Source: Sphingomonas sp. Root710 (GTDB lineage: Bacteria; Pseudomonadota; Alphaproteobacteria; Sphingomonadales; Sphingomonadaceae). Taken from it: a DNA stretch of 64,000 nucleotides. Positions 1 to 64,000 of the stretch are shown here, piece by piece. The stretch spans positions 753,933-817,932 of the forward strand of contig NZ_LMIB01000001.1 in the NCBI RefSeq assembly GCF_001429065.1. Direction: 5' to 3'. The notes under the pieces were generated by a model. That model was not told the DNA's origin. It saw nothing but the letters and a program-made list of their open reading frames with translations, and searched no databases. The position numbers were made by a program, and so were the translations under genes. Numbering within the stretch: the stretch's first letter is position 1; each line of letters starts with the position of its first letter.

Positions 1-1
1 A

Positions 2-958
2 TCGCTGTTCAATCTCAGCCGCAGCCAGATTGTCGGCCGCGCGATCCTCGATGCGATCGGCCATCCGCTGACGACGATGCCCAGCGACGCACCCTTCGCG
101 GCCTATGACGTCGAAATCATCCTCACGGACCGGCGGCGGATGCGCGTCGACCTCATGGTAGCGCCCTTGCCCGATCGGCTTGGCTGGCGCGCAGTGTCGA
201 TCCACGGCCATGCGCGCAGCGCGCTCGGGGCGCGATCGATCGATCGCGAGGGCGGCACCCGCACCGCGGTGGCAGCGGCGGCGATGCTGGCGCATGAGGT
301 GAAGAACCCGCTCTCGGCGGTACGCGGGGCGGCGCAGCTGCTGGAGACGAGTTGCGACGACGAGTCGCGCGGACTGACCCGGCTGATTCGCGAGGAGGTC
401 GATCGCGTCGCCGCGCTGATCGACCGGATGCAGGGCTTCACCGACACCCGCCCGATCGAGATGACGCCGCAGAATATCCATGCGATCCTCGGCCATGCGC
501 GCGAAGTGGCGCTCAAGGGATTCGCGCATGGGCGGACGATCCGCGAGGTTTACGATCCCTCGCTGCCCGCGGTGCTCGGCCATCGCGATTCGCTCGTCCA
601 GATTTTGATCAACCTGCTCAAGAACGCCGCCGAGGCGATGGGCGACGAACCAGGGACGATCACACTGACCACCGCCTACCGCCATGGCGTGTCGATGCGG
701 CGTGCCGACGGCGATGCGCGCCAGCCGCTGCCGATAGAGCTGTGCGTGATCGACGAGGGCCCCGGCGCACCCGAGGACATCGAAGGCCATCTGTTCGATC
801 CCTTCGTCACCACCAAACGCACCGGCAGCGGCCTTGGCCTGGCGCTGGTCGAGAAGCTGGTGTCCGATCAGGGCGGGATCATCGAATATTCGCGGGAGGG
901 AACCCCGGCCAAGACGGTGTTCCGCCTGCTGCTGCCAAGGGCGAGGGTGACAGCATGA
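2..958 (+). CDS. ntrB: NtrB nitrogen-regulation sensor histidine kinase (5' partial)
   Basis: Cytoplasmic histidine kinase that phosphorylates or dephosphorylates NtrC in response to nitrogen status (via PII in the known family). The reading frame is open from the left edge of the window, so the true start lies outside; the PAS-like N-terminus is cut. The H-box LAHEVKNPLSAVRG has its phospho-acceptor His near base 293. The N-box LINLLKNAAEAM, the G1 box DEGPGAP and the G2 box GSGLGLALVEKL follow in order, giving a complete HisKA plus HATPase_c core. The stop overlaps the ntrC start (ATGA), so the two are translationally coupled. Family identity is secure, and the name is supported by the ntrC gene that follows. 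Confidence 0.93.
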   Translation, partial: SLFNLSRSQIVGRAILDAIGHPLTTMPSDAPFAAYDVEIILTDRRRMRVDLMVAPLPDRLGWRAVSIHGHARSALGARSIDREGGTRTAVAAAAMLAHEVKNPLSAVRGAAQLLETSCDDESRGLTRLIREEVDRVAALIDRMQGFTDTRPIEMTPQNIHAILGHAREVALKGFAHGRTIREVYDPSLPAVLGHRDSLVQILINLLKNAAEAMGDEPGTITLTTAYRHGVSMRRADGDARQPLPIELCVIDEGPGAPEDIEGHLFDPFVTTKRTGSGLGLALVEKLVSDQGGIIEYSREGTPAKTVFRLLLPRARVTA

Positions 959-2412
959 CGAGTTTGGGGGGGCGCGTCCTAGTTGTCGATGATGACGGTG
1001 CTATCCGCACCGTGGTGCGCGAAGCGTTGCGCCGCGCGGGCTATGTGGTCGAGACCGCGGCGTCGGTCGCCGAACAGCGGCGGCTGTTCGCGAGCTTCGA
1101 TCCGCAGGTGCTGGTGACCGACGTCGTCCTGCCCGACGGCAACGGCCTCGACATCATCCCCGAGGTGCTCGAGCGCAATCCGGGCCTGCCGATCATCGTG
1201 CTGTCGGCGCAGAACACCTTCACCACCGCGCTGCGCGCCACCGAACAGGGCGCGTTCGACTATCTGCCCAAGCCCTTCGACCTGGGCGAGCTGACTCGCG
1301 CCGTCGCCGATGCGCTCGCCGCCCGCGCCGCCAGCGGCAGCGCGGTGCGCGATCCCGAAAATGCCGAGGACTTGCCGCTGATCGGGCGCTCGCCGCCGAT
1401 GCAGGAGGTGTATCGGACGATCGCGCGCGTGGTCGCCAACGACTTGACCGTGCTCGTCCTCGGTGAATCCGGCACCGGCAAGGAACTGGTCGCGCGCGCC
1501 ATCCATGATTTCGGGCCACGCAGCGCAGCGCCCTTCGTTGCGATCAATATGGCGGCGATCCCGCGCGAGCTGATCGAATCCGAACTGTTCGGCCATGAGC
1601 GCGGCGCCTTCACCGGCGCGCAGGCGCGCACCGCAGGCCGCTTCGAGCAGGCGCAGGGCGGCACCCTGTTTCTCGACGAGATTGGCGACATGCCGATGGA
1701 AGCCCAGACCCGGCTGCTCCGCGTGTTGCAGGCTGGTGAGTTCACCACCGTCGGCGGCACCCGGTCGATCCGCGCTGACGTCCGCATCATCGCCGCGACG
1801 CATAAGGATCTGCCCCGGCTGATCGCCGATGGCGGCTTCCGCGAGGATCTTTATTACCGACTCAACGTCGTGCCGATTCGCCTGCCGGCGCTGCGCCAGC
1901 GCGGCGAGGATATCGGCGAATTGGCGCGTTTCTTCCTCGATCGCGCCGCGGCGGATGGTCTGCCGCGCAAAATCCTCGATCCGGGGGCTATCACCCGGCT
2001 GATCCAATACGGCTGGCCGGGTAACGTCCGCGAGCTCGAAAACCTCATGCGCCGCCTGGCGGTGCTGAGCCGCGAAGACGTGATCACCGCCGCGATCGTC
2101 GAGCAGCAATTCCACCACCCCGCGCCGGTCGAGAATGCGCCGCCGCCGAGCGGACAGGGCGGGGGGCTCGCCGATGCGGTCGAACATCATCTCGCCCGCT
2201 ATTTCGCGACTTTCGGCCGCGATCTTCCGCCCGACGGGCTTTACGACCGGGTGCTGGCCGAGGTCGAACGCCCGCTGCTCGAACTGAGCATGGCGGCCTC
2301 CAAGGGCAATCAGCTGCGCGCGGCGCGTCTGCTCGGTATCAACCGCAACACCCTGCGCAAGAAGCTGACCGACCTGTCGATCGACGCGGGCGCGGCGCGG
2401 CGCGGCGATTGA
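955..2412 (+). CDS. ntrC: NtrC sigma-54-dependent response regulator
   Basis: A 485-residue enhancer-binding protein activated by NtrB that drives sigma-54 promoters of nitrogen-assimilation genes. The N-terminal receiver domain has its acceptor Asp at about residue 56 (VLVTDVVLPDG). The central AAA+ domain has Walker A GESGTGKE near residue 170, an intact sigma-54 contact loop GAFTGA near 217, and Walker B LFLDEIGDMP. The C-terminus carries a Fis-type helix-turn-helix (AARLLGINRNTLRKKL). The ATG at 955 overlaps the ntrB stop; the frame is open further upstream, but that part is antisense-free shadow of ntrB. Length is normal for the family. Confidence 0.96.
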   Translation: MTSLGGRVLVVDDDGAIRTVVREALRRAGYVVETAASVAEQRRLFASFDPQVLVTDVVLPDGNGLDIIPEVLERNPGLPIIVLSAQNTFTTALRATEQGAFDYLPKPFDLGELTRAVADALAARAASGSAVRDPENAEDLPLIGRSPPMQEVYRTIARVVANDLTVLVLGESGTGKELVARAIHDFGPRSAAPFVAINMAAIPRELIESELFGHERGAFTGAQARTAGRFEQAQGGTLFLDEIGDMPMEAQTRLLRVLQAGEFTTVGGTRSIRADVRIIAATHKDLPRLIADGGFREDLYYRLNVVPIRLPALRQRGEDIGELARFFLDRAAADGLPRKILDPGAITRLIQYGWPGNVRELENLMRRLAVLSREDVITAAIVEQQFHHPAPVENAPPPSGQGGGLADAVEHHLARYFATFGRDLPPDGLYDRVLAEVERPLLELSMAASKGNQLRAARLLGINRNTLRKKLTDLSIDAGAARRGD

Positions 2413-2573
2413 TGAGGCCGGCCCGGCCGTAGCGGCCCGTTGCCCCGGCGATCCGATGGCTGGCGTCGCCCAGCCGCGCGGATAGTGTGTTCCAGATGCC
2501 ACGCCCTTGTGGTAATCCAGCCACGATGGCGGCGTTGAGTCTCGCATATAAGAGGTGGCGGAGGCGTGCAGCG

Positions 2574-4784
2574 ATGGCGTGGCGGCCACGCCGGCTGATC
2601 CCGCTGCTCGAATTCCTGGTGCCGATCGCGACGCTGCTGGTCGTCATCATCAGCTATCGCATCGTCACCGGCAGCGGGCAGCCAGACGCGCCGATCTCCC
2701 CATCGGTCGCTGCGCTGTTGCTTGGCGCCAACCTCGTCGCCTTCATGGGGCTGATGGTGCTCGCGGCGCGGCGCGTGGCGCAGCATCGCGCGGCGCGGTC
2801 CGAACTTGGGGGCAAGGCGCGGCTTCATGTCCGGCTTGTCGCCTTCTTCTCGCTGATTGCCACCGTGCCGACTTTGCTGGTTGTGGTGTTCGCGTCGCTG
2901 CTGTTCCAGGTCGGCACCGAATTCTGGTTCTCGGACAAGGCGCGCGTCGTGCTGAAAAGCTCGGAAAGCGTGGCACAGGCCTATGTCACCGAAAGCAAGG
3001 AGCGGTTGCTGGGCGACATCCTTGCCATGTCGGGGGATCTGCGCGGCGCACTGACTGCGACGACGGTCGACGATCCGCGCTTCGCGCCCTTCTTCGCGCG
3101 CCAGGTCGTCTATCGCGGCCTGTCTGAATCGGCGATCATCACCATCGACCGCACCGGCACGCCGCAGCTGATCGCGCTGGCGAACCTCGACAAGCGTGCG
3201 CTCGACAAGCGCTTGCCGCCCGCCACCCTGCCGTTCCTGCAAGGCGGGCAGCCGCGCATCACCGCCGAGGCGGGCGACCGGATCGAGGGCACGATCCTGC
3301 TCGACGCAGCCAGCAAGACCTATCTCTACATCTCGCGCCAGTCGGACCGCGACATATTGTCGCAGGCCGCACGCGCGCGGTCGGCGCTGGGCGATTATAT
3401 CGCTACGATCGATCGGGCCCGGGCATTGCAGCTTCGGTTCAACATCCTGCTGATGATCATCTCGCTGCTGATCCTCGCGCTTGCCATATGGGTGGCGATG
3501 ACGGTGGCCGACCGGCTCGTCCGGCCGGTGAACGAGCTTGTGGCGGCGGCGCGGCGCGTGGCCGCGGGCGACCTGTCGGCGCGGGTCCATAATGCCCCGA
3601 CCCCGGACGAGATCGGCACGCTGAGCAGCGCGTTCAACCGCATGACCCGCAAGCTGGGTGAGCAGACCGGCGCGATCCTAGCCGCGAACGGCCAGCTCGA
3701 AAGCCGCAGCGCCTTCATCGAAGCGGTGCTGTCGGGCGTCACTGCGGGGGTGATCTCGGTCGATGGCGCGCGGCACATCACATTGGTCAACCCGTCCGCG
3801 CGATCGATGCTGGCGCTGGACGAGCCGACCGAGGGCCGGGCGCTGACCGAGGTCGCGCCCGAGCTCGACCATGTCATCGACAGCGGCGACCGCGAGGTGG
3901 TGGTGCAGATCGTCGTCGATGGCGAGGCGCGGACGCTGTCGGTGCGCTGCGTCGCCGCAGAGGGCGCACATGTCCTGACCTTCGACGACATCACCCAGCG
4001 TCTGGCGGATCAGCGCCGCGCCGCCTGGGCCGATGTCGCGCGGCGGATCGCGCATGAGATCAAGAATCCGCTGACTCCTATTCAACTCGCCGCCGAACGG
4101 CTCCAACGGCGCTATGGCAAGGAGATCACCTCCGATCCCGGCGTGTTCGAGCGGCTGACCGCGACGATCGTCCGTCAGGTCGGCGATATGCGCCGGATCG
4201 TCGACGAATTCTCATCCTTCGCGCGCATGCCGAAGCCTGCCTTCCGGGAAGAGGCGCTGGTCGACATCGCCCGCCAGTCGCTGTTCCTCCACGAAGTCGC
4301 GCACCCGAAGATCAGTTTCAGCCTCGACAGCGAGGGCCTTGCCCCGGTGATGGTCTGCGATCGCCGCCAGCTGGGGCAGGCGCTCACCAACCTCGTCAAG
4401 AACGCGGTCGAGGCGATCGAGGAGAATCCCGATCAGCAGGCGCCCGGCGTGATCGCGATGACGATACGGACCGATGGCCGCCGCCTGCGCCTCGTCCTCG
4501 CCGACAACGGCCCAGGCCTGCCGCTGGAGCGCAACCAGATCACCGAGCCCTATATGACGACCCGCAAACGCGGCACCGGATTGGGCCTCGCGATCGTGCG
4601 CAAGATTGTCGAGGACCATCTCGGCACGCTGGCGTTTCGCGACCGGCCCGGCGGCGGCACGCTGGTCGAACTCGATTTCGATCTCGAAGCGCTGCGCAGC
4701 CTCGACACCGCTGATGGCGAAGGCGGCGGGGCAGATAGCGAGCAGGCGAAGATACCCGAACTTACAAGAAGTGGAATTGGTTGA
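2574..4784 (+). CDS. ntrY: NtrY membrane-bound nitrogen sensor histidine kinase
   Basis: Integral-membrane kinase of the NtrY/NtrX pair that senses nitrogen or redox state in alphaproteobacteria. There are about three N-terminal membrane segments, a periplasmic stretch, and another membrane helix (LLMIISLLILALAIW). A HAMP linker (DRLVRPVNELVAAARRVA), a PAS domain, HisKA (RRIAHEIKNPLTPIQLAAE, His near residue 494) and an ATPase domain (GTGLGLAIVRKIVEDH) follow. The ATG at 2574 is chosen because GGCGGAGG lies 9 bases upstream; in-frame ATGs at 2487, 2496 and 2526 lack a comparable ribosome-binding site. The gene is 161 bases after ntrC and 3 bases before ntrX, so it probably has its own promoter in the ntrC-ntrY gap. 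Confidence 0.93.
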   Translation: MAWRPRRLIPLLEFLVPIATLLVVIISYRIVTGSGQPDAPISPSVAALLLGANLVAFMGLMVLAARRVAQHRAARSELGGKARLHVRLVAFFSLIATVPTLLVVVFASLLFQVGTEFWFSDKARVVLKSSESVAQAYVTESKERLLGDILAMSGDLRGALTATTVDDPRFAPFFARQVVYRGLSESAIITIDRTGTPQLIALANLDKRALDKRLPPATLPFLQGGQPRITAEAGDRIEGTILLDAASKTYLYISRQSDRDILSQAARARSALGDYIATIDRARALQLRFNILLMIISLLILALAIWVAMTVADRLVRPVNELVAAARRVAAGDLSARVHNAPTPDEIGTLSSAFNRMTRKLGEQTGAILAANGQLESRSAFIEAVLSGVTAGVISVDGARHITLVNPSARSMLALDEPTEGRALTEVAPELDHVIDSGDREVVVQIVVDGEARTLSVRCVAAEGAHVLTFDDITQRLADQRRAAWADVARRIAHEIKNPLTPIQLAAERLQRRYGKEITSDPGVFERLTATIVRQVGDMRRIVDEFSSFARMPKPAFREEALVDIARQSLFLHEVAHPKISFSLDSEGLAPVMVCDRRQLGQALTNLVKNAVEAIEENPDQQAPGVIAMTIRTDGRRLRLVLADNGPGLPLERNQITEPYMTTRKRGTGLGLAIVRKIVEDHLGTLAFRDRPGGGTLVELDFDLEALRSLDTADGEGGGADSEQAKIPELTRSGIG

Positions 4785-4787
4785 GGC

Positions 4788-6176
4788 ATGGCGCTGGAAA
4801 TCCTGATTGTCGACGACGAGGCGGACATCCGCGAGCTGGTGGCGGGGGTGCTCGAGGATGAGGGCTATACCGCGCGGACGGCGGCGGACAGCGATGCCGC
4901 GCTCGCTGCGATCGACGACCGCCGCCCGTCGCTCGTTCTGCTCGACGTCTGGCTGCAGGGATCGCGGCTCGACGGGCTCGACCTGCTCGACGAAATCAAG
5001 CGCCGCGACCCGAGCCTGCCGGTGCTGATGATCTCGGGCCATGGCAATCTTGACACCGCCGTCGCGGCGATCCGGCGCGGCGCAACCGATTTCATCGAGA
5101 AGCCGTTCGAGGCCGAGCAATTGCTGCTCCTCGTCGGTCGTGCAACCGAGACCGACCGCCTGCGCCGTGAAAATGCGACGCTCAAGGCCCAGATCGGGCA
5201 GGAAGAGGAACTCACCGGCAATTCGGGCGCGATCAACGGCATCCGCGCGACCCTGAAGCGCGTCGCCGCCACCGGCAGCCGCGTGCTGATCAGCGGCCCC
5301 GCGGGCGTCGGCAAGGAGGTTGCCGCGCGCTTGCTGCATCTGTGGAGCAACCGGGCGCAGGCGCCGTTCATCGTCGTCAGCGCCGCGCGGATGGAGCCCG
5401 AGCGCGTCGAGGAGGAGCTGTTTGGAGTCGAGGAGAATGGCGAACTGATCCGCCCCGGCCTGCTCGAGCAGGCGCATGGCGGGACGCTGTTCCTAGACGA
5501 GATCGCCGACATGCCGCTGACCACGCAAGCCAAGATCCTGCGCGTGCTGACCGAGCAGGCTTTCAACCGCGTTGGCGGCCAGCGCATCGTCAAGGTCGAC
5601 GTCCGTGTCGTCTCGGCCACCGCGCGCACCCTGAGCGAGGAGATCGAGGCCGGCCGTTTCCGCGAGGACCTCTATTACCGGCTCAATGTGGTGCCGGTTC
5701 ATATCCCCGCGCTCAACGAACGCCGCGAGGACATCCCCGCCCTGGTCGAGCATTTCCTGGCGCGCTTCGCATCCGAGCGGCGCGTGCCGACCCCGACCGT
5801 CACCGAGGATGCGGTCGGTGCGCTCCAGACCTATGACTGGCCGGGCAATGTCCGCCAGCTGCGCAACATCGTCGAACGCACGATCATCCTCGCGCCGGGC
5901 GACCGGATCGGGCGAATCGAACTCGACATGCTGCCGCCCGAGGTGCTGAGCGATCAGGCGCGGCTCGCGCCGGGAGAGGCTGCACGCTCGATCATGGGAA
6001 CGCCGCTGCGTGAGGCGCGCGAGACCTTCGAGCGCGAATATCTACGCGTCCAGATACGCCGCTTCTCGGGCAATATCTCGCGCACTGCGACCTTCATCGG
6101 CATGGAAAGATCGGCGCTTCACCGGAAGTTGAAGACGCTCGGCCTCGTCGACTCGCGGGAAGACGAGGAGGAATGA
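4788..6176 (+). CDS. ntrX: NtrX response regulator (AAA+ domain lacking GAFTGA)
   Basis: A 462-residue partner regulator of NtrY. It has a receiver domain with Asp53 (VLLDVWLQG), then an AAA+ domain with Walker A GPAGVGKE and Walker B LFLDEIADMP, and a C-terminal Fis-like helix-turn-helix (SRTATFIGMERSALHRKLK). Where NtrC carries the sigma-54-binding GAFTGA loop, this protein reads ELFGVEENGELIRPGLLEQA, so the loop is missing. That suggests it acts as a DNA-binding regulator with sigma-70 holoenzyme or as a repressor rather than as a classical sigma-54 activator; this is inference. It starts 3 bases after ntrY, so it is co-transcribed. Confidence 0.93.
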   Translation: MALEILIVDDEADIRELVAGVLEDEGYTARTAADSDAALAAIDDRRPSLVLLDVWLQGSRLDGLDLLDEIKRRDPSLPVLMISGHGNLDTAVAAIRRGATDFIEKPFEAEQLLLLVGRATETDRLRRENATLKAQIGQEEELTGNSGAINGIRATLKRVAATGSRVLISGPAGVGKEVAARLLHLWSNRAQAPFIVVSAARMEPERVEEELFGVEENGELIRPGLLEQAHGGTLFLDEIADMPLTTQAKILRVLTEQAFNRVGGQRIVKVDVRVVSATARTLSEEIEAGRFREDLYYRLNVVPVHIPALNERREDIPALVEHFLARFASERRVPTPTVTEDAVGALQTYDWPGNVRQLRNIVERTIILAPGDRIGRIELDMLPPEVLSDQARLAPGEAARSIMGTPLREARETFEREYLRVQIRRFSGNISRTATFIGMERSALHRKLKTLGLVDSREDEEE

Positions 6177-6327
6177 GCCGCCGCTTATAAAATGCTGCAA
6201 CTGCGAGATGGACGGGGGCGATTTGCTCCGATATCATGGCGCCAGTCCCGTATAAGGCGAGGGCTGCACGACGCTAAGCACGGCGCACATAGCGGGCCAT
6301 GACCCGCCAAGACCGGAGACCGGTAAT

Positions 6328-6810
6328 ATGGCCGAAAAGGTCAATAACCTCCAGGACATCTTCCTGAACTCGGTTCGGAAGACCAAGACCCCCGTCACGA
6401 TGTTCCTCGTCAAGGGCGTCAAGCTCCAGGGCATCATCACCTGGTTCGACAATTTCTCGGTGCTGCTTCGCCGCGACGGCCAGTCGCAGCTGATCTACAA
6501 GCATGCGATCTCGACGGTGATGCCCGCGCATCCGATCGACATGAGCGAGATCGACAAGGGTTTTGAGGACAAGAAGTCGCATCTGCTGCAGGAGGTCTTC
6601 CTGTCGGCGGTCCGCAAGGCGCGCGAGCCGGTGACGATGTTCCTGGTCAACGGCGTGATGCTACAGGGCGAGATCGCGGCCTATGATCTGTTCTGCATGC
6701 TGCTGCGGCGCGATGGCCTGAGCCAGCTCGTCTACAAGCATGCGATTTCGACCGTGCAGCCGGCCCATCCTATCAACCTCGCCGAAATCGACGACGAAGA
6801 CGAGGATTGA
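6328..6810 (+). CDS. hfq: Tandem two-domain Hfq RNA chaperone
   Basis: The RNA chaperone Hfq normally has about 80-100 residues and forms a hexameric ring that pairs sRNAs with mRNAs. This 160-residue protein has two complete Sm-like Hfq domains, at residues about 5-67 and 83-147, joined by an acidic linker. Each copy has the Sm1 part ([23 protein letters not shown]), LLRRDG, and the Sm2 signature YKHAIST. Copy 1 keeps the proximal-face Gln-Asp pair, while copy 2 has Gln-Glu. In place of FDNF, copy 2 has YDLF. A ring would therefore need three chains rather than six. The tail is acidic (DDEDED). The gene sits between ntrX and hflX, the usual hfq-hflX neighbourhood, with hflX starting 14 bases downstream. 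No frameshift is needed to read the fusion. Confidence 0.95.
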
Positions 6811-6824
6811 GCGTTTAGCTCGGC

Positions 6825-8141
6825 ATGAGCGTATTCAACCGCGAGGATGACGACGGGCTGAGCCGCGGCGCGAAGGCGCTGGTGGCTCTGCCCGAACGTG
6901 CGGGCGACAGCCAGCGCAGCGCCGAGGCGCGGCTCGACGAGGCGGCGGGCCTGGCCGCCGCGATTGGCGTCGATGTCGTCGAGAAGCTGGCTTTCCGCCT
7001 GCGCGACCCCAAGCCGGCGACGCTGTTCGGATCGGGGCAGGTCGACCAGATCGCCACCGCCGCACGGATGGGCGAGGCCGAGCTGATCATCGTCGACGCC
7101 GCGCTGACCCCGATCCAGCAGCGCAATCTGGAAAAGGCGACCGAGGCCAAGGTCATCGACCGCACCGGCCTGATCCTGGAAATTTTTGGTGAACGCGCGG
7201 CGACCGCCGAGGGCCGGCTCCAGGTCGAACTTGCCCATCTCGATTACCAGGCGGGCCGCCTTGTGCGGAGCTGGACCCACCTCGAGCGTCAGCGCGGCGG
7301 TTTCGGCTTCCTCGGTGGCCCGGGCGAAACCCAGATCGAGGCCGATCGCCGCCTGATCCGTGATCGCATGGCCAAGCTGCGCCGCGAGCTGGAGCAGGTC
7401 CGCCGCACCCGCGGTCTCCACCGCGCCCGGCGGCAGCGCGCGCCCTGGCCGGTGATCGCGCTGGTCGGCTACACCAATGCCGGCAAGTCGACGCTGTTCA
7501 ACCGGATGACCGGGGCGAAGGTGATGGCCGAGGACCTGCTCTTCGCGACGCTCGACCCGACGATGCGGCAGATCACGCTGCCTGGCATCGACAAGGCGAT
7601 CCTGTCGGACACGGTGGGCTTCGTATCGGATCTGCCGACCCAGCTGGTCGCCGCCTTCCGGGCGACGCTGGAAGAGGTGACCGGCGCCGACATCATCCTC
7701 CACGTCCGCGACATCGCGCACCCCGACAGCGACGCGCAGGCCGCCGACGTCCTGACGGTGCTCGGCGAGATCGGCGTCGGCCCGCGCGCGCCCGAAAGCG
7801 AAGGCGGCGATGGCGCGCCGATCATCGAGGTGTGGAACAAGGTCGACATGCTCGATCCCGAAACCCACGCCGCGACCGAGGCGGAAGCCGAGCGGCGTGA
7901 GGATGTCGTCACCCTGTCGGCGCTGACCGGCGAGGGTGTCGACACGCTGCGCCGCGTCGTGTCCGAACGGCTGTCGACCGGCAATCGTGTGCGGACGCTT
8001 CCGGTCCTGCTCAGTGACGGCGCGGCAATGGCCTGGCTGCACGCCAACGGCGAAGTGATCGGTCAGGAGATCGAAGGCGGCCGGATGATCGTCGAGGTGC
8101 GGCTGTCCGACAAGGATCTGGCGCGCTTCGAGGCGCGCTGA
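6825..8141 (+). CDS. hflX: HflX ribosome-associated GTPase
   Basis: A 438-residue TRAFAC-class GTPase that binds the 50S subunit and helps split or rescue stalled ribosomes. The N-terminal HflX domain contains the glycine-rich LGGPGETQIEADRRLIRDR stretch. The G domain has the P-loop VGYTNAGKSTLFN, G3 (DTVGFVSDLP) and G4 (WNKVDM). Length is normal. It lies 14 bases after hfq, the conserved hfq-hflX pairing, and ends the plus-strand block; there is no clear terminator after the stop. Confidence 0.95.
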   Translation: MSVFNREDDDGLSRGAKALVALPERAGDSQRSAEARLDEAAGLAAAIGVDVVEKLAFRLRDPKPATLFGSGQVDQIATAARMGEAELIIVDAALTPIQQRNLEKATEAKVIDRTGLILEIFGERAATAEGRLQVELAHLDYQAGRLVRSWTHLERQRGGFGFLGGPGETQIEADRRLIRDRMAKLRRELEQVRRTRGLHRARRQRAPWPVIALVGYTNAGKSTLFNRMTGAKVMAEDLLFATLDPTMRQITLPGIDKAILSDTVGFVSDLPTQLVAAFRATLEEVTGADIILHVRDIAHPDSDAQAADVLTVLGEIGVGPRAPESEGGDGAPIIEVWNKVDMLDPETHAATEAEAERREDVVTLSALTGEGVDTLRRVVSERLSTGNRVRTLPVLLSDGAAMAWLHANGEVIGQEIEGGRMIVEVRLSDKDLARFEAR

Positions 8142-8177
8142 TCTATCCGGATCGTCGTGCTGAACTTCGGCGTTTCA

Positions 8178-8600
8178 TCAATTGAGCATGCTGACGGCCG
8201 AAGCGATGTGGATGGTGCCGAGGAAGATCTGTCCGCGTTTGTCGTAGCGGGCTGAGATGCCCCGGAATGCCTTGAGCTTGGCAAAGAAGTTTCCGACGAG
8301 GTGTCGAGCCGCATAGAGATGTCGGTCGTGCCTGCGTCTGTAGGTATGATTGATCTTTGACGGGATAACGATTTGCACGCCGCCTGCATTGAGGAGATCA
8401 ACGACAAGCTCCCGGGCATCAGAAGATCATGGAGATGTCTTGGCGTCAGATGGGAGGCGACCGGGTTGCCGACAGCGTCGCACAAGGCGCGGAGCTTGGT
8501 ACTCAGTCCGCCTTTGCTTCGGCCGATCCCTTCCTTTTCCGCCGGCGCTCGATTGATAGGCGCAGACCACATGCGCAATTGGGAATCCCCTAATCGATGA
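8178..8600 (-). pseudogene. Decayed IS5-family transposase remnant
   Basis: Pieces of an IS5 (IS427-like) transposase can be read on the minus strand in different frames. At the 5' side one frame reads VVCAYQSSAGGKG, which resembles the VRAHQxAAGxKG region. A second frame reads EGIGRSKGGLSTKLRALCDA. A third, ending at the stop at 8178, reads VQIVIPSKINHTYRRRHD and ARHLVGNFFAKLKAFRGIS, the C-terminal catalytic part. At least two frameshifts (near 8415 and 8540), loss of the middle section, and loss of the N-terminal half make it non-functional. No target duplication or terminal inverted repeat is obvious. The scar fills the otherwise gene-free 470-base gap between hflX and the parA partner gene. 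Confidence 0.8.
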
Positions 8601-8611
8601 CGCGCCCAAGG

Positions 8612-9022
8612 TTAGCTTGACGATTTTAACCTGTCGGCGGTGATCTTCCGTGCCTCGGCGACCAGCGTGTCGAGGCCGGGCTGGCTGTCGAGGAAGGCGT
8701 CGAGCGCTTCCGTGACGATCTGCTGGGCGGAACGGTTGGCCACCGCGCTGGCGAGGCGCAGGCGCAGATGGCGGTCGGAGTCGAGGCGCAGGGTAAAGGC
8801 AGCCCTGGCCTTGCGCGGCAAGGCGGCTTCAACCGGCGGCGCATCCTCCGCAATCGCCAATTCCGGCTTCTGGCGGGCGAAACTCAGCATCAGGCGCGCC
8901 TGCTGGTCGCGCGGCGCGACCCCGATCATCGGTACAGGGGCGCGGCGAATCGCCGGATGCGCCTCGCCCTTGCGCGCGAGCAGTCCCCCGCTGAGCGATG
9001 CGATCGGCTTGGGTTCGGACAT
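8612..9022 (-). CDS. Small ribbon-helix-helix-like partner of ParA
   Basis: A 136-residue protein 15 bases downstream of a parA-like gene on the same strand. The N-terminal half is low complexity (Pro/Ala rich). The C-terminal half (ARAAFTLRLDSDRHLRLRLA, then NRSAQQIVTEALDAFL) looks like a ribbon-helix-helix DNA-binding fold: a basic beta strand followed by two helices. The second ATG (9022) is preferred because AGGAGG lies 8 bases upstream, whereas the ATG at 9028 is only 2 bases from it. The C-terminal tail KSSS lies beside the IS remnant and may have been altered by it. The inferred role is a DNA- or cargo-binding adaptor for the ParA ATPase; the exact family is not recognised with certainty. 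Confidence 0.75.
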   Translation of the reverse strand: MSEPKPIASLSGGLLARKGEAHPAIRRAPVPMIGVAPRDQQARLMLSFARQKPELAIAEDAPPVEAALPRKARAAFTLRLDSDRHLRLRLASAVANRSAQQIVTEALDAFLDSQPGLDTLVAEARKITADRLKSSS

Positions 9023-9037
9023 AGCCATTCCCTCCTG

Positions 9038-9730
9038 TTATCCCGCCACACGGCGGCCGAAGCTGGCGCCCGACCAATTGCCCATCGCGCCTATCACGGT
9101 GCGCCGGAAATTCTTGTCCAGCCGGTCGGCGACATAGCCCCAGAGCTGTTCGATCTCGGCGGCGGAGCGCCCGTCCGGATTGATTTCCATCACGGTGCGG
9201 CCGTCGATCATCGACGCGGCGAACTCGGTGCGCTGATGGATGGTGATCGGGGCGACGGTGCCGTGCTGCGACAGGGCGACGGCGGCTTCGGAGGTGATCC
9301 GCGCCTTGGGCGTGCCAGCATTCACGACGAAGATCAGCGGCTTCGCCGCACGCTCGCACAGGTCGACCGTCGCCCCCGCCGCGCGGAGATCGTGCGGGCT
9401 GGGCCGGGTGGGGATGATGACGAGGTCGGCCACCGAGATCACGCTCTGGATCGCGACGGTGATCGCGGGCGGCGTGTCGATTACCGCCAGCTTGAAACCC
9501 TGCTGGCGCAGCGCGTCGAGATCGCTCGATAGCCGGGCCACGGTGGTGGTGGCGAAGGCAGGTTCGCTCGCCTCACGCTCGTTCCACCAGTCGGCCAGCG
9601 ATGCCTGCGGATCGATGTCGATCAGGACGACCGGACCGGCGCCCGCGCGCTCCGCCTGAACGGCCAGATGCCCGGACAAGGTGGTCTTTCCCGAGCCGCC
9701 CTTCTGCGATGCCAATGCCACTATGCGCAC
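9038..9730 (-). CDS. ParA/MinD-type ATPase (orphan)
   Basis: A 230-residue P-loop ATPase of the ParA/MinD/Soj family, which position DNA, proteins or arrays on the nucleoid or membrane. The deviant Walker A ASQKGGSGKTTLSGHLA sits at the very N-terminus. It is followed by the A' box VLIDIDPQASLADWW and Walker B KLAVIDTPPA. The GTG at 9730 is taken as start because AAGGGG lies 6 bases upstream and family members begin just before the P-loop; a longer frame to 9901 has no conserved content. There is no N-terminal helix-turn-helix as in plasmid type Ia ParA, and no parB gene is adjacent. The partner gene starts 15 bases after its stop. Confidence 0.88.
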   Translation of the reverse strand: MRIVALASQKGGSGKTTLSGHLAVQAERAGAGPVVLIDIDPQASLADWWNEREASEPAFATTTVARLSSDLDALRQQGFKLAVIDTPPAITVAIQSVISVADLVIIPTRPSPHDLRAAGATVDLCERAAKPLIFVVNAGTPKARITSEAAVALSQHGTVAPITIHQRTEFAASMIDGRTVMEINPDGRSAAEIEQLWGYVADRLDKNFRRTVIGAMGNWSGASFGRRVAG

Positions 9731-9933
9731 GTCGATCCCCTTGGTTGCGCCGAATTGCGCCAAAAGGGATGCGCCCGATCGCCTAAGTCTTCCTTCTAAT
9801 CTCTGGTTAAGGCGCGGGAGAGCATATTGGGGGCAGGGCTGCTTCGCTGCGCCCCGGATATAAAAAAGGACGCTGCGGCATATCTGCCGGCGTCCAGACA
9901 TATTCGTCGAGCAGCTATTCGCGCCCGCCCGGT

Positions 9934-9951
9934 GCCTCCCCGTGGGGAGGC
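9934..9951. repeat. Perfect GC-rich inverted repeat (possible terminator)
   Basis: GCCTCCCC and GGGGAGGC are separated by GT, giving a strong hairpin just downstream of the 27-residue microprotein gene when read on the minus strand. There is no T-tract after it on either strand, so it could be a processing or rho-linked structure rather than an intrinsic terminator. Confidence 0.4.
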
Positions 9952-9968
9952 CCTAGGCGGGTGCGGTG

Positions 9969-10052
9969 TTAGAGGGCGACAATGACGCCGACCGCAAGCG
10001 CCTGCGCTGCGATCGCGAACAACGCACTGGCGGCGCTTTCGAAGTACTTCAT
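9969..10052 (-). CDS. 27-residue hydrophobic membrane microprotein
   Basis: A short frame starting MKYFESAASALFAIAAQ and ending GVIVAL. Apart from the first few residues it is a continuous hydrophobic stretch, enough for one transmembrane helix. The ATG at 10052 has a good ribosome-binding site (AGGAG 6 bases upstream), which sets it apart from the longer in-frame extension to 10178 that lacks one. It stands alone between parA and hemW, with a hairpin after its stop. No function is known to me; possibilities are a small membrane regulator or a toxin-like peptide. Support comes only from the start signals and composition. Confidence 0.55.
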   Translation of the reverse strand: MKYFESAASALFAIAAQALAVGVIVAL

Positions 10053-10161
10053 GATATGCTCCTGTCGAACGGGACTTTTTCCCTCCGCACTATTTGTTTG
10101 TGCGGTGCAGCAGAAATAGACGCGATCAACGGCTGATGGCAATTTCAAAACGTGCCATCGC

Positions 10162-10180
10162 GATTGCACAAAGTGCAATC
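10162..10180. promoter_or_regulatory. Perfect 8-bp palindrome, candidate operator
   Basis: GATTGCAC and GTGCAATC flank an AAA spacer, a perfect inverted repeat with a further TTGCAA half-site about 10 bases on. It lies upstream of the microprotein gene and 30 bases beyond the hemW stop, so it could be an operator for the small gene or part of the hemW 3' end. It lacks a T-tract, which argues against an intrinsic terminator. Confidence 0.35.
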
Positions 10181-10210
10181 TTGCTCATTTCTTGCAATTA
10201 GATGACGATT

Positions 10211-11368
10211 TCAGGCGCTAACGACCTCAGCAAGGATTGCGTCGAGCAAAAGAACGCCCGCTTCCGAAATCCTTAAATATGAACCGCTTCTTTCCAAAAA
10301 TCCCAGTTTTTCGAGCCTTTCAATCGCGTGCCCGTCAACCAGTTGCGCGATTGGCATTCCACTCAGCGCAACGACCCGCTCGAGATCGACGCCCTCTCGT
10401 AGCCGTAGACCCATCAACAGGGCTTCCTGTGCACGTGCAGCAGGGGAAAGAATTTCTTCGCTTTCGATGCCATGGCCGTTGGCGTCGACCCGGCTCAGCC
10501 AGTTTTCGGGCTTCCTGCGGCGGACGGTCGCCATGCCGCCGCGCCGGCCATGCGCGCCGGGGCCGACCCCCGCATAGCTGCCATAGCGCCAGTAGGTCAG
10601 ATTGTGGCGGCTCTCCGCACCGGGCCGGGCGTGGTTGGAGATTTCATAGGCGGGCAGGCCGGCTGCGACGGTCTGGGCGCGGGTCTGTTCGAACAGATCG
10701 GCGGCGAGATCGGGATCGAGCACCGGCAGTTCACCCTTGGCGAAACGTGCGGCGAATTGCGTGCCCGGCTCGATGGTCAGTTGGTAGAGGGAGAGATGCT
10801 CGGTGCCGAACGACAGGGCGCGAGCAAGCTCGTCGCGCCAGCTTTCGGGAGTCTGGCCAGGCCGGGCGTAGATCAGGTCGAAGCTGACCCTTGCAAAAAC
10901 CGCCTGCGCGGTATCGAGCGCACCGAGCCCTTCGCGCACATCATGCGCACGGCCGAGCCAGCCCAGCATCTCGTCATCGAGCGCCTGAAGGCCGAGCGAC
11001 ACGCGGTTCACACCAGCGCGCGACAGATCGCCGAAGCGCGCGGCCTCGACCGACGAGGGGTTCGCCTCCAGCGTGATTTCGATGTCGTCGGCGACGTCCC
11101 AATGCCCGGCAGCGGCATCGATCAGCGCCGCGACGGTTTCGGGCGGCATCAACGACGGCGTGCCGCCGCCGAAGAAGATCGAGGTCAGTCTTTTGCCGGG
11201 AAGCTGCGCGGCCTCATAGGCCAGATCCTGAAGCATCGCGGCGCGCCAGGCGTTCTGATCGACGCTTTCGCGGACATGGCTGTTGAAATCGCAATAGGGG
11301 CATTTCGAGACGCAGAACGGCCAGTGGATATAGAGGGCGAGCGCTTCCTCTGGTGGCGTGGAGTTCAA
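10211..11368 (-). CDS. hemW: HemW, radical-SAM heme chaperone (coproporphyrinogen oxidase-like)
   Basis: A 385-residue radical SAM protein. The 4Fe-4S motif CVSKCPYC lies near residues 19-26, directly after ALYIHWPF. It is followed by the SAM-binding [10 protein letters not shown] and [10 protein letters not shown], with a HemN C-terminal domain. HemW proteins carry heme to respiratory enzymes rather than acting as true HemN oxidase; they share this short N-terminus. The start overlaps the rdgB stop by 4 bases, so rph-rdgB-hemW are one operon, a common alphaproteobacterial arrangement. Confidence 0.94.
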
Positions 11369-11997
11369 AAGACCGCCGCGACCAGCTTGGCGAAGGCGTC
11401 TGCCCGGTGGCTCATCGCATGCTTCGCAGCCGGGTCCATCTCGCCGAAGCTGATGTCATGGCCCAGGGGCTGGAACATCGCGTCATAGCCGAAACCCTGG
11501 CTGCCGCGCGGCGGCCAGACCAATATGCCGTCGACCCGGCCTTCGAAAGTCTCGACGTGGCCGTCGGGCCAGGCGATCGACAGCGCGCAGACGAAATGCG
11601 CATCGCGTCCGGCTTCTTCGCCCGCTTCGAGCAGGCGATCGTGGACGCGGCGCATGCCCTCGTCGAAATCGCGGCGGCCATCCTCCATCTCGGCCCAGCG
11701 CGCCGAGAAGATGCCGGGCTCTCCGCCCAACGCCTCGACACACAATCCGCTGTCGTCAGCAAGCGCGGGAAGGCCGGTCAGGTCGGCCGAGAAGCGCGCC
11801 TTGAGCTCGGCGTTAGCGATGAAGCTGGTGCCGGTCTCCTCGGGCTCGGGCACGTCCATCGCGGCGGCGGAGACGGTCTCGATCCCGAAGGGTGCCAGCA
11901 GTTCGCCGATCTCCCGCAGCTTGCCCTTGTTGTGGCTGGCGATCACCAGCTTGCCGGGGGCGAGCTTGCGGTGCGGGATATCGGCGGCCTCGCTCAC
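11365..11997 (-). CDS. rdgB: RdgB/HAM1 non-canonical purine NTP pyrophosphatase
   Basis: A 210-residue enzyme that hydrolyses dITP, XTP and ITP to monophosphates, keeping deaminated purines out of nucleic acids. Signature motifs are [14 protein letters not shown] near the N-terminus, the metal-binding [20 protein letters not shown], and FGYDAMF toward the C-terminus. Length matches the family. It overlaps both rph and hemW by 4 bases, so it is translationally coupled to each. Confidence 0.95.
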
Positions 11998-12710
11998 CGG
12001 CCGGTCGCCTTGCGCTGTGCGGCGAAGATCTCGGTGCAGCCGATGCGGGCGAGGCGGAGCAGCCTCAACAATGCTTCCTCGTCATAAGTCGCCCCTTCCG
12101 CGGTCGCCTGCGCCTCGGCGATATTGCCATTGTCGAGCAGCACGAAATTGGCGTCGGCATGCGCATTCGAATCCTCGATATAATCGAGATCGAGCACTGG
12201 GGTTCCCTCATGGATGCCGCAGGAGACTGCCGCCACCTGTGCGGTGATCGGATCCTCGGCCAGCGCGCCCGAAGCCAGCAGCTTGTCGACCGCGAGGCGC
12301 AGCGCGACCCAGCCGCCGGAGATCGACGCGGTGCGGGTGCCGCCATCGGCCTGGATCACGTCGCAGTCGATCACGATCTGGCGCTCGCCGAGCTTTTCCA
12401 TGTCGACAACGGCGCGCAGCGAGCGGCCGATCAGGCGCTGGATTTCCTGGGTGCGGCCGGACTGCTTGCCCTTGGCGGCCTCACGGCTGCCGCGGGTGTG
12501 GGTGGCGCGGGGCAGCATGCCATATTCGGCGGTGACCCAGCCGCTGCCCTTGCCGCGCAGGAAGGGCGGCACCTTTTCCTCGACCGAGGCGGTGACGAGG
12601 ACGCGGGTGTCGCCGAAGCTGATCAGCACCGATCCTTCGGCGTGGACGGTGAAGCCGGTTTCGATGCTGATCGCCCGCATTTGATCGGGGGCGCGGCCGG
12701 ATGGGCGCAT
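11994..12710 (-). CDS. rph: Ribonuclease PH
   Basis: A 238-residue phosphorolytic 3'-5' exoribonuclease that trims tRNA 3' ends. It begins [12 protein letters not shown] as typical Rph does. It contains [20 protein letters not shown], the RSLRAVVDM segment of the phosphate site, and [19 protein letters not shown]. Full length. It is the first gene of rph-rdgB-hemW and is divergent from hrcA, with about 100 bases between the two starts. Confidence 0.96.
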
Positions 12711-12809
12711 GGATAGTCCTTCTTAGCTATGATCGGCCTGCTCTTAGGAGCGGACGGCGCAAGTTGGAAGCCTGTTGAGCAGCGGCCCCGGCTTCCCTAT
12801 CTGTAGGGC

Positions 12810-13853
12810 GTGAGCAGTCAGCCGATGTCCGAAATGTCGAGCCGCGCACGCGAAGTGTTTCGCGTGGTGGTCGAAAGCTATCTGGGTAGCGGGACGCCGG
12901 TCGGCTCGCGCACCATATCCAAGCTTGCGGGACTGAACCTGTCGCCGGCGTCGATCCGCAACGTCATGCAGGACCTGGAGGAACTGGGCCTGCTCGAAGC
13001 GCCGCACACCTCGGCGGGGCGGATGCCGACCCAGTCGGGGCTGCGGCTGTTCGTCGACGGCATGATGCAGACCGCCGAGCCGTCACCCGAAGAGCGCGCC
13101 GCGATCGAGGCGCGCGCCGCCCGCGGCAGCCCGGTCGAAGAAGCGCTGGCGCAGACCAGTGCGGTGCTGTCGGGGCTTTCGGCCTGTGCGGGTATCGTGC
13201 TGGTGCCGCGCAACGAGCCGGTCCTGCGCCAGTTCAGCTTCATTCCGCTGTCGCGCGAGCAGGCCGTCGCAGTGATGGTGGGCCATGACGGCAGCGTCGA
13301 AAACCGGGTCGTCGATCTGCCGCCGGGCGTGCCGTCCTCCGCGCTGGTGGAAGCCGGCAACTTCATCAGCGAGCGCCTCGCTGGCCTGACCCTGACCGAG
13401 GCCCGCGGGCGGATCGAAGCCGAGATCGGCAAGGAGCGCGCGGCGCTCGACGCGGCGGCGGCCTCGCTCGTCAAGCGCGGGCTCGCGGTCTGGTCGCAGG
13501 ATGGCAGCGCAAGGCCCGTACTGATCGTGCGCGGCCAGGCCAATCTTATTGATCCGATGGCGGCGGCCGACCTCGAACGGGTCCGCCAGCTGCTCGACGA
13601 GATCGAGGGCAAGGAAGAGATTGCCCGGCTGCTGGAAAGCGCGCGTGCGGGGCAGGGGATGAAGATCTTCATCGGCGCGGAAAACAAGCTGTTCTCGCTG
13701 TCGGGCTCATCGGTGATCGCAGCGCCCTATCGCGGCGCCGACGGCCGGGTGGTCGGCGTGGTCGGGGTGATCGGGCCGACCCGGCTGAATTATGCGCGGA
13801 TCGTTCCTATGGTCGATTTCACCGCACAGGCGCTGACGCGAATGATGGCGTGA
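12810..13853 (+). CDS. hrcA: HrcA heat-inducible transcription repressor
   Basis: A 347-residue repressor of groESL and related chaperone genes that binds CIRCE elements. The N-terminal winged helix shows VFRVVVESYLGSGTPVGSRT and SPASIRNVMQDLEELG, both diagnostic; the C-terminal GAF-like domain ends near VDFTAQALTRMM. The GTG at 12810 gives the start used here; ATG 12825 or ATG 12834 is also possible, since no site has a strong ribosome-binding site. No CIRCE repeat is visible upstream. grpE, a frequent neighbour, does not follow. Confidence 0.94.
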   Translation: MSSQPMSEMSSRAREVFRVVVESYLGSGTPVGSRTISKLAGLNLSPASIRNVMQDLEELGLLEAPHTSAGRMPTQSGLRLFVDGMMQTAEPSPEERAAIEARAARGSPVEEALAQTSAVLSGLSACAGIVLVPRNEPVLRQFSFIPLSREQAVAVMVGHDGSVENRVVDLPPGVPSSALVEAGNFISERLAGLTLTEARGRIEAEIGKERAALDAAAASLVKRGLAVWSQDGSARPVLIVRGQANLIDPMAAADLERVRQLLDEIEGKEEIARLLESARAGQGMKIFIGAENKLFSLSGSSVIAAPYRGADGRVVGVVGVIGPTRLNYARIVPMVDFTAQALTRMMA

Positions 13854-13909
13854 CGCCCTGTAACCTTTTGTCCCGTCCGGACGAATAAGGCTATGGACGC
13901 TATCGGAGG

Positions 13910-14242
13910 TTAGTTGGCGTTGTGCTGCGAACCCTTGGACACGATCGCCATGACGACCGATTCGCTCAGCGGTTCTTCGAATTGGATGCCGAAGCGATTG
14001 CCCTCGACCCAGCGGACGATGCCCGGGACTTCGAGGTTCTGGCGTTCGAGCAGCAGACGGCAACCGACCGGCGGCGGCGGCGAGGCGCTGAGCATCGCGC
14101 CGCCCTGCGACACGTCGAGCAGCACGCCATTCGCCTCGCCGTGCACCGAGAAGAAGGTGGCGGCGAGCATGATGCGGTGGCGCCCATGACGGCGGGCATC
14201 CGCTTGTTGCTGTTCACTGGCGAAGGCCATTGGATCGTGCAT
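13910..14242 (-). CDS. PilZ-domain protein (c-di-GMP binding)
   Basis: A 110-residue single-domain protein. It has the arginine motif RRHGR and, about 25 residues later, DVSQGG (D-x-S-x-x-G), the two elements of c-di-GMP-binding PilZ domains. It likely couples c-di-GMP level to motility, secretion or polysaccharide output; the target is unknown. The ATG at 14242 is chosen, with ATG 14230 also possible; upstream in-frame TTG starts lack support. It is convergent with hrcA. Confidence 0.82.
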   Translation of the reverse strand: MHDPMAFASEQQQADARRHGRHRIMLAATFFSVHGEANGVLLDVSQGGAMLSASPPPPVGCRLLLERQNLEVPGIVRWVEGNRFGIQFEEPLSESVVMAIVSKGSQHNAN

Positions 14243-14361
14243 CCGAGAATCACAAACATTCCGATGCGGCAACTATGGCGGATTATCGCTAATGAATCGC
14301 TAATGCGGTCCGTTGATGACAGATTTTCCGGACAGCTTTTGGTCGAACGGAGCGCGGCGGG

Positions 14362-15222
14362 ATGAGCGAAGCGGAAGCAGCGGGAGACAGGCCCGAAAAC
14401 CCGCCTGCCGTGCCGGTCGGCGGCGATCTGGTGCGCCGGCATCGCTTGCCGGTTCGGCTATGGCATTGGGTCAACGCGTTCACCATCTTCGTCATGCTGA
14501 TGAGCGGGCTGATGATCTTCAACGCACATCCCCGGCTGTACTGGGGCCATTATGGCGCGAACAGCGATCATGCCTGGCTGATGATCGGCTCCAAGGGCGA
14601 CCGGGGTCTGCTCGTCGTCGGCGATACGCCTTATGACACCACGGGCGTTCTGGGCCTGTGGAAGGATCCGGCGGGGCGGGAGCAACGCCGCGCCTTTCCC
14701 TGGTGGGCAACGATCCCGTCAAGCTACAGCCTCGCCGATGCGCGGCTGTGGCATTTCTTCTTCGCCTGGGTGTTGGTGATCGCCGCGCTGGGCTATTGGA
14801 TGGTCAGCCTCGTCAATCGCCATGTCCAGCGCGATCTGCTGCCCCGACGCGGTGAGCTCGGGCTTCGCCATATCTGGCGGGACATCGCCGATCACGCCCG
14901 GCTGCGCTTTCCGCGCGGCGTGGCAGCATTGCGATATAATATTCTTCAGAAGATCGCCTATCTCTCTGTTATCTTTGGATTGATCCCACTGATCATTCTG
15001 ACTGGCCTGACCATGTCGCCCGGCGTCAACGCCGCCTGGCCTTGGCTGGTCGATCTGTTCGGCGGGCGGCAGTCGGCACGGTCGATCCACTTCCTGTGCG
15101 CCTTTGGCTTCGTGCTGTTCATTCTTGTCCATCTGCTGATGGTGTTGCTCGCCGGGCCGATCAACGAGCTGCGGTCGATGATCACCGGATGGTATCGGAT
15201 TCCAGAGGAGCGCGAGCTATGA
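14362..15222 (+). CDS. Cytochrome b561-type membrane subunit
   Basis: A 286-residue protein with about four to five membrane helices and heme-ligand histidines of the bacterial cytochrome b561 / thiosulfate-reductase type: RLPVRLWHWVNAF, ARLWHFFFAW, and IHFLCAFGFVLFILVHLL. It overlaps the next gene (a Mo-enzyme) by 4 bases, so it probably passes electrons between the quinone pool and that periplasmic enzyme. A soluble stretch near residues 60-105 (after MIFNAHPRLYWGH) separates helices 1 and 2. Substrate specificity cannot be told from this subunit. Confidence 0.87.
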   Translation: MSEAEAAGDRPENPPAVPVGGDLVRRHRLPVRLWHWVNAFTIFVMLMSGLMIFNAHPRLYWGHYGANSDHAWLMIGSKGDRGLLVVGDTPYDTTGVLGLWKDPAGREQRRAFPWWATIPSSYSLADARLWHFFFAWVLVIAALGYWMVSLVNRHVQRDLLPRRGELGLRHIWRDIADHARLRFPRGVAALRYNILQKIAYLSVIFGLIPLIILTGLTMSPGVNAAWPWLVDLFGGRQSARSIHFLCAFGFVLFILVHLLMVLLAGPINELRSMITGWYRIPEEREL

Positions 15223-15974
15223 TCACGCGGCGCGGATTGATCGGATCGCTGGCGGCGGGGGCGGGCGGCCTGCTGCTCTCTGGCTGCAACAGGATCAACG
15301 TCAATCCCGGCGTCCGCTCGCTGCTCCAGAGCGCCGAGGGGCTGACGATGCGTGCGCAGCGGATCATCGCCGACCGTGGCGATCTTGCACGCGAATTCAC
15401 TGCTGCCGATCTGTCGCCGGTGTTCCGCGCCAATGGCACGCGCCAGCCCGCCGGGGCGGACTATGAAGCCCACCGTCTCGGCCGGTTCGCCGACTGGCGG
15501 CTGACGATCGACGGGCTGGTCGCCCGCCCGCTGTCGCTGTCGATGGCGCAGATCCGGGCGATGCCGCGCCGGACCCAGATCACCCGCCATGACTGTGTCG
15601 AGGGATGGAGCGCGATCGGGCAATGGACCGGAGCGCCGCTCAGGCTGCTGCTCGACCAGGCAGGACTGCGATCGAACGCGCGCTATCTCATCTTCCACTG
15701 CGCCGACCGCTACGCCCAGGCGGATTATTATGAGAGCATCGACCTGATCGACGCTTTCCACCCCCAGACGATCCTCGCCTGGGGGCTGAACGGTCAGCTG
15801 TTGCCGGTGGCCAACGGCGCGCCGCTACGGCTGCGGGTCGAACGGCAGCTTGGCTATAAACACGCCAAATATGTCCAGCGGATCGAGGCGGTGGACAGTC
15901 TGGGCCGGCACGGCTTGGGCAAGGGCGGCTATTGGGAGGATCATCATGATTACGCCTGGTACGCCGGCATCTGA
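15219..15974 (+). CDS. Tat-exported molybdopterin oxidoreductase, sulfite-oxidase/MsrP-like
   Basis: A 251-residue protein with an N-terminal twin-arginine plus lipobox signal (TRRGLIGSL, then LLLSGC), predicting a Tat-exported lipoprotein. The body is a sulfite-oxidase-type molybdopterin domain. The likely Mo-ligand cysteine is in TRHDCVEGWSAIGQW, and the C-terminal KYVQRIEAVD is typical. It is shorter than eukaryotic sulfite oxidase and resembles YedY/MsrP in scale. Coupling to the cytochrome b gene suggests a membrane-anchored two-component redox enzyme; sulfoxide reduction is possible but unproven. Its stop abuts the convergent metY stop with no gap. Confidence 0.85.
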   Translation: MITRRGLIGSLAAGAGGLLLSGCNRINVNPGVRSLLQSAEGLTMRAQRIIADRGDLAREFTAADLSPVFRANGTRQPAGADYEAHRLGRFADWRLTIDGLVARPLSLSMAQIRAMPRRTQITRHDCVEGWSAIGQWTGAPLRLLLDQAGLRSNARYLIFHCADRYAQADYYESIDLIDAFHPQTILAWGLNGQLLPVANGAPLRLRVERQLGYKHAKYVQRIEAVDSLGRHGLGKGGYWEDHHDYAWYAGI

Positions 15975-17276
15975 TCAGCCGCCCGCGGCATCGAGCGCCT
16001 GTTCCAGATCGGCGAGGATATCGTCGATATGCTCCAACCCGATCGACAGCCGCACATAGCCATCGTTGATCCCCGTCGCGCGCTGCTCTTCGGGTGACAA
16101 TTGCGAATGGGTGGTGGACGCGGGGTGGATCGCCAGGCTCCGCGCATCGCCGATATTGGCGACATGGTAGAACAGCTTGAGCGCATCGATGAAGCGGTTG
16201 CCTGCGGCCTTGCCACCCGCCAGCTCGAAGCCGAGCAGCCCGCCGAGGCCGCCGGTCATGATCCGTGCCGCGCGTTCGGCCTGAATACCGCTGTGCACCG
16301 ACGGGTGGATGACGGCGGTGACGTCCTTGCGGGCGCCGAGATAGCGGGCGACCGCCAGCGCGTTTTCGCAGTGGCGCGGCATGCGCAGCGGCAGGGTTTC
16401 CAGACCTTGCAGGATCTGGAAGGCGTTGAAGGGCGACAGCGCCGCGCCGAGATCGCGCAGCAGCACGGTTCGCGCGCGCAGGATATAGGCGATCGGGCCG
16501 AACGGCTTTGCTGCCTCGGCCCAGACCGCACCGTGATAGCCGGCATCGGGAGTGTTCAGGTTGGGCTGCCGGTCCGGAAAGGCGCTCCAATCGAAATTGC
16601 CGCCATCGACGATCATCCCGCCGATCGAGGTGCCGTGGCCGCCGATATATTTGGTCGTGGAATAGACCACGATCGCGGCGCCATGGTCGAACGGCCGGGC
16701 AATCAGCGGGGCCGCGGTGTTGTCGACAATCAGCGGAATGCCCATCGGGCGTCCGATCGCCGCGATTTCGTCGATCGGGCAGACCGAAAGCTTCGGATTG
16801 GGCAGCGTTTCCACATACCAGGCGCGGGTGCGCGCGTCGCTCGCGCGGGCGAAGGCCTGCGGATCGGCGGGATCGACGAAGCGTACCTCGATCCCCATGG
16901 CCTTCAGCGTATTTGCGAAAAGATTCCATGTTCCGCCGTAGAGGTCGGTGCCGCTGACGATATTGTCGCCGGCATTGGCCAGGTTCTGGACGGCGAAAGC
17001 GGTCGCCGCCTGTCCTGACGCCACCGCCATCGCCGCCACGCCGCCTTCGAGCGCCGCGATGCGATTCTCCAATATCCCGGTCGTCGGGTTGCCGATCCGG
17101 GTATAGATGTTGCCGCCCTCTTCGAGCGCGAACAGCCGCGCCGCATGGCCGGTGTCCTGAAACTGATAGGATGTCGTCTGATAGATCGGCGGTGCCACGG
17201 CCCCCGTCGCCGGATCGGCCCGCCAGCCGGCATGAAGGGCCAGGGTTTCTGGTCTAAAGCTGGTGGTATCGCTCAT
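15975..17276 (-). CDS. metY: O-acetylhomoserine sulfhydrylase-type PLP enzyme
   Basis: A 433-residue Cys/Met-metabolism PLP enzyme that makes homocysteine from O-acetyl(succinyl)homoserine and sulfide. Conserved elements are APPIYQTTSYQF, the GGNIYTRIGNPTTGILE block, LIVDNTAAPLI, and the PLP lysine in YSTTKYIGGHGTSIGG. The ATG at 17276 is chosen because AAGGGA lies 7 bases upstream. Length and motifs favour the MetY group over cystathionine gamma-synthase. No SAM riboswitch was recognised upstream. Confidence 0.88.
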   Translation of the reverse strand: MSDTTSFRPETLALHAGWRADPATGAVAPPIYQTTSYQFQDTGHAARLFALEEGGNIYTRIGNPTTGILENRIAALEGGVAAMAVASGQAATAFAVQNLANAGDNIVSGTDLYGGTWNLFANTLKAMGIEVRFVDPADPQAFARASDARTRAWYVETLPNPKLSVCPIDEIAAIGRPMGIPLIVDNTAAPLIARPFDHGAAIVVYSTTKYIGGHGTSIGGMIVDGGNFDWSAFPDRQPNLNTPDAGYHGAVWAEAAKPFGPIAYILRARTVLLRDLGAALSPFNAFQILQGLETLPLRMPRHCENALAVARYLGARKDVTAVIHPSVHSGIQAERAARIMTGGLGGLLGFELAGGKAAGNRFIDALKLFYHVANIGDARSLAIHPASTTHSQLSPEEQRATGINDGYVRLSIGLEHIDDILADLEQALDAAGG

Positions 17277-17372
17277 CTCATCATCCCTTCCAGATGCCGG
17301 CCGTCTGCCGCTCCTCCCATCGAAGGACAGATGGAAACATTTGTCCATAACCGTGAAGTGCTCCGGCGCCCG

Positions 17373-18311
17373 TTATCCGGATTTCGCTGCCGTTCTGCGG
17401 CTGTCGAGCCAGCTGAACAGGGCGACGCCGCCTATCACCAGGGCGGTGCCCGCCGCCTCCGGCAAACCGAAGGGCTCGGCGAGAAGCGACGTCGCGAGGA
17501 TGATCGTCAGCACCGGGCTCAGCGTCGAGATGATCGCGGTGCCCTGTGCGCCGATTCGCGCGGTTCCCGCCGACATCATGAAGGTCGGCACGATCGTCGA
17601 GAATATGGCAAGGCCTGACATCAGGGTCCAGGCGTGGCGAGGGAGGGCGAGCATTGTCATGTCATGGGTCAGCAGGAACTGGCCCACCGTCGTCACGCTC
17701 GCCGCGCACATCGCGATGGCGGTGAACAGTGCGGGGCCGCAGCGCATGATGATCTCGCGTGCGAACAACTGATAGAGCGCGAAGGTAGAGGCCGCTGCCG
17801 CGACCAGGGCTGCGCCGCCCAGCATCGCGGATGTCAGCCGCGCCGGATCGGAGCCGAACATGACGATCAGCCCCGCATAGCTCAGTCCCGCCCCCGCCAG
17901 CGCGTGAGCGCGTAGCGGATGGCCGAGCAGCAGCCGCCCGAAGACGATGACCAGAAAGGGATAGGTGAACAGGATCAGTCGCTCGGTCTGTGCTTCGAGT
18001 GTGTGAAGACCTTTAAAATCCAGCCAGGACGATATGTGATAGCCGAGCACCCCGATCAGCGCGGCCAAGGCCATGTTCGTCGCTTCGGGGCGCAGATCGG
18101 GAGGGCGGCGGCGCCATTGGACGATGCCCACCGTCAGGAAGACCGGGAAGGACAGCATCATCCGCACGGCGAGCAGCGCGGTTGCGTCGATCGGATAGGC
18201 ATAGATCAGCTTGATCAGGATGCCCTTGAGCGCGAACAGCATCGCGCCGCCCGCCGACAAGGCAAAGCCGGCCAGCCGCCAGCGGGCGGTGTGACGTTCG
18301 TTGGAAGACAT
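17373..18311 (-). CDS. EamA/DMT-family metabolite exporter
   Basis: A 312-residue protein with about ten hydrophobic helices arranged as two EamA repeats, typical of drug/metabolite transporters that export amino acids or other small metabolites. The start ATG at 18311 has GAGG 7 bases upstream. It lies 44 bases after leuA on the same strand, so it may be read from the leuA transcript; export of branched-chain intermediates is a possible but untested role. Substrate unknown. Confidence 0.87.
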   Translation of the reverse strand: MSSNERHTARWRLAGFALSAGGAMLFALKGILIKLIYAYPIDATALLAVRMMLSFPVFLTVGIVQWRRRPPDLRPEATNMALAALIGVLGYHISSWLDFKGLHTLEAQTERLILFTYPFLVIVFGRLLLGHPLRAHALAGAGLSYAGLIVMFGSDPARLTSAMLGGAALVAAAASTFALYQLFAREIIMRCGPALFTAIAMCAASVTTVGQFLLTHDMTMLALPRHAWTLMSGLAIFSTIVPTFMMSAGTARIGAQGTAIISTLSPVLTIILATSLLAEPFGLPEAAGTALVIGGVALFSWLDSRRTAAKSG

Positions 18312-18325
18312 GGGGTGCCTCGAAT

Positions 18326-18345
18326 CCCTCCCCCGCAGGGGAGGG
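18326..18345. repeat. Perfect hairpin between leuA and the DMT gene
   Basis: CCCTCCCC and GGGGAGGG flank CGCA: an 8-bp stem with a 4-base loop, located after the leuA stop and before the transporter ribosome-binding site on the minus strand. There is no T-run, so it may slow or partially end leuA transcription or stabilise the mRNA end. Confidence 0.4.
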
Positions 18346-18355
18346 AACAGAAGGA

Positions 18356-19897
18356 TCAGCCGACGGCCTGACCGACCGGCGCGCGGCCGCGCTTGACCAT
18401 CATCTTGTTGAGCGCGTTCACATAGGCCCGCACCGAGGCGACCATCGTGTCCTGGTGCGCCCCGCGCCCCCGCGTGGTGCGGCCATTTTCCGAGAGCAGG
18501 ACCGAGACCTCGGCCTGTGCGTCGGTGCCGCCGGTGACGGCATGGACCTCGTAACGCTCCAGCGCCGAACTGTCGTGCGGCACGATCAGGCGGATCGCGT
18601 TGAACAGCGCATCGACCGGACCGTTGCCCTTCGAGGTGACGGTCTTGTCCTCGCCGTCGACCTCCAGCGTCAGGATCGCGCGCTGCGGGCCGTTGGAGCC
18701 GCAATAGACCTCGACTTCCTTGACCTGGATCGCGTCATGGCCGCGCAGCACCTCATCATCGACCAGCGCGACGATGTCCTCGTCGTAGACCGCCTTCTTG
18801 GCGTCGGCGAGTTGCTTGAAGCGGCCAAAGGCGTCCTGAAAGGCGTTGTCGCCCAGCGCATAGCCCAGTTCCTCGAGCTTCTGGCGGAAGGCGGCGCGGC
18901 CCGAATGCTTGCCCATCACCAGGCTCGACTGGGTCAGGCCGACGCTCTCCGGCGTCATGATCTCATAGGTCGAGCTGTCCTTGATCATGCCGTCCTGATG
19001 GATGCCGCTCTCATGCGCGAAGGCATTGGCGCCGACGATCGCCTTGTTCGGCTGCACCTGAAAACCGGTGATGCCCGAGATCAGGCGCGAGGCACGGGTG
19101 ATCTCGGTCGAGACGATGCCCGTGCGGACCGGCATCACGTCCTGCCGGACCTTCAGCGCCATCGCGATCTCTTCCATCGCGGCGTTGCCGGCGCGCTCGC
19201 CGATACCGTTGATCGTCGATTCGACCTGGCCCGCGCCCGCCATCACCGCCGCCAGCGTGTTCGCGACGGCGAGGCCCAGGTCGTTGTGGCAATGGGTCGA
19301 GAAGGTGGCGAGATCGGCGTTCGGCACGCGGTTGATCATGTCGCGAAACATCGCGCCATAGGTTTCGGGCGTGGCATAGCCCACCGTGTCGGGCAGGTTG
19401 ATCGTCCGCGCGCCGGCCGCGATCGCGGTCTCGATCGCGCGCGCCAGGAAATCGGGCTCCGACCGGGTTGCGTCCTCGGCCGACCATTCGACGTCGGGGC
19501 ACAGGCTGCGCGCCAGCCGCACGGTGCGGTCGATCGCCTCCAGCACCTCGTCGGGCGATTTGTTGAGCTTCACCCGCATGTGCAGCGGCGATGTGGCGAT
19601 GAAGGTGTGGATGCGCGGTGCGACCGCGTGCTGCACGGCTTCCCACGCGCGCTCGATATCGGCGTTGGCGGCGCGCGCCAGGCTGGCGACGGTCGCCTTC
19701 TTGCACTGGCGGGCGACTTCGGACACCGCCTCAAAATCGCCGGGCGAGGCGATGGCGAAACCGGCCTCGATGATGTCGACGCCCATCGTCTCCAGCTGGG
19801 CGGCGACCTGCAGCTTTTCTTCGAGGTTCATCGAACAGCCGGGAGACTGCTCGCCGTCGCGCAAGGTGGTGTCGAAAATCTTGATGGTCTTGGTCAC
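18356..19897 (-). CDS. leuA: 2-isopropylmalate synthase
   Basis: A 513-residue enzyme for the first committed step of leucine synthesis (2-oxoisovalerate + acetyl-CoA). The start region has [16 protein letters not shown], the HMGL-type catalytic motif; metal-binding [13 protein letters not shown] is present, as is the C-terminal leucine-binding regulatory domain. Translation starts at GTG 19897 with GGAGCAGG upstream. A Leu-rich leader peptide and mutually exclusive RNA pairings lie in the 150 bases upstream, so regulation by leucyl-tRNA attenuation is likely, in addition to feedback on the enzyme. Confidence 0.96.
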
Positions 19898-19943
19898 GGA
19901 ACCTGCTCCTGCTGCAGGGTGGTCATTCTGGGCTTGTTTTTGA

Positions 19944-20007
19944 CCCTTAGACGCCGTGGCTTGCCGGGCCTGTCGACCCCAAGCGAAATCGCGCGCCTAA
20001 GGGCGCG
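19944..20007 (-). promoter_or_regulatory. leuA attenuator: competing RNA structures
   Basis: Between the leader peptide and leuA two pairings compete. One is a tight hairpin CGCGCC-TAAG-GGCGCG (19992-20007) that covers the leader stop codon. The other pairs the segment at 19997-20003 with its 7-base complement at 19944-19950 (CCCTTAG/CTAAGGG on the mRNA). Only one can form, as in attenuators where ribosome position on Leu codons picks the structure. No U-run terminator was found, so the terminating step may be rho-linked or may act on leuA translation; this part is inference. Confidence 0.55.
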
Positions 20008-20044
20008 TAAGTCGAAGCAGGAGAAGGGCGTTGTGCCGCGTCAT
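19997..20044 (-). CDS. leuL: leuA leader peptide (Leu-codon attenuator peptide)
   Basis: A 15-residue frame, MTRHNALLLLRLTRP, ending TAG 100 bases before the leuA start. Four consecutive Leu codons (CTT CTC CTG CTT) plus a fifth after one Arg are far above expectation and typical of leader peptides that stall on uncharged tRNA-Leu. It begins about 44 bases after the end of the upstream methyltransferase gene, leaving little room for the promoter. It is too short for standard gene calling. Confidence 0.82.
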   Translation of the reverse strand: MTRHNALLLLRLTRP

Positions 20045-20087
20045 GGTGGAGCGCTGATACACGCAGGACGCTTAACAAGTCCATAGT

Positions 20088-20951
20088 CTAATCGGACTTG
20101 GCTTTCAGCGCCTCGGCTAGCGAAGCGGTCGCGCTGCCGCGGCGCGCTGGTTTGGGCTGGTCGGGCGCGGGCGACCAGCCGGTGAGATAGACGATCTCGA
20201 ACGTCTCACGCAGCCGTCCGTCGGGGCCGGCCGCGGCCTGGAAGCGCCCGAATATCTCGCCTAGCCAGTCACGGCCCGGCACACGGCGCGATCGCTGCGC
20301 CAATATGTTGGTGGCGGCCATGCCGCGCAGGTCGTGGAGCAGCCGGACCGGATCGCCATAGCCCACGTCGAGCCGTTCGCCGTCGGCGACCTGCAGCGCG
20401 AAGCCTGCGCGCGACAGCAGGTCGCCCGCCGATCTTATGTCGATCTGCGGATGAATGCGCGCCGCCGCGCCGCCGCTCGTGGCGCTGTCGGCGGCGAGCA
20501 GCGCGGATTTAAGCCAGGCGAGGCTCCCCGCCCCGGTGAAGGCGCCCAGGAACAGCCCATCGGGACGCAATATGCGGCGGATAAGCGTCAGCGCGCCCGG
20601 CAGATCGTTTACGCTGTCGAGCACGCCCACCGACAGGACGAGGTCGAAGCTCGCGTCGGCGAAAGGCAGGCGATCCTCGTCGCATTGCACCCCGCCCGCC
20701 ATGCGCGCGAAGTCGAAGCCCGCATCGGCCTGGACGATATGTCGGCCCGGCGCGGCGAAACGCACGGCGAGGCTTCCGTCGTGGCTGCCGAGCAGCAGCA
20801 TCCGCCCGAATTCGCGATTCACGATCGACAGGCGTTCGGCCAGTTCGTCGGCCATATGCTCGATCAGGAAGGCGTGTTCGGCGAAGTCCGGCGCGGCGCG
20901 GTCCCGCCGCAGCCGGCGCAATCGCCGATCGAAAATCTCGGGCTGGTCCAT
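20088..20951 (-). CDS. SAM-dependent methyltransferase, BioC/NDUFAF5-like
   Basis: A 287-residue class I methyltransferase. The start MDQPEIFDRRLRRLRRDRAA is typical of the alphaproteobacterial group related to mitochondrial NDUFAF5. A SAM-binding region (RMLLLGSHDGSLA) and the post-motif VLSVGVLDSVNDLPGALTLI follow. The C-terminal third is an arginine- and proline-rich tail. It could modify an arginine of a respiratory complex I subunit as NDUFAF5 does, but BioC-type or other substrates cannot be excluded. It is divergent from comF with about 45 bases between starts. Confidence 0.8.
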   Translation of the reverse strand: MDQPEIFDRRLRRLRRDRAAPDFAEHAFLIEHMADELAERLSIVNREFGRMLLLGSHDGSLAVRFAAPGRHIVQADAGFDFARMAGGVQCDEDRLPFADASFDLVLSVGVLDSVNDLPGALTLIRRILRPDGLFLGAFTGAGSLAWLKSALLAADSATSGGAAARIHPQIDIRSAGDLLSRAGFALQVADGERLDVGYGDPVRLLHDLRGMAATNILAQRSRRVPGRDWLGEIFGRFQAAAGPDGRLRETFEIVYLTGWSPAPDQPKPARRGSATASLAEALKAKSD

Positions 20952-20996
20952 CGCCCGCGCTTGTGCCGCCGGGGCGCTTGCATGACAAGGATGCTT

Positions 20997-21740
20997 ATGG
21001 GGCTGATCGGGACGGGCAGGGCGATCTTGGACGCGGCGGTGCGCTTCGCCTTGCCGCCGCGTTGTCCCGGTTGCGGGGTGATCACGCCTGACGTCCATGT
21101 CTTCTGCCTCGATTGCTGGTCCGCGCTCGATTTCCTCGGCGATCCGCAATGCGCCCGCTGCGGCTTGCCGTTCGAGGTCGATCCGGGGCCCGAGGCGCTG
21201 TGTGGAGGCTGCCATGCAGATCCGCCGCCGATCGACGCGATGCGCGCCGCGGTCGCCTATGGCCCGATCGCGCGGGCGCTGGCGCTCAAGCTGAAATATG
21301 GGCGGCGGCCGGGCATCGCCCACACCATGGCTGCGCAGATGCGGCGGCATATGCCGCGCGAGGGCGAATGGCTGGTCGCGCCGGTGCCGCTGCACCGATG
21401 GCGAATCTGGCGGCGCGGCTACAATCAGTCCGCGCTGGTGGCGCGGGCATTGGCGGCCGGGACGGCGCACCGCCTCGCGCTCGATCTGCTGACGCGGACC
21501 AGGGCGACGCCCTCGCTGCGCGGCCTTGGCCCCGATCGCCGCGCCAAGGCGGTGCGCGGCGCGTTCGCCGTCCGCGACCGGACGTTGGTCGCGGATCGGC
21601 CGGTCCTGCTGATCGACGATGTCTATACCACCGGCGCGACCGTCAACGCTTGCGCGAAGGCGCTGAAGCGCGCGGGCGCGGCCCGGGTCGAGGTGTTGAG
21701 CTGGGCGCGCGTGGTGCAGGATGACGATGTCGCGCGTTGA
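20997..21740 (+). CDS. comF: ComF-family phosphoribosyltransferase-like protein
   Basis: A protein of about 247 residues with an N-terminal zinc-binding region (CPGC, CLDC, CARC, CGGC) and a C-terminal phosphoribosyltransferase domain (VLLIDDVYTTGATVNACA). ComF homologues are linked to natural DNA uptake and recombination. The start is placed at ATG 20997 with AAGG 6 bases upstream; in-frame ATGs at 20982 and 20991 would add 5 or 2 residues. comF-grxC-nitrilase-DUF1178 is a compact conserved cluster in this group. Confidence 0.88.
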   Translation: MGLIGTGRAILDAAVRFALPPRCPGCGVITPDVHVFCLDCWSALDFLGDPQCARCGLPFEVDPGPEALCGGCHADPPPIDAMRAAVAYGPIARALALKLKYGRRPGIAHTMAAQMRRHMPREGEWLVAPVPLHRWRIWRRGYNQSALVARALAAGTAHRLALDLLTRTRATPSLRGLGPDRRAKAVRGAFAVRDRTLVADRPVLLIDDVYTTGATVNACAKALKRAGAARVEVLSWARVVQDDDVAR

Positions 21741-21789
21741 CTTTCGCGCCCGCCGACAACATTTCGGCTGAAACGAGGACGGTGATCAC

Positions 21790-22047
21790 ATGCCCAAGGT
21801 CGAAATCTACACCAAGGCTTTCTGCCCCTACTGCTCGCGCGCGAAGGCGCTGCTCGAAACCAAGGGCGTCAGCTTCGAGGAATATGACATCAGCATGGGC
21901 GGGCCTAAGCGCGCCGAGATGCTCCAGCGCGCCAATGGCGGCTCGACCGTGCCGCAGATATTCATCGACGATCGCCATATCGGTGGCTGTGACGACATCC
22001 ACGCACTCGACAGGGCGGGCAAGCTCGACCCGCTGCTGACGGCCTGA
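21790..22047 (+). CDS. grxC: Glutaredoxin 3
   Basis: An 85-residue dithiol glutaredoxin with the CPYC active site (KAFCPYCSRAKALLE), TVPQIFID with the cis-Pro, and the glutathione-binding GGCDD. It reduces disulfides and ribonucleotide reductase using glutathione. It is 49 bases after comF, and its stop overlaps the next start (TGATG). Confidence 0.95.
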   Translation: MPKVEIYTKAFCPYCSRAKALLETKGVSFEEYDISMGGPKRAEMLQRANGGSTVPQIFIDDRHIGGCDDIHALDRAGKLDPLLTA

Positions 22048-22874
22048 TGCGCGTCGCGATCCACCAGAGCCGGACTGGGATCGATCCCGCTGCCAATGCC
22101 CGCGCGATCGTCGAGGCGATCGGCCAGGCGAAGGCGGGCGGGGCGGACATGGTCTTCACCCCGGAGATGTGCGGCCTGCTGGATCAGGATCGCAAGCGCG
22201 CCGCCGAACATCGCCGGGACGAAGCGCACGACCCGGTGCTGGCGGCGGTTCGCGCCGCCGCGGCGCATCATCGGATATGGGTCGATCTCGGTTCGCTCGC
22301 GCTGACCGGCGGCGCGGATGGCCGCCTCGTCAACCGCGCCTTCGTGATCGACGACCGGGGCGAAATCCGCGCGCGCTACGACAAGATCCATCTTTTCGAC
22401 GTCGATCTGCCGACTGGCGAGAGCTGGCGCGAATCCTCCGCCTATGCGCCCGGCGAACGCACCGTGATCGCGACGACCCCCTGGGCGAAGATCGGCCTGT
22501 CGATCTGCTACGACATGCGCTTTCCCGACCTCTATCGCGCGCTGAGCGATGCGGGCGCGGAGATATTGTCGGTCCCTGCCGCCTTCACCGTGCCCACCGG
22601 CAAGGCGCATTGGCACGTTCTGCTGCGTGCCCGCGCGATCGAGGCGGGGGCGTTCGTCGTCGCCGCCGGGCAATGGGGCCAGCATGACGATGGCCGCGCC
22701 ACCTTCGGCCATTCGCTGGTGATCGACCCCTGGGGCGAGATATTGCTCGACATGGGCGAAGGCGAGGGTGTCGGCTTCGCCGATCTCGACATGGCCAGGC
22801 TCACCGATGTTCGCGCCCGGGTGCCCGCGCTGCGCCACCGCCGGCCGATCACGACGCCCGAGATCGCCGCATGA
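22047..22874 (+). CDS. Nitrilase-superfamily carbon-nitrogen hydrolase
   Basis: A 275-residue amidase of the nitrilase superfamily. The Glu-Lys-Cys catalytic triad is visible as FTPEMCGL, YDKIHLFDV, and SICYDMRFP. The closest assigned role in relatives is Nit2/omega-amidase or deaminated-glutathione amidase; its position next to glutaredoxin fits the latter. It overlaps grxC by 1 base and the next gene by 4. Confidence 0.9.
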   Translation: MRVAIHQSRTGIDPAANARAIVEAIGQAKAGGADMVFTPEMCGLLDQDRKRAAEHRRDEAHDPVLAAVRAAAAHHRIWVDLGSLALTGGADGRLVNRAFVIDDRGEIRARYDKIHLFDVDLPTGESWRESSAYAPGERTVIATTPWAKIGLSICYDMRFPDLYRALSDAGAEILSVPAAFTVPTGKAHWHVLLRARAIEAGAFVVAAGQWGQHDDGRATFGHSLVIDPWGEILLDMGEGEGVGFADLDMARLTDVRARVPALRHRRPITTPEIAA

Positions 22875-23338
22875 TCGTCTTCGATCTCTGCTGCAAGAAT
22901 ACCGGCCATGTCTTTGAAATTTGGTTCGGATCGTCCGCCGATTATGAGGACCAGAAAGCGCGCGGGCTGGTGTCCTGTCCTTATTGCGGATCGACCGATG
23001 TCGACAAGGCGGTGATGGCGCCGAACGTCGCGCCCAAGGGCAATGCCCGCAGCGAAACCCTGCCCGCGACGATTTCCGCGGCGGCAAACACGCCGACGCC
23101 GGAGCAGTTCAAGGCAATGGTCGCGAAGCTCGCCGAGATTCAGGGCAAGATGCTCGAGGGATCGGACTATGTCGGCGCGAAATTCGCCGATGAGGCGCGT
23201 TCGATGCATCTGGGTGAACAGGACGCCCGCCCGATTCACGGCCAGACCTCGATCGAGGAGGCGAAGGCGCTGATCGAGGAAGGCGTGCCGGTCGCGCCGC
23301 TGCTGTTGCCCGTCCGCCCGCCGAACAGCGAAAATTAA
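22871..23338 (+). CDS. DUF1178 family protein
   Basis: A 155-residue protein starting [19 protein letters not shown] with the CPYCGS zinc-like pair about 40 residues in, the DUF1178 signature. The function is unknown; the family is conserved next to this nitrilase in alphaproteobacteria. It overlaps the nitrilase gene by 4 bases and is last in the cluster, ending just before two tRNA genes. Confidence 0.86.
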
Positions 23339-23356
23339 CCGACGTTTCGGGGTAAA

Positions 23357-23433
23357 TGGTGGTCCCGGAGGGACTCGAACCCCCGACGCCCACTTTAGGA
23401 AAGTGGCGCTCTATCCGGCTGAGCTACGGAACC
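23357..23433 (-). tRNA. tRNA-Arg (CCT)
   Basis: A complete 77-base cloverleaf on the minus strand with encoded CCA. The acceptor GGTTCCG pairs with CGGGACC (one G-U). The anticodon stem CCACT/AGTGG holds loop TTCCTAA with anticodon CCT, and the T-arm is GGGGGTTCGAGTCCCTC. It reads AGG codons. Confidence 0.95.
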
Positions 23434-23488
23434 ACGGAGGCGGTTCCTAGTCCGCCTGCGCGGCAACGTCCAGTCACTTGGCGGGGAT

Positions 23489-23562
23489 TGGAGCGGGTGA
23501 AGGGAATCGAACCCTCGTCGTAAGCTTGGGAAGCTTCTGCTCTACCATTGAGCTACACCCGC
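23489..23562 (-). tRNA. tRNA-Gly (CCC)
   Basis: A complete 74-base cloverleaf on the minus strand with encoded CCA. The acceptor GCGGGTG pairs with CACCCGC, and the T-arm GAGGGTTCGATTCCCTT is standard. The anticodon loop is TTCCCAA with anticodon CCC; the anticodon stem appears to carry a G-A mismatch at its outer pair. It lies 55 bases upstream, on the same strand, of tRNA-Arg. Confidence 0.93.
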
Positions 23563-23686
23563 GCGGCGCCCTTGGGCGCGGCGGCATCGTTAGCCGGTCG
23601 CTCATCGGCGATCAACCGCCTTCTGGCGATTCCGGCGGCTAACAGGTGATAGTGGGAATAGCGCGCTATTCTGCTAAGTGGTCGCC

Positions 23687-24073
23687 ATGACCGATCACTA
23701 TTCAGTCCACCAGCGCGATCTGCGCACCGCCATGACCCGCGGTCTCAAGGGCTGCTGCCCGGCCTGCGGCGAAGCGCGGCTGTTCGCGCGTTTTCTGAAA
23801 CCGGTCGGGCATTGCCCGGCCTGCGGACAAAGCTGGGCCCACCAGCGGGCGGACGATCTGCCCGCCTACCTCGTCGTGCTGATCCTCGGTCATATCTTGG
23901 TGCCGATCGTCGTCGCGGTGAACCTGCGCTACGACATGCCGATATGGGTTCAGATGACGCTGTGGCCCGGTCTCGCGCTGGTGATTGCCCTGCTGATGAT
24001 CCAGCCCGCCAAGGGAGCGGTCATCGGATTGCAATGGGCGCGGCGCATGCACGGCTTTTCCGGCGGGCGGTAA
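23687..24073 (+). CDS. DUF983 membrane protein
   Basis: A 128-residue protein with two zinc-ribbon-like cysteine pairs near the N-terminus (CCPACG and CPACG), then two hydrophobic segments (LVVLILGHILVPIVVAV and WPGLALVIALLMI). DUF983 proteins often lie near cytochrome oxidase genes but their function is unknown. ATG 23687 is preferred over GTG 23678; the upstream ribosome-binding site is weak. It stands alone between the tRNA genes and the gsp operon. Confidence 0.8.
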   Translation: MTDHYSVHQRDLRTAMTRGLKGCCPACGEARLFARFLKPVGHCPACGQSWAHQRADDLPAYLVVLILGHILVPIVVAVNLRYDMPIWVQMTLWPGLALVIALLMIQPAKGAVIGLQWARRMHGFSGGR

Positions 24074-24168
24074 CGCCCTCGGCTTGTCGCGCGGGCATGG
24101 ATAAGGCGCTTCCTAAGCCGCTCTAATCTCGCGTATAGCTGGCGCGCGAGGGACTTTCGGGGGGTAGA

Positions 24169-24993
24169 GTGGCCGTGGGATTGGACTGGCGCGCGATCGA
24201 CTGGCGTGCCTGGGCGCGGCCCGGGGAACTTGGCGCGGTACAGCTTCAGAAGCCGCTCGAATATGCGATGATCGGCGTGGTGGCGGCGACCGCGCTCGGG
24301 CTGGTCTGGGCGCTCGCCGCGCCGGCCGCGCGCGATGACGCCGCCTCGTCGGCCCCGGTCCGCTTCGATGCTTCGCCGTCGGCCTTCGCGGCGTTCGATC
24401 CCTTCTTCCGGCTCAACCTCGGCGCGGGCGGCCCGGGAGTCGTCACCTCGCTGAACCTGACGCTTCATGGCGTGCGCGCCGACAGCGTGTCGGGCCGTGG
24501 ATCGGCGATCATCGGCCTGCCCGACGGTACCCAGAACAGCTATGCGGTGGGCGATGAGATCGTGCCTGGCGCGGTGCTGGCGGCGGTGGCTTTCGACAGC
24601 GTCACCATCCTGCGCGACGGCGCGCGCGAGACGCTCTACCTCGATCAGTCGGTCGCTGCGCCGGTCGCCCCGGTTTCGGCCGGCCCGGCCCAGCCCGATC
24701 CGTTCGCAGCGATCCGCGCGCCCGCCGCCGCGCCGCCGCTGATCGCCGACATCTCGGCCGAACCCCGGATGCGCGGCGGCCGGATCGACGGCTATGTCCT
24801 GAAGCCCGGATCGATCGGCAGCGCTTTCGCTGCGGCGGGTTTCCAGCCGGGCGACGTGCTGATGACGATCGATGGCCGCACGGTTGGTAATGGTGCGGGG
24901 CTCGAGCAGCTTGCGGGCGGTGGTCAGGCGGTCACCGTCGAGGTCGAACGCGGCGGCAAGCGGGTTTCACTGACCGTGGGAGGCGGCAAATGA
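24169..24993 (+). CDS. gspC: GspC, type II secretion inner-membrane protein
   Basis: A 274-residue inner-membrane link of the T2SS that connects to the secretin. A short cytoplasmic N-terminus is followed by one membrane helix near residues 27-45, then the periplasmic homology region (DPFFRLNLGAG through TLYLDQSV). A C-terminal PDZ-like domain (AAAGFQPGDVLMTIDGRTV) completes it. The GTG at 24169 follows a G-rich ribosome-binding site; GTG 24175 is a close alternative. First gene of the gsp operon; overlaps gspD by 4 bases. Confidence 0.85.
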   Translation: MAVGLDWRAIDWRAWARPGELGAVQLQKPLEYAMIGVVAATALGLVWALAAPAARDDAASSAPVRFDASPSAFAAFDPFFRLNLGAGGPGVVTSLNLTLHGVRADSVSGRGSAIIGLPDGTQNSYAVGDEIVPGAVLAAVAFDSVTILRDGARETLYLDQSVAAPVAPVSAGPAQPDPFAAIRAPAAAPPLIADISAEPRMRGGRIDGYVLKPGSIGSAFAAAGFQPGDVLMTIDGRTVGNGAGLEQLAGGGQAVTVEVERGGKRVSLTVGGGK

Positions 24994-27113
24994 ACCCGCG
25001 CGGCACGACCCGCATCATCGCCATGGCGCTCGCGCTGGCGGCGGCCCCCTTGTCGGCGCAGCAGGTGCTGAACCTGCGTGACGCCGATATCCGTGCGTTC
25101 ATCCAGGATGCGGCGCGCGTCACTGGGCGCAATTTCATCATCGACAGCCGCGTCACGGGCAAGGTCTCGGTCGTCACCGACCGGGCGCTGAGCAAGAGCG
25201 AATATTTCGAGCTGTTCCTGTCGACACTGCGGGCGAACAACCTTGTCGCGGTGCCGATGGCGGGCGGTTCCTTCCGCATCCAGCCCGCCGATGGCGCGGC
25301 AGCGCTGAGCGGGCGGAGCAGCGGCTCGGCCAATAATTTCGTCACCGATGTCGTGCGCTTGCGCGCGATCGACGCGGCGAGCGCGATCGACACGCTCAAG
25401 CCGCTGGTCAGCCCGCAGGGGTCGATAACCGCGAACCGCAGCGCCAATTCGCTGGTGATCGCCGACTATGCCGACAATCTGCGCCAGATGCGCAACCTGA
25501 TCGCGCGAATCGACCGCGACAGCATGTCTACCCGGATGATCCCGCTGCGCAATGCGGGCGCGCGCGAGATCGCCTCGGCGCTGAGCACGCTCACCGCCGG
25601 TCAGGCCGGGGCGGCGGGCGCAACAGTGGTCGCGGTCGACAGCGGCAATGCGCTGCTTCTGCGGGGTGATGCGTCGAGCGTGGCGCGGATGGCGGCCTTG
25701 GCCGAAGATCTCGACCGGCGCGCGGCGAGCGCATCCGAAATCCGCGTGATCTTCCTGCAATATGCCGACGCGGCGAAGCTGATGCCCGTCCTTCAGCAGC
25801 TTGTCGGCCAGACAGGCGATGCCGCAGCGACGGTGCCCGCGCCGGCCAGCGCTACGGCGGCTGCCGCGCCGGTTCCGGCGCCGATGGCGTCGGGACGGGG
25901 CGGGGCGGTCGTCACCCGCTATGAGGGAGCGAACGCGATCATCATCGCCGGGCCTGCCGATGTCCAGCGCACGCTGGGCGAGGTGATCCGCCAGCTCGAC
26001 ACGCGCCGCGATCAGGTGCTCGTCGAGGCGATCATCGTCGAGATATCGAACGATGCCGCGCGCAAGCTGGGCGTCCAGTTCCTGCTTGGCGGCAAGCCGG
26101 GATCGGGCGTGCCGATCGCGGCGACAAACTATTCGAACGCCGCGCCCAACATCCTGACCATCGCAGGCGCGGTCGGCGCGCGCGAGCTTTCGACCAAGAC
26201 CACAGTGGTCAACGGCACGACGACGACGACGACCGAGAACACGGCAATCAGTGACCAGCTGGCCGAGGCCGCGGTCAGTTCGATCCTCAACGCAGGCGGC
26301 GGTTTCGCCGGTTTCGCCGACAAGATCGGCAAGAATGCGATCTTCGGCGCGATCATCAATGCGGTGCAGACCGACACCAAGTCCAACATCCTCTCAACGC
26401 CGTCGGTGCTGACCCTCGACAATCAGGAAGCCAAGCTGCTCGTCGGTCAGGAGATCCCGATCACCACCGGCCAGGCGCTGTCGAACAATTTCGAGAACCA
26501 GTTCCGCACCGTCCAACGCGAGAATGTCGGCATCCAGCTCGAGGTGAAGCCGCAGATCAACGCGGGCGGCGCGATCAAGCTGTTCCTGCGGCAGGAGGTA
26601 TCGTCGATCGCCGGGCCGGTGGCGAGCGGATCGTCGGATCTGATCCTCAACAAGCGTGAGATCGAGACCACGGTCACCGTCGATGACGGCGACATCATCG
26701 CGCTGGGCGGCCTGCTCGACGACAATGAACGCCGCACGATCGAGGCGATCCCGCTGCTCAGCCGCATCCCGGCGATCGGCGAGCTGTTCAAGTCGCGCTC
26801 GCGCAGCCATGTGAAGACCAATCTCATGGTCTTCATCCGCCCGACCATACTGCGCAACCCTGCCGATGCGCAGCGCCTCGCCGCGCAGCGATACGGCTAT
26901 ATCCGCGGCGAACAGATCCGCTACGGCAAGCCCGGCGAGGAGCCCGGTATCGACGAACTGGTCACCGATTATATGGGAACGGTCGCCCCGGTCGCCCCGG
27001 TCGCGCCGCCTGTCGCCGCCGCCCCGCCGCCGGGCCAGCCCGAGATCATCGTGCCCAAGGTGACGACGTCGAGCCAGGTCTTCCGCCCCGCGACCCCGCC
27101 GCGCGAGCAATGA
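24990..27113 (+). CDS. gspD: GspD outer-membrane secretin
   Basis: A 707-residue secretin monomer that forms the outer-membrane channel. The signal peptide ends near SAQ. N0-N3 periplasmic domains (NLRDADIRAFIQDAARVTGR start; VIIDS-like repeats) come next, and then the secretin domain with LLVGQEIPITTGQ and VDDGDIIALGGLLDD. The C-terminus is a proline/alanine-rich tail with no obvious pilotin-binding motif, and no gspS is in the window. It overlaps gspC and gspE by 4 bases each. Confidence 0.95.
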   Translation: MNPRGTTRIIAMALALAAAPLSAQQVLNLRDADIRAFIQDAARVTGRNFIIDSRVTGKVSVVTDRALSKSEYFELFLSTLRANNLVAVPMAGGSFRIQPADGAAALSGRSSGSANNFVTDVVRLRAIDAASAIDTLKPLVSPQGSITANRSANSLVIADYADNLRQMRNLIARIDRDSMSTRMIPLRNAGAREIASALSTLTAGQAGAAGATVVAVDSGNALLLRGDASSVARMAALAEDLDRRAASASEIRVIFLQYADAAKLMPVLQQLVGQTGDAAATVPAPASATAAAAPVPAPMASGRGGAVVTRYEGANAIIIAGPADVQRTLGEVIRQLDTRRDQVLVEAIIVEISNDAARKLGVQFLLGGKPGSGVPIAATNYSNAAPNILTIAGAVGARELSTKTTVVNGTTTTTTENTAISDQLAEAAVSSILNAGGGFAGFADKIGKNAIFGAIINAVQTDTKSNILSTPSVLTLDNQEAKLLVGQEIPITTGQALSNNFENQFRTVQRENVGIQLEVKPQINAGGAIKLFLRQEVSSIAGPVASGSSDLILNKREIETTVTVDDGDIIALGGLLDDNERRTIEAIPLLSRIPAIGELFKSRSRSHVKTNLMVFIRPTILRNPADAQRLAAQRYGYIRGEQIRYGKPGEEPGIDELVTDYMGTVAPVAPVAPPVAAAPPPGQPEIIVPKVTTSSQVFRPATPPREQ

Positions 27114-28612
27114 GCGGGGAGGCGACGATCGCGTCCGCCGACATCCCTTATGGCTTTGCGCGGCGCATGGGACTGGTGCCCTTGCCCGGTAATGATGCCG
27201 AGGGCCGTCCGCTGATCGGGATGAGCAGCGCCGCCGATCGCAGCGCGCTGATCGAGCTTCGCCGCCATCTCGGCCATGGTTTCGCGATCGAGGCGTTGAC
27301 ACCCGAGCGTTTCGAACGTGCATTGTCCGAACATTATGCCGTCGATGGCGAGACCGCCGAATTGCTGGGCGGCGCGCTGGTGATGGGCGAGGAACTGAGC
27401 GCGCTCGCCAGCGAACTGCCGACCAGCGCCGATCTGCTCGACAGCGCCGACGACGCGCCGGTCATCCGCCTGATCAACGGCATGATCGCCGAAGCGGTGC
27501 GCAACGGCGTTTCCGACATCCATTTCGAACCTTATGAGAGTGGCCTGGTCGTCCGTATGCGGATCGACGGGGTGCTGGCGGAGCGGCTTCGCCTGCCGAT
27601 CGCGGTCGCGCCGCTGGTCGCCAGCCGGATCAAGGTGATGTCGCGGCTCGACATCGCCGAACGCCGCCTGCCGCAGGACGGCCGCATCGGCCTGTCGATC
27701 GCCGGGCGGCTGCTTGACGTGCGCGTCTCGACGCTGCCGGGGCGGGCTGGCGAGCGCGTGGTGCTGCGCATCCTCGACAAGGCGGCGGCGGGGATCGCGC
27801 CCGATGCTTTGGGCATGCCGGCGACGATCCAGGCGGCGTTCGAGCAGGCGCTGGGCGATCCGAACGGCATCATTCTCGTCACCGGGCCGACCGGATCGGG
27901 CAAGACGACGACGCTCTATGCGGCGCTGCGCCTGCTCAACGATGGCAGCCGCAACATCCTGACGGTCGAAGACCCTGTCGAATATGCGGTCGATGGCGTC
28001 GGCCAGACCCAGGTCAATCCAAAGGTCGGCCTCGATTTCGCGGCGGGGCTGCGCGCGATCCTGCGCCAGGACCCCGATGTCGTGATGGTGGGTGAAATCC
28101 GCGACCGCGAGACCGCCGACATCGCGATCCAGGCGTCGCTGACCGGCCATCTCGTCCTGTCGACCGTCCATACCAACGATGCGGTCGGCGCGATCACCCG
28201 GCTGCGCGACATGAAGATCGAGCCCTTCCTGATCGCCTCCACCCTGCGCGCGGTGATCGCGCAGCGGCTCGTCCGGCGGCTTTGCCCGGCCTGCAACATC
28301 ACCGATTATCCGCCGCCGGGCGTGCGTAGCGCGCTCAAGCTCAAGAAGGACGAACTGGTCCGCGTGCCGCGCGGATGCGACGCCTGCGGCCATAGCGGCT
28401 ATCGCGGGCGGATCGGGCTGTTCGAAATGGTCCGGATCGACGATCGGCTGCGCGCCGCGATCAACGACAATGCCAGCGAGGATGCGATCGCGAAGATCGC
28501 CTTCGCCGATGGCGACACGCTCGCCAAGGCGGCGCGCCGTCTGGTTCGCGAGGGGGTGACCAGTGCGGAGGAGGCGCTGCGGATATTGCGCAGCGACGCC
28601 GGCGATGGTTGA
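27110..28612 (+). CDS. gspE: GspE cytoplasmic secretion ATPase
   Basis: A 500-residue hexameric ATPase that powers pseudopilus growth. Walker A is GPTGSGKTTTLYAALRLL, the Asp box is TVEDPVEY, Walker B is PDVVMVGEIRDRETADIA, and the His box is LSTVHTNDAVGAITRL. The tetracysteine zinc site appears as CPAC and CDACG. It has the N1/N2 domains that bind GspL. Length is normal. It overlaps gspF by 8 bases. Confidence 0.96.
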   Translation: MSGEATIASADIPYGFARRMGLVPLPGNDAEGRPLIGMSSAADRSALIELRRHLGHGFAIEALTPERFERALSEHYAVDGETAELLGGALVMGEELSALASELPTSADLLDSADDAPVIRLINGMIAEAVRNGVSDIHFEPYESGLVVRMRIDGVLAERLRLPIAVAPLVASRIKVMSRLDIAERRLPQDGRIGLSIAGRLLDVRVSTLPGRAGERVVLRILDKAAAGIAPDALGMPATIQAAFEQALGDPNGIILVTGPTGSGKTTTLYAALRLLNDGSRNILTVEDPVEYAVDGVGQTQVNPKVGLDFAAGLRAILRQDPDVVMVGEIRDRETADIAIQASLTGHLVLSTVHTNDAVGAITRLRDMKIEPFLIASTLRAVIAQRLVRRLCPACNITDYPPPGVRSALKLKKDELVRVPRGCDACGHSGYRGRIGLFEMVRIDDRLRAAINDNASEDAIAKIAFADGDTLAKAARRLVREGVTSAEEALRILRSDAGDG

Positions 28613-29828
28613 ATATGCCTGGCGCGCGATCGACGCGGGCGGGCGCGAACGCCGGGGCCGCATGCAGGCCGAAACGCCCGATCTGGCGAAGGCTCGGCTC
28701 GAGGCGCGCCGCTATTATGTCGTCGCGGTCGACAAGGCAGGCGAGGGGCCGGGGCCCAGCCTGACCAGCAATATCCTCAAGCGTCACCCGAAGCTGGGCA
28801 TCCGCGAACTCACCCTGTTCACCCGCCAGCTCGCCACGCTGGTTCGCGTCATGCCGATCGAGGAGGCGCTGCGCAGCATCGCCCAGCAGACCGCGAAGCC
28901 ACGCGCGGTGGTGGTGATCGAGGCGGTGCACGGCTCGGTGCTCAGCGGCCACCGGCTCGCCGATGCGCTGGCGGTCGAAGCGGCCAGCTTCCCGCCGCTC
29001 TATCGCGCGATGGTTGCGGCGGGCGAGGCGAGCGGCGCGCTGCCCGACATATTGGAACGGCTCGCCGATCTCCAGGAGCGGCAGGCGGTGGTGCGCAACA
29101 AACTGGTCACCGCGCTGGCCTATCCCGCCGCGCTGGCGCTGGTCGCCGCCGGGGTCGTGCTGGCGCTGATGCTGTTCGTCGTGCCCAAGATCGTCGAGCA
29201 GTTCGACACGGTCGGGCAGCAATTGCCGCTGCTCACCCGGATCGTGATCGCGACGTCGCATTTCATCGGAAATTGGTGGTGGGCGATGGTGCTGGGCGTG
29301 GCGGCGGGCACCGTGCTGGGCGTTCGCCTGCTCGCCGATGCCGAGCGCCGCCATGGTTTTGACGCCTGGCTGCTGCGGCTGCCGTTGCTCGGGCGGCTGA
29401 TCCGCGATCTCCACGCCGCGCGGATGGCGCGCACGCTCGCCAAGATGGTCGAGAGCCGGCTGCCGCTCGTCGAAGGCATCCAGATGACCACCGCGACCTT
29501 GCGCAACCAGGCGCTGCGCCGCGCCTCGCAGACGATCGTCGAGGATATCAAGGGTGGCTCCAGCCTGTCTGCCGCGCTACGCCGCGCGGGGCTGTTTCCC
29601 GCGATCTTCGTGCATATGGCGGCGAGCGGCGAAGCGGCGGGAAGGCTCGACGAAATGCTCGAACACGCCGCCGACTATCTGGAGCGCGAGTTCGACCTGT
29701 TCACATCGACCTTGCTGTCGCTGCTCGAACCGGCGGTGATCGTGGTGATGGGCGCGATCGTCGCGCTGATCATCCTGGCGATATTGCTGCCGGTGCTGCA
29801 GCTCGACACTCTGGCGGGACTGACATGA
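28605..29828 (+). CDS. gspF: GspF inner-membrane platform protein
   Basis: A 407-residue platform protein with two GspF repeats (LTLFTRQLATLVRVMPIEEA and RTLAKMVESRLPLVEGIQ) and three membrane helices, including ALVAAGVVLALMLFVVPKIV and the C-terminal VIVVMGAIVALIILAILLPV. It starts at ATG 28605 (MVEYAWRAIDAGG), 8 bases inside gspE. Its stop overlaps the first ATG of the gspG frame. Confidence 0.95.
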   Translation: MVEYAWRAIDAGGRERRGRMQAETPDLAKARLEARRYYVVAVDKAGEGPGPSLTSNILKRHPKLGIRELTLFTRQLATLVRVMPIEEALRSIAQQTAKPRAVVVIEAVHGSVLSGHRLADALAVEAASFPPLYRAMVAAGEASGALPDILERLADLQERQAVVRNKLVTALAYPAALALVAAGVVLALMLFVVPKIVEQFDTVGQQLPLLTRIVIATSHFIGNWWWAMVLGVAAGTVLGVRLLADAERRHGFDAWLLRLPLLGRLIRDLHAARMARTLAKMVESRLPLVEGIQMTTATLRNQALRRASQTIVEDIKGGSSLSAALRRAGLFPAIFVHMAASGEAAGRLDEMLEHAADYLEREFDLFTSTLLSLLEPAVIVVMGAIVALIILAILLPVLQLDTLAGLT

Positions 29829-30421
29829 TGCTTATCTCATTTACTCCGTCATCCCCGCGGGCGCGGGGATCCATAACCTCCGAGCCGCAAGAGGTTCGAG
29901 CCTCTGAGAATATGGATTCCCGCCTTCAGCCTTCGGCTGAAGTTTATCCTGAGCGCCTGCCTTGCAGGCAGTCGAAGGGCGGGAATGACGAGGAAGGGGA
30001 GAAGATCGACGAAAACGGCTTCACCCTGATCGAGTTGATGGTCGTTCTCCTCATCCTCGGCCTGCTCGCGACGGTCGTGGTGATCAACGTCATGCCAGCG
30101 CAGGACAAGGCGATGGCGGAGAAGGCACGGACCGATATCGCGCTGCTCGAACAGGCCGCCGAACGCTACCGGCTCGACATGTTCGCCTATCCGCCCACCG
30201 AGGCCGGATTGCAGGCGCTGGTCCAGGCGCCGGCGGGACTGGCGCACCCCGAGCGCTATCCGGCGGGAGGTTATATCAAGCGGTTGCCCGACGATCCCTG
30301 GGACAACCCCTATCATTATCAGACGCCGGGACGGCATGGCGCGGTCGACATCTACAGCCTTGGCGCGGACAATCGCGAGGGCGGCGAGGGGCAGGATGCC
30401 GATATCGGCAACTGGAAGTGA
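29825..30421 (+). CDS. gspG: GspG major pseudopilin with an inserted repeat in its leader
   Basis: The major T2SS pseudopilin. The mature part begins at the prepilin peptidase site G/FTLIELMVVLLILGLL and runs to a normal C-terminus with the YPAGGYIKRLPDDPWDNPY calcium-site region. The leader is abnormal: it would be 65 residues from ATG 29825 (overlapping gspF) or 36 from ATG 29912, whereas GspG leaders are usually under about 20. A 144-base dispersed repeat (29847-29990, exactly 48 codons) accounts for most of it and adds no stop codon. If removed, a 17-residue leader would remain. A third possibility is initiation at ATC 30006, 3 bases after AAGGGGAGAAG. The true start is uncertain; the mature protein is well supported. 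Confidence 0.85.
   Translation: MMLISFTPSSPRARGSITSEPQEVRASENMDSRLQPSAEVYPERLPCRQSKGGNDEEGEKIDENGFTLIELMVVLLILGLLATVVVINVMPAQDKAMAEKARTDIALLEQAAERYRLDMFAYPPTEAGLQALVQAPAGLAHPERYPAGGYIKRLPDDPWDNPYHYQTPGRHGAVDIYSLGADNREGGEGQDADIGNWK
29847..29990. repeat. 144-bp palindromic dispersed repeat inside gspG
   Basis: The ends are near-perfect inverted repeats: CGTCATCCCCGC at 29847 and GCGGGAATGACG at 29979 (one mismatch). Inside lie smaller hairpins: CCCCGC-GGGC-GCGGGG, CTTCAGC-CTTCG-GCTGAAG, and CCTGCC-TTGCAGG, plus the TCCTGAGC...GTCGAAGG pair. The style is that of alphaproteobacterial GTCATCCC-type repeats. It carries no gene of its own and is fully inside the gspG frame. A related but different copy lies at 59031-59113. 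Confidence 0.85.
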
Positions 30422-30863
30422 CGACGGGCGCGATCGCGGTTTCACGCTGATCGAGCTGATCGTCGTCCTGGCGATCATCGCGGTCGGCGCGACCGCCGTC
30501 ATGCTCAGCCTTCCGGGGCCCGAGCGCACCCTGCGCGACAGCAGCGAACGGCTTGCCGCCCAGGCGGCGGCGCTGCGCGACGCGGCGGTGATGTCGTCGC
30601 GGCCGATGGCGATCCGCCTCGTCGCGGGGGGCTATCGCTTCGAAAGCTTCGACGGCAAGGGCTGGGCGGCGGAAACCGAAAAACCGTTCCGCGCGGTCGG
30701 GCTGCCCGAGGGGATGGCGGTGGTCGCGGTGCCGTCGGGCGAGCAGCGCATACGTTTCGACACAACCGGGCTCGCCGATCCGGTGGTGTTGACGCTCGGC
30801 TATCGCGGGCTGCGGCGGACGGTGACGGTCGATGCGGGCGGGGGCGTGACGCTTGGCGGATAA
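30396..30863 (+). CDS. gspH: GspH minor pseudopilin
   Basis: A 155-residue minor pseudopilin. The 15-residue leader ends at G/FTLIELIVVLAIIAVG, followed by the hydrophobic assembly helix and a beta-rich domain (GYRFESFDGKGWAAETEKPF). ATG 30396 overlaps gspG by 26 bases and has AGGGGC upstream. Identity comes from position between gspG and gspI and from the leader plus fold. Confidence 0.88.
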   Translation: MPISATGSDDGRDRGFTLIELIVVLAIIAVGATAVMLSLPGPERTLRDSSERLAAQAAALRDAAVMSSRPMAIRLVAGGYRFESFDGKGWAAETEKPFRAVGLPEGMAVVAVPSGEQRIRFDTTGLADPVVLTLGYRGLRRTVTVDAGGGVTLGG

Positions 30864-31224
30864 GCGGCCCTCCGAACGCGGCTTCACGCTGATCGAGGTG
30901 CTCGTCGCGCTCGCGGTGTTCAGCCTTGCCGCGCTCACCCTGTTGCGCCTCGAGGGCGCGACCATGACCAACGCTCGGATGCTCGAAGTCCGCGCTGCTG
31001 CCGAGATCGTCGCGCGCAACCGCGCGGTCGAGGTGCTGACCGATCCCGACGCCCCGGTCATCGGCACCGCGAGCGGCAGCGAGATGCAGGCGGGACGGCC
31101 CTGGTCCTGGGTTCGTATCACGCGGCCAATGCCCGATGCCGGGCTGGTCGAGGTCCGCGTCATCGTCGCGAGCCCGTTCGGCGGCGAGGCGGCGTCGCTG
31201 ACCGTCTATCGGCGGACGGCGTGA
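30853..31224 (+). CDS. gspI: GspI minor pseudopilin
   Basis: A 123-residue minor pseudopilin with a very short leader (MADKRPSERG/FTLIEVLVALAV). It starts at TTG 30853, 11 bases inside gspH; a start at TTG is unusual but the short leader fixes it. GspI normally forms the pseudopilus tip with GspJ and GspK, which follow immediately. Confidence 0.87.
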   Translation: MADKRPSERGFTLIEVLVALAVFSLAALTLLRLEGATMTNARMLEVRAAAEIVARNRAVEVLTDPDAPVIGTASGSEMQAGRPWSWVRITRPMPDAGLVEVRVIVASPFGGEAASLTVYRRTA

Positions 31225-31805
31225 TGGCGCGGCAATCCGGCTTCACCCTCATCGAACTGCTCGTCGCGCTCGCTATCTTCGGGTTGATCGCGGTCGCGGG
31301 AGGCTATCTGCTCGGCTTCTCGTTGCGGGCGCAGGACAGCACGGGGCAGTCGCTCGACAGGATCGCCACGGTGCGCCGCGCCTCGGTGCTGCTCACGGCG
31401 GATATGGCGCAGCTGCTGCCCCGGATCAGCCGCGACGACCGGGGCGATCGTCAGCCGGCGGTGGTTGGTGACCAGACGACCCTCGGCTTCGTCCGCGGGG
31501 GCTGGAGCAACGACAGCGACGCGCCGCGTTCCTCGTTGCAGAAGGTCTCCTACAGCCTCGTCGATCGCGCGCTGGTCCGGACCAGCTGGCCGATGGTCGA
31601 CGGCGTCGCGCCCGATCGCGCTGTGCGCAGCCCGCTGATGACCGGCGTTTCTAAGATCGCGCTGCGCTATCGACGGCATGGGGTCTGGGCCGAGACATGG
31701 CGGCCGCGCCTGCCCGACGAGTTGCCCGATGCGGTCGAACTGGTGCTCACCGTCGACGGGCTCGGCGATATCCGTCAGCTGTTCCTGGTGGGGATCGGGC
31801 GATGA
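31224..31805 (+). CDS. gspJ: GspJ minor pseudopilin
   Basis: A 193-residue tip pseudopilin with leader MARQSG/FTLIELLVALAIFGLI. It starts at ATG 31224, overlapping the gspI stop by one base (TGATG). The rest is a beta-rich domain with no cysteine pattern of note. Order and length fit GspJ. Confidence 0.88.
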   Translation: MARQSGFTLIELLVALAIFGLIAVAGGYLLGFSLRAQDSTGQSLDRIATVRRASVLLTADMAQLLPRISRDDRGDRQPAVVGDQTTLGFVRGGWSNDSDAPRSSLQKVSYSLVDRALVRTSWPMVDGVAPDRAVRSPLMTGVSKIALRYRRHGVWAETWRPRLPDELPDAVELVLTVDGLGDIRQLFLVGIGR

Positions 31806-32776
31806 AGCGGGGCGAGCGCGGCGCGGCGCTGCTCGCGGTGCTGCTGCTCGTCGCGCTGATCGCGACGCTCGCGGCGCTGGCGATGGACCGCCTCGCGCTG
31901 GCGACCCGGCTCGCGGGCAATGCCCGGTCGATTGATCAGGCGCGCGGTTATGCGCTGGGGGCCGAAGGGCTCGCGACGCTGATCGTCGACCGGCTCAGCG
32001 ATCGCGGCAGGGGGGAGGCGTCGCTGCCCGCGGGCTGGGCGGGCGAGACCCGGACGATCCCGGTCGAAGGCGGGCTGATCCGCGCCCGGCTCGGCGATGG
32101 CGGTTCCTGCTTCAACCTCAACAGCCTCGTCACCGGCAGCGCGCTCACCGGCTTCACCGCGCGACCGCAGATGGTGGAACGGCTCGTGACGTTGCTGGAG
32201 ATCACCGGCGTTCCGCCGTTGCGCGCCCGTCCGGTCGCGGCCGCGATCACCGACTGGATCGACAGCGACAGCGTGCCGCAACGCCAGGGCGCTGAGGACG
32301 AGACCTATGCGCGCGCGCCGGTGCCCTATCGCGCCGCCGACACATTGATGGCCGATGTCAGCGAATTGCGCGCGGTGGCCGGGGTGACTCCTGCCGTCTA
32401 CGCCGCGATGAGGCCCTGGGTCTGCGCCTTGCCCACCGCAGAGGTCGCGCCGCTCAACGTCAACATCCTGCCGCCCGCGCGCGCGCCGTTGCTGGCGATG
32501 CTCTATGGCGGGCGGATGCCGGTGGGGCAGGCGGCGGCGATCCTGCTAAGCCGTCCTGCGGGAGGCTGGCCGAGCAGCGCCGATTTCCGCCGGCAGCCGG
32601 CGATCGCCGCGATGGCGAGCGCGGCGGGCGCTGCCGAAGAAATCGCGGTTCGCACCCGCTGGTTCACGCTGGAGCTTGACGTGGCGCTGGACGGTGCGCA
32701 GGTGAAGGAAGTGGCCCTGATCGATGGCGGAATCGCGCCATCGCGCGTGGTCGCGCGGGCCTGGGGGAATCGATAG
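31802..32776 (+). CDS. gspK: GspK minor pseudopilin (tip)
   Basis: A 324-residue tip pseudopilin, longer than the others as expected. The N-terminus is KRGERG/AALLAVLLLVALIATLAAL, where Ala replaces the usual Phe at +1, common in GspK. An inserted alpha-helical domain follows (KAITD-like segment AAITDWIDSDSVPQRQGAED with the acidic calcium site). It overlaps gspJ by 4 bases and ends 3 bases before gspL. Confidence 0.9.
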   Translation: MKRGERGAALLAVLLLVALIATLAALAMDRLALATRLAGNARSIDQARGYALGAEGLATLIVDRLSDRGRGEASLPAGWAGETRTIPVEGGLIRARLGDGGSCFNLNSLVTGSALTGFTARPQMVERLVTLLEITGVPPLRARPVAAAITDWIDSDSVPQRQGAEDETYARAPVPYRAADTLMADVSELRAVAGVTPAVYAAMRPWVCALPTAEVAPLNVNILPPARAPLLAMLYGGRMPVGQAAAILLSRPAGGWPSSADFRRQPAIAAMASAAGAAEEIAVRTRWFTLELDVALDGAQVKEVALIDGGIAPSRVVARAWGNR

Positions 32777-32779
32777 CGG

Positions 32780-33865
32780 ATGCGGGCGGTCCTGCTATTT
32801 GCCGAAGAGGATGTCGGGTCCATCGAAGGATGGTTCCGGCTTGCCGACGGCCGCGTCGTGGCGCGGGGCAAGGCGCTCGACGGCCTGCCCGATCGCGACG
32901 ATGACGAGCGGCTGTTCCTGCTGCTGTCCGGCAGTGAAGTCGCGATGCGCTGGATCGAGCTTCCCCCGGTGCTCACCGAGGCGCAGGCGCTAGCCGCGGC
33001 GCGGATCGCGATCGGCGATAGCAGTCTGGGCCCCGTCGAAGCTTTGCATATCGCGCTCGGACGAATCCATGGCGGGCACAGGCTGGCCGCGTCGATCGCG
33101 ACGGAGCGGATGGCCGCCTGGCTCGACTGGGCGGCGGGTCTCGGAATCGATCCCGACCATGTGGTCCCCTTGCCCTTACTGATTGCCTATGGCGAGGGCC
33201 CGGCGCGGGTATGGGCTCGTGCCGGGCGCACGCTGGTCCATGGTCATATACAGGCCTTTGCGCTTGAGCCCGGCCTCGCCGAAGCCGTGCTCGCCGGGCA
33301 GGATGTCGAGCCGATGGACGATGTCCGCTTCGAGACCGAGCTGCCCGCCGCGCTCGCCACGCTGCCGCTGGACCTGCGGCAGGGAATGTGGCGGCGGCGG
33401 CGCGTCTGGAGGGGTGACAGCGGATGGCGGCAGCGCATGCTCCGCTATGCTCTGGCCGCCGCGGTTCTGCTCGCGCTGATCCCGGTCGCCCGTCTGGCGC
33501 GGATCAGCTGGGACGCGCATCAGCTGCATCGCGAAGCCGGAACGGTCGCGCAAGCCACGCTGGGCCTGCGCGAGCGTCCGCAAGATCCGCGTGCCGCCAT
33601 GCAGCAGCGCGTGGAGCAACTTCAGGGGCCCGGCATGGGCTTTGTCGATGGCGCGGCCGTGCTGTTCGGCGCTGTGCGCCAGACGCCGAATGTCGAACTG
33701 GCTGAAGCTGGTTTCGACGATCAGGGGATATTGTCGGCGCGGGTGCGGACGGCGAGCGCGGATGACCTTGCCGAACTGATGCGCCGGATCGGGGCGAGCG
33801 GGCTGGTCGTAGAGAGCGGCGAAGCCGGGCAAGGCCTCACCGATATCCGGATCAAGCGCCCATGA
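32780..33865 (+). CDS. gspL: GspL inner-membrane protein
   Basis: A 361-residue inner-membrane protein. The large cytoplasmic actin-like domain (residues 1 to about 215) binds GspE. One membrane helix (RYALAAAVLLALIPVARLA, near 218-236) and a periplasmic ferredoxin-like domain follow. Sequence identity in this family is low; call rests on domain layout and position between gspK and gspM. Confidence 0.85.
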   Translation: MRAVLLFAEEDVGSIEGWFRLADGRVVARGKALDGLPDRDDDERLFLLLSGSEVAMRWIELPPVLTEAQALAAARIAIGDSSLGPVEALHIALGRIHGGHRLAASIATERMAAWLDWAAGLGIDPDHVVPLPLLIAYGEGPARVWARAGRTLVHGHIQAFALEPGLAEAVLAGQDVEPMDDVRFETELPAALATLPLDLRQGMWRRRRVWRGDSGWRQRMLRYALAAAVLLALIPVARLARISWDAHQLHREAGTVAQATLGLRERPQDPRAAMQQRVEQLQGPGMGFVDGAAVLFGAVRQTPNVELAEAGFDDQGILSARVRTASADDLAELMRRIGASGLVVESGEAGQGLTDIRIKRP

Positions 33866-34332
33866 TCGCAACGCTGCAACGCTGGTGGCGGGACCGGATG
33901 CCGCGTGAACGGGGGCTGCTGATCCTGCTCGCGCTGATCGCGGCGCCGATCGTTAGTTATTATGGCGTGATCCGCCCGTTCGACCGGGCCATCGAACGTG
34001 CCCGCCTCGCACGGGATGCCGAGGCCCGGTCGCTGGCGGACGTGCTGCTGATGGCGGGCAAGATCAAGGCGGCCCACCGTTCGCCGCTTAATCCCGCCCC
34101 GATCGAGGCGCTGGTCGCCAGCGAGGCCGAGCGCGCGGGTTTCACCGTCTCGGGCGTGACCCGCGAGGGTACTGGCGCGGTGCTGGTGATCGGTGCGGTC
34201 CGGCCGCAACCTTTTTTCGCCTGGCTGGCCGCGATGAAGGAGCGGCGCGGGCTGTTCGTCACGCGGCTGTCGGCGCGGGCGAATGACGACAGGACATTAT
34301 CGATTTCGGCGCGGCTCGAAAGGGCGCGTTGA
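33862..34332 (+). CDS. gspM: GspM inner-membrane protein
   Basis: A 156-residue protein with a membrane helix close to the N-terminus (GLLILLALIAAPIVSYYG) followed by a coiled-coil stretch and a small periplasmic domain. It partners GspL, whose frame overlaps by 4 bases. Layout and position fit GspM. Confidence 0.85.
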   Translation: MIATLQRWWRDRMPRERGLLILLALIAAPIVSYYGVIRPFDRAIERARLARDAEARSLADVLLMAGKIKAAHRSPLNPAPIEALVASEAERAGFTVSGVTREGTGAVLVIGAVRPQPFFAWLAAMKERRGLFVTRLSARANDDRTLSISARLERAR

Positions 34333-34345
34333 GGGGAGGGGCACG

Positions 34346-35050
34346 ATGAAGACGATTTTCTGGTTTCTGGTGATAGTGGGCGCAGCCTTCGCGGCGATCC
34401 CCTTCATGCCGCTGTCGACCGCGATCGACCTGCTCCAGCTCCGCAAGGTGGGACTGGAAGCTTCGCAGATCGAGGGCAATCTCTGGGAGGGCCAGCTGTA
34501 CGACGCCCGGCTCGGCAAGATCGAGTTGGGCGACGTTCACAGCAAGCTGTCGCTCGAGGATATCACCAGCGGACGGATCAAGCTCAACATCAAAGGCAGC
34601 GATGAAGTGTCGCGCCTCGCGGGCGTGTTCAGCTATGGCCTGGGTGGCGCGGGCATCGACAATTTCACCGTCGGCATGCCGGCGATGGCGGGTCCGCCGC
34701 CGATCGGCGAGGTCACGCTGATCCTCGACAATCTTAAGGCGCGCTTCCCCGGCGGCGAATGCACCGATGGCAGCGGCGAAGTCCGCGCCTATCTTTCGGG
34801 CGCGCTGCCTGCGGTCGGCCTCCCCGGCGAGATGAGCGGGCCGGCGCTGTGCCGCGACGGCAAACTGGCCTTCGATCTCGCCAGCCTGAGCGGGCGCGAA
34901 CAGCAGCAGATCACCGTGCTGTCGATGACCAAGTTCCGCGTCCGCGCCTTCGTGCGGCCCACCATGCCCCGCGTCGGCGACTTCCTGCTGTCGAAGGGCT
35001 TCACTCGCGACGGCGACGGCTATGCCTATGAGGAAGAACGCAGCCTTTGA
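34346..35050 (+). CDS. gspN: GspN, type II secretion accessory protein
   Basis: A 234-residue protein with one N-terminal membrane anchor (IFWFLVIVGAAFAAIP) and a beta-rich periplasmic domain; it fits GspN, present in some T2SS and of unclear role. GAGGGGAGGGG before ATG 34346 is a strong ribosome-binding site. A longer in-frame start at 34283 is not supported. Last gsp gene in the window; the prepilin peptidase gspO is not here. Confidence 0.82.
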   Translation: MKTIFWFLVIVGAAFAAIPFMPLSTAIDLLQLRKVGLEASQIEGNLWEGQLYDARLGKIELGDVHSKLSLEDITSGRIKLNIKGSDEVSRLAGVFSYGLGGAGIDNFTVGMPAMAGPPPIGEVTLILDNLKARFPGGECTDGSGEVRAYLSGALPAVGLPGEMSGPALCRDGKLAFDLASLSGREQQQITVLSMTKFRVRAFVRPTMPRVGDFLLSKGFTRDGDGYAYEEERSL

Positions 35051-35094
35051 TCGAACGGCTTCCCAGCCGTCGCCGACAGGGCCATAAGCCGCTC

Positions 35095-37314
35095 ATGCGA
35101 TATCTGAGCTTCCTCGTCCGCCTGTGGATCGCAATGCTGCTGATGGGCGGGATCGCGGCCCAGGCCGCGCATATCCGCGCGAAGCTGGAGGCGGAAACGG
35201 TGCGCCCCGCACCGGGTAGCCGGGTCACTCTGGCGCTGACGATGGCGCCGGAGCGCGACTGGCACGGCTATTGGATCAATCCGGGAGACGCGGGCGCCCC
35301 CGCCGATATCGCCTGGACACTTCCCGCCGGCGTGAGCGTCGGCGCGATGCGCTATCCGGTGCCGCAACGGCTGATCGTCCAGGGGCTGATGAACTATGTC
35401 TATGAGCGGCCCTATGCGCTGCTGATGACATTGACCGTGCCCAAAGGGCTGAAGCCCGGCACGCCGCTCAGGATCGGCGGCAAGGCGCGCTGGCTCGCCT
35501 GTTCGCCGACGGTCTGCGTACCTGAGCAGGGGCCGGTGGCTATCGACCTGATGGTCGGTGACGGCGCTGTGCCTGCCGGCGTGCGCGCGCGTTTCGATGG
35601 CTGGCGCGCCAAGCTGCCGATGCCGCTGGGGCAGCCCGCCAGTTTCGAGACCAGGGCGGGCAAGGTCCGCATCGCGATCCCCTTCCCGGCGAGCCGGGCG
35701 GTGACCGACCCCTATTTCTATCCCACGACCGATGGGGTGATCAATTATGCCGCGCCGCAGGTCATCAGCCGGCACGGCGACAGGCTGATCGTCGAAGCGA
35801 AGGCGGCGGCGCAGGCCCAGCCCGCCGGAACTATCGAGGGCGTCATCGCCATCGGTCCCGATCGCGGCCTCTCGATCGCCGCGCGGCCCGGCAAGGTTCC
35901 CACCGCAGGCGTTCCGATCGCATCGAGCGAAGACCACGTGCCTGAGGGCGGATGGCGGATATTTTTGCTGGCGCTGGGCGGGGCGGTGCTCGGCGGGCTG
36001 CTGCTCAACGCGATGCCCTGCGTCTTCCCGATTCTCAGCCTCAAGGCATTGAGCCTCGCGCGCAGCGGCGAGACCGATGGCAAGGCGCGGGTCGAGGCGC
36101 TGGCCTATAGCGGCGGGGTCATCCTCAGTTGCGTCCTGCTGGCGCTCGTTCTGCTGTCGCTACGGGCGGGCGGGCTGGCGGCCGGATGGGGCTTCCAGCT
36201 TCAGGACCCGCGCATGGTGCTGTTCCTGCTGTTGCTGGTGACGGCGATCAGCCTCAATCTGGCTGGTCTGTTCGAGCTGGGTGCGATCGGCCTGGGTGAG
36301 GCGATGACGCGCGGGCAGGGAGCGGTGCCCGCTTTCTGGACAGGGGTGCTCGCGGCGCTGATCGCGACACCCTGCAGCGGGCCGTTCATGGCGGGCGCGG
36401 TCGGCGCGGCGCTGCTGCTGCCGCCGGGCGCGGCGGTCGCGGTGTTCGCGGGCCTCGGCCTTGGTCTCGCCTTGCCTTTCCTGCTGATGGGCTTCGTGCC
36501 CGCGCTGCGCCGCCGCCTGCCCAAGCCGGGCGCGTGGATGGACCGGCTCCGGCGGATATTGTCTGTGCCGATGTTCGCGACCGCGCTGGGCCTCGCCTGG
36601 ATATTGGGGCGGCAGGCGGGCGTCGACCGGATGGTGCTGGGCCTCGGCGCGGCGTTGCTCCTCGGTCTTGCCCTGTGGTGGGTCGGCACCCGGCAGGCGC
36701 ACGGACGCCGGTTCAGCTGGGCCCCGGTCGTGCCGGTCATGGCCGTGGCGGCGGCGATCCTCATCATTCCCTCGGGCACTGCGGCAGCCCCCGCCGCAGA
36801 AGCGGTCAAGGGCGATGCCGAGCCTTTCAGCGAAGCCCGGCTTGCCGCATTGCAGGCCGAGAAGAAGCCGGTCTTCCTCTATTTCACCGCGGACTGGTGC
36901 CTGACCTGCAAGGTGAACGAAAAAGCCGCGATCGAGCGCCAGGCGGTACGCGATCATTTCGCTCGGTCCGGCGTGACGGTGATGGTCGGCGACTGGACCA
37001 ACGGCGATCCGGCGATCGGCCGTTTCCTGGAGGCCCAGGGCCGCTCGGGCGTGCCGCTCTATCTCTTCTACCATCGCGACGGGCGGGTCGAGACCCTACC
37101 CCAGTTGCTGGCCCCCGACACCCTGACCGCGCTGACCGGCGGTTCAGGCCGCGAGGGCAATCCGGTTGCGGCCGCCATCCTTGGCGGCATAGAGGGCGCG
37201 ATCGGCCTCGGCGAGAAGCCGCGCGACATTCTGCCCGGGATGCGCAGGGGTTATGCCCATGCTCACGGTTGCCTCGACGGAGATGTCGTTGGCGCTGCCG
37301 GTCAGTTCGCCTGA
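35095..37314 (+). CDS. dsbD: DsbD-like thiol:disulfide transporter with an overprinted C-terminal tail
   Basis: A 739-residue membrane protein of the DsbD family. Predicted signal peptide residues 1-23, then a periplasmic DsbC-binding-like domain, and eight or so membrane helices containing the two Pro-Cys-x-x-Pro sites (MPCVFP, TPCSGP). A thioredoxin domain with WCLTC closes it; together they carry reducing power to the periplasm. The start is ATG 35095; TTG 35047 overlapping gspN would lack a clean signal peptide. The conserved domain ends near LPQLLAPDTLTAL, and about 57 further residues are read antisense to the end of the convergent GGDEF gene. It probably belongs to the gsp transcript and may help fold secreted proteins; that is inference. 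Confidence 0.9.
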   Translation: MRYLSFLVRLWIAMLLMGGIAAQAAHIRAKLEAETVRPAPGSRVTLALTMAPERDWHGYWINPGDAGAPADIAWTLPAGVSVGAMRYPVPQRLIVQGLMNYVYERPYALLMTLTVPKGLKPGTPLRIGGKARWLACSPTVCVPEQGPVAIDLMVGDGAVPAGVRARFDGWRAKLPMPLGQPASFETRAGKVRIAIPFPASRAVTDPYFYPTTDGVINYAAPQVISRHGDRLIVEAKAAAQAQPAGTIEGVIAIGPDRGLSIAARPGKVPTAGVPIASSEDHVPEGGWRIFLLALGGAVLGGLLLNAMPCVFPILSLKALSLARSGETDGKARVEALAYSGGVILSCVLLALVLLSLRAGGLAAGWGFQLQDPRMVLFLLLLVTAISLNLAGLFELGAIGLGEAMTRGQGAVPAFWTGVLAALIATPCSGPFMAGAVGAALLLPPGAAVAVFAGLGLGLALPFLLMGFVPALRRRLPKPGAWMDRLRRILSVPMFATALGLAWILGRQAGVDRMVLGLGAALLLGLALWWVGTRQAHGRRFSWAPVVPVMAVAAAILIIPSGTAAAPAAEAVKGDAEPFSEARLAALQAEKKPVFLYFTADWCLTCKVNEKAAIERQAVRDHFARSGVTVMVGDWTNGDPAIGRFLEAQGRSGVPLYLFYHRDGRVETLPQLLAPDTLTALTGGSGREGNPVAAAILGGIEGAIGLGEKPRDILPGMRRGYAHAHGCLDGDVVGAAGQFA

Positions 37315-38979
37315 CAAAGCCGTGGGTGTCGCCGAAACCGCGCGGATGATGCGCTGGGCGGTCGCCATGGCGTCCGAAAAAGCGTGGTGGCCGAGCAGGA
37401 TCGCGAACTCCTCGCCCCCGATCCGTGCGATCAGATCGCGTTCGCCGAGCTGCGTCCGGGCGATGGCGGCGATGTTCTGCAGCACGGCGTCGCCCGCCAG
37501 ATGGCCGTGGGTGTCGTTGATCCGCTTGAAATGGTCGATGTCGAGCAAGGCGAGCGTGACCGGCTCATTGCGCTGCAGACGGTGTTCGATCTGCTCGAAG
37601 AAAGCCCGGCGATTGGGCAGGCCGGTCAGTTCGTCGGTGCGCGCGGCCATTTCGCTGCGTTCGGCGGCCAGCAGGGCGCTGTGGGCGCGATCACGCAGCT
37701 GGGCGTCGAGCAGCTTGCGCGCGGTGACGTCGCGAATGATGCCGCCGACCGCTACCCGCTGGCCCATGTCGATCAATGCGTGGAACATCGCGATCTCGAC
37801 GTGGCGCACAACGCCGCAATGGTCGATAATCGTTGTCGAGAAGTTGAGATCGGCGACGTCACCGTCGCGCAGCATCCGGACCAGGCGTAGCACCCGCCGA
37901 TGATCCGCCCGGGGCAGTTCGGCAAAGACGCTGCGGCCGATCGATTTCGCGACCGTCCGGCCGGTGATCGTCTCATAGGAGGGGCTGAGATAGGCCCAGC
38001 GGCCCTTCTCGTCGACGCGGAAGAGCACCTCGCCGATCCGCTCGGCAACGTTGCGCAAATTGGTCAGATGCTGCGTGGCGTCGAGGGCGAGCCGGTCGCG
38101 CTGGTCGAGCACCGCGGCAAGCGGCAGGGCGCACATAAACATCGTGACGATGAAGAGTTCCATCACATAGGTGCGTTCCGCGTTGGAGACTTTCATCAGC
38201 ACGAAAGGCCCGTCGCCGAGCACCATGAACGAGGAACTGATCAGCGCGATGATCATGACCGAACCCGCGGCGCCCGGCGCCCGAAGGTGGAAGGTCGCGA
38301 TCAGAAGCGCGGGCAGGATCAGGAAGGTCAGCGCATAGGCCGACTGGCTGAACACCAGCACTGTCACCGCGGCGACCAGGCCGAACATCATCGCGCCGCG
38401 GCCGCACTGCCGAATACTCAAGGGATTGGTGCGCAGCATTGCCAGGCTGCGGCGCATGATCAGGATCATCGGCAGTATGATCAGGAAGCCGCAGCCATGG
38501 GCGGGCAGCCAGTTCATCGCGATCTGCCACCAATAGGGGCCGCCGTCCGCCATCAGCAGCAATCCGGAGATCAGCGACGAAGGCAGGCAGGCGAGCACCG
38601 CTGCGATTGCAAAGCGGAAAATGTTGCCTGGTGTCTCGAAGAGGCGCTCGGTCAGGCTGGCCCGGCCGATCAGCCAGGCGGCAAGCGCCGCTTCGCCGAC
38701 GCCGTTGGCGGCGAGCGCGGCCGCAATCGACGGCGGACGTCCGACGACGAGGTTGAACAGGCAGGCAGCGGCGAACACCGCCGAGAGATAGGGCGCATGG
38801 CGGCGGCGCGGCTCGATCAGCAGGGCGGCGGTGAGAATCGCATTGGCGGGCCAGATCATCGCCAAGCCGGCGGTGTGTTGGGTCAACATCGCGGCCAGCA
38901 AGGCACAGCCTGTCCAGGTGCCGGCTATCAACAGCGCCTTGGCGTGGAGATGTACCCTTGGACGCTGCAATCTGGTCAT
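37144..38979 (-). CDS. MASE1-PAS-GGDEF diguanylate cyclase
   Basis: A 611-residue membrane sensor enzyme making c-di-GMP. The N-terminal half (residues 12 to about 290) is a MASE1-type integral-membrane sensor with about eight helices. A PAS domain (GEVLFRVDEKGRWAYLSPSY) links to the GGDEF domain: DELTGLPNRRAFFEQIE, LLDIDHFKRINDTHG and catalytic RIGGEEFAILL. The residues before it read GERD, not the R-x-x-D inhibitory I-site, so product inhibition may be weak. It shares 171 bases of antisense overlap with the dsbD-like gene. There are no EAL or HD-GYP domains, so it is likely a pure synthase. Confidence 0.93.
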   Translation of the reverse strand: MTRLQRPRVHLHAKALLIAGTWTGCALLAAMLTQHTAGLAMIWPANAILTAALLIEPRRRHAPYLSAVFAAACLFNLVVGRPPSIAAALAANGVGEAALAAWLIGRASLTERLFETPGNIFRFAIAAVLACLPSSLISGLLLMADGGPYWWQIAMNWLPAHGCGFLIILPMILIMRRSLAMLRTNPLSIRQCGRGAMMFGLVAAVTVLVFSQSAYALTFLILPALLIATFHLRAPGAAGSVMIIALISSSFMVLGDGPFVLMKVSNAERTYVMELFIVTMFMCALPLAAVLDQRDRLALDATQHLTNLRNVAERIGEVLFRVDEKGRWAYLSPSYETITGRTVAKSIGRSVFAELPRADHRRVLRLVRMLRDGDVADLNFSTTIIDHCGVVRHVEIAMFHALIDMGQRVAVGGIIRDVTARKLLDAQLRDRAHSALLAAERSEMAARTDELTGLPNRRAFFEQIEHRLQRNEPVTLALLDIDHFKRINDTHGHLAGDAVLQNIAAIARTQLGERDLIARIGGEEFAILLGHHAFSDAMATAQRIIRAVSATPTALSGELTGSANDISVEATVSMGITPAHPGQNVARLLAEADRALYAAKDGGRNRIALAA

Positions 38980-39132
38980 TGTGCAATCCTTTGCGTAACC
39001 ACATGGATTGCTGGGCCAAAGTCGTAAAGAAGTCCTTAACGCTGCTCCCGGCGGGATCGTGAAATATGCACGGATGCGCGGTTTATGCCGTCATGGCTTG
39101 CCAGCGGCCGAGGCTTGGGGAATGGCGGCGGC

Positions 39133-39303
39133 ATGACGGTGCCATCGCCTTGCAATCAGGTCTGCGTGATCGATCCTGAAAGCGGCTATTGCCGGGGCTG
39201 CCGCCGGACGATCGACGAGATCGCGGCCTGGGCGGCGGCGGATGATCGCTGGAAGCAGTCGGTACTGGACATGCTGAAGCAGCGGACCGTCACGACATCC
39301 TGA
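39133..39303 (+). CDS. DUF1289 small cysteine-rich protein
   Basis: A 56-residue protein MTVPSPCNQVCVIDPESGYC with the CxGC(R) pair that defines DUF1289. Six cysteines suggest zinc or Fe-S binding, but function is unknown. ATG 39133 fits family length; an upstream ATG at 39085 adds 16 poorly conserved residues. Its last 14 bases overlap the convergent phoD gene. Confidence 0.78.
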   Translation: MTVPSPCNQVCVIDPESGYCRGCRRTIDEIAAWAAADDRWKQSVLDMLKQRTVTTS

Positions 39304-40843
39304 CGGCGGGCCGGCCATGCTCGATCGTCGCGGTGGCGAGGGTGGAGATCGCGGCGCCGGGCGTCGTGACGTGATCTACGCCCCGGAAGCTCGCCTGCCA
39401 GCGCGCTTTCGACAGGTCGCAGACAACATAGCCGCGCCGGTCGCTGCTATGTTTCAGGAAAGGGTTGTTGGTTCCGATATATTGCGCCGCCTCGGGCTTG
39501 ATCCAGCGGTCGCCCCCCGAACTGATCGAGGTCGTGACCAGTTCTATGGCTACCGCCTCGCCGCGTCCTGCGTTGCGGCGCAGTTCGCCGGCGAAATTCT
39601 GATGCTCGTCGCCGGTCATGACCACGACATTGCCGAGCCCTTGGAACCCTTCGAGCAGCCGTTCGCGCGCGGCGTCATAGCCGGCCCAGCTGTCCATATT
39701 GCGGATTTCCACCGGCCCTGGCTCGGTCCGCCGGTCGAGCGGCATCATCATCACCTGCTGCGCGATCAGGTTCCAGCGGCTGTCCCGTGCGCTGAGCCCC
39801 TCTCGCAGCCAGGATTCCTGCGCGTCGCCGATAACCGTGCGGCCCGGGGCGGCAACATCGCCGCAGACCGGCTCGAATGATCCCGTGCAGGGCAGGGAGC
39901 TGCGATATTGGCGGGTGTCGAGGAAATGGGCGGTGAGGAGATCGCCGATGCGTGCGCGACGATAGAGCTGCATCGCGCCGCTATTGGGCATCGAACTGCG
40001 GCGCAGCGGCATATGTTCGTAATAGGCCTGCATCGCGGCGGCGCGGCGGATCGCGAACAGCGCCGGGTCCTTCTGATAGGGGCTGGTCGCGGCGGTCCAG
40101 TTGTCGACGACCTCATGATCGTCAAAGGTGGTGAACCAGGGTGCGGCGAGATGGGCGCGCTGCAGGTCCGGGTCCATCTTATATTGTGCATAGCGCCGGC
40201 GATAATCGCCGATCGTATAGCAATCGCTGCCGGCATGATCGCGGACGTGGACCTTGGGCGAACCGTCGCGCTCATAGTTCACCTGCCGCGCGCGATCCTC
40301 ATAGATATAGTCGCCATAATGCCAGACGAAGGCGACATCCTCCCGCGAGAGATGGTCGAAGGCGGTGTAATAGCCGTCCTCGAAATGCTGGCAGCCCGCC
40401 ACGCCGAAGCGGATATGGTCGAGCGGAGCACCGGGCGGCGGCAGGGTGCGGGTCCGCCCCAGCACGGTCTTCTCGCGGCCGACGGTGAAGCGGTACCAAT
40501 AGGGCCGGTCGGGCCGAAGGCCGCTCAGTTCGACATGGATGGAATGGCCGAGTTCCGGCCAGGCGCGTTCGACGCCCTTCTGCGCAACGCGGCGCATGCC
40601 CTCATCCTCATAAACAACCCAGTCGACGTCGACCGGGCCGGTCGGCATCCCGCCATGCTCGTCGAACGGATCGGGGCATAGCCGCGTCCAGATGACGAAG
40701 CCGTCATGGCTGGGATTACCGGAGGCGATGCCGAGCCGGAAGGGGAAGGCGGTGAAGAGCTGTTGGGCGCGCAGGATTGCGGGCGCGCCGATCAGGCCTG
40801 CGCCTGCGCCGATGAGAAGATCGCGGCGGGATATCATCGTCAT
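39290..40843 (-). CDS. phoD: PhoD-type alkaline phosphatase / phosphodiesterase
   Basis: A 517-residue enzyme that frees phosphate from organic phosphoesters and phosphodiesters in the periplasm or outside. A Tat signal (SRRDLLIGAGAGLIGAPAIL) opens it. The PhoD N-domain is followed by the metal-site blocks VAGCQHFEDGYYTAFDHLS, FVWHYGDYIYEDR, FTTFDDHEVVDNWT and TGDEHQNF. It starts 40 bases after a TonB receptor on the same strand, so they form an operon. No PhoB box could be confidently identified upstream. Confidence 0.93.
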   Translation of the reverse strand: MTMISRRDLLIGAGAGLIGAPAILRAQQLFTAFPFRLGIASGNPSHDGFVIWTRLCPDPFDEHGGMPTGPVDVDWVVYEDEGMRRVAQKGVERAWPELGHSIHVELSGLRPDRPYWYRFTVGREKTVLGRTRTLPPPGAPLDHIRFGVAGCQHFEDGYYTAFDHLSREDVAFVWHYGDYIYEDRARQVNYERDGSPKVHVRDHAGSDCYTIGDYRRRYAQYKMDPDLQRAHLAAPWFTTFDDHEVVDNWTAATSPYQKDPALFAIRRAAAMQAYYEHMPLRRSSMPNSGAMQLYRRARIGDLLTAHFLDTRQYRSSLPCTGSFEPVCGDVAAPGRTVIGDAQESWLREGLSARDSRWNLIAQQVMMMPLDRRTEPGPVEIRNMDSWAGYDAARERLLEGFQGLGNVVVMTGDEHQNFAGELRRNAGRGEAVAIELVTTSISSGGDRWIKPEAAQYIGTNNPFLKHSSDRRGYVVCDLSKARWQASFRGVDHVTTPGAAISTLATATIEHGRPAVRMS

Positions 40844-40883
40844 CGACTGCGCCTCCAGCGTTGCAGCCTTATGACGCGGAAAG

Positions 40884-43196
40884 CTAAAGCGTCCAGCCTG
40901 CCTCGATCAGGAAGGTGCGTTGCGAGACCGGGTTGAAGACCCAGGATTTGTCATTGGTCAGGTTGTTCACTCCCGCCGAGATGTGCAACTGTGCGTTGAT
41001 CCGGTGGCTGAGCTTCGCGTCGACCTGCAGCAGTTCGGACGTATAGCCATAGGAATCGCCGCGCAGCAGCCCATCGATGTCGCTATTGGGGCGCGACGCG
41101 TATCGCGCGCCCAGCGCGAACAGGGTGCCGTCATCGATATGGTAGCGCAGATTGGCGTTGAGCCGCCATTTGGGGATGCGCGCAAATTGCACGCCTTCCG
41201 ATGCTGGATCCGCGCGATTGCGCACCGTGATCGCGTCGATCCGCGCCGCATTGGCGTCGAGGTCCACGCCCTCGAACGGCCAGTTCCGGGCTTCGGCGAT
41301 CAGCTCGGCGCCATATTGGCGGGTGACGTCGATATTGCGGAAGGTGAGGCTCGCGACATTATTCGCGTTGAAGCCAAGATAATTGAAGATCGTGTTCCGC
41401 ACCCGTTGATAGAACAGGCTCCCGGTCAGAGTGACGCGGCCGAGGTCGCGGCGGAGCAGCAGGTTGGCGTCGCGGCTATGCTCGGGTTTCAGCGTGGGAT
41501 CGAAGCTGGTGACACTGAAGCTCCCATCGGCGTTGAGCGAACCCTGGAACAGTTCGCCGACCGTGGGGAAGCGCGTCGCGGTGGCGAGGCTCAGTTCGGT
41601 GGCCCAGCCCGGCGCGAACACCCAGCGCGCGGAGAGCTTCGGATCGACGCGATGGTCGCGGCGCGGCGCATAGCGCGTCACGGCGGGGCCGAGGATGCGG
41701 CGTCCATCATAGGATCGCCAGAATTCGGCACGGACCCCTGGGGTGACAGTCAGGCCGTCGGCGAGGCTGATCTCATCCTCGGCGAAGACCCCGAACAAGC
41801 GGGTCTTGCCGCCGGTCAGGCTGATGAAGCTCGGCGTCGCGGCGTCGCGCCAGCGCAGCGTGCTGTAGCCGAGCTGGCTGGTGCGGTAGCGGTTGGCATT
41901 GAGCCCGAGCGCGATCGCATGCGCGCCGATCGTCCGCGCGGCGGTGACATCGAGCGTGTACCAATCGGTCGGGCCCTGAGCGATCAGGATGCCGGGGCCG
42001 TTGCTCAGCCCGGCCAGATAGCCGTTGGACCGCCGGGTCCTCAGGCGGTCATATTGTAACGTCGACAGGGTGGCGGTGATATCGAAGCCCAGCACGGGCG
42101 CGGCGACCTTCAGCCCCGCCAGCCATTCGTCCTTGTCGGCGATGCCCTGATTGAAGCTGAGGAAGGGGTTGAGTGTATAAGCCGCGCCATTGAGCAGCAC
42201 CCGTCCGCCATTTGCCTGCGATCCGTAGAAGGGCAGCCCGTTCGGACCGCGCAGATAGGTCTTCGGATCGAGTTGCCGGTCGCTGTTCCACCAATAGGTG
42301 AACAGCGCCTCGACATGAACGTCGCCGCTGTCGAAGCGGAGCTGCGCACGGGCTTGATCCTGCTTGGTATGCGCGGTCGCATAGTCACCCGCGATCGGCG
42401 CCTTGATCAGCGATCCGCGATCGGTGATGCCGCCGCTGATCGGTGTCGCTGGCGCGCCGGGCGCCGCGGGAACGAGCTGATAGAAAAACAGGGGCTGGGT
42501 ATTGTTGCGAAGCCGGCGGCCGGAGACGCGCAGCGAGAAGGGACCATCCTTCTGCTTGAAGCCGAAACCCGCTTCGACCGATCCGCCCCACAGGCTCTCC
42601 TGCGTGCCATAATGGCGGTAAGGCTGGATGAAACCCTGAACATTGCCAAAGGCTTCGGTCCGCTCGGGCGCGCGCGTGGTGACGTTGACGATCCCGCCCA
42701 TCGAATTGCCCGGATAGCGGGCCGAGTAAGGGCCATAGACGACATCGAACTGGCCGATCTCGCCGGGGCTCACGATGCCCCAGGCGGGCGGGAAGCCGAA
42801 GCTGTTGCCGAGAAAGTTCGAGATCACGAAGCCATCGACCATCACCAGCGCGCGGGCGCTCTGGGTGGTATGGGTGCCACGGAAACCGACCACCGCGGCA
42901 TTGTCGCCGATGAAGCGGCTGCGGACGAAGAAGTCGGGGGCATATTTGATCAGGTCTTCCGCATTCGCGGCGTTGACGCCGGCGAACTGCCGGTCTCCCA
43001 GGCTGACCGAGAGGCCACGTGGTTCGATGCTGATCGGGCGGTCGCGTTGGCCGACGACCAGGATAGCGATGTCTTCTTTTTCCTCCGCACGCGCGGCGGT
43101 GCCGGAAACCGCAATAATTGACAAAGTTGTCAGCAGATGAAGCCAACTAATTCTGCGGGATATTCCGTAACGGAAGAAGATGCGATGACCTATCAT
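40884..43196 (-). CDS. TonB-dependent outer-membrane receptor upstream of phoD
   Basis: A 770-residue outer-membrane receptor that takes up a substrate using TonB energy. The signal peptide runs to about residue 37 (AARA/EE). A possible TonB box EDIAILVVGQ leads into the plug (DLIKYAPDFFVRS, MVDGFVISNFLG, GNSMGGIVNVTTRAP). The barrel ends in an aromatic-rich strand (FLIEAGWTL). No N-terminal signalling extension is present, so it is not a FecA-type regulator. The pairing with PhoD suggests an organophosphate or phospholipid-derived ligand, an inference. The 225 bases between it and the glycogen operon show no further gene. Confidence 0.91.
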   Translation of the reverse strand: MIGHRIFFRYGISRRISWLHLLTTLSIIAVSGTAARAEEKEDIAILVVGQRDRPISIEPRGLSVSLGDRQFAGVNAANAEDLIKYAPDFFVRSRFIGDNAAVVGFRGTHTTQSARALVMVDGFVISNFLGNSFGFPPAWGIVSPGEIGQFDVVYGPYSARYPGNSMGGIVNVTTRAPERTEAFGNVQGFIQPYRHYGTQESLWGGSVEAGFGFKQKDGPFSLRVSGRRLRNNTQPLFFYQLVPAAPGAPATPISGGITDRGSLIKAPIAGDYATAHTKQDQARAQLRFDSGDVHVEALFTYWWNSDRQLDPKTYLRGPNGLPFYGSQANGGRVLLNGAAYTLNPFLSFNQGIADKDEWLAGLKVAAPVLGFDITATLSTLQYDRLRTRRSNGYLAGLSNGPGILIAQGPTDWYTLDVTAARTIGAHAIALGLNANRYRTSQLGYSTLRWRDAATPSFISLTGGKTRLFGVFAEDEISLADGLTVTPGVRAEFWRSYDGRRILGPAVTRYAPRRDHRVDPKLSARWVFAPGWATELSLATATRFPTVGELFQGSLNADGSFSVTSFDPTLKPEHSRDANLLLRRDLGRVTLTGSLFYQRVRNTIFNYLGFNANNVASLTFRNIDVTRQYGAELIAEARNWPFEGVDLDANAARIDAITVRNRADPASEGVQFARIPKWRLNANLRYHIDDGTLFALGARYASRPNSDIDGLLRGDSYGYTSELLQVDAKLSHRINAQLHISAGVNNLTNDKSWVFNPVSQRTFLIEAGWTL

Positions 43197-43421
43197 GGGT
43201 GATGGCTGTTAGACGACATCCATCGGCTGTTCCAGCGAAAGCCATGGCGTTGGAAGTTGATGTCCAGCGATCGCCGTAGATTGTCCGGCGATGTGGGGAT
43301 TCTGCCACGCGCTTGAGAGCAGACGCGCGCCCTGACCCGGATGTCGCGGCCTGCAAGTGGATCGAAATTCTGCGGGTAGCCTGCATGGCGTTGGGCCTCC
43401 TGCCGCAACCCGGAGCTGCGT

Positions 43422-45047
43422 TCAGCGCAGAAAAGCCCAACTGCGGGCGGGAAGCCGTGCTTTCTTGCGGTTCAGGGTGATGCCGGGCGCGGAGACCGGG
43501 TCGACGATAGCGCTGGTGAACTCTGCGGGCAGGGTCCAGTCGACCGGCTCGCGCGACAGGTTGTAGAGGCACAAAATCCTTTCCTGCCGATGGCTGCGGG
43601 TAAAGGCCAATATCTCCTCATTCGCTTCGATGAAGCCGATGTCGCCGCACTGGATCGCCGGGTTGCCGCGTCGAAAGGCCAGCGCCTCGCGATAAAAGGC
43701 GAGGGTGGCGCGCCGATCGTCCTGTTGGACATCGACCGCGCGGGCGCGATGCTCGATGGGGATCGGCAGCCAGGGCTTGACGGTGGAGAAGCCCGCATGA
43801 CTCTTCGCCGAGGACCAGGGCATCGGCGTCCGGCAGCCGTCACGGCCCTTGAAGGCTGGCCAGAAGCGGATGCCATAGGGGTCGCGCAGATCCTCAAACG
43901 CTATATCTGCCTCGGTCAACCCTAGTTCCTCGCCCTGATAGAGGCAGATCGTTCCCCGGAGCGCGATCAATATGGCGAGCGAGAGCCGCGCGATCCGGTC
44001 GGGATCGTCGCCGGGCCGGGTGAAGCGGCTGACATGGCGCATGACGTCATGATTGGAAAAGGCCCAGCAGACCCAGCCATCCTTCGCCGCCTCCTCGAAC
44101 TTGCCGACTGTGTCGCGGAAATATTCTCCCGAGAAATCGGGGCCGAACAGGTCGAAGGTATAGCAGAAATGGAGCGTATCGCCGCCCGAGGTGTAGAGGC
44201 CGACCGTCGCGGGAGAACGGTCGCCATCGCCGACCTCGCCGACCGCCACGGTGCCCGGATATTCATCGAGCAGCGCGCGAACCCGCTTCAGAAACGTCAG
44301 ATTTTCAGGCTGGGTCTTGTCATAGACATGCTCCTGGAAACCATAGGGATTGGTGTCGGGCACGTCATGCGCCGAGGCGCGCTTCGCGGGCGGATTGTCG
44401 CGCAGCCTGGCGTCGTGGAAATAATGGTTGCAGGCATCGAGCCGGAAGCCGTCGACACCGCGATCGAGCCAGAAGCGCATCGCCTCGATCAGGCCGTCGC
44501 GCGCCTCGGGCGAATGGAAGTTGATGTCGGGCTGCGACGCCAGGAAGCTGTGCATATAATATTGCATCCGCGTCCCGTCCCATTCCCAGGCGGGTCCACC
44601 GAACACCGACAGCCAGTTGTTGGGCGCGGTCCCGTCCGGCTTCGCGTCGGCCCAGACATACCAGTCGGACTTGGGATTATCGCGGCTCGACCGGCTTTCC
44701 TTGAACCAGTCATGCTGGTCGGACGTGTGGCTGAGCACCTGATCGATGATGATCCGCAGGCCTAGCGCATGCGCGCGATCGAGCATGGCGTCGAAATCGG
44801 CAAGGGTGCCGAACATCGGGTCGACATCGCGATAGTCGGAAACGTCATAGCCCATGTCGGCCATCGGCGACTTGAAGAAGGGCGACACCCAGATCGCGTC
44901 GACGCCGAGCGAGGCGATATGATCGAGCCGGGCGGTGATTCCCTTGAGGTCGCCGATGCCGTCGCCGTCGCTGTCCTGAAACGAACGCGGATAGACCTGA
45001 TAGATCACCGCGCCGCGCCACCAGTCCCGGTCGTGATCCTGCGTCAT
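43422..45047 (-). CDS. GH13 alpha-glucosidase/oligosaccharide hydrolase
   Basis: A 541-residue glycoside hydrolase family 13 enzyme. The four conserved GH13 regions are RIIIDQVLSHTSDQ, GFRLDACNHYF, VGEVGDG and FSNHDVMRH, and the start WWRGAVIYQVYPRSFQDSDG is that of cytoplasmic alpha-glucosidases or oligo-1,6-glucosidases. There is no signal peptide, so it probably processes maltodextrins released by GlgX and GlgP inside the cell. ATG 45047 overlaps the glgX stop by 4 bases. It is the last gene in the glycogen operon; exact specificity cannot be read from sequence alone. Confidence 0.9.
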   Translation of the reverse strand: MTQDHDRDWWRGAVIYQVYPRSFQDSDGDGIGDLKGITARLDHIASLGVDAIWVSPFFKSPMADMGYDVSDYRDVDPMFGTLADFDAMLDRAHALGLRIIIDQVLSHTSDQHDWFKESRSSRDNPKSDWYVWADAKPDGTAPNNWLSVFGGPAWEWDGTRMQYYMHSFLASQPDINFHSPEARDGLIEAMRFWLDRGVDGFRLDACNHYFHDARLRDNPPAKRASAHDVPDTNPYGFQEHVYDKTQPENLTFLKRVRALLDEYPGTVAVGEVGDGDRSPATVGLYTSGGDTLHFCYTFDLFGPDFSGEYFRDTVGKFEEAAKDGWVCWAFSNHDVMRHVSRFTRPGDDPDRIARLSLAILIALRGTICLYQGEELGLTEADIAFEDLRDPYGIRFWPAFKGRDGCRTPMPWSSAKSHAGFSTVKPWLPIPIEHRARAVDVQQDDRRATLAFYREALAFRRGNPAIQCGDIGFIEANEEILAFTRSHRQERILCLYNLSREPVDWTLPAEFTSAIVDPVSAPGITLNRKKARLPARSWAFLR

Positions 45048-47004
45048 TGCTCGTCCTCGATCAGATAGGCGACCGATCGCGGCGCGAGCGTCATCGCGTT
45101 GCCGGGCTCGTCGAGCCGCCGCCAATGACGGCCGGTGCCGGTCGGCAGATCGAGGCCAAGACCGTCGGGACTGCGATTGAAGGCGACCGCGATGCGCCGG
45201 GGCTGTTCGGGCAGATGGAGCAGCATGACGAGGCTCGCCGTCTTGGGATCGTGCCAGTCCTCGTTCTCGAAGGGGCGGCCGTCGCATGTCATCCAGTCGA
45301 CGTCGGCGGCCCCGAGCAGCACGGGATCGGCGAGCGCGGGATGCGCGGCGCGGATCGCCGCCAGACGCGCGGTGAAATCCTCCAGAACGGCGTCCCGGCC
45401 GGCCCAGTCGATCCAGCTGATCGGATTATCCTGGGCATAGGCATTGTTGTTGCCCTGCTGGGTGCGGCCAAACTCGTCGCCCGCCGTCAGCATGATCGTG
45501 CCCCGGGAAGCGAACAGCGTGGCGAGCAGCGCCTTGCGGTCGGCCATGCGCGCCGCGACGACGGCGGGTTCGTCGCTGGGGCCCTCGACGCCGCAGTTCC
45601 AGCTGAGATTGTCGTTGTGGCCGTCGCGGTTCGCCTCGCCATTCGCTTCATTATGCTTGGCGGCATAGGCGGTCAGATCGGCGAGGGTGAAACCGTCATG
45701 GGCGGCGATGAAGTTGACGCTGCGGCTGTGGGTGCGGCCATGATGCCCGAAGATATCCGACGATCCGGCGAGCCGGGTGGCGAGATCACCGACGCTGTGC
45801 GGATCGCCGCGCCAGAAGCGGCGCACATCGTCGCGGTAGCGGTCGTTCCATTCGAGGAAGCCGTCCGGAAAATTGCCGAGCTGATAGCCGCCGGGGCCGA
45901 TATCCCACGGCTCGGCGATCAATATCCGGTCGCTCAGGATCGGATCGCGGCGCAGCTCGCGGAAGAAGGCGGCGTCGGGCTCGAACCCGTCGCGGGCGCG
46001 GCCGAGGATCGGCGCGAGATCGAAGCGGAAGCCGTCGATCCCGGCATAGGTCACGAAGTGCCGCATCGCGTCGAAGATCAGCCGCCGGGTCGCGGGATGA
46101 TCGCAGTTGAGTGTATTGCCGCAGCCGCTGTCATTGGCGAGCGTGCCGGGCTCGTCGCGGATCGTGCTGAAATAGGCGCGGGCGTCTATCCCGCGCAGCG
46201 ACAGGGTGGGGCCCTGCGCATCACTTTCACCGCTATGGTTGAAGACGACGTCGAGCAGCACGGCGATGCCGGCTTCGTGCAGTAGCTCAACCGTTTTCCG
46301 CAGTTCGAGGATGCCGCCGGGTGCGAGCCGGGGATCGAGCGCCATGAAGCCGACCGGATTATAGCCCCAGCTGTTTGACAGGCCGAGCGGGCCGAGATGC
46401 CGCTCGTCGATCCAGGCGGTGATCGGCATCAGCTCGACCGCCGACACGCCGAGCTTCTTGAGGTGCGCGATGATCGCCGGATGGGCGAGCGCCGCGATCG
46501 TGCCGCGCTGCTTCTCGGGCACGTCGGGGTGCAGCATGGTGAAACCGCGGACGTTGACCTCGTAGACCAGTCCGCCGGGGACAAAGGTCGGGGCCCGATG
46601 CACGACCGGATCGGGCAGGGCGGTGACGATCGCCTTGGCCATCAGCGGCGCGCTGTCGATGCCTTCGTCGCGCCGCGCCGCCAGCCGGGGATCATGGACA
46701 TAGGGCCGGTCGATCGCGACGGCATGCGGATCGGCCAGCAGCTTCGCGGGATCGAACCAGTGACCCTGCGCGGGATCATAGGGGCCGTCGGTGCGAAAGC
46801 CGTAACGGGTGCCCGCGCCGAGGCCCGGAACACGCGCCTGAAAGATGTCCGCCGGACCGCGCTCCAGCGCGATGCGGTCGATTTCCACATCGCTCTCGGC
46901 GTCGAAGATCGAGACCCAGGCGGCGGTCGCGCATTCGGACCAGAGCGCGAAATGCACGCCATCGGGCGTGATCGTGGCGCCGAAGCGATCGGGCGGGGTG
47001 GCCA

Positions 47005-47005
<1 letters not shown>
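45044..47005 (-). CDS. glgX: GlgX glycogen debranching enzyme
   Basis: A 653-residue debranching enzyme (isoamylase type) that cuts alpha-1,6 bonds of phosphorylase limit dextrin. The N-terminal carbohydrate-binding Early set domain (PPDRFGATITPDGVHFALWS) is followed by GH13 motifs VLLDVVFNHSGES, GFRFDLAPILGR, LIAEPWDIG and FIAAHDGFTL. Length matches GlgX. It overlaps pgm by one base and the glucosidase by four. Confidence 0.94.
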
Positions 47006-50090
<3,085 letters not shown>

Positions 50091-50097
50091 GGCCGCC

Positions 50098-51381
50098 TTA
50101 TGCCACCAGCCGGTCGATCATGTCCTGGGTGATCAGGCACACCCCCTTTTCGGTCCGGCGGAAGCGTTCGGCATCGGCGATCGGGTCCTCTCCGACGATT
50201 AGACCCTTGGGAATCTGCACCCCCTGATCGAGCACCACCTTGTGCAGCCTTGCCTCGCGGCCGATCTGGCAACCGGGCATGATCACCGCCTCGGTTACCG
50301 AAGAGAAGCTGTTCACGCGGACGCCGGTGAACAAAAGGCTGCGGTGGAGCGACGCACCCGAGATGATGCAGCCGCCCGCGATCAGCGAGGAGGTGGCGGC
50401 GCCGCGGCGGCCCTCGTCATTATGGACGAATTTGGCGGGCGGGGTGACCTCGGCATAGCTCCAGATCGGCCAGTCGCGCTCGTAGAGGTCGAGCTGGGGC
50501 ACGACGTCGGTCAGGTCGACATTCGCCTCCCAATAGGCGTCGATCGTGCCGACGTCGCGCCAATAGGCCTCGGGCTCGCTTTCTGCCCGGATGCAGCTTT
50601 GCGAGAAGAGATGCGCGACGGCTTTGCCGTTCTTGACGATATAGGGGATCAGATCCTTGCCGAAATCATGGCTCGATTCCATATCGGCGGCATCACGGCG
50701 GAGCTGATCGGCCAGGAATTTGGTGTTGAAGACATAGATGCCCATGGAGGCCAGCGCCATGTCGGGCTTGTCGGGCATGGCGGGCGGATCGGCGGGCTTT
50801 TCGATGAACTGCTTGATCCGCGCCTTGGCATCGATGTGCATCACACCAAAGCCGGTCGCTTCCATGCGCGGCACTTCCAGGCAGCCGACGGTGACGTCCG
50901 CCCCGGCGTCGACATGCTGGCGGAGCATCAGCTCATAGTCCATCTTGTAGATGTGATCGCCCGCCAGGATGATCATATATTCGGGGCCGTAGGACTCGAT
51001 GATGTCGAGATTCTGGAACACCGCGTCGGCGGTCCCCTCATACCATTGATGTTCCGAAACGCGCTGGCTCGCCGGCAATATGTCGAAGCTCTCGTTGCGT
51101 TCGGGGCGCAGGAAGTTCCAGCCGCGCTGGAGATGGCGGATCAGCGAATGGGCCTTGTACTGGGTCGCGACGCCGATCCGGCGGATGCCCGAATTGAGCG
51201 CATTCGACAGTGCGAAATCGATGATCCGGGATTTTCCGCCGAAATAGACCGCGGGCTTGGCGCGCCGGTCGGTCAATTCATACAGGCGGCTGCCGCGCCC
51301 GCCCGCCAGCACATAGGCCATCGCGTCACGCGCCAGCGGCTGATTGCGCCGTTCCTGCATCGCCTTGCCTCCCGCCATCAC
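50098..51381 (-). CDS. glgC: Glucose-1-phosphate adenylyltransferase
   Basis: A 427-residue ADP-glucose pyrophosphorylase, the committed step of glycogen synthesis. The N-terminal [21 protein letters not shown] and [15 protein letters not shown] regions bind ATP and activator; the C-terminal left-handed beta helix follows. It starts at ATG 51381 overlapping the glgB stop; the ATG at 51378 is an alternative. Allosteric control by a glycolytic intermediate is expected from the family. Confidence 0.95.
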
Positions 51382-53537
51382 GCCGCCTCGATCATGAGGG
51401 TCGAAAGCGGCGGCAATGTTACGCTCGCATAACCATCTTCGGCGGCCATGATCACTCCGCTATTGCCCATATTGCCACCGCCATAGATCGCGGCGTCGCT
51501 GTTGATGATCTCGCGCCACGCGCCGCCGCGCGACAGGCGCAGGCCGTAATCGTGGCGCGGCACCGGGGTCATGTTCGATATGATCGCGATCGGCCTCTCG
51601 CCCGGCGCATGGCGCTCCCAGGCGAAGACCGAATTGGCAGCATCGTCGACCACCACCCAGCGGAATCCCTCGGCCTCGCAATCGCGGGCATGGAGGGCGG
51701 GGCGGTCGCGATAGACATGGTTGAGGTCGCGGACGAGGCGGCGGACGCCTTCATGCGCGGGGGCATCGCGCAGATGCCAGTCGAGCGCGCGTTCTTCGCT
51801 CCATTCGGCGCGCTGGGCGAATTCCTGACCCATGAACAGCAGCTTCTTGCCGGGATATCCCCACATCAACGCATAATAGGCGCGCAGGTTCGCGAATTTC
51901 TGCCAGTCGTCGCCCGCCATCTTGTTGAGCAGCGACCCCTTGCCGTGAACGACCTCGTCATGACTGAGCGGCAACACGAAATTCTCGCCAAAGGCATAGA
52001 GCAGCCCGAAGGTGATGTCGTTGTGATGATGCACGCGGTGGACGGGCTCGCGCGCCATGTAGCGCAGCGTGTCGTGCATGAAGCCCATATTCCATTTGAA
52101 GCCGAAGCCGAGGCCGCCTTCATGTACGGGGTGCGACACCTTAGGCCAGCTCGTCGATTCCTCGGCGATCGTCATCACGCCGGGATGATGGCCGTACAGC
52201 TCCTTGTTCATCCGCCGCAGGAACTCGACCGCCTCGAGATTCTCGCGGCCGCCCTTCTCATTGGGCAGCCATTCGCCGTCCTTGCGGGAATAGTCGAGGT
52301 AGAGCATCGACGCGACGGCATCGACGCGCAGGCCGTCGAGATGATATTTCTCGGCCCAGAACAAGGCGTTGTTGACGAGAAATGCCATCACTTCCCGACG
52401 CCCGAAATTGTAGATCGCGGTGTTCCAGTCGGGGTGGAAGCCCTTACGTGGGTCAGCATGTTCGTAGAGCGCGGTGCCGTCGAAGCGCGCCAGGCCGTGC
52501 TCGTCGGTCGGGAAATGCGCCGGCACCCAGTCGAGGATTACCCCGATCCCGGCCTTGTGCGCACCGTCGACGAAGCGGGCAAAGGCCTCTGGCGAACCGA
52601 AGCGGGCGGTCGGCGCGTACAGCCCGGTGGTCTGGTAGCCCCAGCTGGGGTCATAGGGGAACTCGGTGATCGGCAGGAACTCGATATGGGTGAAGCCCAT
52701 GTCGGCCACATAGGGGATCAGCCGGTCGGCCAGCGCATCCCAGTGCAGGAACTGGCCCTGTTCGTCGCGCTGCCACGATCCGGCGTGGACCTCGTAGATC
52801 GAGATGGGCTGGCGGCGGATATCGGCCTTGCTCCAGAAATCGCGATGCGCCTGATCCTGCCAGTCATGGGCGAGCGGTGCGGCGGTCACCGAAGCGGTGG
52901 CGGGGCGGAGCTCGGAACGGAAAGCGAAGGGATCGGCCTTGAGCGGCAGCAGCTTGCCGTCCGGGCCGGCGATCTCGAACTTATAGGGTTCGTCTTCGCC
53001 GATATCGGCAACGAAAATCTCCCAGATGCCGGTGTCGCGCCGCAGCCGCATCATGTGACGGCGGCCGTCCCAGGCGTTGAACAGGCCGACGACCGAGACG
53101 CGGCGGGCATTGGGGGCCCAGACCGCGAAATGCACGCCATCCGCGCCTTCGTGCCGGATCTTGTGCGCGCCCATCTTGTCGAACAGGCGCAGATGCGAGC
53201 CTTCGGCGATATAATAATCGTCCATCGGCCCCATCACCGGGCCGAAGCTGTAGGAATCGGCGACGGTCCACGTCGCATCGGCATTGGCGGCGCGATAGCG
53301 CAGCGGCTGCTGCTCGCGGATGCTCAGCGCGCCTTCGAACAGTCCGGCCTTGTCGATCCGGTCGAGTGTGCCGACGCTTTTACCCCCGAGGGTCAGCGCC
53401 TCCACCGTCTCCGCGCCGGGGATGAAGGTGCGGGCGATGAAGCCGTTCCCGGCGGCATGGACCCCCAGCACCGCGAAAGGGTCGCCATGCCTGCCCCTCA
53501 TGAGGGAGGAGATTTCGGCTTTGCTGAGGTCGGTCAC
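51378..53537 (-). CDS. glgB: 1,4-alpha-glucan branching enzyme
   Basis: A 719-residue GH13 branching enzyme. It has two N-terminal carbohydrate-binding domains ([20 protein letters not shown] start of N2), then catalytic motifs [32 protein letters not shown] and [12 protein letters not shown]. Length is normal for a long-N GlgB. It is separated from glgP by 60 bases with no hairpin. Confidence 0.96.
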
Positions 53538-53597
53538 GGTCGCGATGCTACGCCATCCTCAGCCGGGCACAAGTCAGGGGATAAGGGGTGGATAAAG

Positions 53598-56063
53598 TCA
53601 GAGAACACCCCATATTTCAGAGGCATATTGCCGGATGGTACGATCGGATGAGAACCAGCCCATCCCCGCCACATTGCGGATCGCCTTGGCATTCCATTCC
53701 GTCTTGCGGCCCCAGAGCGCGTCGACGTCGCGCTGGGCAGCGGCATAGCTGTCGAAATCGGCGGCGACCATGAACCAGTCATGATCATAGAGGCCCGCGA
53801 TCAGCGCCTTGTAGCGGTCGCGATCGTCGGGCGAGAAGACGCCTCCGGAAATCGCCTGTAGTGCCTGGCTCAGCTCGCGCGAGCTTTCGATGATCTGACG
53901 GGGGTCATGCCCCTCGGCGCGCGCCTTGCCCACTTCGGCGGCGGTCAGGCCGAAGATGATGATGTTGTCCGCGCCGACATGGTCGCGCATCTCGACATTG
54001 GCGCCGTCGAGCGTGCCGATCGTCAGCGCGCCGTTGAGCCCGAACTTCATGTTGCCGGTGCCCGACGCCTCCATGCCCGCAGTCGAGATCTGCTCGGACA
54101 GGTCGGCGGCGGGCATCATGATCTCGGCGAGCGAGACGTTGTAATTGGGCACGAAGGCGACCTTGAGGAGGCCCTGCACCGCCGGATCATGGTTGATCAC
54201 CCGCGCGACGTCGTTGGCCAGCTTTATGATCAGCTTGGCATTGTGATAGCTCGGCGCGGCTTTGCCGCCGAACAGCTTCACCCGCGGCACCCAGTCGCGT
54301 TCGGGGTGCGAGCGTATCTGGTCGTAAAGCGCCACCGCCTCGATAATGTTGAGCAGCTGGCGCTTATATTCGTGGATGCGCTTGATCTGGGTGTCGAACA
54401 GCGCCGCCGGATCGATCTTCAGGCCCATTCGCTCGCGCAGCAGGTTCGACAGCACCGCCTTCTTGCTCAGCTTCACCGCCGCGAATTTCTCCTGGAAGGC
54501 GCTGTCGTCGGCGAATTTCCCGAGCGCCGACAGCGCCTCGCTATCGTCGAGGAAGGCATCGCCGATCGCCTCGCGGATCAGGCCGGTCAGTTCGGGATTG
54601 CACTGCATCAGCCAGCGGCGCGGGGTGATGCCGTTGGTCTTGTTGTTGATCCGGTCGGGGTAGAGCCGGTGGAAATCGGCGAACACCGTCTCCTTCATCA
54701 GTTCGGTGTGCAGCGCCGACACGCCGTTGACGCTGTGCGAGCCCGCGAAGGCGAGGTTGCCCATGCGCACCCGGCGGTCGCCGCCCTCGTCGATCAGCGA
54801 GATCGCGCTGATCCCGGCATCGTCGAAGCCGTGCTGCTTGCGCGCCTCGATCAGCAGCTTGGCGTTGATAGCATAGACCAACTGCATATGGCGCGGCAGC
54901 AGCTGTTCGAACAACGGCACCGGCCAGCTTTCGAGCGCTTCGGGCAGCAGTGTGTGGTTGGTGTAGCCGAAGGTGGCACGGGTGATGTCCCACGCCTCGT
55001 CAAAGTCGATATTATGGAGATCGATCAGGATCCGCATCAGTTCGGCGACCGAGACCGCCGGATGGGTGTCGTTGAGCTGGATCGCCGCCTTGTCGGGCAG
55101 GGTGCGGATGTCGCCGAAATATTGGACGTGGCGGCGGACGATGTCCTGCAGCGAGGCCGAGGAGAAGAAATATTCCTGGCGCAGGCGCAATTCCTGGCCC
55201 GCCTTGTGGGAATCGGCGGGGTACAGGACGCGCGTCAGCGATTCCGCCTTGTTGCTCTCCATCAGCGCGCCGATGTGATCGCCCGCGTTGAAGGCGTCGA
55301 GCAGGATCGGATCGATCGGCTGCGCGGTCCACAGCCGTAGCGTGTTGACCCGCTCGCCGCGCCAGCCGACCACCGGGGTGTCATAGGCGGTGGCGATGAT
55401 GCGGTCGTGCGGCTTCCATAGCCGTGCATGATCGCCGCTGCCGTCGGCCGCGGCCAGGTCGACGACCCCGCCGAAGCCGATCTCATAGCTCGCCTCGCGC
55501 CGCTCGAACTCCCAGTTATTGCCATGCGCCAGCCAGGTTTCGGGCAGCTCGACCTGCCAACCGTCCGAGATTTCCTGGCGGAACATGCCGTTCACATAGC
55601 GAATGCCATAGCCGTAGGCGGGGATATCGACCGAGGCCATCGACTCCATGAAACAGGCGGCGAGGCGGCCGAGGCCGCCATTGCCGAGCGCCGCGTCGGG
55701 CTCCAGCTCGCGGATGATGTCGATATCGACGCCCAGCGAGGCGAGAGCGGCGCGCATCTCGTCCATCAGGCCGAGGTTCGACACCGCATCGCGCATCAGC
55801 CGGCCGATCAGGAATTCGAGACTGAGATAATAGACCCGCTTGGCCCCCGCCTTGTAGGTTTCCTCGGTGCTCTCGATCCAGCTGTCGATCACCCGGTCGC
55901 GGATCACCAGGATCGTCGCGGCGAGCCAGTCATGGCTCTTGGCCGCCACCGCGTTCTTGCCAATGCGATAGGTGAGCCGCTCGATGATTTCCCCGGCCAG
56001 CGTCGCCGGATCGGAACTGCGCGGCGCAGGTTTGGGCAGCGTGGCGGTTTGGCTCGTTTTCAT
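53598..56063 (-). CDS. glgP: Glycogen/alpha-glucan phosphorylase
   Basis: An 821-residue phosphorylase releasing glucose-1-phosphate from glycogen. The PLP lysine is in GTGNMKFGLNG near residue 673. YYLSLEFLIGRLM and the active-site LNDTHPAVSVAELMR are typical. The ATG at 56063 follows GGGGAG by 8 bases and is used rather than an upstream in-frame ATG at 56114. First gene of the operon; the promoter region is shared with the divergent Rieske gene. Confidence 0.95.
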   Translation of the reverse strand: MKTSQTATLPKPAPRSSDPATLAGEIIERLTYRIGKNAVAAKSHDWLAATILVIRDRVIDSWIESTEETYKAGAKRVYYLSLEFLIGRLMRDAVSNLGLMDEMRAALASLGVDIDIIRELEPDAALGNGGLGRLAACFMESMASVDIPAYGYGIRYVNGMFRQEISDGWQVELPETWLAHGNNWEFERREASYEIGFGGVVDLAAADGSGDHARLWKPHDRIIATAYDTPVVGWRGERVNTLRLWTAQPIDPILLDAFNAGDHIGALMESNKAESLTRVLYPADSHKAGQELRLRQEYFFSSASLQDIVRRHVQYFGDIRTLPDKAAIQLNDTHPAVSVAELMRILIDLHNIDFDEAWDITRATFGYTNHTLLPEALESWPVPLFEQLLPRHMQLVYAINAKLLIEARKQHGFDDAGISAISLIDEGGDRRVRMGNLAFAGSHSVNGVSALHTELMKETVFADFHRLYPDRINNKTNGITPRRWLMQCNPELTGLIREAIGDAFLDDSEALSALGKFADDSAFQEKFAAVKLSKKAVLSNLLRERMGLKIDPAALFDTQIKRIHEYKRQLLNIIEAVALYDQIRSHPERDWVPRVKLFGGKAAPSYHNAKLIIKLANDVARVINHDPAVQGLLKVAFVPNYNVSLAEIMMPAADLSEQISTAGMEASGTGNMKFGLNGALTIGTLDGANVEMRDHVGADNIIIFGLTAAEVGKARAEGHDPRQIIESSRELSQALQAISGGVFSPDDRDRYKALIAGLYDHDWFMVAADFDSYAAAQRDVDALWGRKTEWNAKAIRNVAGMGWFSSDRTIRQYASEIWGVL

Positions 56064-56123
56064 GGCTGCGACTCCCCGGGTGGCGATCCAATGCGGGCGA
56101 GTGTAGTCCAACATGTGCGGTGC

Positions 56124-56190
56124 GCAACAACGATGTTGCAGTGCGGCAAATCAGATTTGATTGCCCTTTGAGACGCAGATTGGCAATCTG
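56124..56190. promoter_or_regulatory. Three short palindromes between glgP and the Rieske gene
   Basis: Within 67 bases of a 145-base divergent promoter region lie GCAACA-ACGA-TGTTGC (56124-56139), CAAATC-A-GATTTG (56147-56159) and CAGATT-GGC-AATCTG (56176-56190). The last two share the core half-site AGATT/AATCT and are spaced about 30 bases apart. They look like repressor or activator operators for the Rieske gene or glgP. No regulator gene is adjacent. Confidence 0.45.
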
Positions 56191-56208
56191 CTGACAAAGG
56201 TGAAAACT

Positions 56209-57399
56209 ATGACTTTGCGCGCCGTGAACGATGTGGGGTCGGCGATCGATCCCGATGCGAATATGGGCCTGCCGGGCTGGCTCTATCATGACCCGGAGGT
56301 GTTCGCGCTCGAACAGGCGCGGATCTTCCGCCGCAGCTGGCAGCTCGTCTGTCATCTGAGCGACATCCCCAAGGCGGGCGATTGGCAGTCACTGGCGATC
56401 GGACATGAATCGATCATCGTCGTCCGTGGCGAGGATGGCGGCGTCCGCGCGCTGTCGAACGTTTGCCGCCACCGTGCGGCGCGTCTGGTCGATGGCGATC
56501 AGGGCTGCGCCAGGAAGCTGATCTGTCCTTATCACGCCTGGACCTATGAACTCGACGGGCGGCTGAGCGGCGTACCGGGCAAGCGTGACTATCCGGCCTT
56601 CGACATGGCCGATTACGGGCTTCACCGCTTCGCCACCGAAGTCTGGCGCGGCTTCATCTTCGTGCGGATCGAGGGCGACGGGCCATCGGTCGCCGAGATG
56701 ATGGCGCCCTATGAGGAAGAGGTCGCGCCCTACCGCTTCGAGGACATGCGCGCGCTTGGCCGGGTGGTGATGCGGCCGCGCACGGTGAACTGGAAGAATA
56801 TCGCCGACAATTATTCGGACGGGCTCCACATCCCGGTCGCGCATCCGGGGCTCAAGCGGCTGTTCGGCCCCGGCTATGGGATCGAGGCGAGCGAGTGGGT
56901 CGACAAGATGTATGGCCCGCTGCTCGACGGCGTGCCGGGCAGTTCCTCGGAAGCGCTCTACCGCAAATATCTCCCTATGGTCGATCATCTGCCGCCCGAG
57001 CGGCAGCGGCTGTGGATCTACTTCAAGCTGTGGCCGAACACCGCGTTCGACATCTACCCGGACCAGATCGACTTCATGCAGTTCATTCCTATCTCCCCGA
57101 CCGAAACGATGATCCGCGAGATCGCCTATGTGCTGCCCGACGAGCGGCGCGAGATGAAGGCGGCGCGCTATCTCAACTGGCGGATCAACCGGCTCGTGAA
57201 TGCCGAGGACACGACGCTGGTCGCCCGCGTGCAGGACGGGATGGCGAGCGAGAGCTATACGCAGGGGCCGCTGGGTAATAGCGAGGTCTGCCTCAAGAGC
57301 TTTGCGAAGAAGTTTCGCACGCTCATTCCCGAGGCGCGCCAGCCAAAGCGACCGCCGATGGGCTGGAGCGCCAACAGCGTCGAAGGGCATATTTCGTGA
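56209..57399 (+). CDS. Rieske-type ring-hydroxylating oxygenase alpha subunit
   Basis: A 396-residue Rieske non-heme iron oxygenase. The Rieske 2Fe-2S motif is C86-R-H88 and C106-PYH109 (CRHRA and CPYHAW). The catalytic iron site shows NYSDGLHIPVAH with His207 and His212. It starts at ATG 56209, with AAAGG 8 bases upstream. No ferredoxin, reductase or beta subunit gene lies nearby, so it must use partners from elsewhere. The stop overlaps the GTG start of the FAD oxidoreductase, so the two probably act in one pathway. Members hydroxylate aromatics but also demethylate betaines; substrate not assigned. Confidence 0.9.
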   Translation: MTLRAVNDVGSAIDPDANMGLPGWLYHDPEVFALEQARIFRRSWQLVCHLSDIPKAGDWQSLAIGHESIIVVRGEDGGVRALSNVCRHRAARLVDGDQGCARKLICPYHAWTYELDGRLSGVPGKRDYPAFDMADYGLHRFATEVWRGFIFVRIEGDGPSVAEMMAPYEEEVAPYRFEDMRALGRVVMRPRTVNWKNIADNYSDGLHIPVAHPGLKRLFGPGYGIEASEWVDKMYGPLLDGVPGSSSEALYRKYLPMVDHLPPERQRLWIYFKLWPNTAFDIYPDQIDFMQFIPISPTETMIREIAYVLPDERREMKAARYLNWRINRLVNAEDTTLVARVQDGMASESYTQGPLGNSEVCLKSFAKKFRTLIPEARQPKRPPMGWSANSVEGHIS

Positions 57400-58997
57400 C
57401 CACCAAACAGGATGTCGTCATCATCGGCGGCGGGCATAACGGGCTCGTCTGCGCCTTCTATCTCGCGGTGAAGGGCCTCAAGGTCCGCATCGTCGAACGG
57501 CGGGGCGTCGTCGGCGGTGCGGCGGTGACCGAGGAATTCCACCCCGGCTTCCGCAATTCGGTGGCGAGCTATACCGTCAGCCTGCTCCAACCCCGCGTCA
57601 TCCGCGACATGCGGCTGCACGAACGTGGCCTGCGCGTCGTCGAGCGGCCGATCTCCAATTTCCTGCCGCTGGAGGATGGCGGCTATCTGAAGCTCGGCGG
57701 CGGGCTGGAGCGGACCCAGGCCGAGTTCCGGCGCTTCTCCACCGCCGATGCCGAGGCGCTGCCCGCCTATTATGACGCGCTCGAAGGCGTGGCCGACGTG
57801 CTGCGCGACCTTGCGCTCAAGATTCCGCCCAATGCGGGTGGCGGGCTGCTCGAGCTGTTCAAGGCGGCGTCGCAGGGGCGCAAGATCGCGATGGCGGGGC
57901 TGTCGGCCCAGCGCGACATGCTCGACCTGTTCGTCAAGAGCGCGCGCACCTTCCTCGATGGCTGGTTCGAGAGCGACGCGGTCAAGGCCGCCTTCGGCTT
58001 CGATGCGGTGGTCGGCAACTATGCCAGCCCCGACACGCCCGGATCGGCCTATGTCCTGCTCCACCATGTCTTCGGCGAGGTGAACGGCAAGAAGGGCGCC
58101 TGGGGCCATGCGATCGGCGGCATGGGCGCGATCACCCAGGCGATGCGCGCGGCGTGCGAGGAATATGGCGTCATCATCGACACAGACAGCGCGGTCGAAC
58201 AGGTGCTGGTCGATGGCGGCAGGGCGGTCGGCGTCCGCACCGCCAGCGGCGCGGCGCATATGGCCCCGGTCGTCGCGTCCAATGTCGGGCCGGGCCTGCT
58301 CTATCGCAAGCTGATCGACCAGGGCGATCTCGACGCCGACTTCAAGCATCGGATGAAGGGCTTCCGTGCCGGGTCGGGGACCTTCCGGATGAACGTCGCA
58401 CTGTCCGAGCTGCCGAACTTCACCGCCTTGCCGGGCGAGGGCGAGCATCATCGCAGCGGCATCATCATAGCGCCGACGCTCGATTATATGGACCGCGCCT
58501 TCACCGATGCACGCGCCTTTGGGTGGTCGAAGCAGCCGATTGTCGAGATGCTGATCCCGTCGACCGTCGACGACAGCCTCGCCCCCAGGGGCGGCCATGT
58601 CGCCAGCCTGTTCTGCCAGCAATTCGCGCCCGTGCTGCCCGATGGCCGCAACTGGGACGATGAGCGCGAGGCGGCGGCGGATCATATCATCTCCACGGTG
58701 GAGGCGCATGCGCCCGGCTTCGCCAAATCGGTGGTCGGGCGGCAGATATTGTCGCCGCTCGATCTGGAGCGCACCTTCGGTCTGGTCGGCGGCGACATCA
58801 TGCACGGCCATATGGCGCTCGACCAGCTGTGGGGCGCCCGGCCGATCCTGGGCCACGGCGATTATCGCGGGCCGATCAAAGGGCTCTACATGTGCGGCGC
58901 GGGCACCCATCCAGGCGGCGGCGTGACCGGCGCGCCGGGGCATAATGCGGCACAGGCGATATTGGCGGACCGGGGATTGGGGCGGCTGTTCGGCTAG
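57396..58997 (+). CDS. FAD-dependent oxidoreductase, phytoene-dehydrogenase/PYROXD2-like
   Basis: A 533-residue flavoprotein. The N-terminal Rossmann dinucleotide-binding motif VIIGGGHNGLVCAFYLA and the following ERRGVVGGAAVTEEF are typical of the CrtI-like amine oxidase group. The C-terminal FAD block reads YMCGAGTHPGGGVTGAPGHN. It is not a carotenoid gene by context; no other crt gene is present. The start is GTG 57396, overlapping the Rieske stop by 4 bases. It could oxidise the product of the oxygenase. Confidence 0.88.
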   Translation: MTTKQDVVIIGGGHNGLVCAFYLAVKGLKVRIVERRGVVGGAAVTEEFHPGFRNSVASYTVSLLQPRVIRDMRLHERGLRVVERPISNFLPLEDGGYLKLGGGLERTQAEFRRFSTADAEALPAYYDALEGVADVLRDLALKIPPNAGGGLLELFKAASQGRKIAMAGLSAQRDMLDLFVKSARTFLDGWFESDAVKAAFGFDAVVGNYASPDTPGSAYVLLHHVFGEVNGKKGAWGHAIGGMGAITQAMRAACEEYGVIIDTDSAVEQVLVDGGRAVGVRTASGAAHMAPVVASNVGPGLLYRKLIDQGDLDADFKHRMKGFRAGSGTFRMNVALSELPNFTALPGEGEHHRSGIIIAPTLDYMDRAFTDARAFGWSKQPIVEMLIPSTVDDSLAPRGGHVASLFCQQFAPVLPDGRNWDDEREAAADHIISTVEAHAPGFAKSVVGRQILSPLDLERTFGLVGGDIMHGHMALDQLWGARPILGHGDYRGPIKGLYMCGAGTHPGGGVTGAPGHNAAQAILADRGLGRLFG

Positions 58998-59030
58998 TCA
59001 CGCAAATCCGAGTTTCATCACTCTCACTTC

Positions 59031-59113
59031 GTCATCCCGGGCTTGACCCGGGATCCCGCTTTTCTACCTCCACGTTGGAAAGAAGCGGGACCCCGGGTCA
59101 AGCCCGGGGTGAC
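59031..59113. repeat. GTCATCCC-type palindromic repeat between convergent genes
   Basis: A long imperfect palindrome: GTCATCCCGGGCTTGACCCG at its left and the complementary CGGGTCAAGCCCGGGGTGAC at its right, with a second arm pair (CCCGCTT and AAGCGGG) around a short centre. It lies in the 135-base gap between two convergent genes, where it could act as a two-way terminator. It is the same class as, but not identical to, the repeat in gspG. Confidence 0.8.
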
Positions 59114-59132
59114 AATATGAAGTACCGCCGCA

Positions 59133-60428
59133 CTAGATCGAAGCGGCTGCCTTGCGGCCCCGCATGATCCACCAGACCGGCACCCCGGCGAGGATCAGCA
59201 CGGCCCCCCACATATTCGCCTCTAGCCCCGCGCCGTAGAGCGCCCAGACCGAATAGACCGCGCCCGCGATCGCTACCCAACGCTTGACGCCACCGAGCTT
59301 CAGCGCCGCCGCCGCGACGAAGAGATACATGACCAGCGCGGCGGTCGTCGCGAGCAGCGCGATGAAGGTGAACAGGTTGACCGTCGTCTTGCTGGCGTTG
59401 AGCGCGAGGACGATGGTGACGAGCCCGCTCGACAGGAGATGCGCGCGGACCGGCACGCCATTGGCGGCGACCTTACCGAGCGCGCGGGGAAAGACGCCGC
59501 CGGCCGCCATCGCCGCAGGCATCTCGCCCTGGAGCAATATCCAGCCGTTGAGCGCGCCGAGCGCGCTGATCATCGCGAAGGCGGCGACGACATGCGCCGC
59601 GCCGCTGCCCCAATAGCGGCCCATCACTTCGGCGAAGGGCGCCGCCGAATGCGCGGCGACATCGGGTGCGAGCAGCAGGATCACCGCCATGCAGGCGAAG
59701 AGGTAGATGAGCCCGGTCAGCGCGGTGCCGCCCAGCGTGGCGCGCGGGATGGTGCGTTCGGGATCGGTGACCTTGCCTGCCGGGACCGTCGCCGATTCCA
59801 GGCCGAGAAAAGCCCAGAGGGTGAGGGTGCCCGCGGTGGTGATCGCGGCGAGGCCGATTTCGGGCTTGTTGGGATCGGGCAGGGTGAGGTCGCCCGCCGG
59901 CGCCGCCATCGCGGCGATGATCACCACCGCGATAAGCGGCATCACCTTCAGGGCGGTGGTGACGATCTGCACCCAGCCCATGTTGCGCGTGCCGCTGATA
60001 TTAACTGCGGTCAGCGTCCAGACGAGGGCGATGGTGACGCCGGTCGACCACAAGGCGTTGGTTGCCAGCGCCGGGATGAAGGCCGACAGATAGCTGACCG
60101 CCGCGACCGCGATCGCGCCGTTGCCGACGAACAGCGAGATCCAATAGGCCCAGGCGATGAAGAAGGCGACGTCGTTGCCGAAGGCGGCGTGGACATAGAC
60201 ATAGGGTCCGCCCGCCTGTGGCCGCGACCGGCATAGCCCCGCGAACACCGCGGCGATGCACAGGCTACCGGCGATGGTGATTCCCCAGGCGGGGATGACG
60301 TTCCAGCCATAGGGGGCAAGGCTGGCAGGCAGCATGTAGACCCCCGAGCCGATCATGTTGCCGACGACCAGCGCCGTCGCCATGACCAGCCCGAGCGGAC
60401 GGGCGGCAGCCTTGCCACCGCCCGCCAT
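59133..60428 (-). CDS. APC-family amino acid permease
   Basis: A 431-residue transporter with about twelve membrane helices. The APC signature is near the start: LVVGNMIGSGVYMLPASLA, then SRPQAGGPYVYVHAAFG. It most resembles the basic amino-acid/polyamine antiporter branch (AdiC/PotE type), but specificity cannot be fixed. It starts 14 bases after the end of the TonB receptor gene on the same strand, so they may be co-transcribed and work together in uptake. Confidence 0.9.
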   Translation of the reverse strand: MAGGGKAAARPLGLVMATALVVGNMIGSGVYMLPASLAPYGWNVIPAWGITIAGSLCIAAVFAGLCRSRPQAGGPYVYVHAAFGNDVAFFIAWAYWISLFVGNGAIAVAAVSYLSAFIPALATNALWSTGVTIALVWTLTAVNISGTRNMGWVQIVTTALKVMPLIAVVIIAAMAAPAGDLTLPDPNKPEIGLAAITTAGTLTLWAFLGLESATVPAGKVTDPERTIPRATLGGTALTGLIYLFACMAVILLLAPDVAAHSAAPFAEVMGRYWGSGAAHVVAAFAMISALGALNGWILLQGEMPAAMAAGGVFPRALGKVAANGVPVRAHLLSSGLVTIVLALNASKTTVNLFTFIALLATTAALVMYLFVAAAALKLGGVKRWVAIAGAVYSVWALYGAGLEANMWGAVLILAGVPVWWIMRGRKAAASI

Positions 60429-60441
60429 ACTCAGGCCACCA

Positions 60442-62820
60442 TCAGAAACGCTGCGAGACCTTCATGCCGAACAGCTGCGGCTTGATCGGATAGGACCGCG
60501 CATATTGCCCGCAATAGGTCGGCGCGCAGAAGGTGTTCTTGCTGGCGATGCCGCGCTTGTCGAAGGCGTTCTGGATATAGGCTTCCACCTTGAGTTCGCC
60601 GAAGGACATGCCCGCCGAGAAGTCGAAGGTGGTGAAGGCCTTGGTGCGGCCGACCGCCGCATCGTCTGCGGTGGCGAGGAACTGGCGTGCCGCGCCCTGT
60701 TGCAGCACGGACCCTTGCACGAACGTCTCGTTCCCCGCGAGTTCGAAGTCGTAACGCGCTGTGGCGGTGCCCTTGAACTTGGGCTGGACCGTAAGGCGGG
60801 TGCCCTTGGGAGCGGCGGGAGCGCCGCCCAGCGAGCAGTCCGAATTACCCTGGGCGTTGATCGCGCAGAAGTCGGTGGTCAGCTTGGCGTCGGTGAACGT
60901 TCCCGAACCCGACAGGGTCAGGCCGCCATAGCTATAGGCCGCGCTGATCTCCGCGCCATAGATGCGCGCATCACCCGAGTTATAGATATTGACCACGCCG
61001 ACCGAGCCGATGGGCGCCAGCGTATATTGGAGCTTGTTCCACTCCATATAATAGACCGATCCGTTGAAACGGAGTTTCCGGTCGAGCAGGCTGGTTTTCC
61101 AGCCGAGTTCGAAATTGTCGATCGTATCGGCTTTGTAGGGGTTGATCCCCGGCCGCCGGTTGTTGCCGCCCGGGCGAAAGCCGGTCGAGTAGGTCGCGTA
61201 GACCATCTTGTCCGTGTCGATCTGCCAGGCGAGGCTGACTTTGTGGGTCTCGCCGCTTTCCTTATAGGTCTTACCTGGCGTGCCATCATCCGCAATGATG
61301 TTCTGACAGCCGCCTGGCGTGATCGGTAAGGGGCAACCCGCGCCCGTGGCGTTCGAAGCAAATCCCGAAAAACCCTCCAGGGTGTTGCGGGCCTTGAAGC
61401 CGCGAATGCCGCCGGTGAGGGTCAGATCGTCGGTGATCTTGAAATAAGCTTCGCCGAAGGCCGCATAATCGCGCGCGACGATATGCGTGTCGGTCGTGAA
61501 GATATCGTCGCCGAACGTCACCGGATAGCCGGTCGCGCCCAGACCAGGCACGTAATAATCGGCGAAATTGTTGTTGGACTGACGTTGATAGAAGAGACCG
61601 GCGATGAAGCTGAAACGCTTGTCGCGGTCCGAACTGATCCGGACCTCATGACTCTGCTTGGTCAGGCTCTGATCGTTATGATAGCGCTGGGTCGGATCGA
61701 GGAAGCCGCCATTGCCATCCGGGAAGTTGGTATAGCCCGTGATGTTGTCATAATAGACGGTGTAGTAGCTGTAATCCTGATCATTGTTGATTTTGCGCTT
61801 CAGATAGCCGCCCGCATAGGTCAGGTCGAAATCGCCGACCTTGCCCTGGATGGTCAGGCTGGCGAGATACCATTTGTCGATATTCAGGTCGGGCGCGAAC
61901 TCATGTACCTTGAGATCGCCGGCGCGGACCGGGTCGAAATTGAAAGCGCCCTTGGCCTTCTGATACTGGCCCTGGATCTTGGGCTCGATCGTCCAGTTGT
62001 CGTCGAGCTCGATGCCCAGCGCCAGGCGGCCGCCATAGGTGTCAGCCTCGTTGAAGTCCTTCTTCACATAGGCGGCGTTGGTGACCGTCAGGTCGTTGGT
62101 CGGATCGGCGTCCGAAAGGGTGTAGGTCCGGCTGCCCAGCGTGTTGTCGATATAGCCGCCGTCGCGGACATACCAGCCGACCGCGCGCACCGCCGCCGCG
62201 TCGCCGACGGGTATGTTGACGAAGGCTTCGGCGCTGCCGCCCACGTTGCCCTTGCCGAACTTATTGAGGTTGACGTCGTAGCCGCCCTCGAACTTGCCCA
62301 TGGCCGGCTTGTTGGTGATCATCCGGATCGTGCCGGCGAGCGAGCTCGCGCCGTAGAGCGTGCCCTGCGGACCCGACAGCGCTTCGACGCGCGCCAGGTC
62401 ATAGGCGTGGACGTCGAGCATCGCGCCGATCGTCGAGACCGGGACTTCGTCGAGATAGATGCCGACCGTCGGCAGCGATCCGCCGGGCAGGTTGATGCCG
62501 CCGGTCGAGACGCCGCGGATCGAGATGTCAGACTGCGAGGGGCCATAGGTCTGGAAGCTGACGCTGGGCAGCAGCTTCACATAATCGTCGAGATTGCTGA
62601 CCTGATGCTGCGCCAGCGTCTCGGTGCCCAGCGCCTGCAGGCTGATCGGCACCTTCTGGATGCTTTCGTTGCGCTTCGTCGCGGTGACGATGATCTCGCC
62701 GTCACTCGATCCTTCGGCGGCGGTCTGGGCGAACGCGGCGCTGGAGGTGGCAAGGCAGGTCGATGCGAGGAAGATGGTCGCCATCATGCGGCGAACGGGG
62801 CGGAGATGTGCAGTTTTCAC
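60442..62820 (-). CDS. TonB-dependent outer-membrane receptor (second)
   Basis: A 792-residue sphingomonad-type TonB receptor. The signal peptide ends at AFA/QTA, followed by a TonB-box-like GEIIVTATKRNESIQKVPIS. Plug motifs are LDDYVKLLPSVSFQTYGPSQ, VGIYLDEVPVS and ALSGPQGTLYGASSLAGTIR. The C-terminal strand ends in Phe (KVSQRF), as required for barrel assembly. The GTG at 62820 is preferred, with GGGGG 5 bases upstream; an ATG at 62838 is also in frame. It sits next to an amino acid permease, so the ligand may be an amino-acid-related or aromatic compound. Confidence 0.92.
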   Translation of the reverse strand: MKTAHLRPVRRMMATIFLASTCLATSSAAFAQTAAEGSSDGEIIVTATKRNESIQKVPISLQALGTETLAQHQVSNLDDYVKLLPSVSFQTYGPSQSDISIRGVSTGGINLPGGSLPTVGIYLDEVPVSTIGAMLDVHAYDLARVEALSGPQGTLYGASSLAGTIRMITNKPAMGKFEGGYDVNLNKFGKGNVGGSAEAFVNIPVGDAAAVRAVGWYVRDGGYIDNTLGSRTYTLSDADPTNDLTVTNAAYVKKDFNEADTYGGRLALGIELDDNWTIEPKIQGQYQKAKGAFNFDPVRAGDLKVHEFAPDLNIDKWYLASLTIQGKVGDFDLTYAGGYLKRKINNDQDYSYYTVYYDNITGYTNFPDGNGGFLDPTQRYHNDQSLTKQSHEVRISSDRDKRFSFIAGLFYQRQSNNNFADYYVPGLGATGYPVTFGDDIFTTDTHIVARDYAAFGEAYFKITDDLTLTGGIRGFKARNTLEGFSGFASNATGAGCPLPITPGGCQNIIADDGTPGKTYKESGETHKVSLAWQIDTDKMVYATYSTGFRPGGNNRRPGINPYKADTIDNFELGWKTSLLDRKLRFNGSVYYMEWNKLQYTLAPIGSVGVVNIYNSGDARIYGAEISAAYSYGGLTLSGSGTFTDAKLTTDFCAINAQGNSDCSLGGAPAAPKGTRLTVQPKFKGTATARYDFELAGNETFVQGSVLQQGAARQFLATADDAAVGRTKAFTTFDFSAGMSFGELKVEAYIQNAFDKRGIASKNTFCAPTYCGQYARSYPIKPQLFGMKVSQRF

Positions 62821-62842
62821 GGGGTCCCCCTTTATCATGGTG

Positions 62843-62863
62843 ACAATTCCCCATGAAAATTGT
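62843..62863. promoter_or_regulatory. Inverted repeat upstream of the second TonB receptor
   Basis: ACAATT and AATTGT flank a 9-base spacer 23-43 bases before the receptor start. The spacing (15 bases centre to centre) suits a helix-turn-helix dimer site overlapping the promoter or the ribosome-binding region. Only a single copy was found. Confidence 0.3.
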
Positions 62864-62916
62864 TGCGGCGCAAGACCCTATGGAAAGGCTTCATCTACAA
62901 GCTTGTTAATTTTCCA

Positions 62917-62938
62917 CTGTGTTGCGTAATGAACACAG
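62917..62938 (-). terminator. Possible hairpin after the sulfotransferase gene
   Basis: CTGTGTT and AACACAG form a perfect 7-bp stem around an 8-base loop directly beyond the stop codon at 62939 on the minus strand. It is followed by TGGAAAATTAAC rather than a T-run, so a weak or rho-helped terminator is as likely as an intrinsic one. Confidence 0.4.
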
Positions 62939-64000
62939 CTACGGGGCGGCGGGGTAGAGGTCGAGTATGGGGCCGAGCGCATCACGCAGCGGACCCAGCT
63001 TGTCGGCGTAAGGCCGCCACTGGCCGACGCCATCGCGGTTGATCGGGCGGCGGACCTGCTCGCTGCTCGCGGTGCGTACCGCGCGCCCGCTGCTGTGAAA
63101 GTCCAGGCACGCCTGTTCGAAGGGCAGTCCGAGCGCGGCGAGCAGCGCGCGGATCTCGGCTTCGGGATCGTCGAGAAGCTGCTCGTGGATTACGCGGTGG
63201 ACGCGCCCCGGCATCACCCGGTCGACATGGGCCATCAGCCGCACATAATCGGCATAATAGCGACCGATATCGTCGAGCCCGTAGCTGAAGCCCTGGCCGC
63301 GCGCGAAATGCTGGCGGAAGTTGGAGAAGCAGCAATCGAGCGGGTGCCGCCGCGCGTCGATGATCTTCGCCTGGGGCAGGATCAGGTGGATGAAACCCGT
63401 GTGCAGCCAGTTGTTGGGAAGCTTGTCGATGAAATGCGGCTTGCCTTCGCGGCGCTGGATCCGCGTTCCATCGAGATAGTCCTGGCCCAGCGCGGCAAGT
63501 TCTGCCGCATCCAGCACTGCGAGATCGGCAGGATAGCGGCCCTCGACCTTCGCGGCGAGGCGCGGGATGTCGGGCAGTTCCATCGTGCCTTCGACCATCG
63601 AGTGACAGGCGAGAATCTGTTCGATCAGGGTCGATCCGGCGCGCGGCATGCCGAGGATGAAGATCGGATCGGGCGCGGTGCAGCCTTGGCCGGCACGCGC
63701 CGCGAGGAAATCGGGCTGGAACAGGTCGATCATCTCGTCGACCTGGCGGCTGATGTCGTCCGGATCATAATCGATCTGCGCGCGCCGCAGCGCGTTGCCG
63801 GCGGCATAATGGCCAAATGCGGCGTCGGCGTCTCCGGCATCGTCCAACGCCTTGCCGAGCGCGAAATCGAGGTGGAGCCGGTTTTCGTCGGACAGGCCGG
63901 GACTTTGTAGCGCCTGCTTCATTCGCGCGACATCGGCTTTGTCGAACCGCACCGTCTTGAGGTTGGCGAGGCTCCACCAGATTTCGCCAAGCGCCGGATC
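62939..64000 (-). CDS. Tetratricopeptide/sulfotransferase family protein (5' partial)
   Basis: The C-terminal 353 residues of a larger protein; the frame is open to the right edge of the window. The first part (LHLDFALGKALDDAGDADAA) is a TPR-like helical repeat region, followed by a PAPS-dependent sulfotransferase domain. The 5'-phosphosulfate loop is FILGMPRAGSTLIEQILACH, and the 3'-phosphate region lies around RHPLDCCFSNFRQHFARGQG. Such TPR-sulfotransferases are common in sphingomonads and may sulfate polysaccharide or peptide substrates; the true substrate is unknown. Confidence 0.87.
   Translation of the reverse strand, partial: DPALGEIWWSLANLKTVRFDKADVARMKQALQSPGLSDENRLHLDFALGKALDDAGDADAAFGHYAAGNALRRAQIDYDPDDISRQVDEMIDLFQPDFLAARAGQGCTAPDPIFILGMPRAGSTLIEQILACHSMVEGTMELPDIPRLAAKVEGRYPADLAVLDAAELAALGQDYLDGTRIQRREGKPHFIDKLPNNWLHTGFIHLILPQAKIIDARRHPLDCCFSNFRQHFARGQGFSYGLDDIGRYYADYVRLMAHVDRVMPGRVHRVIHEQLLDDPEAEIRALLAALGLPFEQACLDFHSSGRAVRTASSEQVRRPINRDGVGQWRPYADKLGPLRDALGPILDLYPAAP

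Follow-up and report, generated by a model that had tools for sequence, protein, structure and literature searches.

The major pseudopilin gene of the type II secretion system (T2SS) of Sphingomonas sp. Root710, gspG, contains a dispersed palindromic repeat that lies in frame within its prepilin leader, and inserts of other kinds recur in the leaders of gspG, gspH, gspI and gspJ across the Sphingomonadaceae. The position, frame and dispersal of the repeat, the recurrence of such inserts and their absence from the nearest relative can all be read from the genomes compared here. The explanation that we favour, with a probability of roughly 0.65, is that the gspG leader is a disposable, length-tolerant cytoplasmic tail that harbours in-frame repeats. 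The window, meaning the whole 64,000-nucleotide stretch that was analysed, contains the following features:

28563..29828, + strand: gspF, encoding the platform protein of the inner membrane, with the ORF limits as listed; the TGA stop codon (29826-29828) shares bases with the start of gspG; Pfam T2SSF 1.7e-53.
29825..30421, + strand: gspG ORF (major pseudopilin with a long leader), 198 aa by translation, with Pfam T2SSG and N_methyl.
29825..30019, + strand: sequence coding for the prepilin leader, of 65 residues to Gly(-1) by translation and the motif G/FTLIEL (the slash marking the cut); its product is expected to be removed by prepilin peptidase.
29847..29990, + strand: dispersed palindromic repeat, in frame, 144 nt, with two sub-repeats (about 1-81 and 66-144).
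29991..30016, + strand: leader between the repeat and the cleavage site, containing AAGGGGAG and an ATC, as compared with a relative that lacks the insert.
30396..30863, + strand: gspH, by Pfam, with a probable start 14 codons before the cleavage site; in-frame repeats occur here in relatives.
30853..31224, + strand: gspI, by ORF and Pfam, with a short leader starting 9 codons before the cleavage site.
31221..31805, + strand: gspJ, by ORF and Pfam, with a short leader and starts 5 and 6 codons before the cleavage site.

GspG matches T2SSG (PF08334, 2.6e-39) and N_methyl (PF07963, 6.1e-8, the latter from residue 63). The protein thus combines the T2SSG domain with the N-terminal methylation motif GFTLIEL, with G(-1), F(+1) and E(+5), and its gene lies downstream of gspF and upstream of gspH, gspI and gspJ, as expected of a T2SS major pseudopilin. 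The cleavage motif reads NG/FTLIEL, and the Gly(-1) codon, at 30017-30019, encodes residue 65. The gspG ATG at 29825 overlaps the gspF stop and is followed immediately by a second ATG; past these two, the only in-frame ATG, GTG or TTG in the leader is the ATG at 29912, 35 codons before the Gly. The leader is accordingly 65 residues long from ATG 29825 or 36 from ATG 29912, and would be 17 without the repeat. Type IV prepilin leaders are quoted at 6-7 or 15-30 residues in one account (PMC6201914), a trait that is typical rather than strictly defining, and GspG departs from it at either length. An earlier note, made from this DNA alone, had given the same coordinates and lengths (65, 36 and 17 residues, and a 144-nt element of 48 codons without a stop), all of which proved correct when the ORF and its translation were re-read; a fresh scan for in-frame ATG, GTG and TTG codons agreed with it that none lies nearer to the cleavage site than ATG 29912.

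The possibility that the long leader reflects an error of assembly or annotation, or a defective gspG, is scarcely credible. The genome is a draft of 21 contigs, but the same pattern is seen with other repeats in many genomes, the mature GspG domain and the ORFs from gspE to gspJ are intact in the window, and Peptidase_A24 has two matches over the family cut-off in the Root710 genome.

The repeat itself is stop-free in the gspG frame over its 48 codons. Its ends are inverted and near-perfect (CGTCATCCCCGC / GCGGGAATGACG, matching at 11 of 12 positions as read by eye), which bears out the earlier description of an element with near-perfect inverted ends, here placed at 29847-29990. That the repeat is dispersed, as was also claimed, is clear from the 19 matches at E<=0.01 in its own 4.77-Mb genome, which fall at 15 distinct places once overlapping and both-strand matches are merged. 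Moreover, matches at E<=1e-6 occur in 12 of the 31 genomes searched, its own counted. When the genome copies inside coding frames were counted, as the earlier note had proposed, a GC3-based ORF map placed just one of the 15, the gspG copy, within an ORF; one of the remaining 14 overlaps the next ORF start by 5 nt. The element is also composite, since parts 1-81 and 66-144 are each found alone elsewhere. With many similar copies, inverted ends and a mostly extragenic distribution (14/15 outside ORFs), it resembles REP/BIME and MITE-type palindromes, which are likewise dispersed, palindromic and composite; unlike those extragenic elements, one Root710 copy lies within an ORF.

The in-frame state is not intrinsic to the 144-nt repeat, because other copies differ in length and some carry stops. 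Among the nine other full-length copies listed, six measure 143 nt and the remaining three 141, 140 and 138 nt, and a stop in the gspG frame occurs in 4 of 11 other own-genome copies. The idea that the frame is built into the repeat was rejected on these figures, 7 of the 9 listed copies being 143 or 140 nt long.

The RNA fold predicted for 29825-30030 is strong (z = -4.4, with 0 of 200 shuffles as good). The palindromy of the window's repeat rests on this fold and on the inverted ends, because the window's own gspG leader was not listed at p<=0.03 in an ungapped palindrome scan of leaders. An Rfam search of 29700-30200 gave no family above its gathering score, the weak matches to FtrB (E 0.32) and Chlorobi-1 (E 0.039) falling far below. 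Elsewhere in the window, at 59024-59120, there is another strong inverted repeat, of the GTCATCCCGGGCTTGACCCGGGATCCC type, with 38-nt arms that are 87% complementary; it too looks like a dispersed repeat.

Within the genus, gspG of this type is present at E<=1e-40 in 5 of 14 genomes. In seven of the other nine the sole GspG is a divergent relative (42-47% identity), and one genome, G001, has both types. In the nearest relative, G002, the mature GspG is 93% identical and the leader has no insert, with 14 codons before the Gly. The refuting condition set in the earlier note, an equally long leader in relatives without the repeat, did not apply to G002. Four of the five genomes with this gspG carry an insert in the same leader, and the inserts differ in type: a CTCCCCTCCC palindrome in G001, CGTCATCCCGGCGG in G006 and GTTCGTCTCGAG in G011. 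Each of these is dispersed in its own genome, with 52, 80 and 68 matches, respectively, counts that include both-strand matches of palindromes and for which 40 candidates were scored in each of the three genomes. When the four inserts were compared pairwise, five of the six comparisons fell within shuffled scores; the window and G006 inserts share a 25-nt end of the GTCATCCC type (CGTCATCCC...), with a score of 13 against a shuffled maximum of 12. Given these similar ends, the four inserts represent at least three families. The G011 family has no match in Root710 (G000), G001 or G002 at E<=0.001. The distance from the gspF stop to the Gly codon in the five genomes is 38 nt (G002), 110, 113, 188 and 212 nt, every value being 2 mod 3, so that each insert extends its leader by a multiple of three, and the four longer gaps (110-212 nt) are stop-free only in the gspG frame. 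Inserts at one junction in four of five relatives seem many for a neutral target, pointing to insertion preference or selection, and such recurrence is hard to explain by mere tolerance.

Leaders were also surveyed across the family. A gspG match at E<=1e-38 is present in 152 of 397 family genomes, not all of which were fetched, and 154 gspG loci were read, some of them from other families of the order and two from a single genome (G174). A cleavage site was located in 149 of these loci and the gspF end in 139 of the 149, the other 5 and 10 being dropped. In the 139 junctions, taking the outermost canonical start that coincides with or follows the gspF stop, the leaders have 8 to 72 codons before the Gly, with a median of 23. 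As many as 39 of the 139 exceed 30 codons, which argues, if indirectly, for an option raised in the earlier note, namely that the peptidase accepts a long leader; it is the best supported of the options raised there. Leaders of gspH, gspI and gspJ were added from 81 operons, comprising the window, 20 operons chosen mostly for inserts and 60 spread over genera. Where the gap is at least 90 nt, 83 of 92 leaders are stop-free in frame, versus 24/92 in the +1 and 54/92 in the +2 frame; a start close to the preceding stop is present in 88 of the 92, and in 38 the last 25 codons contain no canonical start. Selection of the frame for positive charge gave no signal, the mean net charge being 3.7 in frame and 4.9 and 5.7 in the other frames (n = 127).

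These frame statistics bear directly on another option from the earlier note, a translation start at a rare codon such as the ATC close to the cleavage site, which would make the open frame upstream accidental. In the window, AAGGGGAG lies directly upstream of the ATC, and in the gspG of G006 an internal ATG stands 8 codons ahead of the cleavage site, both of which are compatible with such a start. A start of this kind predicts no frame constraint, yet long leaders are open far more often in frame than in the other two frames and nearly all have a start close to the previous stop. The rare-codon start was discarded as a candidate on these grounds, and such a non-canonical start is very improbable. 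Ribosome bypassing of the hairpin, which needs neither a stop-free insert nor a length that is a multiple of three, is unlikely.

Palindromes were found in gspG, gspH, gspI and gspJ leaders across the Sphingomonadaceae, and the gspG leader, which the earlier note had treated as a single oddity, is one instance of a pattern that recurs at four pseudopilin genes. An inverted repeat at p<=0.01 is present in 35 leaders, from 11 genera, out of the 202 whose gap is 45 nt or longer; 44 were tested by shuffling (with a p floor of 0.005), and the 158 without a score-9 inverted repeat were left unshuffled. In G234, all four leaders contain a palindrome-derived WAPA(S/F/C)AGALS segment. A few leaders are irregular. 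Among the 35 with palindromes, the gspI leader of G033 has a stop and unknown bases in the gap, and the gspI gap of G092, at 369 nt, has an in-frame stop. In G308 (L062), gspG lacks an in-frame start close to the gspF stop, its sole starts lying 9 and 18 codons ahead of the Gly; in G006 (L310), none of the 15 open codons that precede the gspI cleavage site is an ATG, GTG or TTG. Long open frames were also met among 48 other loci read from a wider contig scan, and an outgroup baseline for leader length could therefore not be fixed.

A second kind of insert consists of tandem arrays in which the cleavage region is repeated in 33-nt steps, with RRSAEHGFTPV units. The 20-mer GTTCCGCCGAACACGGCTTC is present in 22 of the 397 family genomes, with 31 exact copies in G174, and its reversed control gave 0 among the matches listed. 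Sixty-two of its 66 listed places fall between -400 and +2300 nt relative to gspG, the unlisted G174 copies being outside this count; the other four (G220, G341) are in frame, inside or just before a prepilin motif. With a looser motif, slightly stricter for gspG than for the other three genes, array copies were found in 7/139 gspG, 15/75 gspH, 8/69 gspI and 13/65 gspJ leaders. Arrays occupy the gspG, gspH, gspI or gspJ leaders of L074 and L322 (both G174), L323 (G203), L325 (G130) and L324 (G093). Each upstream array copy presents G-F-T without a following hydrophobic helix, and, because that helix is absent, the upstream copies are likely to represent decoy cleavage sites.

Strong palindromes are concentrated in the leaders relative to the rest of the operon. 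Between the gspF end and the gspJ start of 55 of the 60 spread operons, which were unselected for inserts, leaders make up 13,767 nt and hold five strong palindromes, and the other 102,861 nt hold one. For the 21 chosen operons (the window and 20 others, G002 among them) the counts are 13 in leaders versus 0 elsewhere, a comparison that is partly circular for gspG but not for gspH, gspI and gspJ. Shuffled regions held any strong palindrome in 6 of 760 cases. When the 21 chosen operons were scanned over a longer range, in most cases about 12.5 kb, 20 strong palindromes came up, 7 of them at places other than prepilin leaders. Two of these, in G234 and G184 (L315, L316), occupy the gspE/gspF junction some 1.3-1.45 kb upstream of the gspG cleavage site, where, unlike the prepilin-leader palindromes, they sit between stop and start and out of frame. 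A further palindrome in G184 (L316) is situated close to the start of gspE, roughly 2.9 kb upstream of the gspG cleavage site, and is partly in frame with the gspE N-terminus; another, in G164, falls within an open frame some 1.9 kb downstream, and three more sit further downstream.

It is conceivable, in line with the remaining option of the earlier note (tuning of output by mRNA structure), that the insert is a selected RNA element, in which a gspF-gspG hairpin stabilises or paces the downstream mRNA to yield an excess of major pseudopilin, the peptide being a by-product and the frame being kept since the hairpin lies inside an ORF. The strong fold in the window, the dispersed-repeat inserts at the gspF/gspG junction in four of five genus genomes and the concentration of strong palindromes in leaders are all consistent with such a role. 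Nevertheless, the nearest relative has no insert, most leaders with gaps of at least 45 nt (158/202) contain no score-9 inverted repeat, the 33-nt arrays are another kind of repeat, and palindromes also occur at gspH, gspI and gspJ, where an excess of product is not expected, so this explanation appears rather unlikely.

It is quite unlikely that the pattern stems from an insertion preference, whereby a palindrome spreader favours tight stop-start overlaps or operon sequences and the frame acts as a later filter. The arrival of at least three unrelated families at one site, the placement of 14/15 own-genome copies outside ORFs with the gspG copy also at a gene junction, and the inserts at the gspE/gspF junction in G234 and G184 would fit such a preference. 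A single target would, however, have to serve unrelated families, and no target-site duplication could be read, the leader flanking the gspG insert having diverged from that of the insert-free relative.

Differences between sister sequences are informative about constraint. In 32 sister pairs, chosen with equal gaps and mostly with leaders that have no palindromes, differences by codon position number 88, 69 and 162 in the leaders versus 109, 48 and 702 in the mature part. Judged by these counts, the leader is clearly less constrained than the mature protein, though it does not appear to be fully free.

Under the favoured explanation, that of a disposable leader, translation would begin at ATG 29825, coupled to the gspF stop, and the ribosome would read through the palindromic repeat into the mature pseudopilin. 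The prepilin peptidase would then cut after Gly65, with the repeat-encoded peptide being discarded and the mature protein left unchanged. With the start of the gene bound to the preceding stop codon, and with no canonical start close to the cleavage site, only stop-free inserts whose length is a multiple of three would survive. The prepilin leaders of gspG, gspH, gspI and gspJ would in this way be recurrent safe sites for palindromes and 33-base duplications in the Sphingomonadaceae; repetitive DNA, it seems, can find shelter in leaders that are cleaved off. Coupled use of the start, the membrane orientation, cleavage of the long precursor and near-neutrality are the elements of this account that we infer. 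A bolder proposal is that the leaders are a dedicated, fast-evolving landing zone, in which selfish palindromes of several families and 33-base decoy arrays are repeatedly captured in frame, the peptide is erased by the peptidase, and the resulting length and RNA structure are selected as a means of tuning pseudopilin output or assembly; this is possible but doubtful.

Known prepilins provide some precedent. The pilin leader faces the cytosol and is removed by prepilin peptidase (PMC7248040), and the PilA of Geobacter sulfurreducens, which resembles GspG in its elongated leader (29 residues), is still cleaved, by PilD (PMC6201914). It differs in being a type IV pilin rather than a T2SS pseudopilin, in having a second isoform with a 10-residue leader and in its shorter leader (29 versus 65 residues), and the available part of that account mentions no repeat. 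No prepilin leader of 65 residues was found in the literature searched, and cleavage at that length would be an extrapolation from the quoted 6-7 or 15-30 residues.

The closest parallel for the repeat is with the Rickettsia palindromic elements (RPEs), which are about 150 bp in length and lie in frame in protein genes (Ogata 2000/2002, via the review PMC10969869). Both are short dispersed palindromes placed in frame in coding genes, and in-frame insertion into a protein gene is evident for the gspG repeat from its translation. The parallel is one of description and concerns another lineage: RPEs are reported from unrelated metabolic genes, where they form translational fusions, whereas here several families occupy the presumably cleaved leaders of four paralogous genes, and the other placed copies in Root710 are not in ORFs. 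Repeats in pseudopilin leaders were not found reported in the literature searched. What is already known is the presence of in-frame palindromes in Rickettsia proteins; new here are the presumed disposability of the site, the range of families and their presence at four paralogous genes.

The findings carry a warning for gene callers, which may trim long leaders to the nearest start codon. Moreover, if the favoured explanation is true, these leaders would provide a natural test of the length of cytoplasmic leader that prepilin peptidase tolerates. Finally, removal of the leader would make a coding site as permissive as intergenic DNA, and repeats could inhabit a gene while leaving its product unaltered.
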